Origin: Endomicrobium sp.
GTDB lineage: Bacteria; Elusimicrobiota; Endomicrobiia; Endomicrobiales; Endomicrobiaceae
Direction of reading: 5' to 3'
Length of the DNA stretch: 64,000 bases
Assembly (NCBI GenBank): GCA_031290575.1
Contig: JAITNH010000006.1
Location: 1-64,000 of the forward strand
Under the pieces are notes generated by a model. That model searched no databases. It saw only the letters and a program-made list of their open reading frames with translations, and was not told the DNA's origin. This document shows, in pieces, positions 1-64,000 of the stretch. The translations under genes were made by a program, and so were the position numbers. How positions within the stretch are numbered: position 1 is the stretch's first letter; the number at the start of each line of letters is the position of its first letter.

Positions 1-33
1 AAAAAATTTATCTTTTAAGAGTGGATTACTCAT
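1..33 (-). CDS. N-terminus of a gene running off the left edge
   Basis: An ATG on the minus strand at position 33 opens a frame that continues without a stop to the window edge and reads MSNPLLKDKFF. A good Shine-Dalgarno sequence (GGAGGA, 41-46 on the minus strand) lies 7 nt before it, which is the main reason to call a real start. An N-terminus of the form xNPxLxxxxF is reminiscent of bacterial Bax-inhibitor-1/YccA-type membrane proteins, but eleven residues are too few for a confident assignment. Confidence 0.5.
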   Translation of the reverse strand, partial: MSNPLLKDKFF

Positions 34-645
34 ATTTTGTTCCTCCAGTAATTAAATTGAATGCTGAATTTATAACTTTCTTCTGATTTATAAAAACAGT
101 AAATTTTGCGATTTTGCGACTTATTTATATTTGCCCATCTCATTTATGTTAGAACCAAAGTACTGCCAACGTAAGGCTCAAATAATACAGCAAGAAAATA
201 CATAGAATGGTTTTTTCGACCTCCATCCTTTTTGCACAAATAACAACATCATAGATTATGTAAACATCTTCTTGTCTAAATTTATCGATAAATTTAACTT
301 TTTATTCCTATTTCTTCAAAAATCCCCTAGTATAAAACAGCTTTGTTACTTTTCGGATGCTCCATAAGTAACCCCCAACCTTCTGTTCCTATTTGGATTG
401 ATGAATACAAATACAGAGGTACCGTTTTATAACTCATAAACTACAGCAATATATTGCATATACTATACGAAATACTAAAAATATGCAAATGATTCGAAAT
501 AAAGCACCAAAGATTTTTTAAAGAGTGATGACACTAAAAGACTATTTCACTTTATCCTCTATAATGTTTTCAAAGATGGACTCAGTGCACCATTTTACTT
601 ATGTTGCTGTTATCTATTTCCCCTATCGAAGATTTTATACCTCAA
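34..645. other. Gene-free spacer with probable decayed sequence
   Basis: No intact gene is visible. Read on the minus strand, roughly 300-430 gives short stretches of protein-like sequence broken by stops in every frame, as expected of an old pseudogene, but no family could be named. A 60-codon plus-strand frame at 525-707 has no ribosome binding site and overlaps the end of cinA, so it is not called. The stretch also holds the palindrome at 277-296. Confidence 0.5.
277..296. repeat. 20-bp perfect palindrome in spacer
   Basis: TAAATTTATCGATAAATTTA is its own reverse complement. It lies in the gene-free stretch between the left-edge gene and cinA. The low complexity makes it weaker evidence than the mixed-composition palindromes elsewhere in the window. 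Confidence 0.7.
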
Positions 646-1923
646 TTATACTTTCATTTCAACTGAATTATATTCTTTTTTTAATAAATCAAAAACTGTA
701 TTTATAATTTGTATTCTTATCTCTTTTCTTGTTCCTCTAAATTTAAACCTAAAATTCTTAGAAGTATTTTTATCAGCAAATCCCACATATACAAGACCTA
801 CGGATTTATCTTTTGTACTTCCACCAGGACCTGTAATTCCAGTTATTGAAAAGGCAAAATCACTACCAGAAAGTTTCAAGATGCCTTTTGCCATCTCTTC
901 CGCAATTTCCTTACTTACAGCCCCAAAATTTATTAGAGTTGATTTATTTACATTGAGTAATTTAATTTTAGATTCATCTGAGTAGGTAACAACAGAGGTC
1001 TTGAAGTAAAGAGAACTTCCTGGAACTTCTGTGATTGTTGCAGCTATCATCCCTCCAGTGCAAGATTCTGCGAGTGCAATAGTTTTTTCGCTCTTTGTTA
1101 AAAGTCGCCCAATAACACTTGCAAATGTATCTCTATTTGTTCCAAAAATATGTTCCTTTAAAGTATTATTGAATTTGAGTTTTAGGGTATTCATTATTTC
1201 ATTGACAACAAGTTCATTTGTTCCAGAAACCGAAAATTTTATATCTATAACTGATTCATTTGCAAGAATAGAAAAATCAATTGAAAGTTTTGGATTGTTA
1301 AATATAGCTTCGTTTCTGATGGGTCTTACTATTTCATCAACACTTGATTCAGAAATTCCAAACACATGTAAAACTGTAGTTTTTCTTACATTTTTAATGG
1401 AATTTTTCAAGAAAGGCTCAACGTTTTTTTTAAACATTGATTCCATTTCAACTGGAGGTCCTGGTAGTAGGAATAGAGTTTTTTTGTTATTTTCAAATTC
1501 AAATTGTAGCATTTGACCCGGTGCTGTACCAGAGCAATTTTCCAAAATTTTTGCCTCTCTAATAATATTTGCTTGTTTTTCACTAATTTTAGGAATATAT
1601 GTAATTTTTCGTTTTGAAAAATATTCCTTTATTGCATTTATGACTTTTTCATCAGAATAAATTTCAAGATTTAAACAATTCGCTATAACTTCAACTGTTA
1701 TGTCATCAAATGTAGGACCAAGTCCACCTGTAACAATAATGACGTCACTTCTTTTAAAAGCGCTTTTAAAATTGTCTAATAGGTCATTTTTTTTGTCGCC
1801 AACACTGATAATTGATGATAGTTCAAGTCCTATTTCAGAAATCTTGGCACCTATATAGACGGCATTAGTATTAACTTTTCCAGAAAGAAGTTCACTTCCT
1901 GTACAGATAAGCTCAATTTTCAT
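646..1923 (-). CDS. cinA: CinA family protein (NMN deamidase / MoCF-like domain)
   Basis: This 425-residue protein has the two-domain CinA layout. The N-terminal molybdopterin-binding-like (MoCF) domain shows TGSELLSGKVNTN near residue 8, VTGGLGPTFDD near 65 and LLPGPPVEM near 155. The C-terminal PncC domain starts near residue 280 with LAESCTGG and carries SITGITGPGG. In the family the C-terminal domain deamidates nicotinamide mononucleotide to NaMN in pyridine nucleotide recycling, and the N-terminal domain has been linked to ADP-ribose pyrophosphatase activity. Full length suggests a functional gene. The start is the only ATG near the family N-terminus, with weak pairing (AGGTCTC) upstream. 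It stands alone on the minus strand between two gene-free spacers and contains a 20-bp palindrome. Confidence 0.93.
   Translation of the reverse strand: MKIELICTGSELLSGKVNTNAVYIGAKISEIGLELSSIISVGDKKNDLLDNFKSAFKRSDVIIVTGGLGPTFDDITVEVIANCLNLEIYSDEKVINAIKEYFSKRKITYIPKISEKQANIIREAKILENCSGTAPGQMLQFEFENNKKTLFLLPGPPVEMESMFKKNVEPFLKNSIKNVRKTTVLHVFGISESSVDEIVRPIRNEAIFNNPKLSIDFSILANESVIDIKFSVSGTNELVVNEIMNTLKLKFNNTLKEHIFGTNRDTFASVIGRLLTKSEKTIALAESCTGGMIAATITEVPGSSLYFKTSVVTYSDESKIKLLNVNKSTLINFGAVSKEIAEEMAKGILKLSGSDFAFSITGITGPGGSTKDKSVGLVYVGFADKNTSKNFRFKFRGTRKEIRIQIINTVFDLLKKEYNSVEMKV
1752..1771. repeat. 20-bp perfect palindrome inside cinA
   Basis: TTTTAAAAGCGCTTTTAAAA is a perfect palindrome within the MoCF domain region of cinA, encoding part of NFKSAFKRSD. 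The residues fit the surrounding protein, so it is not an insertion. It belongs to the set of in-gene inverted repeats listed in the findings. Confidence 0.75.
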
Positions 1924-2876
1924 TTTTAGAGACCTGTTGTATTCATAATTTTTCTCTAAGACATTACCACTTTTTGCTTCTTAGCGGAATTTTATCCAAA
2001 AAAAATCATTTCGATTTTTCAAATCGGTCTTTTCATGTTAATAAAAATCCAATGTTTAGTCCTTAAAAACAATACTGCAAAATTGTATTCTATAAATTAC
2101 AAATAAACAAAATTCAATTTTGCATAAATTCCATTCATAAAATTGTACTCACATTTTAACTTTATTAAGTTATGTGTTCAATAGAAGATCATATGTTTTA
2201 TATACGTTTTTTCGCTTATTTTTGCTTAAAATATACTTTATTCCACGTAAATTCGCTTTTTTTAGTAGTGTACTCAGTTTTAATTGTGTTGTGTATCAAC
2301 ATCCTGTTGTAACAAAGATTTATTTAAAGGGATTTTGTATGTGTTGTTGTAAAACTTGTAATTTGCTTTTTATACATGGAATTATAACACCCATGCGTCA
2401 TTTGTGAAACATGAACTATAATTAATACAGTGTAATCAAAACAATAGTTCATTGAGGTAATAATATGAAAACAAGCAAAATTTACAAACTACATTAGTAG
2501 AATTTTTAATGATATATAAATTATTAGAAGAACTTGTTAATAAATTGCGAATATATGATGTGTTTTGTTATGAATGTAAGTGAGTGAATTGTATACCATT
2601 AAAAAATCACTAGAATTACTGTAAAACTTAAAACTGTGAGCGGCAAGGCCATATGTATCATTTGTTATTTTCTAATTTTCATGATCTCATTGGTCTGTGT
2701 TTTTTTGTTTGTAGTGCCTTAGTGTAAAAAAATTTATACAACTAAAGCCACAGATCTATTTTGAATTGCTCTAAGACATACCAAACAAAAAATATATAAC
2801 TTAATCCACAAAAATTTAGTAAAAACCATGAAAATAATGACATATAGATATATAAAGAACAATTAAACTAAAAAGG
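1924..2876. other. Gene-free spacer of about 950 bp
   Basis: No gene could be supported. A 77-codon plus-strand frame at 2174-2407 has a Cys/Phe-rich, non-family-like sequence and no ribosome binding site. A stretch near 2485-2575 reads as about 25 ordinary residues on the plus strand (containing LLEELVNKLRIYDV) before a stop and might be the remnant of a lost gene. Otherwise the sequence is AT-rich with scattered stops. Confidence 0.5.
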
Positions 2877-2951
2877 GGTGACTGACGGGGATTGAACCCG
2901 CGACCTCCGGTTTCACAAACCGACGCTCTATCCAATTGAGCTACAGTCACC
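2877..2951 (-). tRNA. tRNA-His (GTG)
   Basis: The minus strand folds as a cloverleaf with anticodon loop TTGTGAA, giving anticodon GTG. It has the histidine-specific extra G at position -1 opposite C73 (acceptor GTGACTG / CAGTCAC). The T-loop is TTCAATC and the D-arm GCTC...GAGC. CCA is not encoded. It lies 15 bp downstream of tRNA-Arg and probably shares its promoter. Confidence 0.96.
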
Positions 2952-2966
2952 AGTGTAACAGAAGAA

Positions 2967-3040
2967 TGTCTCCGGCGTGAGTTGAACACACAACCTACTG
3001 CTTAGAAGGCAGTTGCTCTATCCAATTGAGCTGCGGAGAC
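2967..3040 (-). tRNA. tRNA-Arg (TCT)
   Basis: The minus-strand cloverleaf has acceptor GTCTCCG / CGGAGAC, D-arm GCTC...GAGC, anticodon stem ACTGC / GCAGT with loop CTTCTAA (anticodon TCT, reading AGA/AGG), T-loop TTCAACT and discriminator A. It is the first gene of a two-tRNA unit followed by tRNA-His, with a strong promoter just upstream. Confidence 0.96.
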
Positions 3041-3083
3041 ATTTCTCAAACAAAGAGATAGAACACGAAGTGAAGAAACAATA

Positions 3084-3113
3084 ATTATAACAAAAAAAAC
3101 CTTACTCCGTCAA
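3084..3113 (-). promoter_or_regulatory. Sigma-70 promoter for tRNA-Arg/tRNA-His
   Basis: On the minus strand TTGACG (3108-3113) is followed after 18 nt by TATAAT (3084-3089), a near-consensus housekeeping promoter. The predicted start is about 37 nt before the tRNA-Arg 5' end. Confidence 0.8.
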
Positions 3114-3322
3114 TTTTTATATATTTACAATTATGTATCATTATATTTATTTTAATTTAATATTTTTTATAATCTCATATCAATTTTTCATATTTATCAC
3201 ATATTTTGTTACAATTCCTTGATGTTCATATGTTTTTTTTGATTTATGCCTGAGTAACAATTATATTTTGCATGAATTATAATCGGATTATGTATTTGTG
3301 TTTGCATTATGCCTAACTTTAA

Positions 3323-3351
3323 TTGACAGAAATAGGCGTTTTTTATACAAT
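3323..3351 (+). promoter_or_regulatory. Sigma-70 promoter for the hldD-lpt run
   Basis: TTGACA (3323-3328), a 17-nt spacer and TACAAT (3346-3351) match the housekeeping promoter consensus very closely. Transcription would begin near 3358, leaving a leader of about 58 nt before hldD. Confidence 0.8.
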
Positions 3352-3415
3352 TTATACTACGTTTGTGTATTAAACAATGAGGTAATGATGTTTATTTTAA
3401 AAATCAAGAGGCTTC

Positions 3416-4375
3416 ATGATAATACTAACTGGTGGTGCGGGTTTTATAGGAAGTTGTTTCTTGTGGAAATTAAATCATGAAGGAATAAAAGATGTTTTTG
3501 TTGTGGATCATTTTGATGATACTGCAAAATGGAAAAATTTGATTGGCAAAAGTTACTGTGATTATATCCAGAAAAAAGACTTTCTTGCTGCCGTATTAAG
3601 TAGACAAATCGCAAAACCTCAAGCTATTGTACATCTTGGAGCGTGTAGTTCAACAACTCTATCTGATGCAAACTATTATATAAAAAATAATTATGAATAT
3701 TCTAAAATTCTTGCTTTGTGGGCATTTGAATTAGGTGTCCCTTTTATTTACGCTTCATCTGCTGCAACATATGGAAGTTCTGAGTCAAATGATGATGACA
3801 TATTAAAAATAAGGAGCTTGTGCCCTTTAAATATGTACGGTTTTTCTAAGCATATGTTTGATTTATGGCTTTTAAATAATAATTATATTAATAAGATTAC
3901 TGGTATAAAATTGTTCAATGTTTTTGGTCCGAATGAATATCACAAAGGTGATATGTGTAGCGTTATTTGCAAAAGTTATGATAATGTTTCTAATGAAGGA
4001 TTTATAAAATTATTTAGGTCTTATAATAGTAAATACTCTGATGGAGGACAATGTAGAGATTTTGTTTATATCAAAGATGTTGTTGATGTGATGTATTTTT
4101 TGTTGAAAAATCCGTTAAAAACAGGGATATTTAATCTTGGGACAGGTAAGTCAAGAACATGGAATGATATGGCAAGGTCAATGTTTATGGCAATTGGTAA
4201 AAAAGAATATATAGAGTACATTGAAATGCCTGCTTTTTTAAAACTTAGCTATCAATATTTTACTCAGGCAAAAATGGATAATTTTAGGAATTTAGGATAT
4301 GATAAACCATTTATGGAACTTGAAGATTCTGTTAAGGATTATTGTTCTTATTTGAAAAATAAATCTTATTTGTGA
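3416..4375 (+). CDS. hldD: ADP-L-glycero-D-manno-heptose 6-epimerase
   Basis: The protein (319 aa) is a short-chain dehydrogenase-type sugar epimerase. The N-terminal Rossmann motif TGGAGFIGS lies at residues 5-13, and the catalytic Tyr-x3-Lys is in NMYGFSKH near 140-144. ADVIHLGACS-type and VFGPNEYHKGDM segments are typical of the heptose epimerase branch. The enzyme inverts C6 of ADP-D-glycero-D-manno-heptose, the last step in making the heptose donor for the LPS inner core, in the cytoplasm. It is followed by the heptose kinase gene rfaE1, which supports the assignment. It is the first gene of an outer-membrane gene run and has its own strong promoter. Length is close to the usual 310 aa. 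Confidence 0.93.
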   Translation: MIILTGGAGFIGSCFLWKLNHEGIKDVFVVDHFDDTAKWKNLIGKSYCDYIQKKDFLAAVLSRQIAKPQAIVHLGACSSTTLSDANYYIKNNYEYSKILALWAFELGVPFIYASSAATYGSSESNDDDILKIRSLCPLNMYGFSKHMFDLWLLNNNYINKITGIKLFNVFGPNEYHKGDMCSVICKSYDNVSNEGFIKLFRSYNSKYSDGGQCRDFVYIKDVVDVMYFLLKNPLKTGIFNLGTGKSRTWNDMARSMFMAIGKKEYIEYIEMPAFLKLSYQYFTQAKMDNFRNLGYDKPFMELEDSVKDYCSYLKNKSYL

Positions 4376-4433
4376 AGAATTACATGTAGAACAATATAGT
4401 GTTGTTGTGTTACAGCTTTTTCGGGGTGATGTA

Positions 4434-5441
4434 ATGAATCTTTTGAAGTTAATAAGTTCATTTCAAAAACAAGCTATTTTAGTTGTTGGCGATGTAATGA
4501 TTGATAAATTTATATGGGGTGAAATAAAAAGAATTTCTCCTGAGGCTCCTGTTCCGATTGTGGATGTTAAAGAGGAAACAAAAACCCTTGGTGGAGCAGC
4601 GAATGTTGTAAGTAATATAGTATCTTTAAGTGGCAAAGCATATATTGTAAGTGTAATTGGTGAAGATATTGTGGCAAACTCTTTAATTAGAATGCTTGAT
4701 GAAAAAGGTATCGACTCTAGCTATTTAGTTCGTGATTGTGGTAGGCCGACAATTATAAAAACAAGAATTATTGCAGCTAATCAGCAGATTGTAAGGATAG
4801 ATAAAGAAGTGAAAGGTTTTTTTGAAGAGCATATTGAAGAAAAGGTTATAGAAAATATAAAAAAGCTTATTTCTAAAGTAAATGCTGTTATAATTTCGGA
4901 TTACGGGAAAGGTGTTATAAGTACCGTGGTGATTAAAAAAATTGTATATCTTGCAAGAAAATATAAAATTCCAGTTGCTGTGGATCCTAAAACGGATTGC
5001 TTTAAAAAATACAAAAAAGTTACAATAATGACTCCTAATGAAAAGGAAGCAATTGAGGGAATGGGTGAAAAAAAAATAGTGACTGATGAAGATGTAGGAT
5101 TGCTAGGTAAAAAAATTCTTAAGATACTGAATTTAGATTCTGTTCTTATTACGCGTGGCGAAAAAGGTATGACTCTTATTCAGTCTAGTGGTAAAGTTAC
5201 TGCTATTCCTGCGAGAGCAAAAGAAGTTTACGATGTTACCGGTGCGGGAGATACTGTTATTTCTACTATGACTTTGGCGTTAGCTGCTAAAGCTAATCTG
5301 TTAAGTGCTGCAGAACTTGCAAACTTTGCTGCAAGTGTAGTTGTTGGAAAAATAGGGACAACTACTATAAGCTGTCATGAACTTGAAGAAGTAATAAAGG
5401 ATTTTATCAAAAATGAAAGTTGCTGTAATTATACCGTCTAG
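4434..5441 (+). CDS. rfaE1: D-glycero-beta-D-manno-heptose-7-phosphate kinase
   Basis: A PfkB/ribokinase-family kinase of 335 aa. The N-terminal half reads VVGDVMIDKFIWGE and KTLGGAANVV, and the C-terminal catalytic motif is DVTGAGDTV. This is the first domain of the bifunctional HldE/RfaE, which phosphorylates heptose 7-phosphate at C1. The adenylyltransferase domain that follows in HldE is absent, so the AMP transfer step must come from a separate gene outside this window. I chose the ATG at 4434, preceded by GGGGTGAT, over an upstream in-frame start at 4407. The gene overlaps kdsB by 29 bp, implying translational coupling. Confidence 0.92.
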   Translation: MNLLKLISSFQKQAILVVGDVMIDKFIWGEIKRISPEAPVPIVDVKEETKTLGGAANVVSNIVSLSGKAYIVSVIGEDIVANSLIRMLDEKGIDSSYLVRDCGRPTIIKTRIIAANQQIVRIDKEVKGFFEEHIEEKVIENIKKLISKVNAVIISDYGKGVISTVVIKKIVYLARKYKIPVAVDPKTDCFKKYKKVTIMTPNEKEAIEGMGEKKIVTDEDVGLLGKKILKILNLDSVLITRGEKGMTLIQSSGKVTAIPARAKEVYDVTGAGDTVISTMTLALAAKANLLSAAELANFAASVVVGKIGTTTISCHELEEVIKDFIKNESCCNYTV

Positions 5442-6150
5442 ATATGATTCGAGTCGTTTTCCTGGCAAACCTTTAGCATTAGTGAATGACAAGTTTCTTG
5501 TTCAACACACTATAGAACGTATTGAAGAATGTAAAAAGATAGATTTCATGGCAGTTGCTACGGATGATGAACGCATTTATAATGCTGTTAAAAGACTTGG
5601 ATTTAATGTTTTTATGACTCCGAAATTCTGCAGAAGTGGTACAGAGAGAGTTGCTTTTGTAGCATCAAATTTTTTAAAAAAATATGAAATTTTTATTAAT
5701 GTTCAAGGTGATGAACCGTTGATAGATTCCAATCTTGTGGATAGGCTTGCAGTTTTACTGAAAAAATTTAATGCCTTAGAATGTATAACTGCTGCTTTTC
5801 CGATTACGGATATATCTGTGATAAAGAATCCAAATATTGTAAAGGTTGTTTTTGATAAGTATGGGTATGCTTTATATTTTTCAAGATCTGTGATTCCGTA
5901 TAATAGAGATAATGTAAAAATAAAATATTATAAACATATGGGAATATATGGATATGGGAGAAAATTTTTGTTGAAATTTTCAAAAGGCAGAGTAACTATT
6001 TTAGAAAAGACTGAGAATCTTGAACAGTTAAGGATTTTAGAAAATGGTCAAAGGATGAAAGTTGTTGTTGCAAAATATGATTCTTTAGCTGTTGATGTTC
6101 CTGGGGATATTCTAAATATTGTACAATATTTAGAATATCCCCATAAATAA
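5413..6150 (+). CDS. kdsB: 3-deoxy-manno-octulosonate cytidylyltransferase (CMP-KDO synthetase)
   Basis: The 245-residue protein starts with the nucleotidyltransferase signature IIPSRYDSSRFPGKPL. It contains VQGDEPLI near residue 98 and HMGIYGYGRKFLLKF near 175, all typical of KdsB. It activates KDO with CTP for transfer to lipid A. Length matches the family (about 245-250 aa). The last 13 or so codons, the region equivalent to the family's VDxPxDLxxV ending, lie inside a perfect 40-bp palindrome. The residues there (VDVPGDILNIVQYLE) remain family-like. It overlaps rfaE1 at the start and is followed 8 bp later by kdsA. Confidence 0.95.
   Translation: MKVAVIIPSRYDSSRFPGKPLALVNDKFLVQHTIERIEECKKIDFMAVATDDERIYNAVKRLGFNVFMTPKFCRSGTERVAFVASNFLKKYEIFINVQGDEPLIDSNLVDRLAVLLKKFNALECITAAFPITDISVIKNPNIVKVVFDKYGYALYFSRSVIPYNRDNVKIKYYKHMGIYGYGRKFLLKFSKGRVTILEKTENLEQLRILENGQRMKVVVAKYDSLAVDVPGDILNIVQYLEYPHK
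6103..6142. repeat. 40-bp perfect palindrome spanning the 3' end of kdsB
   Basis: The sequence from 6103 (GGGGATATTCTAAATATT...) to 6142 (...AATATTTAGAATATCCCC) is its own reverse complement over all 40 bases, centred at 6122/6123. It could fold in RNA as an 18-bp stem with a 4-nt loop just before the kdsB stop codon, upstream of kdsA. It is not followed by a T-run, so it is not a classical terminator. Confidence 0.95.
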
Positions 6151-6158
6151 AAAATAAA

Positions 6159-6983
6159 ATGAAAAACAAACGTGTAAAAATTGGTAAGGATATTACTCTT
6201 GCAAATGACAGACCTTTTGTTGTTATAGCGGGTCCGTGTGTTATTGAAAATGAGAGAGATTCTTTAACATTAGCTGCAAATTTAAAGAAAATTACTTTTG
6301 AATTAAAAATTCCTTTGATTTTCAAAGCTTCCTATGATAAGGCTAATCGTTTGTCCGGATATTCTTATAGGGGGCCTGGTATTGAAGATGGTCTTAAAGT
6401 TCTTTCAAAAATCAAAAAAGAATTTAATTTACCAGTAATTACGGATGTGCATACTGAAACCCAAGCCCCTAAAGCAGCTCATGTTGTGGATTTTTTGCAA
6501 GTGCCTGCATTTTTATCTCGGCAAACAGATTTAATAAAGGCTTGTGCTTTTACCGGAAAACCTATTAATATAAAAAAGGGACAGTTTTTAGCTCCTGAAG
6601 ACATGTTCGGTGCTATTAAAAAATCTGAAAATTTTGGTAATAAAAATTTATCGCTTACCGAAAGAGGAACTTTTTTTGGATATCACAATTTGGTTGTGGA
6701 TTTCAGGAGTTTGGAGATTATGAAACAAACAGGATATCCTGTTATTTTTGATGCAACACACAGTGTTCAACTTCCAGGAGGAGGGGCACAATGTAGTGGA
6801 GGTGACAGAGTGTTTGTATATCCTCTCTCGAAGGCAGCTGCAGCGGTTGGTATAGCTGCGTTATTTTTAGAAGTTCACGAAAATCCCGATAGAGCCCTTT
6901 CTGATGCTGCAAATAGTGTTGATTTAAAAAGTTTTGAGCGAATAATTAGAGACATAAAAGCTATAGACAATATTGTTAAATGA
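6159..6983 (+). CDS. kdsA: 3-deoxy-8-phosphooctulonate synthase
   Basis: KdsA condenses PEP with arabinose 5-phosphate to give KDO 8-phosphate. The 274-residue sequence has VIAGPCVIEN near residue 23, FKASYDKANRLS near 55, the GIEDGL segment, VPAFLSRQTDL near 117 and the C-terminal FDATHSVQLPGG with HENPDRALSDAAN, as in the family. Length is standard. There is no obvious strong ribosome site; the start lies 8 bp after kdsB and so is probably coupled to it. Together with kdsB and kdsC it supplies CMP-KDO for the LPS inner core. Confidence 0.96.
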   Translation: MKNKRVKIGKDITLANDRPFVVIAGPCVIENERDSLTLAANLKKITFELKIPLIFKASYDKANRLSGYSYRGPGIEDGLKVLSKIKKEFNLPVITDVHTETQAPKAAHVVDFLQVPAFLSRQTDLIKACAFTGKPINIKKGQFLAPEDMFGAIKKSENFGNKNLSLTERGTFFGYHNLVVDFRSLEIMKQTGYPVIFDATHSVQLPGGGAQCSGGDRVFVYPLSKAAAAVGIAALFLEVHENPDRALSDAANSVDLKSFERIIRDIKAIDNIVK

Positions 6984-7066
6984 GTTCATATAAAAAAGGG
7001 AGCTTTTCATAGATTACTACGTAGTTTATCTCTGTAGTTTATTTGTAAAGCAATTGAAATAATAAT

Positions 7067-7603
7067 ATGCAAAATATAAATATAATAAAGAAAGCAAAAA
7101 ATATTAAGTTTTTTGCTTGTGATGTGGATGGTGTTTTAACTCGCGGCGAAATAATAATTTTCAATGATAATGAAGATGTAAAAATATGGAATGTTAAAGA
7201 TGGTATGGGATTTAATTTGCTTTCAGAAGTTTCCCCAAAAATTAAAACTGCATGGATAACTGGTGGGTGTTCTCTACAGGTTGAAAAGCGTGCAAATGAT
7301 ATGAAAATTAATTATCTTTTTCAAAATTGTATGAATAAAAAAGAAGCTTTGAATAAAATATTAGGAAAAGAAAGTTTAAGTGTATATGAAGTTGCATATA
7401 TAGGAGATGATATATTGGATATTCCTGTTTTAAAAATAGTAGGATTTTCGACATGTCCGTCGAATGCCTGTGATGATGTAAAAATGAGCGCAGATTATAT
7501 TTCATCTTTTAAAGGCGGAGAAGGTGTTGTACGAGAAGTTATAGAAATTATTATAAAGGCAAAGTGTGAGTGGCAAAAAATTTTGAATAGATATATAGAT
7601 TAA
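7067..7603 (+). CDS. kdsC: 3-deoxy-D-manno-octulosonate 8-phosphate phosphatase (HAD family)
   Basis: A 178-residue HAD hydrolase of the small, cap-less KdsC type. Motif I is FFACDVDGVLTRG near residue 16, motif II is the Thr in AWITGG near 64, and the motif III/IV region is VAYIGDDILDIPVL near 112. KdsC removes phosphate from KDO 8-phosphate to give KDO. Its place directly after kdsB and kdsA supports this function over other HAD phosphatases. The 83-bp gap before it contains the short palindrome ACTACGTAGT near 7015-7025, whose role is unclear. Confidence 0.92.
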   Translation: MQNINIIKKAKNIKFFACDVDGVLTRGEIIIFNDNEDVKIWNVKDGMGFNLLSEVSPKIKTAWITGGCSLQVEKRANDMKINYLFQNCMNKKEALNKILGKESLSVYEVAYIGDDILDIPVLKIVGFSTCPSNACDDVKMSADYISSFKGGEGVVREVIEIIIKAKCEWQKILNRYID

Positions 7604-7712
7604 ATTTTTATAGTATTCTTAGAATTTTATTATATGTTTATATTTTTTTAAAATTTGTCAAATTTTTATTGTAAGTATTTAAATAAAACACTATAAAATT
7701 TGAAGAACAAAA

Positions 7713-8258
7713 ATGAAAAGTACTTTTTATAAAAAGAAAGTTTTGTGTATGAGTTTTTTTAAAAAATCTGCTTTGTTGTTTATGGTTTTATGTCTTGGGT
7801 GTAAAGATGGAAATCTCGTTGTTAGTAAAACTCCGTCAATCTATGAACACTGTATAGATGGATTTGTTTTGACACAGACAAAAGATGGAAGATTGAAAAT
7901 GATATTGGAATCAGAATCTGCGATTATAAATGAGTATGAGAATATTGCTTATTTAAAATTTCCAATAGTAAAATTTTACGATAAAGGTGTTCATGTTTCG
8001 ACTTTTACTATGGAAAACGCGAATATAAGTATGAAGACGTATGATATCAATGGTAAAGGTAAATGTAGTATTGATACTGTTAATAATGAGCATTTGCAAA
8101 CTTCAGATTTAATATATAACGCATCAAAAAAAATGGTATATAGTGACAGTGATGTTAAAATTATAAAGCCGGGCGTAGTATTTTATGGCACAAGTTTTGA
8201 GTCTGATGCAAAGCTTGATAAAGTTGTTATTAAGAATCAAAGGATAGTGCTTGATTAA
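7713..8258 (+). CDS. lptC: LptC-like LPS export protein (probable lipoprotein or anchored)
   Basis: The protein (181 aa) begins with a basic stretch and a hydrophobic segment (SALLFMVLCLGC) that ends in a Cys, resembling but not perfectly matching a lipobox. The remainder is a single beta-rich domain with the LptC/OstA-like pattern (alternating short hydrophobic strands such as IAYLKFPIVKFYDKGVHVSTFTM). LptC bridges the LptB2FG ABC transporter and the periplasmic protein LptA. The order kdsC-lptC-lptA-lptB is the same as in many Gram-negatives and is the strongest support. An internal start at 7749 is possible; neither start has a clear Shine-Dalgarno sequence. Confidence 0.82.
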   Translation: MKSTFYKKKVLCMSFFKKSALLFMVLCLGCKDGNLVVSKTPSIYEHCIDGFVLTQTKDGRLKMILESESAIINEYENIAYLKFPIVKFYDKGVHVSTFTMENANISMKTYDINGKGKCSIDTVNNEHLQTSDLIYNASKKMVYSDSDVKIIKPGVVFYGTSFESDAKLDKVVIKNQRIVLD

Positions 8259-8955
8259 GTTTAACGTGGCATTTTTTGTCGTTTTTTTTATTTTTCTTGT
8301 TGCCTTTGGTAATGTTTTTGCCGGACAAATTGTAATAACAGGTGATGAAATGGAAATAAAAAGATCCGAAGAGCTCGTGATTTCTAAAGGTAATTCAAGA
8401 GCTGCTAACAATACAAGCTTAGTAGTTGCTGATAAGTTGCTTTATGATAAAACTCATTCGATTCTTTCGGCATCAGGTAATGTCAAGTTATTTTCAAAAA
8501 CTGAGATAGGAGAAACTTTTGAGGCTTATGGTAGCTTTGCAGAATATAATATAAATAGTCAAAAAGGAAAAATCTGGGGGGAGCGTGCTTCAATAAAATA
8601 TCATAAACCAAATTTAAATGCGCCATTTATTTTATACGCAAGGGAAATTTATGTGTTTAAAAAGGCTCAAATTTTAAGTGCTTATAACAATGTTGTGGTT
8701 ACAACTTCCTTTGGAATTATTTATGCTGATAATGGTATTTTTAATAGGAAAACTTTTGATGTTACTTTTAAAAAAGATAAAAAAAGACCTGTTGCGGATA
8801 TCTATTATGATGGAAAGAAGTATCTTTATGAAGCTGATGAGATGATTTTTTACAATACTGATGATAATATAAGAATAGTTATGAATGGTTCAGTTGTAGG
8901 AAAAATTGAAATTGAAGATAAAATAAATGATATTAAGAACAGAAAAATTATTTAA
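8251..8955 (+). CDS. lptA: LptA/OstA-family LPS transport periplasmic protein
   Basis: A TTG start at 8251 overlaps the lptC stop (TTGATTAA). The first about 24 residues form a signal peptide (hydrophobic run FFVVFFIFLVAFGNVFA followed by GQ). The mature part shows the OstA/LptA N-domain pattern, ITGDEMEIKRSEELVISKGNSRA, and then further strands up to residue 234. LptA forms the periplasmic bridge that carries LPS to the outer membrane. It is longer than E. coli LptA (about 185 aa), as is common outside proteobacteria. Its end overlaps lptB by 29 bp. A GTG at 8266 is an alternative start. Confidence 0.85.
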   Translation: MIKFNVAFFVVFFIFLVAFGNVFAGQIVITGDEMEIKRSEELVISKGNSRAANNTSLVVADKLLYDKTHSILSASGNVKLFSKTEIGETFEAYGSFAEYNINSQKGKIWGERASIKYHKPNLNAPFILYAREIYVFKKAQILSAYNNVVVTTSFGIIYADNGIFNRKTFDVTFKKDKKRPVADIYYDGKKYLYEADEMIFYNTDDNIRIVMNGSVVGKIEIEDKINDIKNRKII

Positions 8956-9646
8956 GAAATATGATTATAGGATGATTGTAAATAATGTTAGTATAAATGT
9001 TGGACAAGGTGAAATTGTGGGTTTGCTTGGACCTAATGGTGCCGGAAAGAGTACGACGTTTTATATGACTGTAGGATTGGTAAAGCCTTGTGATGGTGTT
9101 ATTTGTCTTGATGATCAAAAAATAACAAACTGGAGTATGTATAAAAGGGCAAGAGCAGGTATAGGATATCTTTCACAAGAGTCATCAATATTTAGGGGTC
9201 TTAATGTTGAAGATAATCTTATAGCGATAGCTCAAATGCTTCCTATTTCAAAGATTGAACAGAAGAAAAAAGTAGATATGCTTCTTGCAGATTTTGGTCT
9301 TATGAAACTGCGTAGCCAATTAAGTATTACTTTATCTGGTGGAGAGAAAAGAAGGCTTGAAATAGCAAGAGCACTTGTAACTGATCCCAAATTTTTCCTC
9401 TTAGATGAGCCTTTTGTTGGCATCGATCCTATAACACTTGACGATATACAAAAAATTATTAGAAAATTAAAAGAAAAAGGTCTTGGAATTCTGATAACAG
9501 ATCACAATGTTAGAGAGACTCTTAAGATTGTTGATAGAACATATATAATTTACGAGGGCAAGATTTTGCTTGAGGGAAGCACAAAAGAACTACTTAAAAA
9601 TTCTAAAGCAAGAAGAGTATATCTTGGTGATAATTTTGAAATATGA
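8927..9646 (+). CDS. lptB: LPS export ABC transporter ATP-binding protein
   Basis: The 239-residue ABC ATPase has Walker A GPNGAGKST near residue 35, signature LSGGEKRRLEIARAL near 138, Walker B FFLLDEPFVGIDP near 160 and the switch His in ITDHNVRETL near 192. GGEKRR and the DHNVRETL segment are characteristic of LptB rather than of other ABC proteins. As the LptB2 dimer it powers extraction of LPS from the inner membrane through LptFG, which are not in this window. It closes the operon started at hldD, with a 29-bp overlap with lptA. Confidence 0.96.
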   Translation: MILRTEKLFKKYDYRMIVNNVSINVGQGEIVGLLGPNGAGKSTTFYMTVGLVKPCDGVICLDDQKITNWSMYKRARAGIGYLSQESSIFRGLNVEDNLIAIAQMLPISKIEQKKKVDMLLADFGLMKLRSQLSITLSGGEKRRLEIARALVTDPKFFLLDEPFVGIDPITLDDIQKIIRKLKEKGLGILITDHNVRETLKIVDRTYIIYEGKILLEGSTKELLKNSKARRVYLGDNFEI

Positions 9647-9819
9647 TCATTTATTGAAATATGTTTTGAATGATATTAAAGAAATATAAATATGTATCTA
9701 TAATCTTAATTTTTTGATGTTTTAAATATTTTTTATTTGACCTACTTTTTATATCGTGTTGATTTGTTTTGGATGAGCATAAGTAATTTTGTACATTTTA
9801 GATTGCAGAGGAGAGGGAT

Positions 9820-10374
9820 ATGCAAATTAATATTACAGCCAGGCACCTAAAACTTACCGATTCTATAGATTCTTATATACGCAAGAAGATCACAAAGTAT
9901 AATAGATTTTATGATGGAGACGATATGTGGACACATGTGATTTTGTCAGTTGAAAAAAATAGACAGATAACAGAAGTGATTTTTCATATAGGTAAGCTTT
10001 CATTTAAAGCAAAAGAGGAATCTGCAGATTTATATACTTCAATAGATATGGCTACAAATAAACTTGAAAGACAGCTTAAAAAACGGAAAGAAATTTCAAA
10101 AGTCAATAGAAAAAACAATCTAAAAGTTTTAAAAAATAAAAGACGTAATATAGAAAAAGCGTTTTCCTATGATGCTATGGAAGACTCAAGAACAAAAATT
10201 TCCGAAATAAAACGGTTTGATTTAAAACCCATAACTGTTGAAGAAGCCATTAATGAAATGGATAATCTTGGATATAGAGTTTATATGTTTCAAGATGGAT
10301 TTAGTGATAAAGTAAGTGTTCTTTACCGTAATGATACTGGGTCAGTGGTGCTTCTAGAGCCTAACGAAATGTGA
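9820..10374 (+). CDS. hpf: Ribosome hibernation promoting factor, long form
   Basis: The 184-residue protein has the S30Ae/YfiA N-terminal domain (MQINITARHLKLTDSIDSYIRKKITK) and a separate C-terminal domain (FDLKPITVEEAINEMDNLGYRVYMFQD). That combination defines long HPF, which by itself dimerises ribosomes into 100S particles in stationary phase. The link between the domains is lysine-rich. The start follows a strong ribosome binding site (GAGGAGAGG). It opens the hpf-ptsN-hprK-rapZ run, an order shared with rpoN-linked loci of many bacteria, here without rpoN. Confidence 0.95.
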   Translation: MQINITARHLKLTDSIDSYIRKKITKYNRFYDGDDMWTHVILSVEKNRQITEVIFHIGKLSFKAKEESADLYTSIDMATNKLERQLKKRKEISKVNRKNNLKVLKNKRRNIEKAFSYDAMEDSRTKISEIKRFDLKPITVEEAINEMDNLGYRVYMFQDGFSDKVSVLYRNDTGSVVLLEPNEM

Positions 10375-10392
10375 AATGCATAGGAGAAAGAT

Positions 10393-10851
10393 ATGAAAAT
10401 TATGGATTTTTTGAGTCAGGATGCAATTATTATTGATTTAAAAGCAACAAATAAAAAATCTGTTATTGTTGAATTAGTAGATGTTTTGAAAAGTACAAAT
10501 AAAGTAAAGCGATCCGACGAGATTATTAATGTTGTTTTAGAAAGAGAAAAGCTAGGTTCTACAGGAATTGGTCAGGCTGTTGCTATACCACATGGCAAAG
10601 CAAGTATTCTTAAGGAACAGATGGGTGTTCTTGGAATTTCGCACAGAGGAATAGAATTTAATTCTCTTGATGATGCATTGGTTCATATAGTTTTTCTTTT
10701 AGTTGGGCCTTTGGAGGTGACAGGCCAGCATTTAAAAGCATTATCAAGGATTTCAAGGTTGTTCAAGGATAAATTTTTAAGACAAGCTATAAGAGAAGCT
10801 GTAACGGTTGAAGAAATAGTGAAAATTATACAGCAAGAGGATGTTTATTAA
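10393..10851 (+). CDS. ptsN: PTS IIA-like nitrogen-regulatory protein (EIIA-Ntr / fructose type)
   Basis: A 152-residue PTS_EIIA type-2 domain. The phosphorylatable His lies in GIGQAVAIPHGKAS near residue 64, followed by GVLGISHRGIEF and the FLLVGPLE motif typical of PtsN. It probably has a regulatory rather than a transport role, since no fructose-type IIBC is nearby and it sits next to hpf and hprK. A ribosome binding site (AGGAGA) precedes the ATG. Confidence 0.92.
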   Translation: MKIMDFLSQDAIIIDLKATNKKSVIVELVDVLKSTNKVKRSDEIINVVLEREKLGSTGIGQAVAIPHGKASILKEQMGVLGISHRGIEFNSLDDALVHIVFLLVGPLEVTGQHLKALSRISRLFKDKFLRQAIREAVTVEEIVKIIQQEDVY

Positions 10852-10856
10852 TATCA

Positions 10857-11783
10857 ATGAATATAGGCGAACTTATTAATGAAAGAGGTGAAGATTTTAA
10901 ACTTGAAATTTTAGCGGGCTATGGGGGTCTCGATAGAATAATTAGAGTGGCCGATATAAATAGACCTGGTCTTGTACTTACCGGATTTTTTGAGCATTTC
11001 CCGTATGAACGTATACAGGTTGTAGGTGTAATTGAGCATACATATCTGATGCATTTAGATTATGATGTACAGATAGAAATACTAAATAAAATTTTTTCTC
11101 ATGAGAAAGCAGTCAGTTGTGTTTTAACTAGAAATCTTGAACCTTCAGTCGCAATGATTAAAGTATTTTCAGATTTAGCAGTTCCTCTTTTACGAACGGA
11201 ATTAAGTTCCTCTTCTTTTATGGGTGATTTGGGTTATTATTTAGATAGCAAACTAGCGAATTCAATTAGAATACATGGGGTCATGACTAGTGTTTATGGT
11301 CTTGGAGTTTTAATTGTAGGCAAATCTGCAATAGGCAAGTCGGAGTGTGCCCTTGAGCTTATAAAGAGAGGGCATAAACTTGTTGCTGATGATATTGTCA
11401 GTATTAGAAAACGCTCTGGTTCCACTCTGGTTGGTAGTAGTTTAGAGCTTACGAAACATCTTATAGAGCTTAGAGGTATAGGGATAATAGATGTTAAAGA
11501 ACTTTTTGGGATAGGCAGTATTTTAGATGAGTCTCGTATAGAACTTGTAATAAAATTTGAAGAATGGGATCCTGCAAAGAGGTATGAAAGATTGGGGGTT
11601 GATGAATTTTACACTGAATATTTAAATGTAAAAATTCCTGAAGTTGTAATTCCCGTGGGTCCAAGCAGAAATCTTTCCGCTCTTGTCGAAACTGCGAGTT
11701 TAAATCAAAGATTGAAAAATAAGAAACTTTTTACTGCAAGAAATTTAAGTGGCAAATTGCATGAAGAGATTAATAAGAAATAA
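10857..11783 (+). CDS. hprK: HPr kinase/phosphorylase
   Basis: The 308-residue protein shows the N-terminal HprK domain (LAGYGGLDRIIRVADINRPGL) and the C-terminal kinase domain with P-loop GKSAIGKSECALELIKRGH near residue 155. LVADDIV and the HprK signature LELRGIGIIDVKELFG follow. It phosphorylates and dephosphorylates HPr at Ser-46. The target is encoded nearby (HPr at 15287, with KSIMGIMALA around the serine), so the regulatory pair is complete in this locus. Confidence 0.96.
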   Translation: MNIGELINERGEDFKLEILAGYGGLDRIIRVADINRPGLVLTGFFEHFPYERIQVVGVIEHTYLMHLDYDVQIEILNKIFSHEKAVSCVLTRNLEPSVAMIKVFSDLAVPLLRTELSSSSFMGDLGYYLDSKLANSIRIHGVMTSVYGLGVLIVGKSAIGKSECALELIKRGHKLVADDIVSIRKRSGSTLVGSSLELTKHLIELRGIGIIDVKELFGIGSILDESRIELVIKFEEWDPAKRYERLGVDEFYTEYLNVKIPEVVIPVGPSRNLSALVETASLNQRLKNKKLFTARNLSGKLHEEINKK

Positions 11784-11786
11784 TTT

Positions 11787-12644
11787 ATGGCTAAATTATA
11801 TATAATTTCAGGCATGTCGGGAGCGGGTAAAAGCCAGGCTCTTAAAATTTTTGAAGATTTCGGGTTTGTTTGTTTTGACAATATTCCTATTCAAATGTTT
11901 TCTGATTTCATAAATATTTGCCTTCAAAATCAAAGTAAATATAAAAATGTAGTGATAAGTATTGATTCACGTTCAGGAGAAGCACTTACATCTTTCAAAG
12001 ATTTACTTGCAGTTTTGAAAATTAAAAAAGTTAAATATAAAATTATTTTTTTTGATGCTTCTGATGTGGTTATATTAAGGCGTTATTCAGAAACGCGGCG
12101 TCGCCATCCTCTTAGGAGATCTGTTTCTGATGGTATAAAGCTTGAAAGAAAAATAATAGGAAATGTTTTTGCTGTTGCAGATGAAATTATAGATACTTCA
12201 GTTCTTACAATTCTTGATTTAAAAAAGGCGATTTCAATACTTGTAGGAATTCAACAGTCAGGAAAACAATATTTAAATATTTCTATTCTTTCTTTTGGAT
12301 ATAAATATGGTTTACCGAATGATGCTGATATTGTTTACGATGTACGTTTTATAACGAATCCAAATTATGTGTGTGGATTAAAATTTAAAACTGGCAAGGA
12401 TGAAGTTGTTAGAAAATATATAGAAAAGCAAGAAGAATTCAATATTTTTTTTCGTATATTTTCTAAACTTATAGAGACTACCTTGCCAGGATATATTAAA
12501 GAAGGAAAAAGTTATCTGACAATTGCAATAGGATGTACTGGAGGACGCCATAGATCCGTTCTTGCAGCAGAAAAAATGGCTTATTTTTTAAGGAGTAAAA
12601 AATACAAAGTTAAACTTAATCACAGGGATATTTTACATGGCTGA
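11787..12644 (+). CDS. rapZ: RapZ/YvcJ-type nucleotide-binding protein
   Basis: The N-terminal P-loop ISGMSGAGKSQALK (residues 8-21), FDNIP near 36, the RRY...RRRHPL segment and the C-terminal IGCTGGRHRSV motif with its RxHR-like histidines define RapZ (285 aa, standard length). In E. coli RapZ senses glucosamine 6-phosphate and controls GlmZ RNA; in Gram-positives the orthologue YvcJ binds nucleotides. It begins 3 bp after hprK, the common arrangement. Confidence 0.95.
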   Translation: MAKLYIISGMSGAGKSQALKIFEDFGFVCFDNIPIQMFSDFINICLQNQSKYKNVVISIDSRSGEALTSFKDLLAVLKIKKVKYKIIFFDASDVVILRRYSETRRRHPLRRSVSDGIKLERKIIGNVFAVADEIIDTSVLTILDLKKAISILVGIQQSGKQYLNISILSFGYKYGLPNDADIVYDVRFITNPNYVCGLKFKTGKDEVVRKYIEKQEEFNIFFRIFSKLIETTLPGYIKEGKSYLTIAIGCTGGRHRSVLAAEKMAYFLRSKKYKVKLNHRDILHG

Positions 12645-12708
12645 TAATGTTGTGTGTTAGTTATTAAAGTTGTAGTTGGATTTTATCCTTATTTCAGGAG
12701 AATCTAAA

Positions 12709-13116
12709 ATGATTAAAATTATTATCGCAGCACATGGTGAGTTGGCGCAAGAGCTTGTAAATTCTGCAGAACTTATTGCCGGGAAACAGCCGAATCTCTA
12801 TGCTGTTAGAAGGAGTACCAATGATAGTTTACTTCAAATGCAAAAATGTGTGCATGCACTTTTGGATACAATTAATGATGAAGATGGCACTTTGATACTT
12901 ACAGATATGATTGGTGGCACTCCGTGTAATGCTTCTACACATATGTTCAAAACTTTTAATACGGAAATTTTGGCCGGTGTGAATCTTCCCATGATATTGT
13001 CTGCTGTATTTGCGAGTAGAAATACAATAAGTGTTTCAGATTTAGCTAATAAAGTTTTATTTGATGCACAGAAAAGTATGATAAATGTAAAAAAAATGTT
13101 TCTTGAAATGTCATGA
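12709..13116 (+). CDS. PTS mannose-family IIA component
   Basis: The 135-residue protein matches the EIIA-Man fold. The active-site His is in IIAAHGELAQEL near residue 9, with LILTDMIGGTPCNAS near 70 carrying the DxxGGTP motif. It accepts phosphate from HPr. The ATG at 12709 is preceded by AGGAGAATCT, so I preferred it to an in-frame ATG 11 codons upstream. It is the first of four clustered EII components (IIA, IIB, IIC, IID). Confidence 0.93.
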   Translation: MIKIIIAAHGELAQELVNSAELIAGKQPNLYAVRRSTNDSLLQMQKCVHALLDTINDEDGTLILTDMIGGTPCNASTHMFKTFNTEILAGVNLPMILSAVFASRNTISVSDLANKVLFDAQKSMINVKKMFLEMS

Positions 13117-13216
13117 TTAAGAAAAATATAATTTTAAAATATTTTTATTTATAAATATTTATGATGGTCATGTAATATTTTAGTGCTTTTGCTGTTGAAC
13201 AATGTGAGGAGAAATA

Positions 13217-13726
13217 ATGTCTATAGTTTTAGTAAGAATAGATGACAGATTAGTGCATGGACAGATAGTTCAGGGTTGGCTAAAAATGATCCTCGTAGAT
13301 ATTTTATTGGTAGTTTCTGATATTGTTGCATGTGATAAGATGCAACAAATGCTTATGACACTGGCTATGCCAAGTGATGTAAGACTTGATATGAAAAACC
13401 TTAAGGATGCAACTAATGCAATTATAAGCGGTCAATACAATAAAAAAAGAGTGATGATTTTGCTGGTTTGTCCTGATGATGTTTTGTATATGATAGAAAA
13501 AGGGGCTGATTTTAAATCTGTAAATGTTGGTGGCATGCATTTTGTAAATGGTAAAAGACAACTTTTCTATAACATATGTGTGGATGATAAAGACATAGAA
13601 AGTTTATATAAGATATATAGCAAGGGTATAGAAGTGGAAGGAAGAATTCTTCCAGATGGAGAAAGGGTGAATATTATGCCTGTAATAGAAAAAGAATATC
13701 TAGCATTTTGTAAATCTAATAAATGA
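13217..13726 (+). CDS. PTS mannose/sorbose-family IIB component
   Basis: EIIB-Man type, 169 aa, starting SIVLVRIDDRLVHGQIVQGWLK. The His in RLVHGQ (about residue 15) is the phosphorylation site. VNVGGMHFVNGKRQ is also family-typical. It passes phosphate from IIA to the incoming sugar. The ribosome binding site GAGGAG precedes the ATG. The exact sugar cannot be read from the sequence. GGAAGAATTCTTCC, a 14-bp palindrome, lies within it near 13639. Confidence 0.93.
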   Translation: MSIVLVRIDDRLVHGQIVQGWLKMILVDILLVVSDIVACDKMQQMLMTLAMPSDVRLDMKNLKDATNAIISGQYNKKRVMILLVCPDDVLYMIEKGADFKSVNVGGMHFVNGKRQLFYNICVDDKDIESLYKIYSKGIEVEGRILPDGERVNIMPVIEKEYLAFCKSNK

Positions 13727-13852
13727 TAATTTTAATAAAAGATAAAAGGAAAACATATAGATCTGCGTTTGTTTATTTTCAATTTTTAAAGAGATCGTTA
13801 TATTTAAATTTAGAAGTAAAAATATATTTTAAATAATGTGTGCTGGATTGTG

Positions 13853-14506
13853 ATGGAGAATATTGTTTTTTTTGCATTCATGGGAGCTTTATGTAGTACA
13901 GATATTACTGCTTTTGGCCAGTTTATGCTTTGTCGTCCGATATTTTGTGCTCCTATGGTGGGTTTTTTTATGGGTAATATTAGTGTTGGTCTTTGGCTAG
14001 GAATGATTGCTGAAATTTTTTGGATAAATGCAATTCCAATAGGGCTTGTTGCACCAATTGATACATCTTTGATTGGTATTTTGTCTACTTTTTGGGTTTG
14101 CAAATATTTTACGAATTTAAAACAAGCTGCGGTATTTGGTTTGCTTTTAGCAGTGCCGTTTGCGTATTTATACAGAGAAATAGACATTTTTGGAAGAAAT
14201 TTTAATATTAAAATAATGCATTTAGCAGAAGGAGGAATACAAAATGGAAAATATTGGATGATAATTGCAAGCGTTTTTGCTGGGTTGTTGTTTTTTATTA
14301 CAAGAGCATTTTTATTTTATATATTTGCGATGACTGTTGGAAGTTTAATATACACTAGCATTTATATCCATTTTCCGAAGTTTGTTCTTTTGGGCTTTGC
14401 AAAAGCTTGGTATTTACTTCCTGTGGCTGGATTTGGAGTGGCAATATATAATTTTAACTTTAAGAATATAAAGGCTCTGTTTTTGTGGAATTCCAGTAAT
14501 GATTAA
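13853..14506 (+). CDS. PTS mannose/sorbose-family IIC component
   Basis: A hydrophobic membrane protein of about 217 residues with a MENIVFFAFMGALCSTDITAFGQFMLCRPIF beginning (first 31 residues, several helices in all) and GLWLGMIAEIFWINAIPIG near residue 40. The pattern of a pore-type IIC with a Q-F/P motif is recognisable, though at 217 residues it is shorter than the usual 250-265. The start at 13853 (MENI) is preferred because ATGTGTGCTGG at 13838 lacks any ribosome site; both remain possible. The stop overlaps IID by 8 bp. Confidence 0.85.
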   Translation: MENIVFFAFMGALCSTDITAFGQFMLCRPIFCAPMVGFFMGNISVGLWLGMIAEIFWINAIPIGLVAPIDTSLIGILSTFWVCKYFTNLKQAAVFGLLLAVPFAYLYREIDIFGRNFNIKIMHLAEGGIQNGKYWMIIASVFAGLLFFITRAFLFYIFAMTVGSLIYTSIYIHFPKFVLLGFAKAWYLLPVAGFGVAIYNFNFKNIKALFLWNSSND

Positions 14507-15284
14507 AACATGTTTTAAGATGTTTGTGAGAACTTTTTTTTTACAAACATTATGGAATTATGAACGAATGCAAAATGTGGGATTTTTATTTATACTAAAG
14601 CCTATTTTAGATAAGATTTATATAAATAAAGACGAAAGGGAAAAAGCACTTCTGAGGCATATGGGGTACTTTAATACACATCCTTATATGGTTGGTATTA
14701 TAATTGCAATTATTGCAAATTTGGAAAAAAAAATAGCTAAAAATAACGATAAAGTTTTATATGACGTGAATAACATCAAAAGTATTATGGCAGGTTCTTT
14801 AGCCGCACTGGGGGATTCGTTTTTTGCTGGTATGCTAAGACCAGCGATTTCATTTATAAGTATTCTTATGGTGGTTTTTTTTGAAAAGGATTTGGATAAT
14901 CGTTTTGCAAATTATGGAATTTTAGTACCTCTTGTATTTTTTGTTATTTATAATGTTTTTCATGTTTGTGCAAGATATTGTTTCATATTTGCAGCTTTCA
15001 AATTTGATAAAAAAATCATATTAATATTGTCAAATTTGAAGTTTTTGTTAATATTAGTTCGTTGTAGTGGCTTTGTGATTTTGATAATAGCAACGATTTT
15101 ATATATAAATAATTTTGCTTTTATGTATGTAGATAGTGTACTTTTTAACAATATAATTTGTAATGGCCTCGTTTATATTATGGTATTTGTATTTTCATTA
15201 ATTTTATCATATAGATTTTGTGCAATTTTTTTGTTTTATGGTATAGTAGTAATGTGTGTTTTAATGTCGTACTTAGGAATTTAA
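14499..15284 (+). CDS. PTS mannose-family IID component
   Basis: The 261-residue sequence starts FFLQTLWNYERMQNVGFLFILKP and contains LRHMGYFNTHPYMVGIIIAIIANLEKK and MAGSLAALGDSFFAGMLRP, all typical of EIID-Man. Later hydrophobic stretches form membrane segments. With IIC it forms the sugar channel. It overlaps IIC by 8 bp and ends 2 bp before HPr. Its C-terminus is somewhat divergent and IIe/Phe-rich. Confidence 0.9.
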   Translation: MIKTCFKMFVRTFFLQTLWNYERMQNVGFLFILKPILDKIYINKDEREKALLRHMGYFNTHPYMVGIIIAIIANLEKKIAKNNDKVLYDVNNIKSIMAGSLAALGDSFFAGMLRPAISFISILMVVFFEKDLDNRFANYGILVPLVFFVIYNVFHVCARYCFIFAAFKFDKKIILILSNLKFLLILVRCSGFVILIIATILYINNFAFMYVDSVLFNNIICNGLVYIMVFVFSLILSYRFCAIFLFYGIVVMCVLMSYLGI

Positions 15285-15286
15285 AG

Positions 15287-15559
15287 ATGAGAGAAAAAGC
15301 TATTGTTGTTTCAAATAAAATGGGATTGCATGCAAGACCAGCTGCTATACTTGTACAAACTACAAGCAAGTATCAATCTGTAGTTAAAATTCTAAAAGAT
15401 AATTTTGAGGTTGATGCAAAAAGTATTATGGGGATTATGGCTTTAGCTGCTGGACATGGAAGTGAATTGAAGTTTATAGCAAACGGTCCTGATGAAAACG
15501 AAGTTATAATTGCAATTGAATCCTTATTCAATTCCAACTTTAGTGAGTGGGAGTTGTGA
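15287..15559 (+). CDS. ptsH: Phosphocarrier protein HPr
   Basis: The 90-residue protein has the His-15 site in NKMGLHARPAA and the regulatory serine in DAKSIMGIMALAAGHG, where HprK acts. The true start is the ATG at 15287; the open frame extends further upstream into IID but the extra residues are not HPr-like. It shuttles phosphate from enzyme I to IIA and PtsN. Placement between IID and ptsI makes the whole PTS chain one operon. Confidence 0.96.
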   Translation: MREKAIVVSNKMGLHARPAAILVQTTSKYQSVVKILKDNFEVDAKSIMGIMALAAGHGSELKFIANGPDENEVIIAIESLFNSNFSEWEL

Positions 15560-15562
15560 ACG

Positions 15563-17311
15563 GTGTCTAATAAACAAAATGTTATTTTTAAAGGCGTTGC
15601 AGCGTCTTCTGGAATTGCAATAGGCAAAGTTTTTTTTATTGAAGACGATGATTTTTGCTTAATTCATAAAAAAATACCAAAAAATATGCATGATACAGAA
15701 AAGAAACGTTTGAGTAATGCTATTGAAAAAACAAGAATAGAACTTAATGCGATTTATTGGAAAATAAATAATGTTCTTGGTGAAAATTATGCACATATTG
15801 CAGATGTTCATCTTTCAATTTTAGATGATCCTACCATTAAAAATGATGTTTATAAACTTATAGATGATGGTGTTAATGCGGAGTATGCGATTTTTAAGGT
15901 TATAGATAAAATTGTTCGCTCTTTTGAAACAATTGAAGATGACTATTTTAGAGATAGGAAGGTTGATATTCAAGATGTGGGCAAAAAAATTCTTGGGAAT
16001 CTTCTTGGTAGAAAAATAAAAACCCTTTTAAATTTAAATGAAGATTCAATAGTCGTAGCACATAATTTGACACCTGCTGATACTGTTACTATAAGAGAAA
16101 AATTAGTTAAGGGATTTGCTACTGATATCGGTGGTAAAACTTCGCATACAGCAATTGTTTCACAAGGACTTGCTCTTCCAGCGGTTGTAGGTTTAAGGAT
16201 AATATCCTCAGAAGCGAGACCTAATGATATCATTATAGTAGATGGTAACAAAGGTGAGGTTATATTGAATCCCAATTTTGAAACAATAGAAAAATACAAA
16301 AAAGAATATGATAAACAATTTGTAAAGATAAAAGAACTTGAAAAATTTAAAGATTTGCCTGCGGAAACAATTGACAATCATAAAGTTTTTATTTTTGCAA
16401 ATATTGACAATCCAGATGAAGTTGCATTTGCTTTAAAGAACGGTGCTTTGGGTATAGGCCTTTATAGAACAGAGTTTATGTATTTTAATCGAAATTCTAT
16501 GCCATCAGAACAAGAACATTTTGAGAGGTATTCTAAAGTTGTTAAAGAAATGTTTCCATATTCTACTGTTATTAGGACTATGGATTTAGGTGGTGATAAG
16601 CTTGCAAAACTTGGACTTTTAAATATTGGTCAGGAAGAAAATCCATTTTTAGGGTTGAGAGCTATAAGATTATGCCTTAAGCATCTTGATATTTTTGTTG
16701 ATCAATTAAAAGGCATTTTAAAAGCTTCAGCTTATGGTAAAATCAGGTTAATGTATCCTATGATATCAGGACTTGATGAACTTCGCGAAGCTAATAAAAT
16801 TCTTGAAAAGGTGAAACAAGATTTGAAGAAAAAGAACATAGAGTTTGATGAAGAGATAGATGTAGGAGCAATGATAGAAATTCCATCTGCTGCTATGATA
16901 ATCGATGCCATTGTGAAAGAAGTTGATTTTGTTTCAATAGGTACTAATGATTTGATACAATACACTCTTGCGATTGATAGGGTTAATGAAAATGTCGCAA
17001 ATCTTTATGATCCATTGCATCCTGCTATTTTGAGATTTATTAAACAAATTATAGATGCAGGGCATGAAAGTGAGATAAAAGTTGGGATGTGCGGGGAAAT
17101 GGCAAGTGATCCGTATTATGCACCTATTCTTTTAGGTTTGGGGCTTGATGAGTTTAGTGTGTCAGCAGTCCAGATTCCAAAGATAAAAAAAATTATAAGG
17201 AGTCTATCCTTTGCTGATATGCAAAAAATTGCTATCGAGGTTTTAAGATGTAGTGACAGAGTCTCAATTTTAAAAATTATGAATACTATCAGCAAAAACA
17301 CAATACCATAA
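15563..17311 (+). CDS. ptsI: PTS enzyme I (PEP-protein phosphotransferase)
   Basis: A GTG start at 15563 follows HPr by 3 bp. The 582 residues include the phosphohistidine region GGKTSHTAIVSQGLALPAVVG near 190, the PEP-binding GIGLYRTEFMYF near 296 and RTMDLGGDK near 335. Near the C-terminus are GIMIEIPSA-type, FVSIGTNDLIQY and GMCGEMASD motifs. It is full length and appears functional. It takes phosphate from PEP to HPr at the start of the PTS chain. Confidence 0.97.
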   Translation: MSNKQNVIFKGVAASSGIAIGKVFFIEDDDFCLIHKKIPKNMHDTEKKRLSNAIEKTRIELNAIYWKINNVLGENYAHIADVHLSILDDPTIKNDVYKLIDDGVNAEYAIFKVIDKIVRSFETIEDDYFRDRKVDIQDVGKKILGNLLGRKIKTLLNLNEDSIVVAHNLTPADTVTIREKLVKGFATDIGGKTSHTAIVSQGLALPAVVGLRIISSEARPNDIIIVDGNKGEVILNPNFETIEKYKKEYDKQFVKIKELEKFKDLPAETIDNHKVFIFANIDNPDEVAFALKNGALGIGLYRTEFMYFNRNSMPSEQEHFERYSKVVKEMFPYSTVIRTMDLGGDKLAKLGLLNIGQEENPFLGLRAIRLCLKHLDIFVDQLKGILKASAYGKIRLMYPMISGLDELREANKILEKVKQDLKKKNIEFDEEIDVGAMIEIPSAAMIIDAIVKEVDFVSIGTNDLIQYTLAIDRVNENVANLYDPLHPAILRFIKQIIDAGHESEIKVGMCGEMASDPYYAPILLGLGLDEFSVSAVQIPKIKKIIRSLSFADMQKIAIEVLRCSDRVSILKIMNTISKNTIP

Positions 17312-17637
17312 AGAAATGTATAATAGTTTTGAAGTACGGTATGTCTGTATCGTTATTGTAGGCTAAGTTTTTGTTTGTCATTTTCAATGTGGTTTTTTTT
17401 AGTGTGCTTTAAATGTATGTTTATAGTTGTGTCGTTAATTTAGTTTCTGAAAAAACATCATAAAATCCAGATTATCATGTTTGGATATCGTGCGATCGTA
17501 TTAGTTTTGGTTATGATTGTTTTAGTTTTATTGTGTTGTTGAAGTAGTAACTAGATTGTAATAATGAATATCAAATAAATAATAGTGCTATTTTATTTGA
17601 TTAATTTATAAGAAATGATAAAGGAAAATTGAATAAT
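17312..17637. other. Spacer before lepA
   Basis: About 325 bp without a gene. A weak promoter-like pair, TTGTTG at 17536 and TAATAA at 17559 with a 17-nt spacer, could drive lepA. No convincing terminator for the PTS operon was found here. Confidence 0.45.
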
Positions 17638-19434
17638 ATGTCTACTGTGAGTATAAGAAATTTTTGCATTATAGCTCATATAAATCATGGTAAAAGTACG
17701 CTTGCTGATAGGCTTCTTGAATATACGGGGACAGTTTCTTGCAGGGAAATGAAAAATCAAATTCTTGACGGTATGGAACTTGAAAAAGAGCGCGGGATAA
17801 CTATAAAAGCTAAAGCTGTAAGAATGGAATATACAGGCAAGAATGACGAAAAGTATATTTTTAATCTAATTGATACTCCAGGCCATGTAGATTTTACTTA
17901 TGAGGTGTCTAGAGCTCTTGTGGCATGTGAAGGTGCAATTTTGGTAATTGATGCCACTCAAGGTGTAGAAGCACAAACACTTGCGAATGCCATGCTTGCG
18001 AAAAATGCAAATCTTGAAATTATTCCAGTTATAAATAAGATAGATTTATCTACAGCAGATGTGTTTGGTGTTTGTGAGCAAATAAAAGGAAGTCTTGATA
18101 TTAATAAAAAAGCCATTCTTGTTAGTGCAAAAGAAGGTATGGGTATAAAAGAAATAATTGATTCTATAATTGCAGATATTCCCTCTGCAAAAATAATAAA
18201 AGAGGAAGCATTATTGGCTTTGGTTTTTGATTCATTTTATGATTCTTATCGTGGAGTTATAGTCATAATAAGGGTTTTTCAAGGTACGATTAAAAAAAAT
18301 ATGAAAGTTAGGCTTATGGCATCCAATGTGCAATATGAAGTTCTTGAAGTTGGATATATGAAAATAAAAATGATTGAATTTAGTGAGGTTTCTTCAGGGG
18401 AAGTTGGATATGTTGTCATGGGAATAAAAAATATTCATGATGTGAAGATCGGCGATACAATTACCGAAAGTGCGAATCCCACGAAACACGCTCATGAAGG
18501 TTACAAGGAAGTAAATCCTTTTGTTTTTGCCGGTGTTTATCCTAACAGTGTATCTGAATATAACGCTTTGAAAATGGCATTGGGAAAACTAAAGCTTTCT
18601 GATTCGTCTCTTGTTTATTCTGCCGAAACTTCAGTAGCTTTGGGATTTGGTTTTAGATGTGGATTTTTAGGATCTTTGCATTTGGATATAGTAAAAGAAA
18701 GACTTGAAAGAGAGTTTGATTTAAATCTTTTAATCACTGCTCCAAATGTTGTGTATGAAATAAAAACTAAAGATAAGATTATTACGATAGATAATCCTGC
18801 TAAATTTCCAGATAATGTAAATATTGAAGATATTTGGGAGCCCTACGTTGAAGCAACTATAATTTGTCCTACAAATTATTTGGGTGCTATGCTTGAATTG
18901 TGTAAAAATAAAAGAGGGAAGCAAGTATCAATGAAATACATGGATGTTAAAGCTAAAACAATGGCATTGAAATATCATATACCTCTTGCAGAAATTATTG
19001 TAGATTTTTATGATAACTTGAAATCCGTTTCAAAGGGCTATGCTTCTTTTGATTATAAACACATTGCTTCACAGCCTGGGGCTTTAGTGAAATTGGAAGT
19101 AATGATAAATGCAAAAGTTGTTGATGCTTTTACTTTTGTAGTTCATAAAGATAAAGCGCAAATTCTTGCACATTATCTTATCGAAAGATTAAAATATATT
19201 ATCCCAAAGCATATGTTTGAAATTCCAATACAGGCTAAGGTTAATAATAAAATCATTGCTAGAGAAACAATATCTGCAATACGTAAAGATGTTCTTGCAA
19301 AATGTTATGGTGGAGACATAACAAGAAAACGCAAACTTCTCGAAAAACAAAAAGAAGGTAAACGTAAAATGAGACAATTTGGTAGAGTTGAAATTCCGCC
19401 TGAGGCATTTATGGCTGTACTAAAAACAAATTGA
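17638..19434 (+). CDS. lepA: Elongation factor 4 (LepA), with an altered P-loop
   Basis: This is a translational GTPase of 598 residues, the normal LepA length. It has switch II DTPGHVDF near residue 80, the NKID motif and the LepA-specific C-terminal domain (YGGDITRKRKLLEKQKEGKRKM). LepA acts on ribosomes during initiation and elongation. The P-loop reads IAHINHGKST where the family has IAHIDHGKST: the conserved Asp is Asn (codon AAT instead of GAT, about 17693). That Asp takes part in monovalent cation binding in translational GTPases, so activity may be altered. The start at 17638 is preferred to a TTG nine bases upstream because the AAGGA site is better placed. Confidence 0.95.
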   Translation: MSTVSIRNFCIIAHINHGKSTLADRLLEYTGTVSCREMKNQILDGMELEKERGITIKAKAVRMEYTGKNDEKYIFNLIDTPGHVDFTYEVSRALVACEGAILVIDATQGVEAQTLANAMLAKNANLEIIPVINKIDLSTADVFGVCEQIKGSLDINKKAILVSAKEGMGIKEIIDSIIADIPSAKIIKEEALLALVFDSFYDSYRGVIVIIRVFQGTIKKNMKVRLMASNVQYEVLEVGYMKIKMIEFSEVSSGEVGYVVMGIKNIHDVKIGDTITESANPTKHAHEGYKEVNPFVFAGVYPNSVSEYNALKMALGKLKLSDSSLVYSAETSVALGFGFRCGFLGSLHLDIVKERLEREFDLNLLITAPNVVYEIKTKDKIITIDNPAKFPDNVNIEDIWEPYVEATIICPTNYLGAMLELCKNKRGKQVSMKYMDVKAKTMALKYHIPLAEIIVDFYDNLKSVSKGYASFDYKHIASQPGALVKLEVMINAKVVDAFTFVVHKDKAQILAHYLIERLKYIIPKHMFEIPIQAKVNNKIIARETISAIRKDVLAKCYGGDITRKRKLLEKQKEGKRKMRQFGRVEIPPEAFMAVLKTN

Positions 19435-19546
19435 ATAGTTCTATTTCTACACATTATATTATAATACATCTTATAATTTTTTGCGTAATACGTTGTTCGT
19501 AGCGTGGGCTGTTTTTTAATAGATAGGAGGTATATTATCAAAAACT

Positions 19547-20320
19547 ATGGAATTTAAGCTTTTTTTAGTAAGTTGTATTTTTTTTGTATTAACTATGCTG
19601 ATGTTGATTATAAAAGGATATTGTAGGACTTCATTGTCACAAAAAATATTTAAGAATGTTTATTCACTGTTTGAGACAGGGTGGACATCTCTTGTGATGG
19701 CGTCTTTTATTATGTTTTTTGTTGTACAAGCCTTTAAAATCCCATCAGGTAGTATGAGAGAAATTCTTATAGAGGGTGATCACTTGTTTGTAAACAAGTT
19801 TATTTATGGTTTTAAAATCCCTTTTATTGGTGATGGTAGACGCTATGCTGCTTTAAGAAATATAAAGCGGGGAGATATAGTTATTTTTCAATGTCCACCT
19901 GAAGCTTTAACAATTACTGAAATGAACGAAGGAATAAAAAAAGATTATATAAAAAGATGTGTGGCTGTTGCAGGTGATAAAGTGGAGATAAAAGATAAAA
20001 AACTTTTTGTAAATGATATATACAAAAAAGATTCTTATGCTGTTTTTAATGATTTTACTGTTTTTAAAAAATTTGATTTATTTGCTGATAATAAATTTTA
20101 TCAGGAGTCCTGGGAACGAGGTAAGTTTACTTCTATGCCCTTGGCTTTTATAAGAGATAATTTTGGACCTGTAGTTATTCCGCAAGGACATTATATGATG
20201 ATGGGTGATAATAGAGATTTTTCTTTTGATTCACGTTTCTGGGGCCCATTACCTGATAAGTATGTGAAGGGCAAAGCATTGTTTTTATATTGGCCATTTA
20301 ATCGTTGGAGAATTTTGTGA
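19547..20320 (+). CDS. lepB: Signal peptidase I
   Basis: The 257-residue protein has two N-terminal hydrophobic segments, then the catalytic Ser in FKIPSGSMREIL near residue 67 and the general-base Lys in DYIKRCVAVAGD near 140. Box E is MMGDNRDFSFDSRFWG near 220. It cleaves signal peptides at the outer face of the inner membrane. An AGGAGG lies about 15 nt before the ATG, further than usual. The stop overlaps the next start (TGATG). Confidence 0.95.
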   Translation: MEFKLFLVSCIFFVLTMLMLIIKGYCRTSLSQKIFKNVYSLFETGWTSLVMASFIMFFVVQAFKIPSGSMREILIEGDHLFVNKFIYGFKIPFIGDGRRYAALRNIKRGDIVIFQCPPEALTITEMNEGIKKDYIKRCVAVAGDKVEIKDKKLFVNDIYKKDSYAVFNDFTVFKKFDLFADNKFYQESWERGKFTSMPLAFIRDNFGPVVIPQGHYMMMGDNRDFSFDSRFWGPLPDKYVKGKALFLYWPFNRWRIL

Positions 20321-20736
20321 TGCATATCGTTTGGTTTTTAACTGCAATTATACTTATAATTTTTGAGATATTGGTACCGTCGTTTTTTTTCTTTGTTTGT
20401 CTAGCTGTGGGTGCTATTTTTGCAGCGATAATGGCTTATTTTATTAGTTTAATATGGCTTGAGTTGATTATTTTTGCGGTTGTGTCAATTCTGTCGTTAT
20501 ATTTTATGATACCGGTATCATGGAAAATGATTAGTAAATCCAAAAGTGTTTTTTCAAATGTAGATGCTCTTATTGGGTCAGAGGCTGTGGTTAGTGAAAA
20601 GATAGCACCGTCAAGAATTGGGTTTGTAAAAGTTTTGGGCGAAGTATGGAGAGCTAGTTCTGATACTGAAATTGAAGCAGGAGAAATAGTAAAAATAAAA
20701 AGTGTAGAAGGAACAACACTTATAGTTAAAAAGTGA
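20320..20736 (+). CDS. NfeD-family membrane protein
   Basis: The 138 residues comprise two or three hydrophobic segments (IVWFLTAIILIIFEILVPSFFFFVCLAVG) followed by a C-terminal OB-fold-like NfeD domain (DALIGSEAVVSEKIAPSRIGFVKVLGEVWRAS). NfeD proteins partner with stomatin/SPFH proteins; the next gene is one, which supports the call. The ATG at 20320 overlaps the lepB stop and has GGAGA upstream. The 16-bp palindrome ATGATACCGGTATCAT lies at 20506-20521. Confidence 0.9.
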   Translation: MHIVWFLTAIILIIFEILVPSFFFFVCLAVGAIFAAIMAYFISLIWLELIIFAVVSILSLYFMIPVSWKMISKSKSVFSNVDALIGSEAVVSEKIAPSRIGFVKVLGEVWRASSDTEIEAGEIVKIKSVEGTTLIVKK

Positions 20737-20802
20737 TATTTTACGATTTAGGCACTAAGTAAAACTATAAATTAAAATACTATAAATCTAAAGGAGAGTA
20801 AA

Positions 20803-21723
20803 ATGTCAATACTTATTTTAGGGTGTCTGGTTTTTGTATTTATTTTTGTGTCAAATTCTATAAAAATAATAAGACAGTATGAAAAGGGTATTGTTGAGAC
20901 TTTAGGAAAGTATACAGGTACAAGAAATTCTGGTGCAAATATTATTGTTCCTATATTCCAAAGGATGTTAAGAGTTGATATGAGAGAGCGTGTTATCGAT
21001 GTTCCTCCACAGAGTGTTATTACAAAGGACAATGTTTCTGTAGTTGTAGATGCTATAATTTATTTTCAGGTTACAGATCCTGTAAAAGTTATTTATAATA
21101 TCGAAAATTTCGCGATAGCTGCTCTAAAACTTGCTCAGACGAATTTGCGTAATGTTATTGGTGATATGGAATTAGATAGTACTCTTACTTCTAGAGAAAA
21201 AATTAATGTTCAATTAAGAGTTGTAATGGATGAAGCTACGGATAAATGGGGGGTAAAAGTTACGAGAGTTGAGATACAAAAAATCGATCCACCAAGAGAT
21301 ATTACTGATGCTATGTCAAAACAAATGAAAGCAGAAAGAGAAAAAAGAGCAAATATTTTAGAAGCCGAGGGTTTAAGACAAGCAGCAATTCTTAAAGCTG
21401 AAGGTGCGAAGCAGGCTGTTATTCTTAATGCTGAAGCTGTGAAGGAAAAGCAAGTTTTAGAAGCGACAGGTGAAGCTGAGGCAATAAAACAAGTTGCAGA
21501 AGCTGAAAAATATAAAATTGAAGTGGTTTATAATGCTATTCATGAAGGGAAACCGACTAATGATCTTGTTGCTATTAAGTATCTTGAGGCGCTTGGCAAA
21601 GTTGCTGATGGTCAAGCAACAAAAATTTTTCTACCTTTGGAAACTGCCGGAATTACGGCATCAATTGGTGGGATAGCGGAGCTGTTTAAAGATACGTCAA
21701 AATTGATGAAACCAGTTAAGTAA
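20803..21723 (+). CDS. Stomatin/slipin-family SPFH protein (QmcA-like)
   Basis: A single N-terminal membrane segment (residues 1-18) is followed by an SPFH/Band 7 domain (RQYEKGIVETLGKYTG, RVIDVPPQSVITKDNV, YFQVTDPVKVIYNIENF). A long coiled coil rich in Ala/Glu/Lys (about residues 180-250) follows. These proteins form membrane-associated oligomers thought to organise membrane microdomains and protease access. The adjacent NfeD gene is the usual partner. AGGAG precedes the start. Confidence 0.93.
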   Translation: MSILILGCLVFVFIFVSNSIKIIRQYEKGIVETLGKYTGTRNSGANIIVPIFQRMLRVDMRERVIDVPPQSVITKDNVSVVVDAIIYFQVTDPVKVIYNIENFAIAALKLAQTNLRNVIGDMELDSTLTSREKINVQLRVVMDEATDKWGVKVTRVEIQKIDPPRDITDAMSKQMKAEREKRANILEAEGLRQAAILKAEGAKQAVILNAEAVKEKQVLEATGEAEAIKQVAEAEKYKIEVVYNAIHEGKPTNDLVAIKYLEALGKVADGQATKIFLPLETAGITASIGGIAELFKDTSKLMKPVK

Positions 21724-21795
21724 TTTTAATGATAAATATAAGAAATTATGTGAATTTTGTCATTATAAAAATTATTGATAACAATCTGAGTTTGT

Positions 21796-22920
21796 ATGGC
21801 TAAAATATTAGGTTTGTATGTACATATTCCGTTTTGTAGACAAAAGTGTTTTTATTGCGATTTTTTTTCGTTAAAATACGATACTGTTTTGGCAGATGCA
21901 TATATAGATGCATTAATTCAAGATGCTTTACGATTTAAAGATAAAAAAATACATTCGATATATATAGGTGGCGGAACGCCTTCAGTATTATCCTTAGGGC
22001 AAATTTGTAAATTTTTACAAGCACTAGTTGAAATTTTTAATTTTTCAGAAGTATCTGAATTTACGTTTGAATTAAATCCTGAATCAACTTCAAAAGAGAA
22101 ATTACATATTCTTAGAAATTTTGGAGTAACCAGATTGAGCTTAGGTCTTCAGTCTGTTGAAGATAAAACTTTAACTTTTTTGGGAAGAATGCATGATTTT
22201 AATAGTTTTTGTGAAATTTATAACGTTATAAGGGAAGAAGAGTTTAATAATATTAACATAGATTTAATATATGGCTTTCCATTTCAAACGATCAAAAAAT
22301 TTGAAATGGTTTTAAAAAGAGTTTTGCTTTTTAATAGTGAGCATTTATCTATTTATCCTTTGTCTGTCGAAAAGGGGACTTCTTTTTATAAAGATGGTAT
22401 TGTTACAAATGATGATATTCAACGAGATATATATGATAAAACAGTTGAAATTTTAGAAAAGAATGGATATATCCATTATGAAATTTCAAACTGGTCTAAA
22501 AAAGATAAGGAATCTTTGCATAATTCGAATTATTGGTGCAATTTTGAATATATAGGTATTGGTGCTGGAGCTTCCGGTTATTTGGGAAGACGAAGGTATA
22601 AAAATATTGAAAATATTAAAAAATACATTGAGTTATCTTTATCTTTGCAAAATGAAAGATATGGAGATGATAATTCGACTTTATTGGAAATTGAAAGTGA
22701 ATATATAAATGATGAACTCTATAAAATAGAAAGAATTATGTTAGGCCTAAGGCTCTTGAATAAAGGAGTAGATTCTAACTGTTTTAACAATCATAAGCAT
22801 CGCAGTGTACTTTTAAAATGTTTGAAAAATGGAACATTAGAGCTAGACAATGGTAGAATAAAACTTTCAAAAGAATCTGTATTTATTTTTAATCAAATTG
22901 TTTCGAAATTTATGAGATGA
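21796..22920 (+). CDS. hemW: Radical SAM protein HemW (coproporphyrinogen III oxidase-like)
   Basis: A 374-residue radical SAM protein with cluster motif CRQKCFYCDF (residues 14-23), IYIGGGTPSVL near 57 and GLQSVEDKTL near 116. The first Cys triad is followed by the F/D seen in HemW rather than in true HemN. HemW is a heme-binding chaperone for heme insertion, not the oxygen-independent oxidase. No heme synthesis gene is seen nearby, so its partner is unclear in an anaerobe. The HemW-type C-terminal domain is present. Confidence 0.9.
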   Translation: MAKILGLYVHIPFCRQKCFYCDFFSLKYDTVLADAYIDALIQDALRFKDKKIHSIYIGGGTPSVLSLGQICKFLQALVEIFNFSEVSEFTFELNPESTSKEKLHILRNFGVTRLSLGLQSVEDKTLTFLGRMHDFNSFCEIYNVIREEEFNNINIDLIYGFPFQTIKKFEMVLKRVLLFNSEHLSIYPLSVEKGTSFYKDGIVTNDDIQRDIYDKTVEILEKNGYIHYEISNWSKKDKESLHNSNYWCNFEYIGIGAGASGYLGRRRYKNIENIKKYIELSLSLQNERYGDDNSTLLEIESEYINDELYKIERIMLGLRLLNKGVDSNCFNNHKHRSVLLKCLKNGTLELDNGRIKLSKESVFIFNQIVSKFMR

Positions 22921-23041
22921 TACTGCTAAAGTAGAAATTGTTTGTTTATAATACTCTGCTTTTATAGGTTCTTAGTTATCAGTGTTAATGCTGTTAAATA
23001 AATTATACAATTAAAAATGTGTATTTATATAAAATTTAGGG

Positions 23042-25657
23042 ATGGTTTCTGATGTGAAGATATTGAAAATTTTAGGCATGATTTTTGGTTCTCAAAAAGA
23101 AAGAGACATAAAAGTAATAAGACCGATAGTTACAAAAGTTAATGCTTTTGAATCTTCTGTTAAGCGACTTACAGATTGTGAATTAAAAAATAAAACTACT
23201 GAATTTAGAAATCGCCTCTCAAATGGAGAGGCATTGAACAATATTCTGCCCGAAGCTTTTGCATGTGTTAGAGAAGCGTCTGTAAGGACAATAGGGTTAA
23301 GGCATTTTGATGTGCAGTTGATAGGTGGGTATATTCTTCATCAAGGCAAAATTGCCGAAATGAAAACAGGCGAAGGAAAAACTTTAGTAGCTACGCTTGC
23401 AGCCTATCTTAATGCTTTGCCACAGAAAGGTGTACATATAATAACTGTAAATGATTATCTTGCAAAAAGAGATAAAGATTGGATGAGTAGAGTCTATGTA
23501 AAACTTGGGCTTACGGTTGGCAATGTTGGACACGAAACAAAAAATGATGGAAGAAAAGAGGCCTATAATTGTGATATAACTTATGTGACAAATAACGAGA
23601 TCGGATTCGATTATTTAAGAGATAACATGCTTATTTCAAAAAATGATAGAGTTCTACGTTCTTTAAACTATGCGATTATAGATGAAGTCGATTCAATTTT
23701 GATCGATGAAGCGAGAACTCCCCTTATTATTTCTGGTGCTGGTGAACGATCAAGTAATAAATATTATATTTCAAATAGAATAGAATCTATGCTTAAAGGC
23801 AGAAAAGTTACTGAAGGTGAAGAAATAAAATCAAAACATGATAATACTGATTTAGCAAAGGGTTACGATTATCTTATAGATGAAAAAAATCATTCAGTAA
23901 TTTTAACAGAAGAAGGTGTTCAAAAAGCTGAAAGAATACTGGGCATAAAAAATATTTATGATGATTTACAATCTGAATGGGTTCACCATATAACGCAAGC
24001 CATAAGGGCACATAATTTATATCGTAGAGATGTAGAGTATGTGGTAAAAGATAGTGAAGTTATAATTGTAGATGAGTTTACAGGAAGACTTGTGCCTGGA
24101 AGAAGATGGTCTGATGGCCTTCATCAAGCTGTTGAAGCAAAAGAAAATTTAAAAATTGCAGATGAAAATCGAACTCTTGCTACAATAACATTCCAAAATT
24201 TTTTTAGAATGTATAAAAAAATTTCAGGCATGACAGGTACGGCCTTAACTGAAACAGCAGAATTTTGGGAAATTTATAAACTTGGTGTTGTTGGAGTTCC
24301 AACAAATAATCCTATGATAAGAAAGGATTATTCTGATGTTATATATAGAACAGAAAAGGAAAAAGATAATGCAATAGTTAGTGAAATTGAATCTTTATGG
24401 AGAAAGTGTCGGCCCGTTCTCGTTGGCACAAGGTCAATAGAAAAATCGGAGAAGATTGCTACAATGCTTCGAAAAAGAGGCATTTCTCATCAAATATTGA
24501 ACGCAAAATACCATGCTCTTGAAGCACAAATTATTGCTGTTGCCGGAGTAAAAGGTGCTGTTACTATCGCTACAAATATGGCTGGCAGGGGTACTGATAT
24601 TGTTCTCGGTGCTGGTGATTTGATTCAAAATGAAGAAATTAAACAGCTTGGTGGTTTGCACATAATAGGTACAGAGAGGCATGAATCGCGAAGAATAGAT
24701 AACCAATTAAGAGGACGTGCCGGTAGACAGGGAGATCCTGGCTCTACGAGGTTTTTTTTGTCCATGGAGGATGAACTTATGCGTCTTTTTGGTTCTGATA
24801 GAATATCTGGAATGATGCAAAAACTTGGTTTGAAGGAAGGTGATGATATACAGCATCCCTGGATATCAAGAGCTGTTGAAGGCGCTCAAAAAAAAGTAGA
24901 AGGAATGAACTTTGATATAAGAAAGCAACTTATAAATTTTGATAATGTTATGAATAAACAAAGAGAAGCAGTTTATAGATTAAGAAATCAAATTCTTGAA
25001 AGTGAAGATGTTTCTGGTATAATTGAAAGTATGATAGATGAATCTATTGATGAAAAACTTTCTATATGGTCCACAGCAAAATATGTAGAAGCCTGGGATT
25101 GGATAAATATAGATGCATGGATGTCTAGAACTTTTGGTGTTGTATATAAAAAAGAAAATCTTGATAATATAAATTATTTGACCAAAGAATTTATTAAAAA
25201 AGATATTTATGAAAAAGTTATTGAAGCATATGAAAAAAGGAAAAATGTAATTGCTTCAGAATTAATCTATCATCTGCAAAAAATGGTACTTTTGCAGATG
25301 ATAGATTCTTCGTGGCACGATCATTTATACGAGCTTGATCAATTAAGACATGGTATTGGTCTTAGAGCTTATGCACAGAAAGATCCAAAAATCGAGTATC
25401 AAAAAGAGTCTTTTGTTTTATTTGAATCTATGATGAAAAGAATAAGAGAAAACGCTGTAGAGTATATATTTAAAATTAATGTTGATATAAAACCGCAAGG
25501 AATAATTTCTGATTTTGAAGAAACAAGTTTAAATCTTGAGAATAATAGTAATTGTAAAAATAGCCAATTAAAATTTAAAGATTTAAACAAAATAGGGAGA
25601 AATGATCTTTGTTTTTGTGGTAGTGGAAAAAAGTATAAAAAATGTTGTGGATTGTGA
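23042..25657 (+). CDS. secA: Preprotein translocase ATPase SecA
   Basis: The 871 residues include Walker A MKTGEGKT near 108, Walker B IIDEVDSILIDEARTPLI near 213, TFQNFFRMYKKISGMTGTA near 380 and GRAGRQGDPGSTRFFLS near 560. The C-terminal zinc site is RNDLCFCGSGKKYKKCCG. SecA pushes preproteins through SecYEG. All motor motifs are intact and length fits the family. The scaffold region contains a perfect 18-bp-arm inverted repeat (25264-25307). A second, low-complexity repeat lies at 24196-24224 over the conserved TFQNFFRMYKK codons. Confidence 0.97.
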   Translation: MVSDVKILKILGMIFGSQKERDIKVIRPIVTKVNAFESSVKRLTDCELKNKTTEFRNRLSNGEALNNILPEAFACVREASVRTIGLRHFDVQLIGGYILHQGKIAEMKTGEGKTLVATLAAYLNALPQKGVHIITVNDYLAKRDKDWMSRVYVKLGLTVGNVGHETKNDGRKEAYNCDITYVTNNEIGFDYLRDNMLISKNDRVLRSLNYAIIDEVDSILIDEARTPLIISGAGERSSNKYYISNRIESMLKGRKVTEGEEIKSKHDNTDLAKGYDYLIDEKNHSVILTEEGVQKAERILGIKNIYDDLQSEWVHHITQAIRAHNLYRRDVEYVVKDSEVIIVDEFTGRLVPGRRWSDGLHQAVEAKENLKIADENRTLATITFQNFFRMYKKISGMTGTALTETAEFWEIYKLGVVGVPTNNPMIRKDYSDVIYRTEKEKDNAIVSEIESLWRKCRPVLVGTRSIEKSEKIATMLRKRGISHQILNAKYHALEAQIIAVAGVKGAVTIATNMAGRGTDIVLGAGDLIQNEEIKQLGGLHIIGTERHESRRIDNQLRGRAGRQGDPGSTRFFLSMEDELMRLFGSDRISGMMQKLGLKEGDDIQHPWISRAVEGAQKKVEGMNFDIRKQLINFDNVMNKQREAVYRLRNQILESEDVSGIIESMIDESIDEKLSIWSTAKYVEAWDWINIDAWMSRTFGVVYKKENLDNINYLTKEFIKKDIYEKVIEAYEKRKNVIASELIYHLQKMVLLQMIDSSWHDHLYELDQLRHGIGLRAYAQKDPKIEYQKESFVLFESMMKRIRENAVEYIFKINVDIKPQGIISDFEETSLNLENNSNCKNSQLKFKDLNKIGRNDLCFCGSGKKYKKCCGL
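25264..25307. repeat. Inverted repeat with 18-bp perfect arms inside secA
   Basis: Arm AATCTATCATCTGCAAAA (25264-25281) and its exact reverse complement (25290-25307) flank an 8-nt loop, AATGGTAC. The segment encodes LIYHLQKMVLLQMIDSSW, which aligns with the SecA family without a gap, so the repeat is not an inserted element. Confidence 0.93.
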
Positions 25658-25889
25658 AATAGCTGAGTTTATTAATATAGTGCTTCAATTAATTAATAAT
25701 TTTATATTATAGTTATTTTTAAATTTTCTATGAGATTTATATATCCATATCAATTGTTTGAAGAAAAATATGTATTAATGCAATGGTTATGTGTTGTTTG
25801 TGTGTGATTTTATCAATAGAGTGTAATGATATGTAAAATGATATAAGTTTATCTAAAATACTGTCATAAAATTAAAAAGATATACATTA

Positions 25890-27416
25890 ATGATTTTAGA
25901 GCAAAGATTTAACAAAATCATATTTTGCACAATAAGCGGTTTGTTAGCGGTATCTGCGTTCCCTAAAATGAATTTGTTTTTTTTAATTTGGATAGCTTTT
26001 GTTCCGCTTATTTTTGTAATTATGAGAACTGGGGTAAAAAACTCTTTTTTTTATAGTTTTATTACAGGATTGGTTTTTAATGCAATTGGCCTGTATTGGC
26101 TTATTCATACACTTCAGTTTAATATGAATTCTTATCTGCAGGCGATAATTGCAGTTTGCATTTTATTGTTCTATCTTGCATTGTATTGGGGAACATGGGG
26201 GATGTCTATATGTTTAGCAAAAAACATCATACAAAAAGCGATTGGCAATGAACTATATTCAACTATTCTTATAATTTTTTTTGGTGCAAGCATGTGGGTT
26301 TTGCTCGAGTATATAAGAACATATTTCCTTACAGGTTTCCCATGGATGCTTATCGGATATTCTCAATTTCAATTTATTGAAATTATACAAATATCTGAAT
26401 TTACAGGTGTTTATGGTGTGTCATTTCTCGTAATATTTTGTAATTTATGCTTTTATTTTTGGATTTCTATAAGCAATGGCAAGAAGTATCTTTATATAGC
26501 TTTAATTTTAAATATTGTTATTATAATTTTCGGAGCATTTAGAGCTGATAGATTTAGATTTTTTGGCAATAAAGAATTTACTGTTTCTATTGTGCAGCCA
26601 AATATTGATCAATATAAAAAATGGGACATTATTTATGAAAAAGAAGTTTTATCCAAACTTAAAAAATATTCTCATGAAATAGCAAAAAATAAAACGGATT
26701 TGGTTTTATGGCCAGAAACTGTTATTACGAAAATTATTCCAGATAATGCAAAAAATATAGCAAATATTGCTGGCGGATTTAATCTTGTAGGTTCTATGTA
26801 TAATGATGAAAACTATAAGTTGTATAATGTTGTTTTAGCTTTTGAAAAAGATATCATTTTCAAAAAGGTACATAAAAAAAACCATTTAGTTCCTTTTGGA
26901 GAATTTATTCCGTTTAGAGGTCTACTATCAAAATTTTTTGCTATTTTAAATAAATTTGACGATTTAACAAAAGGTAGTGATACAAATGTTTTTGATAATG
27001 GTGAAATATATGTTGGTTCTACAATATGTTCAGAAAATTTCTTTTCTGATATTTCAAGAAGATTTGTTCTTGCTGGGGCAAAGGTTCTTACAAATCATAC
27101 AAATGATGCATGGTTTTTTAATACAGCAGCACCACATCAGCATTTTATGATGAATATATTTAGAGCAATTGAAAATCGTAAAGCTGTTATGGTTTCTGCA
27201 AATTCGGGAATTTCGGGTATTGTTGAAGCTTCTGGTGTAATTATTGCTAAAACGATTTCTTCAAAAAACATTTTGCTTAGGGGTATATTTTTTCAGAATG
27301 ATTTCATAACTTTTTATACAAAATATGGTGATTTATTTGTAGATTTATGTGCTATTTTTGTTATGATTATATTTGTATTTTTGTATTTGTTTTTAATATT
27401 AACTGATAAAAAGTAA
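25890..27416 (+). CDS. lnt: Apolipoprotein N-acyltransferase
   Basis: The 508-residue protein has about six N-terminal membrane segments followed by a periplasmic nitrilase domain. Catalytic residues fit Lnt: Glu in LVLWPETVI near residue 275, Lys in HKKNHLVPFGEFIPF near 330, Cys in GSTICSENFF near 380. A last membrane segment closes the C-terminus. It adds the third acyl chain to lipoproteins. The 232-bp gap upstream is AT-rich without a gene, and no clear Shine-Dalgarno sequence precedes the start. Confidence 0.94.
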   Translation: MILEQRFNKIIFCTISGLLAVSAFPKMNLFFLIWIAFVPLIFVIMRTGVKNSFFYSFITGLVFNAIGLYWLIHTLQFNMNSYLQAIIAVCILLFYLALYWGTWGMSICLAKNIIQKAIGNELYSTILIIFFGASMWVLLEYIRTYFLTGFPWMLIGYSQFQFIEIIQISEFTGVYGVSFLVIFCNLCFYFWISISNGKKYLYIALILNIVIIIFGAFRADRFRFFGNKEFTVSIVQPNIDQYKKWDIIYEKEVLSKLKKYSHEIAKNKTDLVLWPETVITKIIPDNAKNIANIAGGFNLVGSMYNDENYKLYNVVLAFEKDIIFKKVHKKNHLVPFGEFIPFRGLLSKFFAILNKFDDLTKGSDTNVFDNGEIYVGSTICSENFFSDISRRFVLAGAKVLTNHTNDAWFFNTAAPHQHFMMNIFRAIENRKAVMVSANSGISGIVEASGVIIAKTISSKNILLRGIFFQNDFITFYTKYGDLFVDLCAIFVMIIFVFLYLFLILTDKK

Positions 27417-27427
27417 AAGGAGTTTAT

Positions 27428-28529
27428 ATGCTTGAGCAACAAAAAGAAAGAATAAGTGCTTTAAGGAGATCTCTTTGATCTAGACTCTAAAATAAATAGA
27501 ATCAATGAGCTTGAAGCTGAAATTTTAACCATAAATTTTTGGAATAATCAAATAACGGCTAAAAAACTTGTATGTGAACTTGAAGGGCTCAAAAGTGTGT
27601 ATGGTTTATGGAACGAGATGAATGTACAAGTTCAAGATTTAATTGATTTAAAAGATCTTGCTGCCAGTGAAAATGATGATAATATTCTGAATGATGTTAA
27701 GTATGATAGCAAGAAACTTGAAAAAAAACTATTTGCTTTTGAGAATCAAATTAAATTTAGCAACCAACATGATAAAAATAACGCGATCATTTCTATACAC
27801 GCTGGAGCTGGTGGTGTGGAATCATGTGATTGGGTAAAAATGTTAGTAAGAATGTACTCAATGTGGGTTGAAAACAAGGGTTTTGAGATAGAAGTTGTTG
27901 ACAGTTTTGATGGCGAAGGATCAGGAATTAAAAACATAACAATGATGATAAAAGGTAAGTATGCTTACGGGTTTTTACAGTCGGAAATAGGAATTCATAG
28001 GTTGGTTAGAGTCTCTCCGTTTGATTCAAACAAAAGAAGACATACATCTTTTGCTTCAGTTGATGTTATTCCAGAAGTTGATGATAGTATTAATATAGCG
28101 ATTGGAAACAAGGATATAAGAATAGATACTTATAGAGCTTCAGGTGCCGGCGGACAGCATATTAATAAAACTGATTCTGCTGTAAGGATCACACATTTTG
28201 CAACGGGAATAGTAGTACAGTCACAAAATGATCGTTCTCAAATAAAAAATAGAATAACAGCTATGAAACTTTTGAAAGCTAAACTTTATAAATTTGAACA
28301 CGAAAAACGTAGTGCTTCTTGTGAAAAACGTTATGCTGAGAAAGATTTTATAGAATGGGGTAATCAAATACGTTCCTATGTATTCATGCCTTATCAACTT
28401 GTAAAAGATCATAGAACAGGGCATGAAACATCGATGGTTGATTTGATTATGGAAGGAGAAATCGATTGCTTTATGAATGCATATATGTCTTATAAATTAA
28501 TGAGGAGAAATGATTGCAAAAAAAAATGA
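27428..28529 (+). CDS. prfB: Peptide chain release factor 2, with programmed +1 frameshift
   Basis: The gene starts at the ATG at 27428 (16 codons ending CTT at 27473), meets an in-frame TGA at 27476-27478 and continues in the +1 frame from GAT at 27477 to the stop at 28527-28529. This gives about 366 residues. The release-factor motifs are all in the second frame: VRVSPFDSNKRRHTSF (the RF2-type SPF recognition motif) and GAGGQHINKTDSAVR (the GGQ peptidyl hydrolysis motif). RF2 terminates at UGA and UAA. The TGA lets RF2 control its own synthesis. AGGAG (27418-27422) serves as ribosome binding site. Confidence 0.96.
27464..27479 (+). promoter_or_regulatory. RF2 programmed +1 frameshift site
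   Basis: AGGAG (27464-27468), a 4-nt spacer and CTTTGAT reproduce the known prfB shift site: an internal Shine-Dalgarno-like sequence, slippery CTT and a TGA with weak context. The ribosome slips one base forward on CTT when RF2 is scarce. Confidence 0.93.
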
Positions 28530-28687
28530 TACATACTGTATATAAAATGTTTATTTTTCGATAATTTTATCTTTTGACATTGTATTATCTTATCGTTTTT
28601 TTGTAAAATCTTATCGATATAGGTTAGTGTTGTTTTTATGTTATAAGTTTTGAAAAGTTTATCTGTTTGTATAGAGGGAATTTATGT

Positions 28688-29335
28688 ATGAAAGTTCTAA
28701 AAGAGGGTTATAGATTTATTTTCATTTCTTTTGTATTAGGATTGTTATTGCTTGCTTTAAGATTAGGTATAGTGTTAAACGCGATTGGTGTTTTGTCTAT
28801 GCTTTTTTCATCTTTTTGCTTGTACTTTTTTAGAGATCCGAAAGTTGAAATAATAAAATGCGAAACTTTAATTATTTCTCCGTGCGATGGAACTGTATTA
28901 GAAATACTAGAAAGTGATACAGAGAAAGTCGTAAGAGTATTCTTATCCATTTTTGATGTACATTTACAACGTTCGCCTATCGCAGGTAAGGTTGTGAGTG
29001 TTGAGCATAGACCTGGCAGATTTTTAAGGGCTATGAATTCTTGTGCTCATATAGTTAATGAACAAAATGTTATTACAATAAAAAATGAGAATGGAGAATA
29101 TCTTGTCAAGCAAATTGCTGGAATACTTGCGAGAAGATGTGTTTCATGGGTTAAGGTAGGCGATGTTTTAAAGATGGGTGATAAAATAGGTGTGATAAAG
29201 TTTGGTTCTCAAGTTGATTTGCATATGCCAAAAAATGTTGATGTTAAAGTAAAAAATGGTGATAAAGTTATATCAGGAATAACAATTTTTGCATCTTTAA
29301 ATAAATATGATAGGATAAGTTTAAAAGATTTATGA
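28688..29335 (+). CDS. psd: Phosphatidylserine decarboxylase proenzyme (short type)
   Basis: The 215 residues show an N-terminal hydrophobic segment, FRDPKVEI near residue 45 and DVHLQRSPIAGKV near 98. The self-cleavage site is Gly-Ser in KFGSQVDLHMP near 182, where the pyruvoyl group forms. It converts phosphatidylserine to phosphatidylethanolamine. The ATG at 28688 is chosen because GAGGGA lies 8 nt before it; an in-frame start 21 bp upstream is less likely. It overlaps pssA by 4 bp, so the two enzymes of the pathway are co-transcribed. Confidence 0.94.
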   Translation: MKVLKEGYRFIFISFVLGLLLLALRLGIVLNAIGVLSMLFSSFCLYFFRDPKVEIIKCETLIISPCDGTVLEILESDTEKVVRVFLSIFDVHLQRSPIAGKVVSVEHRPGRFLRAMNSCAHIVNEQNVITIKNENGEYLVKQIAGILARRCVSWVKVGDVLKMGDKIGVIKFGSQVDLHMPKNVDVKVKNGDKVISGITIFASLNKYDRISLKDL

Positions 29336-30135
29336 AAGAGAAATTGAAAAAAGGTATTTATGTAATACCGAGTATTTTTACTTGCGGGAATATGTCCTGC
29401 GGTTATTTGTCTGTAATAGCATCAATTGATGGAGATTTTACAAAGTCAGCCTGGCTTCTTATGCTTGCTATGGCTTTTGATATTATGGATGGAAGAATCG
29501 CAAGGCTTACAAAAGCAACGAGTGAGTTTGGTGTTCAATTAGATTCTTTAAGTGATTTGATATCTTTTGGAGTAGCACCGTCGGTTATGATGTATCAACT
29601 TGTTTTAAATTCTATGGGTAAAATTGGTATATCAATTGCGGTGCTGTTTGTTTTGTGTAGTGCTTTGAGGCTTGCAAAGTTTAATGTTAAAGCTCAAGAT
29701 GGTATAGTACGTGTTTCTTTTAGTGGATTGCCTACACCTGCTTCTGCTGGACTTTTAATATCGTTTGTTTTAAGTTATGAATTGTTTTCTGCTGGCACAG
29801 CAGAATCTTTGACGTTTAAAACTATACCGATTTTAATGGATCATATGCCTGTTTTTTTTAAGATGATGCCTGTTGTAATGGTAATATTATCTTTGCTTAT
29901 GGTTTCAAATATTCCATATGCTTCGTTTAAAAAAATGAAACTATCAAAACCAAAAGCATTTAGGCTTTTGGTTTTGATAGTTTTGCTTGTTTTTCTTATA
30001 ATTGCATTTCCGCAGAATACTATTTTTATATTATACAGTTTATATATTCTTTCAGGAATACTTTTTATTGGAACAAAATATTATAGAATTTGTAAAATAA
30101 GAGTTAACTTAAAAGGAGACCACCGTAGTGATTGA
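29332..30135 (+). CDS. pssA: CDP-diacylglycerol--serine O-phosphatidyltransferase
   Basis: The 267-residue membrane protein has the CDP-alcohol phosphotransferase signature DGxxARxxxxxSxxGxxxDSxxD in MDGRIARLTKATSEFGVQLD, followed by SLSD, near residues 46-70. About eight hydrophobic segments are seen. It makes phosphatidylserine for Psd. It overlaps psd upstream and ndk downstream. An inverted repeat with perfect 20-bp arms lies near the C-terminus (29938-29983). The protein there still aligns with the family. Confidence 0.95.
   Translation: MKEKLKKGIYVIPSIFTCGNMSCGYLSVIASIDGDFTKSAWLLMLAMAFDIMDGRIARLTKATSEFGVQLDSLSDLISFGVAPSVMMYQLVLNSMGKIGISIAVLFVLCSALRLAKFNVKAQDGIVRVSFSGLPTPASAGLLISFVLSYELFSAGTAESLTFKTIPILMDHMPVFFKMMPVVMVILSLLMVSNIPYASFKKMKLSKPKAFRLLVLIVLLVFLIIAFPQNTIFILYSLYILSGILFIGTKYYRICKIRVNLKGDHRSD
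29938..29983. repeat. Inverted repeat with 20-bp perfect arms inside pssA
   Basis: AAACTATCAAAACCAAAAGC (29938-29957) and its exact reverse complement (29964-29983) flank the loop ATTTAG. It encodes KLSKPKAFRLLVLIVL, in register with other PssA proteins. In RNA it would be one of the most stable hairpins in the region. It is followed by TTGCTTG, not a T-run, and translation continues for about 50 codons. Confidence 0.94.
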
Positions 30136-30637
30136 ACAACTGTTGATTTTAATTAAACCAGATGGAATTAAAAAATCTTTAACAGGGAATATTTTAACTA
30201 AACTTTCTGAAGCAAGGGTGATTGTTGTAGGTGCAAAGGTAGTTAAAGTTTCTAGAGAACTAGCAGAAACTCATTATTGCCAATTTAAAAACAAATCTTT
30301 TTTCGATGATCTTATAAATTATATTCAGGGTGAGATATATGGAGAACCGTGGAATAGGGTGTTGGCATTTGTGTATCACGGCGAATGTGCTATTTCAAGA
30401 ATAAGGAAAATTGTAGGAGCAACGAATCCTGAAGAGGCGGATTCTATTTCAATTAGGGGTGCATATGGAAGGATAACAACTAAGGGTATGTATGAAAATG
30501 TTATTCATTGTTCTTCAGATCTATCAGAAGCTGAAAGAGAAATTAAGTTGTGGTTCAAACCTGATGAAATGGTTGAAGTTATATATCCAACAAAAAAAAT
30601 TTTGACATCAAAAGATGAAAAGGTTATTTGGGCATAA
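30128..30637 (+). CDS. ndk: Nucleoside diphosphate kinase
   Basis: A GTG start, preceded by AAAGGAG, gives 169 residues. LILIKPDGIKKSL lies near residue 6, VGATNPEEADSISIRGAYG near 97 and the phosphohistidine region NVIHCSSDLSEAEREI near 121. Typical Ndk is about 140 residues; this one has an extended middle segment and tail, as found in some divergent Ndk groups. It equalises nucleoside triphosphate pools. It overlaps the end of pssA by 8 bp. Confidence 0.94.
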   Translation: MIEQLLILIKPDGIKKSLTGNILTKLSEARVIVVGAKVVKVSRELAETHYCQFKNKSFFDDLINYIQGEIYGEPWNRVLAFVYHGECAISRIRKIVGATNPEEADSISIRGAYGRITTKGMYENVIHCSSDLSEAEREIKLWFKPDEMVEVIYPTKKILTSKDEKVIWA

Positions 30638-30752
30638 ATTTATAATACGATTCAGCATTTACAATATTTATACATTATCTGTTGTGTTTGTCCTTGTTGT
30701 AAATAGTTTGTGCATGAAAGATATTTAATTTTATGTTAGAGGAGTGCTAAAA

Positions 30753-32522
30753 ATGGTAATACCAATGGAATTGTTTATAAAGGAAATGCAGAGTCTTTTT
30801 CAGCCAGATGAGGCTTATGTAATGGATGGTTCTCGAGAAGAAGCAGAAAGGTTAACTGATGTTGCTCAAAAATCCAAGGTTGATGGAAGAATTGTCTTGA
30901 GAAAATTAAATGGAGATAAATATCCTAATTCATATTATCATCGTTCAAATCCAAATGATGTTGCTCGTACAGAACACTTGACTTTTGTCTGCAGTCCTTC
31001 AAAAGAGGAAGCTGGTCCAAATAATAATTGGATGGAGCCAAACGAAGCAAAACGTAAAATGATTGGATTTTTTAGAGGTGCGATGAAAGGAAGAACGATG
31101 TATGTTATTCCTTTCATTATGGGTTCTCCTAAGTCAAAATATGCAAAAAATTGCGTTCAAGTGACAGATTCTATTTATGTTGCTTTGAGTATGCGAATTA
31201 TGTCTAGGGTGGGTAAGCAAGCTATCGAAAGAATTGGTAATTCTAATGATTTTTTTAAAGGTATTCATTCAATAGGTGATGTAAATCTTGACAAAAGGTT
31301 TATTATGCATTTTCCTCATGAAAACCTTGTGATGAGTTTTGGTTCGGGATATGGGGGCAATGCTTTGCTTGGCAAAAAATGTTATTCTCTAAGGATTGGT
31401 TCATATCTTGGATATCAGGAAGGTTGGCTTGCTGAGCATATGATTATTATAGGTGTGCATGCCCCAGATGGTAAAATAACATATTTTCTTGGTGCTTTTC
31501 CATCGGCATGTGGAAAAACAAATCTTGCTCTTTTGGAACCCTTATTTAAAGGATATAAAGTATGGACTTTAGGAGATGATATAGCTTGGATTAATATCGG
31601 AGAAGATGGTCGGCTTTATGCGATTAATCCTGAAGCTGGATTTTTCGGAGTCGCTCCCGGGACAGGCGTTAACACAAATCCTGTTATGATGCAAACGCTT
31701 AAGAATAATAAGTTTTTTCCAACGTTGTTTACAAATACAGCGATTGATAACAGTGATAATACTCCATGGTGGGAAGGTGTATCTGATGAAGTACCTTTGA
31801 ATTTAACTGATTGGCAAGGCTTAAAATACGATAAAAATTCCATGAACTCTGCAGCACATTCAAATTCAAGGTTTACGGTTTCAATTTATAATTGTCCAAC
31901 TCTCTCTCCTGAATACGATAATCCTAAAGGCGTTCCGATTTCAGGGATAATTTTTGGCGGACGAAGGGCAAATACTATACCTCTTGTCTATGAAGCAAAA
32001 GATTGGAGTTCTGGTGTATTTATGGCATCAATAATAGGTTCAGAAACGACTGCTGCTTCAAGTGGACAGATAGGCAATGTTCGACGTGATCCTATGGCTA
32101 TGCTTCCTTTTTGCGGATACAACATGGGTGATTATTTCCAGCATTGGTTGGATATAGGTAAAAGAGCAAAGAAACTTCCTAAAATATTTATGGTCAATTG
32201 GTTTAGAAAAGATGAAGAAGATAGATTTATGTGGCCCGGTTTTAGAAATAACTCTAGAATTATAAAATGGATGATTGATAGAATTGAATGTAAGACAGGT
32301 GTTATAGATTCCGAAATAGGTTTGTTGCCTCAGACTGATGCTATAGATTTGAGCGATTTGGACATCAAAAAAGAAACAATGGAAAAACTGCTAAAAATTG
32401 ACAAAGGAGATTGGCTCAAAGAGATAGAAATGGTAGAAGAATTTTATGCTTTGTTTGGTGATAGAATACCTAAAGATTTAAGAAACCATTTAGCAGAACT
32501 TAAGAGAAGTCTTACAGTGTAA
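30753..32522 (+). CDS. pckG: Phosphoenolpyruvate carboxykinase (GTP)
   Basis: The 589-residue protein belongs to the GTP-dependent PEPCK family. GAFPSACGKTNLALL near residue 250 is the P-loop, GDDIAWINIGEDGRLYAINPEAGFFGVAPG follows in part near 275, and ISGIIFGGRRANTIPL near 395 carries the guanine-side segment. It interconverts oxaloacetate and PEP plus CO2 and could run in the carboxylating direction in an anaerobe. The ATG at 30753 has GAGGAG 8 nt upstream; an in-frame GTG at 30744 overlaps that site and is unlikely. Confidence 0.96.
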   Translation: MVIPMELFIKEMQSLFQPDEAYVMDGSREEAERLTDVAQKSKVDGRIVLRKLNGDKYPNSYYHRSNPNDVARTEHLTFVCSPSKEEAGPNNNWMEPNEAKRKMIGFFRGAMKGRTMYVIPFIMGSPKSKYAKNCVQVTDSIYVALSMRIMSRVGKQAIERIGNSNDFFKGIHSIGDVNLDKRFIMHFPHENLVMSFGSGYGGNALLGKKCYSLRIGSYLGYQEGWLAEHMIIIGVHAPDGKITYFLGAFPSACGKTNLALLEPLFKGYKVWTLGDDIAWINIGEDGRLYAINPEAGFFGVAPGTGVNTNPVMMQTLKNNKFFPTLFTNTAIDNSDNTPWWEGVSDEVPLNLTDWQGLKYDKNSMNSAAHSNSRFTVSIYNCPTLSPEYDNPKGVPISGIIFGGRRANTIPLVYEAKDWSSGVFMASIIGSETTAASSGQIGNVRRDPMAMLPFCGYNMGDYFQHWLDIGKRAKKLPKIFMVNWFRKDEEDRFMWPGFRNNSRIIKWMIDRIECKTGVIDSEIGLLPQTDAIDLSDLDIKKETMEKLLKIDKGDWLKEIEMVEEFYALFGDRIPKDLRNHLAELKRSLTV

Positions 32523-32534
32523 TTCTATTTTTAA

Positions 32535-32816
32535 TTACTTTTTTATTTTAGATACAAGTTTGGACAATCTTATTTTTTGGTTTGATGCTGATTTTGGATG
32601 TATGGTGTTTTTCTTTGTTGCTTTGTCAAGGTATGAAAAGGTTGTGGCTAGATTTTCAAATGCACTTTCTGTATTGTTATCTCGCACTGCCATTTCGATT
32701 TTTTTTATTGAAGACTTTATTCTGCTTTTAATTGCTGTATTTCTTTTAGTTCTTTTCTTTGATTTCCTTGCTTCTTTGAGAGCGGAAGTGTGTCTACCTG
32801 TTTTAAGCTTTGCCAT
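32535..32816 (-). CDS. rpsT: 30S ribosomal protein S20
   Basis: The 93-residue lysine-rich helical protein (MAKLKTGRHTSALKEARKSK start) matches S20, a primary 16S rRNA binder. The ATG at 32816 is preceded by GGAGG on the minus strand. It converges on pckG with 12 bp between the stops. Its own promoter is visible upstream. Confidence 0.95.
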   Translation of the reverse strand: MAKLKTGRHTSALKEARKSKKRTKRNTAIKSRIKSSIKKIEMAVRDNNTESAFENLATTFSYLDKATKKNTIHPKSASNQKIRLSKLVSKIKK

Positions 32817-33269
32817 TTTATTTTATCCTCCAAAACTTTATTGTGAACTTTCAATTGACGATCGGGAAATTATACATTAAATATCGTGTCATAGTCAAAT
32901 CTTGTAACAGTGTTAATGTTTGAAAATTCTTATAGTTTTTCTTTTAATATGTTTAATTTTATTATTATTAAGATTTTAGCATGAATTCAGTCGTGGTATA
33001 TTGTTTTTTTTGTTTACGTGATATTTGCAGTAGAGTAATAGAGATATTTATAATAAATTATTGTTTTATATTGCTATTTTTAATCCAAAGTTATAATATA
33101 TTGTGAAGGTAGTTTAGTTTAAAACACTGAACCATATTATAAAAACTATAGTTTTTGTTGGCATGAGTGTAATTATTTATTTCTATTCATTAGAACGTTT
33201 TCTGTGAGGTTGAATAATTGTTTTTTTATCAAAAGTGTGTTGTTTTACATTGATTGGTAGGATTTATTT
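32817..33269. other. Divergent spacer rpsT / TPR gene
   Basis: Apart from the rpsT promoter, this 450-bp stretch shows no gene. It is AT-rich, with the 16-bp palindrome AAAAACTATAGTTTTT at 33141-33156. Confidence 0.6.
32869..32898 (-). promoter_or_regulatory. Sigma-70 promoter for rpsT
   Basis: On the minus strand TTGACT (32893-32898), an 18-nt spacer and TATAAT (32869-32874). Transcription would start near 32862, about 45 nt before the ATG. Confidence 0.75.
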
Positions 33270-34013
33270 GTGAAAAAAATTGCAATATTTATTCTTATTT
33301 ATCTTTGTTTTGATCTTTGTTTTGCTAGAAATATCTATCAAACACAGATAGATAATGGTGAAGAAAATTTTAAAAAAGGGAATTTCATTAAAACTATTGA
33401 AATCTATGAAAACCTTATACAGGTGGAAAAAGTAAACGATCCGTCTGTTTATTATAATCTTTCAAATGCATATTATAGATCTGGAAATTTAGGAAAAGCA
33501 ATTATTAACATAGAAAAAGCATCAAAACTTGTCAAAAATGATAAACAAACAAAAAATAATTCACAGTGTTTGCATGCTATCATTAATGAACATACGTGCC
33601 AGAAAATATCGAATTTTTTTGTGCGATGTTTTTTTATTAATAAAATAACGATAGTTTTATCGGTAGTTTTGATTTTATTTTTTGTTTTTCTGTTTTTATT
33701 TATAATTAAAAAACTTTTAATATTTAAAAAAATTATATTTTTATTAATTTGTTTTTTTATTGTTTGTATTTTTATTTTTAATTTTAAATGTTACGGTGAG
33801 ATCGTAATAAAAAAATGCCTGTTTTTTTCTACAACAAATGTTAGGGATGATTCTTCTTGGTTGTAGTAATTCTAAACTTCAAAAATTTCAGATGGAGAAA
33901 GTGTTTATATGACGAGTAAGGGCACCAATTGGGTTAATATAAAATTTACCTTAAAAACGAAAATTTTACAGGAATGGATAAGAGTAGTGATGGTAGGAAG
34001 TATAAATGAGTAA
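33270..34013 (+). pseudogene. TPR protein with BatE-like layout, broken by stop codons
   Basis: A GTG-started frame of 198 codons has a signal peptide, two TPR units (GEENFKKGNFIKTIEIYENL; VYYNLSNAYYRSGNLGKAI) and two hydrophobic segments, then stops at 33864-33866. In the same frame, two further stops fall at 33867-33869 and 33873-33875. The frame then reads on for about 45 codons, through SDGESVYMTSKGTNWVNIKF, to a final stop at 34011-34013. That tail looks like an SH3-type domain, which in BatE-like proteins follows the membrane segments (here after TTNVRDDSS). Three clustered in-frame stops inside an otherwise continuing frame indicate a degraded gene, though the truncated TPR-membrane part could still be made. 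Confidence 0.6.
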
Positions 34014-34584
34014 AGTAGCTATTTTTGGAGGATCTTTTGATCCTGTTCATCGAGCTCATATTCGAATTGCCAAACTTGCGTTAGAATCCTTTGATTTAAG
34101 ACAGTTAAATTTTGTCATAGCTTATGCTCCGCCTCATAAAATAAAACAATATGCATGTGTTGAAGATAGGATTTCGATGTTAAAATTTGCCATAGAGAAG
34201 CTTGATAAATCAGAAGTAAGTCTCTATGAAACTCAAAAACGAGAAACAGTATATTCCTATCAGACATTGGATTATTTTCAGAATTTATATCCTACAGATG
34301 AAATTTGTATGATTATAGGATCAGACTCTCTTTTGAGTTTACCTACTTGGGAAAATATAGACTACTTAGCAAGTAAGTATAGATTTATAGTTGCCAAAAG
34401 ATCTGGAATTGATATCAAAAAGGATACAAAATATTTAAATAAATGTATTTTTATAGATAAGGAAATAGAAAACACTTCTTCTACAGAAGTGAGAAAATTA
34501 ATAAAAGAAGATTTAAAAAAAGCAACTTTATTGCTTGATGAAAAAGTTTTTAATTATATTTCTCAAAAGAAGATATATCAATGA
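34006..34584 (+). CDS. nadD: Nicotinate-nucleotide adenylyltransferase
   Basis: The 192-residue nucleotidyltransferase has VAIFGGSFDPVHRAH (residues 4-18), MIIGSDSLLSLPTWEN near 104 and the C-terminal SSTEVRKLI. It makes deamido-NAD from NaMN and ATP. The start overlaps the last codons of the broken TPR gene. With nadK (38831) and the NMN-deamidase domain of CinA, the window holds several pyridine nucleotide steps. It overlaps yqeK by 4 bp. Confidence 0.95.
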   Translation: MSKVAIFGGSFDPVHRAHIRIAKLALESFDLRQLNFVIAYAPPHKIKQYACVEDRISMLKFAIEKLDKSEVSLYETQKRETVYSYQTLDYFQNLYPTDEICMIIGSDSLLSLPTWENIDYLASKYRFIVAKRSGIDIKKDTKYLNKCIFIDKEIENTSSTEVRKLIKEDLKKATLLLDEKVFNYISQKKIYQ

Positions 34585-35171
34585 ATCAAAATATTGAGAA
34601 ACAAATATTTGAATATTTATCACAGCATTTAAGTTCTAAAAAAGTTGAACATTCTTATAATGTTTCAATGCTTGCTGTAAAAATTGCTTTAAAAAATGAT
34701 ACAAATCTATTAAAGGCCAGAATAGCATCTCTTTTACATGATTGTGCGAAATTTATGTCTGATGAAGAACTTGTTAAGTTTTTTAGAGGACATCAATCTA
34801 TTAAGTACTTTAGAGAAATAGTTAATTTTTCACCACAGTTACTCCATTCTTTTGCTAGTGAAATTATTGCTAGAAAAAACTTCAAAATAAAAGATAGAGA
34901 TATTTTAAACGCAATAAAATATCATACTCTTGGAAGAGAGAATATGAGTGTTCTTGAAAAAATAGTTTTTGTTGCAGATTCAGTTTCTTTAGATAGACAT
35001 TGGAGGCGGAGTGCAGAAATTAAAAAATTGGCTAAAAACAGTTTAAATGTAGCTTTTTTTGAAGTGCTCAAAGAAAAAATAGGGTATGTTGTTAAAAATG
35101 GCAATTGGTTGTGTCAACAAACTATATGCACATGGAATTGGTATGTTTCAAATATTAAAAAAAGTAGTTAA
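34581..35171 (+). CDS. yqeK: YqeK-type HD-domain phosphohydrolase
   Basis: The 196-residue HD-domain protein has KVEHSYNVSMLAVKIAL near residue 20, LLHDCAKF near 52 and a later KYHTLG near 112. These give the metal-binding histidine/aspartate set of the YqeK family. YqeK proteins hydrolyse diadenosine tetraphosphate symmetrically. The nadD-yqeK-LCP order is common, usually followed by rsfS, which is not seen here. The end overlaps the LCP gene start. Confidence 0.9.
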   Translation: MNQNIEKQIFEYLSQHLSSKKVEHSYNVSMLAVKIALKNDTNLLKARIASLLHDCAKFMSDEELVKFFRGHQSIKYFREIVNFSPQLLHSFASEIIARKNFKIKDRDILNAIKYHTLGRENMSVLEKIVFVADSVSLDRHWRRSAEIKKLAKNSLNVAFFEVLKEKIGYVVKNGNWLCQQTICTWNWYVSNIKKSS

Positions 35172-36227
35172 ATATCCAATCTTTATTGTAAATATTTTGG
35201 TAATAATTGTGTTGTTTTTATGTGTTTGTATTTATAAAAATGCTGATGTTTCAAGAAAAATTAAAATCAATAATGCTATCAGTTTTTCTGTGTTATTATA
35301 CGGTACTGAAAAAATGTTTCCTGGACGGCTTGATTTATATACGGCATTATATGATAAGAAAAATAATATATTGAAAGTGCTTTTTATTAATACTGATACT
35401 GTTGTTTTTAGGAACTGCAAAAAAGTAAAGAGTATAAAAATGCTTTTCAATGAATATTTAAAAAAAAAACAAATTCTGCAGCAAAGAATTTGTTTTTAGA
35501 TTTATATGAAATTATAGGAAATGTTGCCAAACCTGATTTTTATATCAGCATGAATTTTGAAACATTGGATTTTATAATGTGTCAAAATAAAAAAATTAAA
35601 TTTATGCTTTTAGAAAATGATTTTGAAAATAAAGATTTAGAGTTTTTGCATCGTATTAGAATAATAAAATGTGTTTTGAGTTTAATGCCACATCGTATAT
35701 TGAAAATTTTTCATAATTACAATTTATTTAATACAAATATTTCTAGAATATCGTTTATGGTATCTCTGTTAAGATTTAAAATTTTGCACCCTTTGTTTGT
35801 ATTTTGTGATTTGCCCGTTAAACATACAAATGCAAGAATAGAGCTTGATAAAGAAAATACAGAAACCTTTTTGAATGAAGTATACTATAATACAGATTTA
35901 AAAATAAATACAAATAATTTTCTTATTGATATTAGAAATGCTTCAAAAAAACCTCGTATGGCAGAAAAGGCAGCATGGCTTTTAAGAAGTAATAAATTTG
36001 ATGTTTTGGATTGGAACAGTTCTCCGATAGTTTATGATACTACTTTAATAAGGGATTATAAAGGTAATTTTAGGCAGGCATTAAAAATTGCAGAGCTTTT
36101 AAATGTCGGCGAAGTTATTGTTTCTTATGATGATAAAATTTATTCTGATATGACCGTGTTTGTTGGAAAAGATTGTGTAATATACGATGTTTTTGATAAA
36201 AATGATAATTTTAATGCAAAAAAATAA
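35143..36227 (+). pseudogene. LytR-CpsA-Psr family protein, split by a -1 frameshift at an A10 tract
   Basis: The first part (from MFQILKK at 35143) has a membrane segment near residue 10 and an LCP-like core (FSVLLYGTEKMFPGRLDLYT, ILKVLFINTDT). It ends at a stop at 35497-35499. The second part, in the -1 frame, continues the LCP domain (LYEIIGNVAKPDFYISMNFETLDFI begins after 35490, first 20 or so codons) and ends with a LytR_C domain (FLIDIRNASKKPRMAEKAA...VFVGKDCV). One extra A in the run at 35460-35469 would fuse the two frames into about 360 residues. LCP proteins transfer glycopolymers to the cell wall. The downstream frame stays open for 245 codons, so slippage might still give a whole product. 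Confidence 0.7.
35460..35497 (+). repeat. A10 tract followed by a perfect 13-bp hairpin at the LCP frameshift
   Basis: Ten A residues (35460-35469) run into an inverted repeat. The arm AAAAACAAATTCT (35465-35477), the loop GCAGCAA and the exact reverse complement (35485-35497) form it. The first-frame stop TAG (35497-35499) begins on the last base of the hairpin. The layout, an A-rich slip site followed by a stem-loop, resembles -1 frameshift signals such as that of E. coli dnaX. Confidence 0.85.
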
Positions 36228-36410
36228 CAATGATATACCAATTAAAATTGTAAAATAACAAAAAAAACAAAAGGATTCATCAATGGTATATAAATACAAA
36301 ATGGGTATTGAATTTTAAAAGGAGTTTTTCCTACTAATTAGTCGCAAATTGTACTAATGTCGTTTTGTATTTTTGCATCTTTATATTTAAAAAAATGTAA
36401 AATATTAAGA

Positions 36411-37067
36411 TTATAAGTTTTTTTTTATTTCTTCTGCCCATGAACGACGTATATACAAAGGTTGTATATTTTTATAGTTTGTGGTTTTAGCTTGATATGC
36501 TAATGTTGCTAACGTTTGAGCTTTGGGCATGTGCATGGTGTACGGTAATGATACACTCTGTTTGCCAAGGCCTTTAGTTAACTTCTTTCTGTAAATCATT
36601 GTAGCATTTCCTATAACAAGTATTTTGTTTTTATGTTTTTTGAGATCTTTTATAAATAAATCTATATTTTTTATAATTATTTTTTCGTTTTCTTTAATAT
36701 AGATTTCATTTCTTAAGGCGTCAATTGCTGCAACTATTTTAATTCCTTTTATTTTAACAAATGACTTTTCTAAAATCGATAAACTATCTATGGCTACAAC
36801 TGGTTTGTTTAATATTTGTGCAAATGTTTTTATTGCACTTATCGCTAGCCTTATTCCTGTAAAACTTCCTGGCCCTATTGATACAGCAAATCTATCCATA
36901 TTCTCGAAAGTATATCCGCTGTCTTTTAACAATCTTTCGACTGCTGGAATAATCATTTCTGAATGCGTAAATTTTTGTTCGTAATAGAATGCTGCAACTG
37001 TTTTCTCATCTTCATTTAAAGCTGTACTAAATGTTTTTCCTGAAGTTTCTATTGCTAAAATTTTCAT
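36411..37067 (-). CDS. tsaB: tRNA threonylcarbamoyladenosine biosynthesis protein TsaB
   Basis: The 218-residue protein of the ASKHA fold begins ILAIETSGKTFSTAL and has the TsaB-typical FAVSIGPGSFTGIRLAISAIKTFAQ segment near residue 60. The first 20 of those residues are the diagnostic part. With TsaD and TsaE it makes the t6A37 modification on ANN-decoding tRNAs. It is the last gene of the thiL-tsaE-tsaB unit and overlaps tsaE by 41 bp. Confidence 0.93.
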   Translation of the reverse strand: MKILAIETSGKTFSTALNEDEKTVAAFYYEQKFTHSEMIIPAVERLLKDSGYTFENMDRFAVSIGPGSFTGIRLAISAIKTFAQILNKPVVAIDSLSILEKSFVKIKGIKIVAAIDALRNEIYIKENEKIIIKNIDLFIKDLKKHKNKILVIGNATMIYRKKLTKGLGKQSVSLPYTMHMPKAQTLATLAYQAKTTNYKNIQPLYIRRSWAEEIKKNL

Positions 37068-37524
37068 TTTTTTTTATTTTAATTCTTCTTTTTTGGCCAA
37101 TAGTTTCAATTTCAATATTCCAATTATTATAGTTCTCAAATCCTGATAGCCTATTTGCCCATTCAATAAGAGAAATATTATTGCTATAAAGATAGTCTTC
37201 AAGTGCCATTTCCCATATGTTTAAAGAGTCAAGTCTATACAGGTCCATATGAAAAAGTTTTAAATTATTTGCATCATACTCGTTTACAAGCATAAAACTT
37301 GAACTTCTTGCAAATCCTTTGTTGCCAAAAGCTTTAACAACTCCTTGTACGAAGGTTGTTTTGCCACTTCCTAAATCACCATTTAAAAAAACAATATCAC
37401 CACTTTTTAATACAGTTGCAAAATTCTTGCCCAAACTTCTGGTTTCTTCAGGGGTCTTAGTAAGGAAAATCTTTTTTTTAAAAATGTTTGTATCCAGAAT
37501 ATTTAATTTTTTGTTCTTTGCCAT
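37027..37524 (-). CDS. tsaE: tRNA threonylcarbamoyladenosine biosynthesis ATPase TsaE
   Basis: A small P-loop ATPase of 165 residues. FLNGDLGSGKTTFVQGV near residue 46 is Walker A, KTPEETRSLGKNFA near 24 is the family N-terminal motif and LFHMDLYRLDS near 93 is the Walker B-side motif. It works with TsaB and TsaD in t6A synthesis. It overlaps thiL by 47 bp at its start and tsaB by 41 bp at its end; no strong ribosome site is seen, so coupling is likely. Confidence 0.93.
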   Translation of the reverse strand: MAKNKKLNILDTNIFKKKIFLTKTPEETRSLGKNFATVLKSGDIVFLNGDLGSGKTTFVQGVVKAFGNKGFARSSSFMLVNEYDANNLKLFHMDLYRLDSLNIWEMALEDYLYSNNISLIEWANRLSGFENYNNWNIEIETIGQKRRIKIKKNENFSNRNFRKNI

Positions 37525-38473
37525 TGTAAAAGTATTTTACTATTTTTGACGAGTTTATTTTTCCTATGTACGAAACCTGAGGTACTATTTTTTTTATAAG
37601 TTTAGTTTTTGCTTCGGGTACCGTGAAAACAAGCTCATAGTCCTCTGCTCCAAACAATGCAAAATGTAGCTGTTTTTTATCTTCTTTAAAAACTTTTTTG
37701 AGATTTGATGAAACAGGTATTTTATCCAGATAGATGCTTGCACCTTTTGCTGAATCCTTTGTAAGCAAATCAATGGAAATATATAAACCGTCAGATGCAT
37801 CTGTCAAAGAAGTTGCATGTTTAGATACTTGCCATGATTCTTTAAGTCTTGCTTTTGGATTATTTTGTTTTGAAATTAAAAAACGTTCATCTTTACTATA
37901 TTTATGTTTCGGACCATATTTGTATAGAAGATAAATCCCAGCACCAGCATTACCAAAAGTATTTGTTACACCTATAAAGTCACCATTTTTCGCACCACTT
38001 CTTTTGATTATTTTATTTTGTCCTATTCCAACAACTGTAATAGAAATTATAATTTTATCAGATTTTACGGTATCGCCACCGGCTACTACTATTCCATATT
38101 TATTGCAACCCCTTTTTAAGCCATTAAAGAAACCTCTAACAAATATTTCAGATGTTATTGGAGGAACACCTAGTCCTATAAATACATATTTTGGTTTTAT
38201 ATCGCCACCCATTGCTGCTATATCACTTACACTTACTTCAATAGCTTTTACTCCTATTTCTTGTGGAGATGTCCATTCTTTTTTAAAATGCACATCCTCA
38301 ATCAACATGTCTTTTGTTATACATATATTTTTACCACCTAACTTAAAGCAAAAGCTATCATCACCCATACCAACAATAACATCTTTATCGTTTTTTGTTG
38401 AATATATAAATTGATTTTTTATTATATCTATCAGTCCGAACTCACCAATTGATATTAGATTCCTATTTTTCAT
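37478..38473 (-). CDS. thiL: Thiamine-monophosphate kinase
   Basis: The 331-residue PurM-like kinase has VGMGDDSFCFKLGGK near residue 34, DMLIEDVHFKKEWTSPQEIG near 55, VSDIAAMGGDIK near 82, VVAGGDTVKSDKI near 130 and LTDASDGLYISIDLL near 215. These are ThiL motifs. It phosphorylates thiamine monophosphate to the pyrophosphate, needed here by the pyruvate:ferredoxin oxidoreductase. No other thiamine gene is seen in the window. It heads the thiL-tsaE-tsaB unit. Confidence 0.94.
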   Translation of the reverse strand: MKNRNLISIGEFGLIDIIKNQFIYSTKNDKDVIVGMGDDSFCFKLGGKNICITKDMLIEDVHFKKEWTSPQEIGVKAIEVSVSDIAAMGGDIKPKYVFIGLGVPPITSEIFVRGFFNGLKRGCNKYGIVVAGGDTVKSDKIIISITVVGIGQNKIIKRSGAKNGDFIGVTNTFGNAGAGIYLLYKYGPKHKYSKDERFLISKQNNPKARLKESWQVSKHATSLTDASDGLYISIDLLTKDSAKGASIYLDKIPVSSNLKKVFKEDKKQLHFALFGAEDYELVFTVPEAKTKLIKKIVPQVSYIGKINSSKIVKYFYNGKEQKIKYSGYKHF

Positions 38474-38830
38474 TCTTTTAAAATTATATCAATTTTATCA
38501 GAACAAAAGCTATTTACAAATTCTATAAGAAAAATATTTTTTAAAAAAACTATGCAATATGTTTTATTATTCATCTCGTTAAATTATTTTATGATGTTTG
38601 TAATGTTTTATATGACACAATGAAACATGAGTACTTGTCTTTAAGAATTTATTTTTCATAAATTAAAAATGACATTACAGTTATAGATTCTAGCAAATAA
38701 AAAATATCTTCAACTTTAATAAATTTTAATGTTTATGTTATATAATGCAAATTATATTTTCTTGATAGTTATTAAGGCAAGATGTTAAATAATTGAAAGA
38801 AAATAAGATTTTATATATAATACGTGCAAC
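38474..38830. other. Divergent spacer thiL / nadK
   Basis: No gene is visible in this 357-bp AT-rich stretch. It holds the nadK promoter (38793-38821). A TATAAT also lies on the minus strand about 12 nt before the thiL start, without a convincing -35 element. Confidence 0.55.
38793..38821 (+). promoter_or_regulatory. Sigma-70 promoter for nadK, predicting a leaderless mRNA
   Basis: TTGAAA (38793-38798), a 17-nt spacer and TATAAT (38816-38821). A start 6-8 nt downstream would fall at 38828-38829, only 2-3 nt before the nadK ATG at 38831. No Shine-Dalgarno sequence precedes that ATG. Confidence 0.7.
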
Positions 38831-39658
38831 ATGTGTATGAGTTATAGTGCAGGTGTTATTTATAATAAATCAAAAGCAAATGCAAAAAAGCTTGCGTTTG
38901 AAATTGCAGCTCTGCTTGAGCAGAGCTGCTGTAGGGTTTTTATAAGTGATTCTATGTCTGCAAAACCAAGGAAAGTTGATTTTGTTTTATCAATTGGTGG
39001 TGATGGGACAATGCTTAAAGTTATAAGAATGTTTTCTCCATTATCTGTTTCTATAAAGGGTATAAATCTTGGATCTCTTGGTTTTTTAACAGATACTGAT
39101 GTAGGTGAAGTTTTTGTACTTATAAAAAATATTTTATCTTCGGGATTTGAGATTGAAAAAAGAATCTTATTGTCTGCAGAGTTTAAATATCAAGGTAAAA
39201 AATTAAGAGCAATAGCAGTAAATGATTGCGTAGTTCGTTCTTTGTCTGGTGGTAAACTTATTACTGTTGATGTTGAGATGGATAAGGGGATTAAGGCAGA
39301 ATACAAGTGTGATGGAATGATTATAGCAACTCCTACTGGATCAACGGCATATTCTCTTGCTGCTTATGGCCCTATAGTTTATCCAAACTTGCATGTTTTT
39401 ATTCTTACTCCTATTTCTCCGCATACGTTGACACAAAGACCTATGATATTATCTGATAAAAACACTATTTCTTTTGTTGCAAAAAGCAAATATAGTAATG
39501 GAAAGATTATGATATCTATAGATGGACAGGAAAATTATACTCTTCCAAATGAAACAATAATAAAATTTTCACTTTATAAAAAACCACTTAAACTTATAAA
39601 AAATTGTAGTAAGTCATATTTTGAAACTTTAAAGACAAAACTTTATTGGGGTGTTTAA
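38831..39658 (+). CDS. nadK: NAD kinase
   Basis: The 275-residue protein has the catalytic LSIGGDGTMLKVIRMF near residue 55, GINLGSLGFLTD near 77 and CDGMIIATPTGSTAYSLAA near 158. The last is the NAD-binding segment typical of NadK. It makes NADP from NAD and ATP. No ribosome site is found, and the promoter position suggests translation from the very 5' end. A second ATG two codons downstream is possible. A GC-rich 10-bp hairpin lies within the first 35 codons. Confidence 0.94.
   Translation: MCMSYSAGVIYNKSKANAKKLAFEIAALLEQSCCRVFISDSMSAKPRKVDFVLSIGGDGTMLKVIRMFSPLSVSIKGINLGSLGFLTDTDVGEVFVLIKNILSSGFEIEKRILLSAEFKYQGKKLRAIAVNDCVVRSLSGGKLITVDVEMDKGIKAEYKCDGMIIATPTGSTAYSLAAYGPIVYPNLHVFILTPISPHTLTQRPMILSDKNTISFVAKSKYSNGKIMISIDGQENYTLPNETIIKFSLYKKPLKLIKNCSKSYFETLKTKLYWGV
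38906..38929. repeat. Inverted repeat with 10-bp GC-rich arms inside nadK
   Basis: GCAGCTCTGC (38906-38915), loop TTGA, then GCAGAGCTGC (38920-38929). It encodes AALLEQSCC. Its composition is much richer in G+C than the surroundings. Confidence 0.88.
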
Positions 39659-40102
39659 TAGTTGACTGGCATTTTTATAAAATTATGCTTTAAAATGAAT
39701 ATTTAAATGTTTAATACTTTCTAATACGTTGAATGGTGTTAAACAGCTGAAACTTGATGTAGATGGGTGGGTGTGAAGGAGAGTTCATTGTTATAAATTT
39801 ACTATGCTAAAATTTGACAAGAATAAATGTTTATTTATTAACCTTTAAGTAAAACATGTATGCTATTTAGATATTTGAATGTTTTGGTTATATTTTGAAA
39901 TTGATATAATTCTTTAAACATTGATATTACTAGTGTATGAATATTAATATTAAATGTATGTTGGTTGTTGTTTTTGTTTATGGAGTTCAATAAATCCGAA
40001 ATTATTTTTTTTGGAAATTTAAGCATATTATAGTAAATGTGAATAAGTCTAAAACACCTACATTAGTAGCAATAAGAAAGAATTGTATACAGTGTCGTTA
40101 TT
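39659..40102. other. Convergent spacer nadK / addB
   Basis: About 440 bp without a supported gene. A 62-codon minus-strand frame at 39838-40026 is Asn/Ile/Lys-rich, lacks a ribosome site and looks like a chance frame. No clear terminator for either neighbour was found. Confidence 0.55.
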
Positions 40103-42919
40103 TTATCTACATATATAAAAATATTTGCAAACCTTGCAATTGATTCTATCGTTTTCTTCATTAAATTCAAAATACCCCTCTGAGGTTATCTCATCAAGTA
40201 GGATTTTAAGTATTTCAATGCATTTTTCATATATCTCCTTTTCTTTAGGAAACTGAACAATCTTTGCAGTTTTTATACTATAGATTCCGCATTCTATGAC
40301 ATTAAAACCTGTTTCTTTTTCAAATATATATTTATATAATGGCAGTTGCAAGGAGCTTAGTACTTTTTTTATATTATGTCTACTCAAATTATTAGTTAAT
40401 AAATCAAAATATTTTTTCTTAATAATATCATTATTTGTTTCGTTGGTTTTATAGTCAAATATCATGTAGTTTTTACTATCAGTATCTATTCTATCTATTC
40501 TATCTATTCTAGAGTCTAAATTATAAATTTCACCAGATCCTGTTTTGATATTTGAAGCGTATTTTTTTTCACAAGCATAGATATTTTTGTATGTTCTTTG
40601 TTTCTCATAATATAGAATGTTTTTCATTTTATATATTAAAATTTCTTTAATCATAAAAGAATCTTCTCTAAATTGAAAACATGTAGAACTATCAAAACTT
40701 TTCTTAAGTTTTTTTAAATAATCTTTTTCAAATTCTAAGGATTGAAGTTTTTTAATATCAAGCTTTTCATATAATGCATTTTTCAAAAAACTATGTATAA
40801 AATTTCCTATATCTTTATTTGAAATTTCTTGCCCTATTTCTGTATTTTCACTAAGTGATAAAACGTACATAAAGTAAAATTTTAATTTACAATTTAAATA
40901 GGTATCTATTTTGTCATATGTGTATGATATATTTTTAAGGTATTCGCGAATTTCTTTTGTTTTTTTATATTTCTGTTTGAATGAGTTTTTTATTGAAAAC
41001 TTAGGTAAAACAAATTTATTTATTTTTACAGCATTAATATTTTTGCTACTTAATTGTTTATTCCAGATAATAGATTCTATAAATCTGCTTCTTTCGTCTT
41101 TATCATTATCAGGATAAATAAGATTTAAATTTTTAGCACTTGCAATAAGCTTATTAAAGTGGTACTGTTGTATCTCGCATTCTTTTTTTACTATTTTAAT
41201 GCCTAAGGCATACATTATGTCTTTGGGTATAAGTGGATAGTCTTTTTTTATTGTTGGAATTGTTGAATCTTTCATACCAACAACAAAAACATTTTCAAAT
41301 GAAGGGTTTGCAGATTCTATTGACTCTAGGATCTGCAAACCCTTCAGAGGAAATCCTGATAATGCAATTCTTTTATTTTTAATAAGTTTTTTTAGAATAT
41401 TAAATATTGCTTTATTATTAAATTTTTCTTTTGACAATTCACCAAATTTTAGTTCTTTTGATAAAGATAATAAAATTTCCATTGCTTCAATGTTAAGCGG
41501 ATAAGTATCAATAACGCTTATAGAGTATATATTATCTAAGAGCTTAGATAATAAAATAGATAAACAAGAGAAACTTTCAATATTTTCCCAAGATATGAAG
41601 AATTTTTTAAAGATTTCATTTAATGTTTTTATGATTTTTTCGTAAGAAATGTATCCTAGGGTCTGTGTTATAGTAAGCTTCATTTCATTGATAAGTTTTT
41701 TATTGTTAATGATTTCATCAAATGAAATAAACATCTTGCCATTTAAATAACTTTTTGAATCTCGATACAAAGCATTTTCAATTTTATGAACAATTGTTTT
41801 TGATATTAAATTTTCACCAAAAAATTTCATTTTTTTCAAAAGCGGATTAGTCAAAATCTTTATAACATCTTTAGAATAATAATATTTACCTTTTCTTGAA
41901 AGTTGAGAGTCAATAACTGTATTAAACAATGAAAAAATTGTAGTTTTTTCAGCAGGATATCCTGCTGAAATATTATAGTTATCAGTGATTATAGAAATTT
42001 CAGATATTACAGATTTCAACATTTTTGAATCAGGGACAATAACAACTGTTTTATTCAAATTGGCCTTATCGTATGTTCTAATAAGATTTTTAAGTAGAGC
42101 TCCTTGGGATTGATCATCAAAAGAAGAATAGACATTTAATTTATATTCGTTTTTCTTGTTTTTTATTTCAGGAGAAGATTCTCCAAATGCGGAATATAAA
42201 TTTTCTAAAATTTCATACTCTTTTGGATTGCCATGAATAAATACAGTAAGTTTTCCAATATTGTAAAGTTTTTTAAAAATTTCCAGTTCAGTGTTGTGAA
42301 GATAGAATGGAGTTATAAGTATTATCTCATCAAAATATTCTGCAAACATCTCAACTTTCATAAGCGCTACTTTTAAGAAACTGTATCCTTTAGTGATTTT
42401 TAGTGATTTTTCTAAATTATTATGGAAAATTCTTCTTATTTTAAAAATGTTTTCTAGTAGATTCTTTATATCTTGAGGAATATCATAACCTATTTCTGCA
42501 TTTAACTTTATGTCTTTAAGTTTATCTTCAAAGATGTTTTCTAAATCAAGTTGTTCAATAAATGATAAAATTTCAAAAGACCACTCCATGAAAGATGCAA
42601 AAGAAAGACATCCATTTAAAAGCCCAGGTACATTATTTTTGATAATTTTAAATATTATGAATGCTGCTTCAATATCTGAAATTTTTATGAATTCTGTTTT
42701 CTCAAAAATAATATTTTCAATGAATTCATTATTCGTAAAAAAATCTGGAGAAAAAAAGGCTCTGCCTTTTTTTTGAGCAAGCTCATTTTTAAGAAATAAA
42801 AACACCCTTCGCTCATTACTGCTTATCAATGCAACTTTTTTATTCAATTTAAGGATGTAATCAGCAATGAAGCAGATTATGTTTTCATATATATCGACAT
42901 TTATTATCTTTCCAGGCAT
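40103..42919 (-). CDS. addB: AddB-like helicase-nuclease subunit with Fe-S nuclease domain
   Basis: This 938-residue protein partners the adjacent AddA. The C-terminal PD-(D/E)XK nuclease shows SRIDRIDRIDTDS then YMIFDYKTNE near residue 790. A four-cysteine cluster in AddB fashion comes from YLNCKLKFYFMY near 660 and the final NCKVCKYFYICR. The N-terminal part is an inactivated helicase fold. The segment GFPLKGLQILESIESANPSFENVFVVGM matches AddB proteins (first 20 residues diagnostic). The complex resects double-strand breaks for RecA. The ATG at 42919 shares a base with the addA stop (TAATG) and has AAGGA upstream. The gene holds at least four perfect inverted repeats and a triple 9-bp repeat. 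Confidence 0.85.
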   Translation of the reverse strand: MPGKIINVDIYENIICFIADYILKLNKKVALISSNERRVFLFLKNELAQKKGRAFFSPDFFTNNEFIENIIFEKTEFIKISDIEAAFIIFKIIKNNVPGLLNGCLSFASFMEWSFEILSFIEQLDLENIFEDKLKDIKLNAEIGYDIPQDIKNLLENIFKIRRIFHNNLEKSLKITKGYSFLKVALMKVEMFAEYFDEIILITPFYLHNTELEIFKKLYNIGKLTVFIHGNPKEYEILENLYSAFGESSPEIKNKKNEYKLNVYSSFDDQSQGALLKNLIRTYDKANLNKTVVIVPDSKMLKSVISEISIITDNYNISAGYPAEKTTIFSLFNTVIDSQLSRKGKYYYSKDVIKILTNPLLKKMKFFGENLISKTIVHKIENALYRDSKSYLNGKMFISFDEIINNKKLINEMKLTITQTLGYISYEKIIKTLNEIFKKFFISWENIESFSCLSILLSKLLDNIYSISVIDTYPLNIEAMEILLSLSKELKFGELSKEKFNNKAIFNILKKLIKNKRIALSGFPLKGLQILESIESANPSFENVFVVGMKDSTIPTIKKDYPLIPKDIMYALGIKIVKKECEIQQYHFNKLIASAKNLNLIYPDNDKDERSRFIESIIWNKQLSSKNINAVKINKFVLPKFSIKNSFKQKYKKTKEIREYLKNISYTYDKIDTYLNCKLKFYFMYVLSLSENTEIGQEISNKDIGNFIHSFLKNALYEKLDIKKLQSLEFEKDYLKKLKKSFDSSTCFQFREDSFMIKEILIYKMKNILYYEKQRTYKNIYACEKKYASNIKTGSGEIYNLDSRIDRIDRIDTDSKNYMIFDYKTNETNNDIIKKKYFDLLTNNLSRHNIKKVLSSLQLPLYKYIFEKETGFNVIECGIYSIKTAKIVQFPKEKEIYEKCIEILKILLDEITSEGYFEFNEENDRINCKVCKYFYICR
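40483..40509 (-). repeat. Three tandem 9-bp units in the addB nuclease motif
   Basis: TATCTATTC occurs three times in a row on the plus strand, encoding RID-RID-RID on the minus strand. The family motif normally reads IDRID, so one extra unit appears to have been added next to the nuclease aspartate. Confidence 0.85.
41300..41346. repeat. Inverted repeat with 16-bp perfect arms inside addB
   Basis: TGAAGGGTTTGCAGAT (41300-41315) and its exact reverse complement (41331-41346) flank a 15-nt loop. It encodes KGLQILESIESANPSF, which aligns with AddB proteins without a gap. Confidence 0.93.
41530..41553. repeat. Inverted repeat with 11-bp arms inside addB
   Basis: TATTATCTAAG (41530-41540), AG, then CTTAGATAATA (41543-41553). 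The total length of 24 bp equals that of the palindrome at 41947-41970. Confidence 0.85.
41947..41970. repeat. 24-bp perfect palindrome inside addB
   Basis: TTTCAGCAGGAT followed directly by ATCCTGCTGAAA, with no loop. It encodes ISAGYPAEKT on the minus strand. The mixed composition makes a chance origin unlikely. Confidence 0.92.
42751..42773. repeat. Inverted repeat with 10-bp arms inside addB
   Basis: AAAAAAAGGC, TCT, GCCTTTTTTT on the plus strand. It looks like an intrinsic terminator in either direction but lies about 50 codons into addB. It is weaker evidence than the other repeats because of its A/T runs. Confidence 0.7.
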
Positions 42920-45900
42920 TATAATATCCTTAAACAACTCGTTTGTTCAATATCTATAATATAAGTTGATATTTTTTTGTATGGATAAATTTCTGATATA
43001 AAAATAGCGTAATTTTTAAGCTGATTTTTGATTTTTATTTTATCATAGTTCGAACTTTTAAAATCCAATATTATAATTTTTTCATTATCTATTATTAGTT
43101 TGTCTATTCTAAAAGATTCTCCTAAGCTGTTTATTATTTCTTTTTCATTGTAAATTTTATTTTCATTATATAAAAACATTCTTAAAACTTTTTTACAAGT
43201 GAATAGTTTTTCAAGTTTTTTACCTATAAATGAAACATCATTAGTGTAAAATTTCTTTTTTGTAATATTTGTAATATTATAAATAGTATGTTTTATATTT
43301 GTATCTTTTAATGATATTATTTTTGATAATGCAAAATGTAGAATTGTTCCTTTTATTTTTCTGTCATTTGTATCAATTTTTGTTTTTTTTCTACTCGTGA
43401 AATATTTATGTATATCTTTATAATTACTATCAAAATTATCTAAAACGAAATTATTATTTACAACGTTGTTTAAATTATATTTCTGTTTAGTGCCAGAAAT
43501 AAGATTTTTATTAAGAAATAATGTAATGGCTTCATTGTTTGAATGATCTGATTTTTGAGGAACTATGGCATATAATTCATATTTTGCTCTTGTCATTGAG
43601 ACATAGAGTATATTTAGTTCTGATAGTAATTCTCTTAATTTGCTATTATCATATATTTCTTTTGCTTTTCTTGAGAATTTCGCAATATTTTTTGATATGT
43701 TTAGTAATTTTATTTTTTCTTCTGAATCATCAAAATATGGATTTTCGCTTGTTGTTTTTGAAAATTTAAGAAAAGGAATTATTACAACTGGGAACTGAAG
43801 ACCTTTAGATTTATGTATTGTCATAACTTTTATACCATTTCCAAAAACCTTTTTAATATGTAAAGAGTCATTTTCATCTTTTAACCTATTAAAATGTTCC
43901 AAGAAATTTTTAAGTCCTGAATCCTGAATTTCAAATTCTTTTATAAGTTCAAGAAAACACATTATAAACACTTTGCTGTCATGAAAATTACTCGTAATCT
44001 TAAATTTTTCAAGCACCACTAACGTTAACTCATAGACAGGCATAAACTCTGCTTTTATAAAAAAAGATTCAAAACACTCGCTCCATAAATCTTTATATTT
44101 ATCGCTAAAAATTTTGCAAAGAGATCCAGATTTATTATTATTTTTATAAATAAATATAAATTTTTCTAATTCACTGTTTTTTATGCCTGAAGTTTTACTA
44201 AAAATATCTCCAATAATAAAAGAAGCAAAGGATAAAGTATCTATTGGTGAATTAATAAATCTAAGAAATGATATGATCTGTTTTATAATGTTATTATTTT
44301 TTATATTTAAAATTTGCGAGGATTCTATTTCAATAGCGCCTTCTAAAAGCCATGAGCTTACTGTAACTATTTCGTTATTGGTCCTACATAAAACAGCTAT
44401 ATTTTGTGCACTAAATCTTTTAAGAATCTGAAAAACGAAATTCATAAATTTTTGTTTTACTTCTTCAATCTCGTTTTTACATATTTTATTTATTATATTT
44501 ATTTCAACATAACCATAATTGTGTTCTTTTATTGATTCTTGTTTTGAATAGATATAAGCTTCAACAAACTTTGAAAAATCACAGTTAATATTTTTATTTT
44601 CATAGACTTTATTTAAAAAATTTTCTATATTTTCTTTTGAAAAAATGTTATTGTTAAAATCTACTATATATTTGCCACTTCTGAAGTTTTGTTTGAGATA
44701 TTGCCTATTAGTGTTTGCCGATAGGAATTCATTTGGTGCTTCATCAAAAAGCTCAGGTCTTCCATCTCTAAAAGCGTAAATAGCCTGTTTTACATCTCCA
44801 ACATAAAAAAATGTTCCGTCATTAGCAAGACTTTCTTCCAAAAATTTTTTAAGACCTGTCCATTGAACAATGCTGGTATCTTGAAATTCATCAATTAAAA
44901 AATGTTTATATTTTTCTGATAACCTATAATATACAGAAGGTATGCTAGTGTTATTTTTATTAAAAAAGTCAACTATTTTTTTATTTATTTCATTTAAAAA
45001 TATAATACCGTTTCTGTTTGATTGTTCATTAAACTCAGCCATAACTTTTAAATATATTTCTGAATAAATATTGTAATAATTTTCTATATAAAAATCACAT
45101 AAAGATTGAATTTCAGTATTTATTTCACACCAAAGATCATTTGCCATAATACTGATCTCAGTGTCTTTTTTATATTTAAGAAATTCGCACGCGAAAGTTG
45201 TGGGAATGTTCATTGAAAGAAAAAGCTTGATACCTCCATTCAAAACTGTTTTTATAGCCCTACTGTAATGATAACTAATTTTAAGTTTTGGCAAAAATGT
45301 TGAAAATTTATTTAATTTATCTATAATTATTTTAGCTCTCATAACTAATTCATATCTAAAATCAAACTGTTTACTTACAAAAACATTTTTTCCTGTGTTA
45401 GCAGATTTCTTAAATATTTTTTCAATTTCATTATATATATTATTTATAGGAAACCAATTTAAATCTTTGATTAAATATTGATACAAATATCGTGATGTTA
45501 TTTTTTTCAATCTTTCAGATGTTTGTGCTTTTTTTAAAAATGTTTCTAGAGAAAATAATAAAATATCAGAATAATCATGTTTTATAATAAAATTTGGTGA
45601 AATATTCATGTTGATTGCGCAAGATTTTAGAACATGATTTTTAAAACTATCTATGGTGCTTATATTGAAATTATCGTAATATTTGAAAATTTCCTCTAGA
45701 ATAAAAGCACTCTTTTTAGATATTTTGTCTTTAGTAAGTTTTAAATTATTAAAAATCTCTCCAGTATCCAAATGCAATGCAGCTATCTTAAGATAATTTA
45801 TGACTCTATATTTCATTTCAACTGCTGCTTTATTTGTAAAGGTTACGGCTATTATATTTTTTATGCATACACTATCATCATTGCTAAGTAAAAGATAAAG

Positions 45901-46002
45901 GTATCTTTTTGCGAGTCTATAAGTCTTACCGGATCCAGCCGATGCTTGAACTGAAATTATCTGAACTTTATTTTCATAAGTTTTGCTAGTGTTTATTAAC
46001 AT
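42919..46002 (-). CDS. addA: AddA-like UvrD-family helicase-nuclease subunit
   Basis: The 1027-residue protein carries all UvrD/RecB superfamily 1 helicase motifs: Walker A VQASAGSGKTYRLAKRY near residue 18, Walker B FLIDEFQDTS near 370, VGDVKQAIYAFRDGRPELF near 400, MTIHKSKGLQFPVVIIP near 730 and LYVSMTRAKYELY near 810. The C-terminal RecB-like nuclease motif is IIILDFKSSNYDK then QLKNYA. With AddB it unwinds and resects DNA ends. It follows smpB by 7 bp and overlaps addB by one base. No strong ribosome site precedes the ATG at 46002. Confidence 0.92.
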   Translation of the reverse strand: MLINTSKTYENKVQIISVQASAGSGKTYRLAKRYLYLLLSNDDSVCIKNIIAVTFTNKAAVEMKYRVINYLKIAALHLDTGEIFNNLKLTKDKISKKSAFILEEIFKYYDNFNISTIDSFKNHVLKSCAINMNISPNFIIKHDYSDILLFSLETFLKKAQTSERLKKITSRYLYQYLIKDLNWFPINNIYNEIEKIFKKSANTGKNVFVSKQFDFRYELVMRAKIIIDKLNKFSTFLPKLKISYHYSRAIKTVLNGGIKLFLSMNIPTTFACEFLKYKKDTEISIMANDLWCEINTEIQSLCDFYIENYYNIYSEIYLKVMAEFNEQSNRNGIIFLNEINKKIVDFFNKNNTSIPSVYYRLSEKYKHFLIDEFQDTSIVQWTGLKKFLEESLANDGTFFYVGDVKQAIYAFRDGRPELFDEAPNEFLSANTNRQYLKQNFRSGKYIVDFNNNIFSKENIENFLNKVYENKNINCDFSKFVEAYIYSKQESIKEHNYGYVEINIINKICKNEIEEVKQKFMNFVFQILKRFSAQNIAVLCRTNNEIVTVSSWLLEGAIEIESSQILNIKNNNIIKQIISFLRFINSPIDTLSFASFIIGDIFSKTSGIKNSELEKFIFIYKNNNKSGSLCKIFSDKYKDLWSECFESFFIKAEFMPVYELTLVVLEKFKITSNFHDSKVFIMCFLELIKEFEIQDSGLKNFLEHFNRLKDENDSLHIKKVFGNGIKVMTIHKSKGLQFPVVIIPFLKFSKTTSENPYFDDSEEKIKLLNISKNIAKFSRKAKEIYDNSKLRELLSELNILYVSMTRAKYELYAIVPQKSDHSNNEAITLFLNKNLISGTKQKYNLNNVVNNNFVLDNFDSNYKDIHKYFTSRKKTKIDTNDRKIKGTILHFALSKIISLKDTNIKHTIYNITNITKKKFYTNDVSFIGKKLEKLFTCKKVLRMFLYNENKIYNEKEIINSLGESFRIDKLIIDNEKIIILDFKSSNYDKIKIKNQLKNYAIFISEIYPYKKISTYIIDIEQTSCLRIL

Positions 46003-46009
46003 ATATATT

Positions 46010-46456
46010 TTATTCTTTTGCCATTTCTCTTGTAATATCTCTTTTTTTTATAGCTTCCCTTTTGTTATATGTTTTTTTGCCTTTTGCTAAGCCTATGAGT
46101 AATTTAATTTTATTTTTATTTCTTATATAGATTTCTAAAGGAATAAGAGTAAAACCTTTTTCTTTAACTTTTGTCTTCATTTTATTGATTTCAGATTTAT
46201 GCATTAAAAGTTTGCGTTTCTTTTTTGCGTCGTATTCTGCAATATGCGTAGATATTTGTTTATAAGGAGTTATAAAAATATTTTCAACGAAAACTTCTCC
46301 GTTTGAGAATCTAATAACAGCATCTATAAGACTTACCTTAGATTGTCTTATAGATTTGACTTCATAACCAGACAATATAATCCCTGTTTCTAATTTTTCA
46401 AGAATTTCATAATTGTAATAAGCCTTTCTATTTGACGCAAATACTTTTTTATCCAT
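46010..46456 (-). CDS. smpB: SsrA-binding protein SmpB
   Basis: The 148-residue protein matches SmpB from VFASNRKAYYNYEILEKLETGIILSGYEVKSIR (first 20 residues diagnostic) through KVSLIDAVI to the basic C-terminal tail KRDITREMAKE. It carries tmRNA to stalled ribosomes. The tmRNA gene itself was not found in this window. No Shine-Dalgarno sequence lies near the ATG, but TATAAC lies 8-13 nt upstream, so this mRNA could also be nearly leaderless. It heads smpB-addA-addB. Confidence 0.94.
   Translation of the reverse strand: MDKKVFASNRKAYYNYEILEKLETGIILSGYEVKSIRQSKVSLIDAVIRFSNGEVFVENIFITPYKQISTHIAEYDAKKKRKLLMHKSEINKMKTKVKEKGFTLIPLEIYIRNKNKIKLLIGLAKGKKTYNKREAIKKRDITREMAKE
46322..46355. repeat. 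Inverted repeat with 11-bp arms inside smpB
   Basis: ATCTATAAGAC (46322-46332), a 12-nt loop, then GTCTTATAGAT (46345-46355). It encodes KSIRQSKVSLIDA, a conserved SmpB segment, without an insertion. Confidence 0.85.
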
Positions 46457-47687
46457 ACTGTGTTATATTTACCCTTTTTTGAATTCATCTCATATTAATA
46501 ATATATTTAAAAAAAATTATTGTAAAATACTTTCATCATTACTTTTTGTTTTTTTATACTGTTTCTCAATTTGTTTTAAATTTTCAAGTGATTCTCTATA
46601 ATTGATTTAAAAGATCTTGCTGTCTATGAAATATAAATATCGAAGCTAATTCTTATTCTATGTAGAATTCGTAAGATAAAATCAATGTATTTTCAAATTT
46701 CAAGAATACCCAACAAATCTAATATTTTTATGTAATTCATCATGTAAATTATTATTTTTTCTTATTTACGATGTCCGATTCAACACTCTTTCATATACAA
46801 TCCCAAATATGGACTTATTTATTTGTTTTAAGCATTAAATCAACTATAAAAACTATATTTAGACATTGTGTTGGGAGAGGGGAGGACGGGGGAGGGCATG
46901 GCGGCGACACTCGAATAGTACAAGCAAACAAAGAATTACAGTAAACTAATTGTGACTAAATGTTATATAATATTCTCGGAAAATTGCATCTTTCATGTAT
47001 GAAAATAAATTGTTCTTATTTTTACTTTTCACAAAGGTTTGGATTCAAAACAATTAATTTTTTATTATTTCATAAATTCATCCCCTATGTTTTCTTGCAT
47101 TTTAACAACAGCTCCTTATCACTCTTCGCCTTTAATATATAAATTTTATTAAAAAAATGAGTCATAGAACAAGAAATGCAGTTATTCAATTAATTTTTTA
47201 CGATTGCTATAAAGTTTTGATTTTGCTTTACAAAAGAATTATCTTTAATATCAATACTCATTTTGTAGTTTTATGAATGTCTTTAATAGTCTTTATTGCT
47301 TAATATTTTTTTTACTTATAACTTTGAATTGAATACACTGCATTTATCACAGATGATAAACTCAATATCAACACACTGAAGCAAACTGTCATATAACTGA
47401 TTGATGTGTAAAATATTTAACGCATCAATACTGCGCTAATATTTTTAATTGCCTGTAGCTTTCTTCAATTTATGTTCGAAATAATATCTTATGATAATAT
47501 ATATTTATTGTACGTGATACGTAGTGAATTAAAAGCATTTACAGAATAATCTATTGTAAGCATAATAGTCCATAATGACCACAGCATAAACTCTACTGAA
47601 GAAAACTGTTTAAATTAACACTACGACAAATATTAGTCTTTATAAAAACTTTACACAAAAAACGTCAATGATCTGATATACTGTCTT
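46457..47687. other. Gene-free spacer of about 1.2 kb
   Basis: No gene could be supported. The stretch is AT-rich with stops in all frames and one striking G-rich patch (46871-46912). I looked for a tmRNA gene, which would suit the smpB neighbourhood, and saw no conserved tmRNA ends. A 60-codon frame at 46960-47142 has no ribosome site and a non-protein-like composition. Confidence 0.55.
46873..46896 (+). other. G-quadruplex motif in a GC-rich patch
   Basis: Four G-runs, GGG-AGA-GGGG-AGGAC-GGGGG-A-GGG, fit the G3+N1-7 quadruplex rule. The patch continues as CATGGCGGCGACACTCG to about 46913. Nothing else in the window has this composition. Confidence 0.8.
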
Positions 47688-47760
47688 AGCCGACGATAGG
47701 GATCGAACCTATGACCTGCGGTTTACAAAACCGCTGCTCCACCAATTAAGCTACGTCGGC
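47688..47760 (-). tRNA. tRNA-Thr (TGT)
   Basis: The cloverleaf on the minus strand has acceptor GCCGACG / CGTCGGC, D-arm GCTT...GAGC, anticodon stem GCGGT / ACCGC with loop TTTGTAA (anticodon TGT) and T-loop TTCGATC. CCA is not encoded. It has its own strong promoter. Confidence 0.96.
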
Positions 47761-47793
47761 ATATGTTAACATAGCTGATATACATACATAGAG

Positions 47794-47822
47794 ATACTAT
47801 AAAAATCTCTTTGCAAAGTCAA
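47794..47822 (-). promoter_or_regulatory. Sigma-70 promoter for tRNA-Thr
   Basis: On the minus strand TTGACT (47817-47822), a 17-nt spacer and TAGTAT (47794-47799). The start would fall about 27 nt before the tRNA 5' end. Confidence 0.75.
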
Positions 47823-48033
47823 TTGTTTGCGTAGCTTTAAAATGTTCACGAATTTTTATTAGCCAAGATTAAATTCATTTTTTTTGATATAACAAAATAT
47901 GGCAAGTTTTTTAGTTAGTATTGTAATATATAGAGATACTTATATGTTTAAATTATCGAAAATAAATTGTTGGCAAATTTTATAATGATGGATAATAGAT
48001 TTTATATTTTAATCTAGAAGTATTAGTGGTATC

Positions 48034-48071
48034 ATAATTTTTATAATCGGTGCCTTGATTATAAAAATTAT
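48034..48071. repeat. Inverted repeat with 15-bp perfect arms, intergenic
   Basis: ATAATTTTTATAATC (48034-48048), loop GGTGCCTT, then the exact reverse complement (48057-48071). It lies about 270 bp upstream of tRNA-Thr and far from any coding end. No T-run follows directly. Confidence 0.88.
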
Positions 48072-48769
48072 AGTTTGTAATTTAATAACTTTAAAGCGCT
48101 AGATATTGCTGAACACTATTTTGATATGTAATGTTAATGTCAGTGTAAAAACAAATTTTTCCTAAGCAATTAGTTGAATTTTTGATGTTTTTATATAAGA
48201 CAAGTTTGTATAAAATACTTTAAATAAAGACAATAGTGGTTTTACATCTGCTTTGATAGAACTTTAAAAATTAAGAAAAATTAGTTTTAGGTATATAAAG
48301 TTTAGAAATAAAATTTGCTTCATATTCAAAAAATTTACAAGAAGTTAATAGTGTTTTGTTAGTTCTAATATAATCAGTGAGTGTGGTTTTATAGTTTGAT
48401 ATTGACAAGTTAACGTAATGAATTCTTATGACATATTAAATTTGATAAAGAATAGATAAGAATGTGTGAGGTATGTTATTATTATGACCGCTTAGTAGAA
48501 CATATCAAATGAGATCTATAAATTTAAAAGATGGATTTATTTGCTATTGAAAATAAATATTTAAAACTGAAACACGCAAAAAAAGGTCTTCGATAAATTC
48601 GTGGATAAGTTATATATTAAACCATGGATTATTTACAATTTGATATTTGTATCGCTTCATTAAAATATTAAAAAGTTATATTTCTTTGCGATAAATCTTA
48701 ATAATATAGCCATACTATCTTCTTAATATAAAAATTGTAAATTTTATGTATAGTAAAAATATAATAATA

Positions 48770-50023
48770 TTAACAATTCTTGAGTCTTACTAAAAATTTA
48801 TTAATGGCTTTAATTCTTTCCAAAATAGTCGGATGTGAGTATTCTAAAAATACTTTAAATTTATGTGGATATAGGTTTGACAGATTGTCCACGGATAATT
48901 TTTTTAATGCATTTAGCATAGCGTCCGGATGTTTATATGTTATTACTGCATAAGCATCGGCTTCGTATTCGTGTTTTCTTAAAAAATAGTTTAGTATCAT
49001 TGAACTTAGTATGGAAATAGGTGTATATAAGAAAGCAAAAAATATTATTCCTGCATATATAGGTTGTGTTTGCATAAGAAAAGCTTTGTAAAGCCATATC
49101 TTATTTATAAAAAGCGAAAAAACAAAAAACATTATTCCACTTGAAACAAATGAGAAAATTATATGTTTCATTAAATGTCTAAGCTTAAAATGGCCAATTT
49201 CATGAGCTATGATATTTGTTAGCTCTTCGATAGAATATTTTTGCAGAAGTGTATCAAATAAGACTATTCTACGAAATTTACCAAAACCTGTAAAAAATGC
49301 ATTTGATTTTGTAGAGCGTTTTGAGCTATCCATTATAAACACTCCTTTAATCTTAAAGTTTTCTTTGTTTATGTATTCTTCAATAGATGTCTTGAGTTCA
49401 TCGTTTTTTAAAGGACTGTATTTATTGAACAGTGGCATTATAAATACTGGAGCAATAAAATTCAATATCAACTCAAAAATAATGATAGCTATAAAAGCGT
49501 ATAACCACGCATACTTTGGAGTATTTGCGAAAAGCCATAATATTATTGAAAAGATAATGGTTTCTATGATTATCGTTATAAACAATGACTTTAAAAAGTC
49601 CATAATAAAAGTTTTTAGATTCATTTTGTTGAAGCCAAATTTTTCTTCTATAATGAATATAGAATATGCAGAAAAAGGTAGTTTAATGATCTCAATCATT
49701 AAAAGAAGGATACATATAAAAATAAGACCTGTGACAATAAATCCAAAACCAAAAAATTTAGCAATTTCATTTATATAATTAAATCCACCTGAAATTATAA
49801 AAACAATCTGTATTATTAATATAAAAGTTGATGAAACTAGAGATAAATTTGTGGTTGCCTTAAGGTAAAGTTGTGATTTCACATATTTTTCTTTGTCAAA
49901 GTATTCAACAAATTCAAGAGGAATATCTTCTGAAATATTTTTAATATTAAGTAAATTCGCAAGTGTTCGAATAAAATACACGGTGCTTATAAACGATAAT
50001 ATTACAAGAGTATAAATATTCAT
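48770..50023 (-). CDS. M48-family membrane metalloprotease (Ste24/CAAX protease type)
   Basis: This 417-residue membrane protein has about six to seven hydrophobic segments, the zinc motif IIAHEIGHFKLRH near residue 275 and the third zinc ligand Glu in RKHEYEADAYAV near 355. N-terminal CAAX_prenyl_protease-type sequence (IDLPFSAYSIFIIEEKFGFN-like) is present. Ste24-type proteases in bacteria degrade misfolded membrane proteins; no prenylated CAAX substrate is expected. TGGAGACC precedes the ATG on the minus strand. It stands alone between two long spacers. Confidence 0.92.
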   Translation of the reverse strand: MNIYTLVILSFISTVYFIRTLANLLNIKNISEDIPLEFVEYFDKEKYVKSQLYLKATTNLSLVSSTFILIIQIVFIISGGFNYINEIAKFFGFGFIVTGLIFICILLLMIEIIKLPFSAYSIFIIEEKFGFNKMNLKTFIMDFLKSLFITIIIETIIFSIILWLFANTPKYAWLYAFIAIIIFELILNFIAPVFIMPLFNKYSPLKNDELKTSIEEYINKENFKIKGVFIMDSSKRSTKSNAFFTGFGKFRRIVLFDTLLQKYSIEELTNIIAHEIGHFKLRHLMKHIIFSFVSSGIMFFVFSLFINKIWLYKAFLMQTQPIYAGIIFFAFLYTPISILSSMILNYFLRKHEYEADAYAVITYKHPDAMLNALKKLSVDNLSNLYPHKFKVFLEYSHPTILERIKAINKFLVRLKNC

Positions 50024-50538
50024 GTTTGGTCTCCATATATGGTTTAAGCGATTAATGCAACGCTAAATATAAACGGTATTATACATGTTTAATATATTTT
50101 GCTGTCATATCTTTGTAATTCTCAAAAGTATGATAACTACTGATTAATAGAGTTTTGTACGCACTGCTTTAAAATATATATCTTCTGTATTCTATAATTT
50201 TTGAAGAAAATTGGCTATTATTATGCTAAAATATTAAATAGCACTGGAGATTTTTATGTGGGTTTTTATTTAAAAATTAAAATTGTCAGGTATAGTAAAA
50301 TATTTACTCTTATGTAGAGTGTGTGCAGAAGATGATAATAGTTTGAATTTGTATAATGGGTTAGATTATAAACTTTAAAAATTCAAAAAAAATTAGATGA
50401 GATACAGTTTACTTAATATAGTACACAATAATACTTTGTTGAGATAGTAGTGACAAATTTCTTTAAAAGTAAGAATTGTATGTGTAAAAGACATTAAAAT
50501 ATGAGTTTCATATAAAATAATAATTGAGTAAAAAACAA
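50024..50538. other. Divergent spacer M48 protease / tmk
   Basis: About 500 bp with no gene seen. It must contain the promoters of both flanking genes, but no convincing -35/-10 pair was identified. Confidence 0.5.
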
Positions 50539-51201
50539 ATGAAGAAAAAACCATATTTGTTTATTACTGTTGAGGGCGGAGAGGGTTCTGGTAAAACAAC
50601 ACAAGCTTTGCTTTTGAAAGAATATTTCGAGCAAAAGGGTTGTGAGGTATTGCTTACAAGAGAGCCCGGAGGCACAGTTTTGGCTGAATCTATAAGGGGT
50701 ATACTTCTAAATCCTAATTCGAAGGTTGTTCCCCTTAGTGAGCTTTTCTTATATGAAGCTGCAAGGGCACAGCATATGGAAGAATTTATTTTTCCTGCTT
50801 TAAAAATGGGAAAAATTGTTATTTGTGATAGATTTACAGATGCTACCGTAGCGTATCAAGGATATGGAAGGAAATTAAGCTTGTTGCTTATAAATAAACT
50901 TAATTCGCTTGCATCGTTTGGGTTAATTCCTACTTTGACAATATATCTAGATATAGCACCTGTAAAAGGTTTAGACAAGGCAAAAGAAGTAGACAAAGAA
51001 TCTTATGGTGAAACTGGTGATAGAATTGAAAGAGAATCTTTAAAATTTCATAGTGATGTAAGAAGAGGGTATCTTATCCAGGCAAAAACTTATCCTAAAA
51101 GAATAAAAGTTATCAAAACGCAAAAAACCCCTGAAAAAACACATACTTTGATAAAAAAACTATTAAATTTGGTACTTTATAAATGTTTGAAAATATTTTA
51201 G
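50539..51201 (+). CDS. tmk: Thymidylate kinase
   Basis: The protein (220 aa from the ATG at 50539) has P-loop VEGGEGSGKTTQALLL near residue 8, LLTREPGGT near 38 and DRFTDATVAYQGYGR near 94. The lid region GDRIERESLKFH lies near 150. It phosphorylates dTMP. A TTG at 50524 is an alternative start; neither has a clear ribosome site. It overlaps holB by 19 bp, a common pairing. Confidence 0.95.
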   Translation: MKKKPYLFITVEGGEGSGKTTQALLLKEYFEQKGCEVLLTREPGGTVLAESIRGILLNPNSKVVPLSELFLYEAARAQHMEEFIFPALKMGKIVICDRFTDATVAYQGYGRKLSLLLINKLNSLASFGLIPTLTIYLDIAPVKGLDKAKEVDKESYGETGDRIERESLKFHSDVRRGYLIQAKTYPKRIKVIKTQKTPEKTHTLIKKLLNLVLYKCLKIF

Positions 51202-52142
51202 GTCAGCAAAAAGTAAAAAAAATACTTTTAAATCAGATCAAAAGTGGCAGGTTAGCTCATGCTTATATTTTTGCAGGTCAGGAAGGTGTTGGCAAACGCC
51301 TTCTAGCTATTGAGCTTGCAAAAATTCTTAATTGTGCTGCAAATGATTCTTACGGAATTTATATAAATGCTTGCGGGAAATGTTTTTCATGTGAAAAAAT
51401 AGCTAAAAACCTTCATCCTGATTTGCACTTCATAGATTTTGCCAAACAAGCTATGCTTGAAGAAGATGATTTGGGAAAGCAAAAGGTATTAAAAATCGAA
51501 ACAATAAGGTATATGCAAAAAGAAATTGCAACAAAAATATATGAAGGCAGATGGAAAATTTTTATTTTAGAACCTGCTGAAAAAATGAGCATTGTAGCTG
51601 CAAACTCGCTTCTTAAAATAATTGAAGAGCCTCATGAGAATACAATGATAGTTTTAATTGCACAACATACAGATACAGTACTAAGAACGATAGTTTCACG
51701 TTCACAGACACTTTTTTTCCAGCCTTTGAAACATAATGAAATATCAACTTGGCTCATGTTAAATCATTCGTTGGATGCTACAAAAGCACACGAGATAGCT
51801 GGGTTGAGTGATGGATCTTTTTCAATTGCAAAAAAATTTGTTGACGAAAAAGTAAGAGATAATACTTCTTTTTGGTATGAATTTAAAAACAAAGATTTTT
51901 GGATTTCTGATATTTTAGAATTTTCAAAAAATGTTGCGAAGGATGGTTCTTTGAAATCTATTGATAGGATGATAGCTGAGGCAAAAGAAGATTTTAGAAG
52001 AACTCCTGAAATAATTGCCCCGATGCTTGATTTATTAAATGATGCAAGAGCACTACTTCTTCAAAACATAAGCCCTCAGACAGTTTTAGATAATTTATTT
52101 TTTGATCTGTTGGATCTGAAAAAAGCATTTGCAATATTATAA
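51183..52142 (+). CDS. holB: DNA polymerase III delta' subunit
   Basis: The 319-residue AAA+ protein has ILGQQKVKKILLNQIKSGRLAHAYIF at the start (first 20 residues diagnostic), P-loop AGQEGVGKR near residue 31, zinc cysteines CGKCFSCEKI near 60 and the sensor 1 SRSQTLFF near 175. It is part of the clamp loader with DnaX (57592). Many delta' proteins have a degenerate P-loop; here it is fairly intact, but no arginine-finger argument can be made for ATPase activity. It follows tmk by overlap and precedes ricT. Confidence 0.92.
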   Translation: MFENILGQQKVKKILLNQIKSGRLAHAYIFAGQEGVGKRLLAIELAKILNCAANDSYGIYINACGKCFSCEKIAKNLHPDLHFIDFAKQAMLEEDDLGKQKVLKIETIRYMQKEIATKIYEGRWKIFILEPAEKMSIVAANSLLKIIEEPHENTMIVLIAQHTDTVLRTIVSRSQTLFFQPLKHNEISTWLMLNHSLDATKAHEIAGLSDGSFSIAKKFVDEKVRDNTSFWYEFKNKDFWISDILEFSKNVAKDGSLKSIDRMIAEAKEDFRRTPEIIAPMLDLLNDARALLLQNISPQTVLDNLFFDLLDLKKAFAIL

Positions 52143-52211
52143 AATACTAACAACGATAATGTAATTTATGTTTTTTAAAAATAGCAGACAATGTTTAGAG
52201 GAGGTGATGTT

Positions 52212-53000
52212 ATGCCGATAGTTGTTGGCGTAATGCTTAGAAGGATTAAAGATAAAATGTATGCTGATGTTGGGAAATTTGATTTAAAATTAAATGATAA
52301 AATTATAATTGAAACAGAACATGCTGTTGAAATGGGCTTGGTGTGTGAAAAAGAAAGAAGTATACAAAAAAGTAAGACCTTCATAGGTAAGGTTTTAAGG
52401 AAGATGACAGAAGAAGATAAAAAGTGTCTTATTGAAAATGAGAAAAAAAATTTAAAAGTACATAAAATAATAATGCAAAAAAATGATGAGTATGAACTTG
52501 ATATGAAACTAACATGTGTTCAGTATACTTTTGATCGTTCAAAACTTTTCGTTTATTATACATCTGAAACAAGAATTGATTTTAGAGAACTCATTAAAGA
52601 TTTAGGGCATATTTTAAAAACAAGAATACAAATGGTTCAAATAGGTGTGAGAGATGAATCAAAGATGATTGGTGGGATAGGAACGTGTGGCCAGGTTCTT
52701 TGCTGCCAGAGTTTTTTGAAAGATTTTAATTCTGTAACTATAGATATGGCTAAAGAACAAGATTTATCTTCAAATACTGCAAAACTTTCAGGGCTTTGCG
52801 GTAGGCTTATGTGCTGTATATTTTACGAAAATGATACTTACAGAGATGTAAGAAAGAATCTTCCTGAAATAGGTTCAATAATTCTAACACCTGAGGGCAA
52901 AGCTAAACTTGCGGCAATTGATTGTATAAGAGAAAGAGTGACTGTTGATTTTGAAAGCAAAGGCTTTAAGATATTTACAATAAAACAGATAAAAAACTAA
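52212..53000 (+). CDS. ricT: PSP1-domain protein (RicT/YaaT-like)
   Basis: The 262-residue protein has the PSP1 C-terminal domain with cysteine motifs GGIGTCGQVLCCQSFL near residue 155 and LSGLCGRLMCCIFYE near 195. In B. subtilis YaaT/RicT joins RicA and RicF, binds Fe-S clusters and guides RNase Y. The holB-ricT-metG-tatD order is the same as in Firmicutes. The start at 52212 is preferred over the frame's upstream ATG because GAGGAGGTGAT is ideally spaced before it. Confidence 0.92.
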   Translation: MPIVVGVMLRRIKDKMYADVGKFDLKLNDKIIIETEHAVEMGLVCEKERSIQKSKTFIGKVLRKMTEEDKKCLIENEKKNLKVHKIIMQKNDEYELDMKLTCVQYTFDRSKLFVYYTSETRIDFRELIKDLGHILKTRIQMVQIGVRDESKMIGGIGTCGQVLCCQSFLKDFNSVTIDMAKEQDLSSNTAKLSGLCGRLMCCIFYENDTYRDVRKNLPEIGSIILTPEGKAKLAAIDCIRERVTVDFESKGFKIFTIKQIKN

Positions 53001-53017
53001 AATATTAAGGCAGGAAA

Positions 53018-54559
53018 GTGAAATTTTATATTACGACGCCTATTTACTATGTTAACGATATGCCACATATAGGACATTCTTACACAACTATAGCTGCTGA
53101 TGTTATAGCAAGATGGAAAAGATTAAATAATTATGATGTTTTTTTTCTCACAGGGACAGATGAACACGGTGCTAAAATTACTGCTGCAGCAAAAGCAAAA
53201 CATAAGACTACACAGGAATTATGTGATGAGATGAGTTCAGAATTTAAAAAATCTTGGAAACTTTTTAATATCTCTTATACGGATTTTATACGTACTACTG
53301 AACAAAGACATTTCTTTTCTGTTGAGAAAATAGTGAAAATTTTGTTTAGCAATGGTTTTGTGTTTAAAAAGAAATATGAAGGGTTATATTGTGTTGGTTG
53401 TGAGAGATTTTATGCCAAAAAGGATTTGGATAAATATGGCTGTTGCTTTTTTCATAAAACAAAGCCTGTATTGCAGTCTGAGGAGAATTATTTCTTTAAA
53501 TTGTCTTTTTTTCAAAATGCACTTTTGGAAAGAATAACTGATTATAATCATAAAGAGTACATTGGGATATATCCTGAAGAAAGAAGAAACGAAATTATAG
53601 GAAAATTAAAACTTGGCCTTGAAGATATAAGTTTTTCAAGACTTGCAATTGAATGGGGTATTCCACTCCCTTTTGATGAAAAACAAACTGTATATGTTTG
53701 GATTGATGCGTTAATAAACTATATAACAGGGGTAGGTTATGCAGGAGATGATGCAAAGTTTAAGAAATATTGGCCTGCTGATGTGCATTTAATGGCAAAA
53801 GATATTTTGTGGTTTCACTCTATAATTTGGCCAGCAATTTTGATGGGTGTTGGGCTTCCTCTTCCTAAAAAAATATATTCACATGGTTTTTTTACTTTTA
53901 GTGGAAACAAGATGTCAAAATCCTTAGGCAATATTATATCTCCAAAGGAACTTGTTGATAGGTATGGTGTTAATGCTGCAAGATATCTTGTGATTGCTAT
54001 TATACCATTTGGGCACGATGGCGATATTTCATGGCAAGGATTTACATTGAAGTATAACACTGATTTGGCAAATAACCTTGGTAATTTAGTTTCAAGAACA
54101 ATAAAAATGGCCGAAAAATATTTTAATCTTCGTGTTCCTCAAACTTTGCCCAACTTGGAGCTTGTAAATAATATTATCTCAAGTTTTAATGGAAGTTTCG
54201 TTACGAATATGGAGAGCATGCAGTTGCATAAAGCGATCACAGCAGTGCAAAATGCAATTACACTTGTAAACAGACAAATAGAGATAGATGCTCCTTGGAA
54301 ATTAACAAAAATAGACTTGGGCAAGCTTGCTTCGCATGTTTTCTCTTACTTGCAGACTATCGATATTATTGCAATATACTTATTAGCATTTATGCCCGCG
54401 TTTTCTGAAAAGATATGGCGAATAACAGGCGCAAGTGGTGATATAAATGAAATCGCAAAACAATATTTTGTAGATAATATAATTCCAGGAAAAGGATTTT
54501 CGGTTTCAAATGCTCCGCTACAAATTCCCGGAATTCTTTTTCCTCGTGTTGTTAAATAA
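53018..54559 (+). CDS. metG: Methionyl-tRNA synthetase
   Basis: A GTG start gives 513 residues of class I synthetase. The HIGH motif is NDMPHIGHSYTTIAAD near residue 11, the zinc knuckle is CVGCERF with a second CxxH pair (CFFH) near 130-150, and KMSKS is in SGNKMSKSLGN near 298. The anticodon-binding helical domain follows. The C-terminal tRNA-binding domain found in longer MetRS proteins is absent. It charges tRNA-Met. AGGAAA precedes the start. Confidence 0.96.
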   Translation: MKFYITTPIYYVNDMPHIGHSYTTIAADVIARWKRLNNYDVFFLTGTDEHGAKITAAAKAKHKTTQELCDEMSSEFKKSWKLFNISYTDFIRTTEQRHFFSVEKIVKILFSNGFVFKKKYEGLYCVGCERFYAKKDLDKYGCCFFHKTKPVLQSEENYFFKLSFFQNALLERITDYNHKEYIGIYPEERRNEIIGKLKLGLEDISFSRLAIEWGIPLPFDEKQTVYVWIDALINYITGVGYAGDDAKFKKYWPADVHLMAKDILWFHSIIWPAILMGVGLPLPKKIYSHGFFTFSGNKMSKSLGNIISPKELVDRYGVNAARYLVIAIIPFGHDGDISWQGFTLKYNTDLANNLGNLVSRTIKMAEKYFNLRVPQTLPNLELVNNIISSFNGSFVTNMESMQLHKAITAVQNAITLVNRQIEIDAPWKLTKIDLGKLASHVFSYLQTIDIIAIYLLAFMPAFSEKIWRITGASGDINEIAKQYFVDNIIPGKGFSVSNAPLQIPGILFPRVVK

Positions 54560-54613
54560 CATTATGTTTTACTTGAACTTACAAAATATAGATTTTAGCA
54601 TAAAAGAAAAAAA

Positions 54614-55387
54614 ATGATTGTAGATACGCATACCCATATCTCAAATTCAAAATTTGACAAAGACAGAGAAATTGTTATACAAAGAGCGTTTGATTGCGGA
54701 GTAAAAAAAATGATAGAAATATCCTGCGGAGTAAACTGTTGGGATAAAGCTTTGGAAATCTCAAAACGAGATGATATTTTTGTATCATTTGGAATTCATC
54801 CTAGTGACGTATCTAAAGTAACTCAAGAAGATTATGATAGGCTTGAGTTTTTAATTCAAAATAAAAAATGTGTTGCTATTGGTGAGACTGGCTTAGACTA
54901 TCATTATGATTTTTCTTTACAAATTATTGATGTTCAAATGGAATCTTTTGTAAAGCATCTTGATCTTGCAGCTAAATATTACATGCCTGTTATTATTCAT
55001 TGCAGAGATGCTTATGCGGATATGATTATTTTTTTTAAGAGATATGCACATCGTCATAGTATTCCGATAGGTGTTGTACATTGTTTTTCTGGTACCGCAA
55101 AACAAGCGAAAGAATTTATTGAAATGGGGTTTTTTCTAGGGATAGATGGTCCCATAACATATAGGAAGTCAGGCAATTTAAGACAGACTGTTTTAGAAAC
55201 GGATATAAATAAACTGTTGGTAGAAACTGATTGTCCGTATCTTTCTGTGAAAAAATACAAAGGTCAAAGAAATGAACCGGCTTACATAGTTGAAATTGTT
55301 AAAGAAATCGCAACAATAAAAAGCATTTCGATCGATGATGTTGCCCAAATAACAACGGAGAATGCATTCAAACTTTTTAATATTTAA
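54614..55387 (+). CDS. tatD: TatD-family metal-dependent deoxyribonuclease
   Basis: The 257-residue amidohydrolase-fold protein has VDTHTHISNSKFDKDRE near residue 3, FGIHPSDV near 60, IGETGLDYHYDFS near 93, VIIHCRDAYAD near 128, VVHCFSGT near 152 and LVETDCPYLS near 203. These provide the metal ligands. TatD proteins are 3'-5' nucleases acting on DNA and RNA. It directly follows metG, as in many bacteria, and precedes a TatD-linked radical SAM gene. Confidence 0.95.
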   Translation: MIVDTHTHISNSKFDKDREIVIQRAFDCGVKKMIEISCGVNCWDKALEISKRDDIFVSFGIHPSDVSKVTQEDYDRLEFLIQNKKCVAIGETGLDYHYDFSLQIIDVQMESFVKHLDLAAKYYMPVIIHCRDAYADMIIFFKRYAHRHSIPIGVVHCFSGTAKQAKEFIEMGFFLGIDGPITYRKSGNLRQTVLETDINKLLVETDCPYLSVKKYKGQRNEPAYIVEIVKEIATIKSISIDDVAQITTENAFKLFNI

Positions 55388-55474
55388 AGTTGATGGTCAT
55401 ACTTGTGTTTATCGATACTTAGCGTCATTATATCATGTATCTTTAAATCTATAAGATCTCAAGGAAGGGATTAC

Positions 55475-56074
55475 ATGAATACAATTTCTTATGTTTTCGA
55501 AGGAAATTTATATTTAAATATAACAAACAAATGTATGATGGCATGTCCGTACTGTATGAAATATAAGTGGGCTAATAAATTTTATGGCAATGATTTGAAG
55601 CTTGAAGTAGAACCGTCTTGCAAAGAAGTTATAGAATCTATAAAGGATCATAAAGAATATAATGAAATAATTTTTTGTGGATATGGCGATTCTTTGATTA
55701 ATATTGAAATGGTAAAAGATATTGCGAAATGGGTAAAAGAACATAATGGTAAAATAAGAATTAACACTGCTGGTCTTGCGAATCGTTATCATGGTAGAAA
55801 TATTTTGCCTGAATTAAAGTATCTTGTTGATGTCATTTCTATAAGTTTAAATGGTTCAAATCCTCAAGAGCATAATGAATTTAATAATCCTATGTTTAAA
55901 GAAGAATCTTTTGATGAAATATTAAAATTTACGAAAGAAGCAAAAAATTATATTCAGGAAGTTATAATAACTACTATCAAGTTTCCTGGGTTTGACATTT
56001 CAAAAGTTGAAGCAATTGCTAAAGAAATTGGTGTATGTTTTAGGTCTCGCCCTTATTTAGATAATGATTGTTAA
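55475..56074 (+). CDS. TatD-linked radical SAM protein
   Basis: The 199-residue protein has the radical SAM cluster motif ITNKCMMACPYCMKYKW near residue 15 (C-x3-C-x2-C) and a glycine-rich FCGYGDSLINIE near 63. A small radical SAM family of this size is known to occur beside tatD genes, which this one does. Its substrate is not known. The ATG at 55475 has AAGGAAGG 6-8 nt upstream, so I rejected the longer frame beginning at 55403. Confidence 0.85.
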   Translation: MNTISYVFEGNLYLNITNKCMMACPYCMKYKWANKFYGNDLKLEVEPSCKEVIESIKDHKEYNEIIFCGYGDSLINIEMVKDIAKWVKEHNGKIRINTAGLANRYHGRNILPELKYLVDVISISLNGSNPQEHNEFNNPMFKEESFDEILKFTKEAKNYIQEVIITTIKFPGFDISKVEAIAKEIGVCFRSRPYLDNDC

Positions 56075-56150
56075 ATTTATTATTCGTGTATTTAGAATTG
56101 GTATGCTGAAAAAATTTGTTGAATATCTAGTATTGTGTATGATTTTATAT

Positions 56151-56190
56151 AATTGATAATAGAAGATTATAGCCGTTCGTATTATCAATT
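56151..56190. repeat. Inverted repeat with 11-bp arms downstream of the radical SAM gene
   Basis: AATTGATAATA (56151-56161) and TATTATCAATT (56180-56190) with an 18-nt loop. It lies about 80 bp after the radical SAM stop codon; no T-run follows directly, so a terminator role is only possible. Confidence 0.75.
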
Positions 56191-56413
56191 TAAGGAAAGT
56201 TAATTAGGGCAATCGTTTTTTTTTGAGGTATGTGGAATTTTATAAATACCAATCATGTAAATTTGATTAGCCCAATACCAATTGTACGAATAAAAGTATT
56301 GAAAGATTGAATGTTTAGAACTATCGTTTTATCTATGTTTTTAGAAAAAATGCTACATATGAGACTATGGTTCACGAAGTGTACGGATCTTTTTTCTATC
56401 GTCTTTTGTACAG

Positions 56414-56436
56414 CATAACAGATCGTGTCTGTTATG
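56414..56436. repeat. Hairpin with 9-bp arms, intergenic
   Basis: CATAACAGA (56414-56422), loop TCGTG, TCTGTTATG (56428-56436). It is compact and without a T-run. It lies about 100 bp past the 3' end of tRNA-Leu on the minus strand and could be a processing or termination structure. Confidence 0.75.
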
Positions 56437-56541
56437 TAAACTATAATGCCTTAAAATGTGTTAGTATGGTGTAATAAATAAAGCAACTTGTTGTGTGAAA
56501 ATACATTGACCATATCATCATCAGTATTGTATCTCAAATTT

Positions 56542-56625
56542 TGCCGAGAGCGGGAGTTGAACCCGCACGTTGCTAAGCAACTTGAGATTTTGAGTCTCAC
56601 GTGTCTGCCATTCCACCACCTCGGC
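56542..56625 (-). tRNA. tRNA-Leu (CAA)
   Basis: Minus-strand class II tRNA with a long variable arm (GTTGCTTAGCAAC stem-loop), acceptor GCCGAGG / CTCGGC, anticodon stem TGAGA / TCTCA with loop CTCAAAA (anticodon CAA, reading UUG) and T-loop TTCAACT. Discriminator A, as needed for leucine. CCA is not encoded. Confidence 0.95.
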
Positions 56626-56971
56626 CCAATTCGAATAGTTCAAAAAATACTACAGCTTAACCATATTAATCACAACCCCGCATTCTATAATAAATTTTTT
56701 TTATAGTCAATAAATGCCGAAGCAAAATAAGGCTTGATTAAAGTTTATAACATTGAAGAGCAGTAGATATATTATATGACATGATTCTACGACAAGACAG
56801 AAGAAGGATATCATAGATAATAAATTTGCAAACAATAAGATATCCACACTGCTATAAATGTCATTGAAAATGGTTTCTAAATTATTCGTCAGCAATGTAG
56901 TGTTTGTAGTGCGTATTACAATGAAGTATATATAAGTCGGAAAATGCAAAACCTAGTTAATAGTACTGCTT
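56626..56971. other. Spacer between tRNA-Leu and tRNA-Ala
   Basis: About 345 bp. It holds the tRNA-Leu promoter but no gene. An 80-codon minus-strand frame at 56707-56949 has no ribosome site and a composition unlike the real genes. Confidence 0.6.
56682..56710 (-). promoter_or_regulatory. Sigma-70 promoter for tRNA-Leu
   Basis: On the minus strand TTGACT (56705-56710), a 17-nt spacer and TAGAAT (56682-56687). It is followed by GCGGGG, a G+C-rich discriminator of the kind seen at stringently controlled stable RNA promoters. Confidence 0.7.
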
Positions 56972-57042
56972 TGGAGCCAGCGGGAATCGAACCCGCATCT
57001 TATCGTTGCGAACGATATATTTTTCCATTTAACTATAGCCCC
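56972..57042 (-). tRNA. tRNA-Ala (CGC), with a reduced D-arm
   Basis: The minus strand folds with acceptor GGGGCTA / TGGCTCC, which contains the G3:U70 pair that defines alanine tRNAs, and discriminator A. The anticodon stem TATCG / CGATA has loop TTCGCAA, giving anticodon CGC. T-arm GCGGG TTCGATT CCCGC is normal. The D-arm is weak: only about three pairs form, with a short loop containing GG, and total length is just 71 nt. A CGC alanine tRNA is surprising in such an AT-rich genome, so identity is less sure than for the other tRNAs. Confidence 0.8.
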
Positions 57043-57591
57043 ATCTTCCTGTAAGAAAATTTGTAAAATTATGCTAAATCTTATGCGTGCTACACATGAT
57101 TGTAGCAATATTTAATTTTTGCATATATCATATCAACTCTATTTTGTTTTATTGTTGTTGCTTCTTGAAAAGCAGTTAATAAATAAAGTTTGATAACATT
57201 TATAGTTGTATTTATTATTCTTCTGTAAGCTTTATAATATTTATCAGCAATGAAAGTTTAAAGCTTGATTATAAATATTAACATAATTTTACTAAAATAT
57301 CGGTTTAGCTTAGCATTTCTAAAAATATTTGGAACAATTTGTAAAAGTTTAATGTATAACTGGGTGCATAAATAATGTTGATATACGATTTTGTTGTGCT
57401 TTTCTAAAACTAGAAAGAAGTTTAGTTGCAAAAGGGACTGTATACAATTGCACTTTCTTTGCAAAAATAAATTTTAAGCTTTAATACTCCCCATGCAAAT
57501 CATGATATGTTGTAATAGTACACATACATATGCTAAACTTGGCAAATTGGCATAATAGTAACCAAAAATAATATAAGGATGTTTTTCTGAA
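57043..57591. other. Divergent spacer tRNA-Ala / dnaX
   Basis: About 550 bp with no gene. I looked for a signal recognition particle RNA, often found near dnaX, and saw no GGAAGGAAGCAG-type core. A hairpin (TGCTACA / TGTAGCA, about 57087-57107) lies upstream of tRNA-Ala. Confidence 0.55.
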
Positions 57592-58983
57592 ATGTCATAT
57601 ATAGTCTTTGCCAGAAAATTTAGGCCTAAAAATTTTAATGAAATTGTAGGACAGGAGCATATTTCATTAACTCTTAAAAATGCGATTTCTAAAAATCGTA
57701 TTGCGCATGCTTATCTGTTCAGTGGCCCCAAAGGTTGTGGTAAAACTACTATGGCAAGAATTTTTGCCAAATCTTTAAATTGTAAAAACGGCCCTACAGT
57801 GGAGTCTTGTGGAGTATGTGAAAATTGTCTAAATATTTCTAAAAGTTCGAGCATCGATGTTTTAGAAATTGATGGGGCGTCAAATAATGGTATAGATGAA
57901 ATAAGGGCTTTAAGGGAAAATATAAAATTTTCGAGTGTTAATTCAAAATATAAAATCTATATTATAGATGAAGCTCATCAAATAACTATTCAGGCTTTTA
58001 ACGCACTGTTAAAAACACTTGAAGAGCCTCCGGAGCATGTTGTTTTTATTATGGCTACAACTGAGCAACACAAAATTCCCGTTACTATTCTTTCAAGATG
58101 TCAACGATATAGATTTAGACCTATATCAAATGCTGAAATATCTATAGCGATAAAAAATATTGGAATAAAAGAGGGCTTTGAAATAGATGACGATGCTTTG
58201 AATATTATTGCCATATTTTCAGGTGGTTCTATGAGAGACGCTTTAAATCTTTTAGATCAGGCAGTTTCTTTTAGCGATAATAAAGTGACCGGTGAACAGA
58301 TGAGGGATTTACTTGGGCTTCTTCCAAAGGAAATTATAGCTTCAGTTACAGAGAATATTGCAAAAGGTGATATTCATGTAATTTTAAAAATTGTTAAAGA
58401 AATTACGGAGAAAGGGTATAATATTTTACAGTTTGCAAGAGATTTAAGAGATCATTTAAGGCAAATTATGATTTATTCAATAAATCCTGCAATATACGAA
58501 ATATCCTCGGAAGATAGAAAACTTTTCGATATTCAGAAAAACTTATTTACGATCTCACGCCATGTACGGATAAACAATCTTTTATCAAAAGCTCTTGAGA
58601 AAATGCATTGGAATGATCAACCAAGGATTGTGCTTGAAATGTATCTTCTTAAGATGTCAGAGCAGTATTACGATGTTGGGGAGCTTATAAATAAAATTAC
58701 TGATTTAGAGAAAAGTGTAAAGATAAAAAATATTGATAATTTACAATCTTCTTCTGAAAATGAGAATCAAACGTTAATAGATAGTAAATCTGATTTTTTT
58801 GATAAAGTTTTAGTTCCTGTGGGTGCTGATAAGAGTTTAATTAAAGATACTTTGCCTTTAAGTAATGAAACTATGAAGGAAGATAGTAATTTTCAGACTA
58901 TTGAAAAGTCAACAAAAACGGTAGTACCTAAGCATATAGAAGAAATAGCAAAAAAATTTCGTTCTGTTGCTAGAAAATTGTAG
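57592..58983 (+). CDS. dnaX: DNA polymerase III subunits gamma/tau
   Basis: The 463-residue AAA+ clamp-loader ATPase has RPKNFNEIVGQEHI near residue 11, P-loop FSGPKGCGKTTMARIFAK near 43, zinc cysteines in CGVCENC near 78, Walker B IIDEAHQIT near 123 and sensor 1 SRCQRYRF near 172. The tail after about residue 370 is short and hydrophilic, so tau-specific domains for polymerase and DnaB contact are reduced. No A-rich frameshift site with a hairpin like that of E. coli dnaX was found upstream of the end. Confidence 0.95.
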   Translation: MSYIVFARKFRPKNFNEIVGQEHISLTLKNAISKNRIAHAYLFSGPKGCGKTTMARIFAKSLNCKNGPTVESCGVCENCLNISKSSSIDVLEIDGASNNGIDEIRALRENIKFSSVNSKYKIYIIDEAHQITIQAFNALLKTLEEPPEHVVFIMATTEQHKIPVTILSRCQRYRFRPISNAEISIAIKNIGIKEGFEIDDDALNIIAIFSGGSMRDALNLLDQAVSFSDNKVTGEQMRDLLGLLPKEIIASVTENIAKGDIHVILKIVKEITEKGYNILQFARDLRDHLRQIMIYSINPAIYEISSEDRKLFDIQKNLFTISRHVRINNLLSKALEKMHWNDQPRIVLEMYLLKMSEQYYDVGELINKITDLEKSVKIKNIDNLQSSSENENQTLIDSKSDFFDKVLVPVGADKSLIKDTLPLSNETMKEDSNFQTIEKSTKTVVPKHIEEIAKKFRSVARKL

Positions 58984-59415
58984 TATTTGTTGTAATTTAA
59001 GTGTGAGTATAGTGTCTGCGTTTTATACATTTGGCTTTATATAGAGAGTCATAGTATTTTATGTGTGTTTATATTGTGGAAATTCCTCAAAATTTTAGTA
59101 GTAAACAGAGTTTAGATAGTAGTTTTTATATTGAGAGGTGTTTTGTATCATAGAATAAATGTGCTAATTATGGTTGTAAGAGTTGGCAAATTGATGAAAG
59201 ATTAAAAAATTATAGTTATTTAATGAAGCTCTTGCTGTGGATGCGATTCAAAAAATAATGAGATGAGTTGGTTATTTATGTTCTGAATATCGCACATATA
59301 TTGCGAGATTGGGTTCTGATTATTTGTTGATGGGAGATATGAAATGTGTGGGTAGCTGTTTTGTGTGCTTATTGCAGGAGAAAATCGTATAAAACTAGGT
59401 TGGCATTAAGGGGCA
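58984..59415. other. Spacer after dnaX
   Basis: In many genomes ybaB and recR follow dnaX; neither is present. The stretch near 59225-59265 reads as a few ordinary residues (EALAVDAIQKIMR) before a stop and may be a gene remnant, but no family could be assigned. Confidence 0.5.
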
Positions 59416-59490
59416 ATGATGAAATGGATAATAAAAATTTTGTCTTTTCTTTGTGCTTTTAGTGTGGGTTTTTCATCTTTATGTTTGTGA
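59416..59490 (+). CDS. Possible 23-24-residue hydrophobic peptide upstream of the por operon
   Basis: ATGATGAAATGG opens a short frame reading MMKWIIKILSFLCAFSVGFSSLCL and a TGA stop; that is 24 residues, of which 16 or so form a membrane or signal segment. AAGGGG lies 2-5 nt before the starts. Its stop is 16 nt before porG. It could be a leader peptide, a small membrane protein, or the signal-peptide stump of a lost gene. I recognise no family. Confidence 0.3.
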   Translation: MMKWIIKILSFLCAFSVGFSSLCL

Positions 59491-59506
59491 TATAAAAGGA
59501 GTATTA

Positions 59507-60091
59507 ATGATGTCGGCAAAAATGATTGAAATTCGTTGGCATGGGCGTGGCGGGCAGGGTGCAAAAACTGCAGCACTTTTGTTTGCCGAAGTTGTTTTGG
59601 CAACAGGTAAGCATATTCAAGCATTTCCAGAATACGGACCAGAAAGAATGGGTGCTCCAGTTCAGGCTTTTAATAGAATAAGCGATGAGAATATTACAAT
59701 TCACTCAGGTATTACAAATCCAGACTATGTAGTTATTCTGGATCCATCTCTTATGGAATCAGTGGAGGTAATAGACGGTGTTGGAGAAATTGGTAAGGTT
59801 ATAGTAAATACTTCTTTCACTGTTGCGAAAATAGCACAAAAACTTGGTATTAAGGAAAGTCAGATTTATGTGGTTAATGCGAGCCAAATAGCTTTAGAAA
59901 CAATAGGTAAAGATATCCCTAATACACCTATGCTTGGCGGGTTAGTAAAAGTTATAGGAACATTAGATATTAATAGCGTTTTAGAAGATATAAAAGGCAA
60001 ACTTATGTCAAAATTTAGACATAAGCCTGAAATTATTGATGGTAATGTTAAATCTATAAAGCGTGCTTTTGACGAGGTAAAAAATCGATAG
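59507..60091 (+). CDS. porG: Pyruvate:ferredoxin oxidoreductase, gamma subunit
   Basis: The 194-residue protein has EIRWHGRGGQGAKTAALLFAEVV near residue 6 (first 20 residues diagnostic), FPEYGPERMGAPVQAFNRIS near 40 and PNTPMLGGLVKV near 140. This is the gamma domain of 2-oxoacid:acceptor oxidoreductases. It is the first of four subunits in the order gamma, delta, alpha, beta, typical of the four-subunit POR. ATG at 59507 or 59510 fits the AAGGAG; the frame's first ATG at 59453 is too far upstream. The complex oxidises pyruvate to acetyl-CoA and CO2, reducing ferredoxin. Confidence 0.92.
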   Translation: MMSAKMIEIRWHGRGGQGAKTAALLFAEVVLATGKHIQAFPEYGPERMGAPVQAFNRISDENITIHSGITNPDYVVILDPSLMESVEVIDGVGEIGKVIVNTSFTVAKIAQKLGIKESQIYVVNASQIALETIGKDIPNTPMLGGLVKVIGTLDINSVLEDIKGKLMSKFRHKPEIIDGNVKSIKRAFDEVKNR

Positions 60092-60208
60092 TTGTTTTTT
60101 ATAATAACTTGAATGTTCATTAATAGTTGATAAGAGTTTGTAGAATACTCGATTTAAAATCTAGAAAAAGTTCTTTTGCGAAGTTATTTGTTTTTTTGGA
60201 GGAATAAA

Positions 60209-60538
60209 GTGAATAAGGAAGAACATAGACAAAGTTATGTTAAAAAATTAACAGCTGCTGAACTTCCTATAGGCGGAATGGTAGAAGCTGGGACAGCTGT
60301 AGAATTTCGAACTGGAACCTGGCGCTCTGAAAGACCTGTGTGGAATAAGGAAAGATGCATTCATTGTTTAACATGTTGGATTTCATGCCCTGATGCTTCT
60401 ATAAAAACTGCTCCTGATAAAAAGAGAACGACGATTGTTGTTGGCGTAGATTATGATTATTGCAAGGGTTGTGGAATTTGTGCAAATGAATGTCCTGTAA
60501 AAATTAAAGCAATTACTATGGAGCAAGAGAAAAAATAA
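60209..60538 (+). CDS. porD: Pyruvate:ferredoxin oxidoreductase, delta (ferredoxin) subunit
   Basis: A GTG start with GGAGG 6 nt upstream gives 109 residues. Two [4Fe-4S] motifs are present, CIHCLTCWISCPD near residue 52 and CKGCGICANECPVK near 85. VEFRTGTWRSERPVWN precedes them, as in POR delta subunits. It passes electrons from the TPP-bearing subunit to ferredoxin. The frame extends further upstream, but those residues have no counterpart in the family. Confidence 0.93.
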   Translation: MNKEEHRQSYVKKLTAAELPIGGMVEAGTAVEFRTGTWRSERPVWNKERCIHCLTCWISCPDASIKTAPDKKRTTIVVGVDYDYCKGCGICANECPVKIKAITMEQEKK

Positions 60539-60577
60539 TTATTTTGTTATAGAGGCTCTCTTTGCCTCAAGGGGTTA

Positions 60578-61789
60578 ATGAAAATGATAAAGACAGTGTT
60601 TTCAAAAGGCAAACTTGTTGCAAAAACAGGCAATGAAGTTATAGCAGAAGCGATGCGTCAAATAGAGCCCGATGTAGTAGCAGCATATCCTATAACCCCA
60701 GCAACTGAAATTGTACAGATTTTTTCACAATTTGTTGCAGATGGTGTTGTAAAAAGTGAATATATCGCAGTAGAAAGCGAGCATTCTGCTATGTCTGCAA
60801 CAATAGGAGCATCTGCAGCTGGTGCCAGAGCAATGACTGGTACTTCTTCGCAGGGGCTGTGTCTTATGTGGGAAATGCTTTATATAGCTTCTGGTCTAAG
60901 GCTTCCTATAGTTATGGCTGAAGTTAACAGAGCGATTTCGGCTCCTGTTAATATTAATGCTGATCATTCAGATACAATGGGAGCAAGAGATTCTGGATGG
61001 ATTCAGATATATTCAGAAAACTCACAGGAAGCTTATGACAATATGATTCAGTCCGTAAGAATAGCCGAAAAAGCAAAACTTCCAACACTTGTAGCTACAG
61101 ATGGGTTTATTATTTCTCATTGTATGGAAGTTGTTGAACTTTATCCTGATGCCGATGTAAAAGCATTTGTTGGTGAATATAAACCCAAAAGATATCTTCT
61201 AGATACACAGAAACCTTATACATTGGGTTCAATTGATTTGCAAGATTATTACTTCGAGCATAGATATCAACTCGCACAAGCCATGAGAGATGCAAAAGAT
61301 ATAATTTTAGAAGTAGCACAAGATTTTGAAAAAACCTTTGGGCGTCAATATGATTTATATGAAAAATATATGCTTGATGATGCAGAAATTGCAATAGTAA
61401 TTATTGGTTCTACGGCAGGAAGTGCAAAAGTTGTGGTGCAAGAATTAAGGGAAAAAGGTGTTAAGGCGGGCCTTTTAAAAATCAGGGTTTATAGGCCGTT
61501 TCCGTCAGAACAGATTGCAAAAGATTTAATCAATGTTAAAGCAGTTGCAGTTATGGATCGAGCGGATTCTTGTTCAGGAGGCTTCGCACCTTTATATTTG
61601 GATGTTGTTGCTTCTTTGTATGTAGCAGGAGTGATAAGTATTAAAGTTGTTAATTATGTTTATGGTCTTGGGGGAAGAGAGATCGATACAGGAGATATTG
61701 TTTGTGTTTATGAAACTCTTGGCAAAATTATTTCTGGTGTTCAGAAAGCACAAAATTACGTAGAATATATTAACGTGAGAAAAAAATGA
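60578..61789 (+). CDS. porA: Pyruvate:ferredoxin oxidoreductase, alpha subunit
   Basis: The 403-residue protein has GNEVIAEAMRQIEPDVVAAYPITPATEIV near residue 18 (first 20 residues diagnostic), VESEHSAMSATIGASAAGAR near 68, TSSQGLCLMWEMLYIASG near 90 and the C-terminal YGLGGREI. It forms the substrate- and CoA-side part of POR. Branched-chain 2-oxoacid oxidoreductases share this fold, but the full-length delta and alpha order favours pyruvate. Starts at 60578 and 60584 both fit the AAGGGG. Confidence 0.93.
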   Translation: MKMIKTVFSKGKLVAKTGNEVIAEAMRQIEPDVVAAYPITPATEIVQIFSQFVADGVVKSEYIAVESEHSAMSATIGASAAGARAMTGTSSQGLCLMWEMLYIASGLRLPIVMAEVNRAISAPVNINADHSDTMGARDSGWIQIYSENSQEAYDNMIQSVRIAEKAKLPTLVATDGFIISHCMEVVELYPDADVKAFVGEYKPKRYLLDTQKPYTLGSIDLQDYYFEHRYQLAQAMRDAKDIILEVAQDFEKTFGRQYDLYEKYMLDDAEIAIVIIGSTAGSAKVVVQELREKGVKAGLLKIRVYRPFPSEQIAKDLINVKAVAVMDRADSCSGGFAPLYLDVVASLYVAGVISIKVVNYVYGLGGREIDTGDIVCVYETLGKIISGVQKAQNYVEYINVRKK

Positions 61790-61952
61790 GATAACAAAGT
61801 ATTTTTTTCTTTATGTTTTTTTGTTGTTATAATTTCTAGTACAAAGTAATTGTTTCAAATAAACATTTAGTTTTTTTGTAAACGAGTTATCTGGATTTGA
61901 TTGATGATTTGCACAGTGAATACTAAAACTTGTTTCTTATTAGGAGAATAAA

Positions 61953-62897
61953 ATGGCAAATTTGAAAGAGCTAAGTAAAAACACAGAATGTTTAACTCCT
62001 GGACATCGTCTTTGTGCTGGTTGTGGTGCAGGCATAGTTGCGAGGCAAGCTATGATAGCAGTTGCTAATATGCCAACTGTTGTTACATGTGCTACTGGCT
62101 GTTTAGAAGTTTCTACAACAATTTTCCCTTATACTGCATGGAGAAATTCGTTTTTCCACAGTGCTTTTGAAAATTCTGCCGCAACGTGTAGTGGTATTGA
62201 AACAGCGTATAGAAGTTTAAAAGCTCAGGGTAAAATCAAAGAAGATATTAGGTTTATAACTTTTGGCGGTGATGGTGGAACTTATGATATTGGGCTGCAG
62301 TCATTGTCCGGTGCTATGGAAAGAGGCCATAGAATGCTTTATATATGCTACAACAATGAAGCGTATATGAATACCGGGATTCAAAGATCAGGGGCAACGC
62401 CTAAAGGTGCTCATACTACAACTGCCCCCGCGGGGAAGTTGCATCAAGGTAAAGAACAAGATAAAAAAGATCTAACGCAAATTATGGTTGCTCACAATAT
62501 TCCTTATGTTGCACAGACTTATGTTGGGAATTGGAATGATTTTATAATGAAAGTCCAAAAAGCTATAGCAATTAATGGCCCGTCATTTATTAATATTTTA
62601 ACGCCCTGCAGACTTGGTTGGAACTATAAACCTGAAGACACTATGTTGCTTTCAAGATTGGCATTTGAAACATGTTTCTGGCCAGCTTATGAGGTTGTTA
62701 ATGGTATTTATAAAATAAATATTATGCCAAAAGAAAAGAAACCTGTAAGTGAGTTCTTAAAATTTCAAGGAAGATTTAAGCATCTTTTTAAATCAGAGAA
62801 TTCTCATATTTTAGAAACACTTCAAAAGGATACTGATGAGAGATGGGAACTTTTACAACGTAAAGCATCGGCTGGGTTGTCAGGTTTAAAATTGTAG
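61953..62897 (+). CDS. porB: Pyruvate:ferredoxin oxidoreductase, beta subunit
   Basis: The 314-residue subunit binds thiamine pyrophosphate through FGGDGGTYDIGLQSLSGAMERG and CYNNEAYMNTG (the GDG-to-NN TPP motif, near residues 108-140). Cysteines for a [4Fe-4S] cluster lie in RLCAGCGAGIV near 22, CATGCLEVS near 48 and HTPCRLGW-type sequence near 225. AGGAG precedes the ATG. The 163-bp gap after porA is AT-rich. An intrinsic terminator follows the gene. ThiL (38473) supplies the cofactor. Confidence 0.94.
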   Translation: MANLKELSKNTECLTPGHRLCAGCGAGIVARQAMIAVANMPTVVTCATGCLEVSTTIFPYTAWRNSFFHSAFENSAATCSGIETAYRSLKAQGKIKEDIRFITFGGDGGTYDIGLQSLSGAMERGHRMLYICYNNEAYMNTGIQRSGATPKGAHTTTAPAGKLHQGKEQDKKDLTQIMVAHNIPYVAQTYVGNWNDFIMKVQKAIAINGPSFINILTPCRLGWNYKPEDTMLLSRLAFETCFWPAYEVVNGIYKINIMPKEKKPVSEFLKFQGRFKHLFKSENSHILETLQKDTDERWELLQRKASAGLSGLKL

Positions 62898-62956
62898 TTA
62901 ATTTAGTGTTCACTAATCTTCTAATAAAAATAGTGGTTGATACGAGAACTAATGTG

Positions 62957-62979
62957 CAATGCGTCCGCATTGTTTTTTT
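62957..62979 (+). terminator. Intrinsic terminator of the por operon
   Basis: CAATGC, GTCC, GCATTG followed by seven T residues (62973-62979). It lies 60 bp after the porB stop codon. It is the clearest Rho-independent terminator in the window. Confidence 0.8.
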
Positions 62980-63392
62980 CATTGTGCAACTTAGCGATTG
63001 TGTGTGTGCCGTTACTGTCACGTCTTTGTTTCCAATAATTACACTATTTCTTTAATATATGATTTTGTGATAAGTAAATGTTTTATAAAAACGATTATAT
63101 TACGCGATTCTTTTGTTCGCTTTTTTAGTTAGTATTTTGATGATAATTGTTATTGTTTTTCATTAATGTTTTTTTGAAAGAGAGGAATTTGTACTATAGC
63201 GGGATTATTTTATGTGGTTATAGCTTGTGTTTTTTTTGTATTTACATAATAAGGACACAATGTAATAATGAGATACAATTATTTTTGAAATTTTGCAAAT
63301 TTATTTTTTTTCTTGTTTAAACATTTTTGTATATAGCTGAATAAAGATGCAGATACTTAAATTTGTAAAGTTGTTTTTGATAGTTGTATATT

Positions 63393-63436
63393 TTGCATAT
63401 TATGTTATATTATAATAACATGCAAGAAATATGCAA
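63393..63436. repeat. Nested inverted repeat just upstream of aroC
   Basis: The outer arms TTGCATAT (63393-63400) and ATATGCAA (63429-63436) enclose inner arms ATGTTAT (63402-63408) and ATAACAT (63415-63421). It ends 34 bp before the aroC ATG and contains TATAAT (63411-63416). A possible promoter is TTGATA (63377-63382), 18 nt, TATGTT (63401-63406), whose -10 would overlap the inner arm. It could be an operator or a leader hairpin. Confidence 0.6.
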
Positions 63437-63470
63437 TAGAGTGTTATAAATTCGTTTAGGAGAAATGGTT

Positions 63471-64000
63471 ATGATTAGATTTACTACGGCGGGTGAATCT
63501 CATGGTGAAGTCCTTGTTGTTGTTATTGAGGGTATTCCTGCTGGACTTACTATAAATTTAGAAGATATTAATATAGATCTTGCAAGAAGGCAAAGAGGTT
63601 ATGGTAGGGGCAAAAGAATGCTTATAGAAACGGATATTATCAAAGTTTTATCTGGTATACGTCATGGCAGAACGCTTGGTTCTCCTATAACAATGTCTAT
63701 TGCAAATAAAGACTTTGAAAGCTGGATGCAAGTAATGTCACCCGTCTCTTCATCTTCTAGTGTTGGAGTATCTCTTTTAAGGCCTCGTCCCGGTCATGCT
63801 GATTTGTCGGGACTTATGAAGTATGGTGTAAATGATTTCAGAGATATTCTTGAAAGAGCATCTGCGAGAGAAACAGCAGCGAGAGTTGCAGTTGGTGCTG
63901 TATGTAAAATGCTTTTGAAAAAGTTTGGGATAATTGTTATGTCTTATACGTTACAAATAGGAAGTATTGTTGCAAATATGTTTTCAATTGCAGAAAATGA
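63471..64000 (+). CDS. aroC: Chorismate synthase (5' part, runs off the window)
   Basis: The frame from the ATG at 63471 is open to the window edge (about 176 codons). It reads MIRFTTAGESHGEVLVVVIEG, of which the first 20 residues carry the family's GESHG motif. RRQRGYGRGKRM near residue 40 and RPGHADLSGLMKYG then DILERASARETAARVAVGAV near 110-145 are the FMN- and EPSP-binding signatures. Chorismate synthase makes chorismate from EPSP. AGGAG (63458-63462) lies 8 nt before the start; an ATG at 63465 is too close to it. Confidence 0.95.
   Translation, partial: MIRFTTAGESHGEVLVVVIEGIPAGLTINLEDINIDLARRQRGYGRGKRMLIETDIIKVLSGIRHGRTLGSPITMSIANKDFESWMQVMSPVSSSSSVGVSLLRPRPGHADLSGLMKYGVNDFRDILERASARETAARVAVGAVCKMLLKKFGIIVMSYTLQIGSIVANMFSIAEN

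Follow-up and report, generated by a model that had tools for sequence, protein, structure and literature searches.

The LCP/LytR_C gene in the 64,000-nucleotide stretch analysed here (the window; contig C6, positions 1–64000) is broken into two reading frames at a run of ten A residues. The window comes from a draft genome of 409 kb that is 34% complete and belongs to an Endomicrobiellum-type termite symbiont; nearest to it are MAGs that bear the names Endomicrobium or Candidatus Endomicrobiellum and represent symbionts of termite-gut flagellates. The split gene, a cell-envelope gene of the LCP family, is best explained, with a probability of roughly 58%, as a recent loss-of-function allele with a single lesion in an AT-rich, genome-reducing symbiont, in which the perfect hairpin at the break would be a product of template switching and not a recoding signal. 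This reading draws on intact orthologues in related genomes, repeated loss of the gene elsewhere in the genus, an indel hotspot at the same site, an excess of perfect hairpins in this genome and the overwriting of hairpin arms in other genes.

The split gene spans 35143–36227 on the + strand, with its two frames offset by −1. Its 5′ half (35143–35469, +), read in the first frame, encodes a membrane helix and the first part of the LCP fold, and aligns to residues 1–109 of intact relatives. The A10 tract occupies 35460–35469 (+), precisely at the frame change. It is overlapped by an inverted repeat (35465–35497, +) with arms at 35465–35477 and 35485–35497 that are complementary at 13 of 13 positions around a 7-nt loop; the 5′ arm holds half of the A run. 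The RNA fold of this hairpin is −12.2 kcal/mol, compared to −4.1 for shuffled sequences (z = −3.95). The first-frame TAG stop (35497–35499, +) begins on the final base of the hairpin, while the 3′ half (35469–36227, +), in the −1 frame, has no internal stop up to 36227 and retains LytR_C at approximately 35925–36173 (PF13399, E 1.8e-6). Once the −1 offset is allowed, both halves align without gaps to intact homologues of about 365 aa and therefore represent one gene, not two; in the LCP alignment, the G000 sequence was taken with its offset as found and was left unmended. A reading of the sequence alone had described this arrangement—an A10 tract overlapping a hairpin with 13-bp arms where the frame changes, halves offset by −1, a stop starting on the hairpin's last base, and an open second frame with an intact LytR_C—and it was borne out in each of these respects. 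Because the break lies within the LCP core, at approximately residue 109 of 361, neither fragment would be expected to work alone. The A tract is the only lesion found in this genome's copy of the gene, with no further stop or frame change. A start of the gene at ATG 35086 was rejected, as this position lies inside yqeK; the true start is at about 35143 (MFQILKK...).

The assignment to the LCP (LytR-CpsA-Psr) family, also part of the earlier reading, is upheld by structure but not by sequence profile. The Pfam LCP model PF03816 matches neither this gene nor any of 15 relatives (0/15), and a sequence search of the PDB with the family profile gave no match. LytR_C, in contrast, is present in 15 of the 15 relatives scanned. 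For the intact relative L061 an AlphaFold model (mean pLDDT 74) was searched with Foldseek and retrieved only LCP structures at E < 0.001 (33 hits, with E values down to 1e-8). The predicted fold of the intact relative is thus clearly that of solved LCP proteins; the sequence of this part has diverged too far for Pfam.

In at least 26 genomes of the genus the LCP gene forms one open frame across the junction. The homologous A tract in intact relatives is usually A7, with lengths of A4–A9 seen, and no shift of frame is conserved there. Dead copies carrying several stops and frame changes are present in three genomes—G004 (L110), G034 (L111) and G041 (L112)—which occupy three separate places on a SecA tree, and several more genomes, some of them incomplete drafts, have no LCP copy. 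In two of these dead copies the frame changes at the homologous tract, which is A8 in G034 and A6 in G041 (intact close types are mostly A7). Since the same tract has changed length in two dead relatives, it is a repeated target of indels, within a gene prone to loss in this genus. Orthologues that are intact elsewhere and repeated independent loss are both features of a pseudogene; further inactivating lesions are absent here.

With the nearest LCP orthologue only about 60% identical, the loss of the frame cannot be dated, and dN/dS dating was dropped for a comparison of rates with SecA. Relative to SecA, the N-terminal half lies at +0.7 sd and the C-terminal half at +0.3 sd, like intact relatives, and highly conserved residues are kept at 11 of 12 positions in the first half and 54 of 61 in the second. 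As neither half is accelerated, the lesion is either recent or has been softened by residual product; in other words it is young or leaky. The lack of accelerated change is also what would be expected if a product were still made, and in this respect it is a counterpoint to loss of function. As a separate observation, among the 30 terminal branches of the SecA tree the one leading to this genome is the longest, suggesting faster evolution in its lineage.

No A/T run in the window besides the A10 tract reaches a length of 10, whereas dinucleotide shuffles predict about 13 runs of 10 or more. Long A/T runs are thus rarer in the window than expected and are avoided there, and for this reason the lone A10 deserves attention. 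Across a wider sample of the genome, comprising 264 of its 409 kb taken in stretches, A/T10 tracts occur inside ORFs only twice, the LCP tract being one of the two. The same 264 kb holds 140 orthologue-like genes, and LCP alone among them is frame-split, from which it follows that the genome is not broadly riddled with frameshifts. That the sole frame break coincides with one of two A/T10 tracts in ORFs is no coincidence. Runs of 8–9 G or C were also seen (for example C6:68004–68012 and C5:55363–55371); they lie outside long ORFs, in a genome of 30% GC.

The hairpin belongs to a class that is unusually abundant in this genome. Perfect inverted repeats with arms of at least 13 bp and loops of 3–20 nt number 15 in the 264 kb, compared to 0.67 expected under an order-2 model, and 12 of them lie in ORFs. 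The density of perfect hairpins in ORFs is 45/Mb here and 6/Mb in relatives, a difference of about sevenfold (p = 3e-5) in a count that is ORF-based and hence biased toward hairpins that keep the frame open. For the relatives, which were pooled and unevenly sampled, with G043 contributing about two thirds, the figure is 7 in-ORF hairpins per about 1,135 kb; the stretches sum to about 1,055 kb, giving a ratio of about 6.9 and leaving the conclusion unchanged. Besides the LCP hairpin, members of the set are found inside secA (25264–25307, +) and pssA (29938–29983, +), at the end of kdsB (6102–6143, +), and elsewhere in the window at 41300–41346 and 48034–48071. Others lie at C6:64766–64805, 83979–84037, 134466–134494 and 137673–137707, and at C5:7026–7065, 37148–37187 and 51550–51586. 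Arms across the set measure 13–23 bp, and the hairpins are mostly inside conserved genes.

Comparison with relatives suggests how these hairpins arose. Where a hairpin was compared across many relatives, these carry imperfect versions, and comparisons with a single reference reveal unperfected versions of most other in-ORF hairpins too. In secA, where the right arm is conserved, the left has been rewritten as its reverse complement, converting LMAQIQR-like residues to LIYHLQK. In kdsB (hairpin region 6102–6150) the right arm, copied from the left, has overwritten the ancestral stop, changing ...EKYL-stop to ...QYLEYPHK-stop and adding about five codons. The pssA hairpin is paired at 20 of 20 positions, compared to 14 of 20 at most in relatives. 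Replacement of one arm by the complement of the other is clear for secA and kdsB and probable for pssA, with which the data are consistent. Overwriting of this kind is read here as the signature of template switching at quasi-palindromes, and the genome apparently has unusually active template-switch mutagenesis.

Quasipalindrome-correction or template-switch mutations are known from E. coli (PMC7202029), from coding genes of yeast (PMC8604942) and from RNA hairpins (PMC8794818). As in those systems, an imperfect repeat of the relatives is perfect in one lineage, and clustered substitutions, confined to one arm, follow the reverse complement of its partner. The present case differs in being visible only through comparison of diverged species, and in a density within genes (45/Mb) that greatly exceeds the density in sister genomes. 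Coding palindromes in the mitochondria of Nematomorpha (PMC6649704) are likewise perfect inverted repeats in conserved protein-coding genes with both arms translated. Those repeats reach up to 284 bp, compared to arms of 13–23 bp in the bacterial genome described here, where the direction of copying is visible in some cases.

The search for repair genes gave no explanation of the excess. The large subunit of exonuclease VII and MutS, both present in most near-complete relatives, were not found in the 34%-complete draft; this absence means nothing, because the draft is so incomplete and because the G043 genes neighbouring that for exonuclease VII find no match at orthologue level in the 264 kb sampled. 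The SbcC nuclease is not recognisable in any of the 42 genomes of the genus searched, and for that reason it cannot explain a difference between lineages. A genus-wide lack of SbcC may, however, allow hairpins to persist throughout the genus.

Under the preferred reading of recent loss, the frame would have been lost by a one-base change of length in the slippage-prone A tract, as the gap-free alignment implies, and the hairpin would be a quasi-palindrome perfected by replication template switching, the process visible across the genome. Two residues inside the right arm are changed: F117, which is highly conserved, and Y118, which both alignments of intact relatives show as invariant. The right arm is therefore probably the recipient, seemingly copied from the A-rich left arm, since the Tyr replaced there does not vary among the intact relatives examined; both arms are somewhat unusual and the left also differs from relatives, so that which arm was copied is uncertain. 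An A/T-rich arm would lengthen or include the A run, and one event, or two closely linked events, could have produced run, hairpin and offset. How the events followed one another, what they did to the gene's function, and the action of template switching at LCP itself are inferred. Any full-length protein would come from unprogrammed slippage of RNA polymerase (or the ribosome) on the A10 tract. The sequence-only reading had offered recent loss through a repeat-forming mutation as its second choice, and this is now the best supported account: the tract has changed length in two dead relatives, and the hairpin fits the genome-wide pattern of template switching. The event that made the hairpin may also have caused the offset, by changing the length of the A run, or ordinary slippage may have done so separately.

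A bolder form of this account may be put forward tentatively, at below even odds. Here, abnormally active template switching would turn segments of conserved genes into perfect palindromes—altering parts of SecA and PssA and even erasing the stop of KdsB—and the lost LCP frame would be its direct product, such that palindrome formation drives gene loss during the reduction of the symbiont genome.

Slippage could also have kept the gene functional. In this model RNA polymerase stutters on the A10 tract, some transcripts gain one A, and enough full-length LCP is made for selection to retain it; we regard this as rather unlikely, although much of the locus is compatible with it. A single indel in an A/T run of about nine or more, in a gene that is otherwise intact and whose protein shows no acceleration, is the pattern that rescue by slippage would leave. 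The lone lesion sits precisely in the longest A run, A10 has sufficient length, the common type of slip (+1 A in the RNA) is the one required, the frames are free of decay, and both halves evolve at a normal rate. Transcription indels in Buchnera are chiefly insertions, which fall mostly in A/T runs, but the same genome-wide survey found no transcription error that restored a frame (PMC5574713), and it is for this reason that recent loss is ranked above maintained rescue. A review gives 12–50% corrected transcripts for frameshifted genes of insect endosymbionts (PMC5009743), and eight frameshifted genes of Blochmannia vafer are in the same state, with the same choice between loss and rescue left open by the authors (PMC3017870). 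On the other side, the genus repeatedly loses LCP, no related strain conserves the offset (the nearest LCP in the comparison being only 60% identical), and the change of an invariant Tyr carried by the hairpin hints at relaxed constraint.

The resemblance to the poly(A) frameshifts of Buchnera and Blochmannia that polymerase slippage impairs or rescues, as treated in PMC5009743 and PMC3017870, is close in several respects: an AT-rich, host-associated genome, a single indel in a long A run, and an otherwise conserved gene with no acceleration of rate. In the aphid symbiont the affected genes are also cell-wall genes. Unlike them, the present case concerns a termite-protist symbiont of another phylum; none of the relatives compared, the nearest with an LCP 60% identical, shares the offset; several have lost the gene altogether; and a perfect hairpin overlaps the tract.

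An error of sequencing or assembly, with the true tract in frame and the gene intact, is improbable. Homopolymers of ten are prone to error, this draft genome is 34% complete, and the gene is otherwise perfect. Against this, some 35 A/T9 tracts and a second A/T10 tract are found in ORFs of the sampled 264 kb that stay open, a single gene of the 140 orthologues is frame-split, and independent genomes with additional lesions also show a changed length of the homologous tract. Reversible phase variation, by which replication slippage on A10 would switch LCP on and off within the population, would suit a long homopolymer in a surface-related gene with all else intact, but it is very improbable given that relatives have no conserved long tract and that the dead copies among them carry irreversible extra lesions.

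Programmed −1 ribosomal frameshifting of the dnaX kind, which the sequence-only reading had invoked for the A run and its stem-loop, is hardly credible and is rejected because of geometry and lack of conservation. Here, as in dnaX, an A-rich slip site lies near a stem-loop; the A run makes a good one, and A10 permits slips on the heptamer A AAA AAA in the zero frame. A dnaX-type stimulator must sit a few bases downstream of the slip codons. The stem instead starts within the slip tract (arm 35465–35477, tract 35460–35469), leaving no spacer of 5–8 nt, and the footprint of a ribosome on these slip codons would cover the 5′ arm and already have opened it. The proposal that the hairpin acts as an element downstream of the slip site fails accordingly. 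No intact relative changes frame at the junction, all of them reading through it in a single frame, the hairpin belongs to a genome-wide class found in unshifted genes, and no dual product is expected. A true recoding site does occur in the same window, in prfB (27428–27600), where the classical +1 site CTTTGAT at 27473 is preceded by AGGAG. The dnaX gene of the window (57592–58983) ends after an A7 at 58950, and neither a long −1 extension nor a tau/gamma frameshift signal was seen there. An intrinsic terminator was considered for the hairpin and rejected, since 35000–36400 contains no terminator-like match and the stem is AT-rich. An Rfam scan of the window returned nothing beyond five tRNAs.

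The LCP lesion adds one more poly(A) frameshift to those of reduced AT-rich genomes. No such case in Elusimicrobiota turned up in the literature searched, and this one means that rescue by slippage could be tested in that phylum. The cluster of perfect hairpins within conserved genes suggests that templated mutation, beside substitutions and homopolymer slippage, rewrites proteins and breaks genes in a reducing symbiont. It also calls for caution, in that such hairpins should not be read as recoding or regulatory signals.

Upstream of LCP the gene order is nadD (34006–34584, +; PF01467), then a yqeK-type HD-domain gene (34581–35171, +; PF01966) that overlaps the start of LCP. Both are intact, and nadD has an intact orthologue in G043. 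Upstream of nadD, at 33270–34007 (+), a TPR/SH3 (BatE-like) gene is 43% identical to an intact 251-aa protein of G043 and is eroded, with three in-frame stops and a garbled C-terminal segment. In G043, genes of thiamine type (thiF/thiE/thiH/thiG-like, by reading of the sequence) lie just upstream; they are absent from the corresponding position here. The TPR/SH3 gene, of envelope type, is the second eroding gene of the LCP cluster, its C-terminal reading frame having been lost, and its decay speaks for the reading of LCP as a lost gene.
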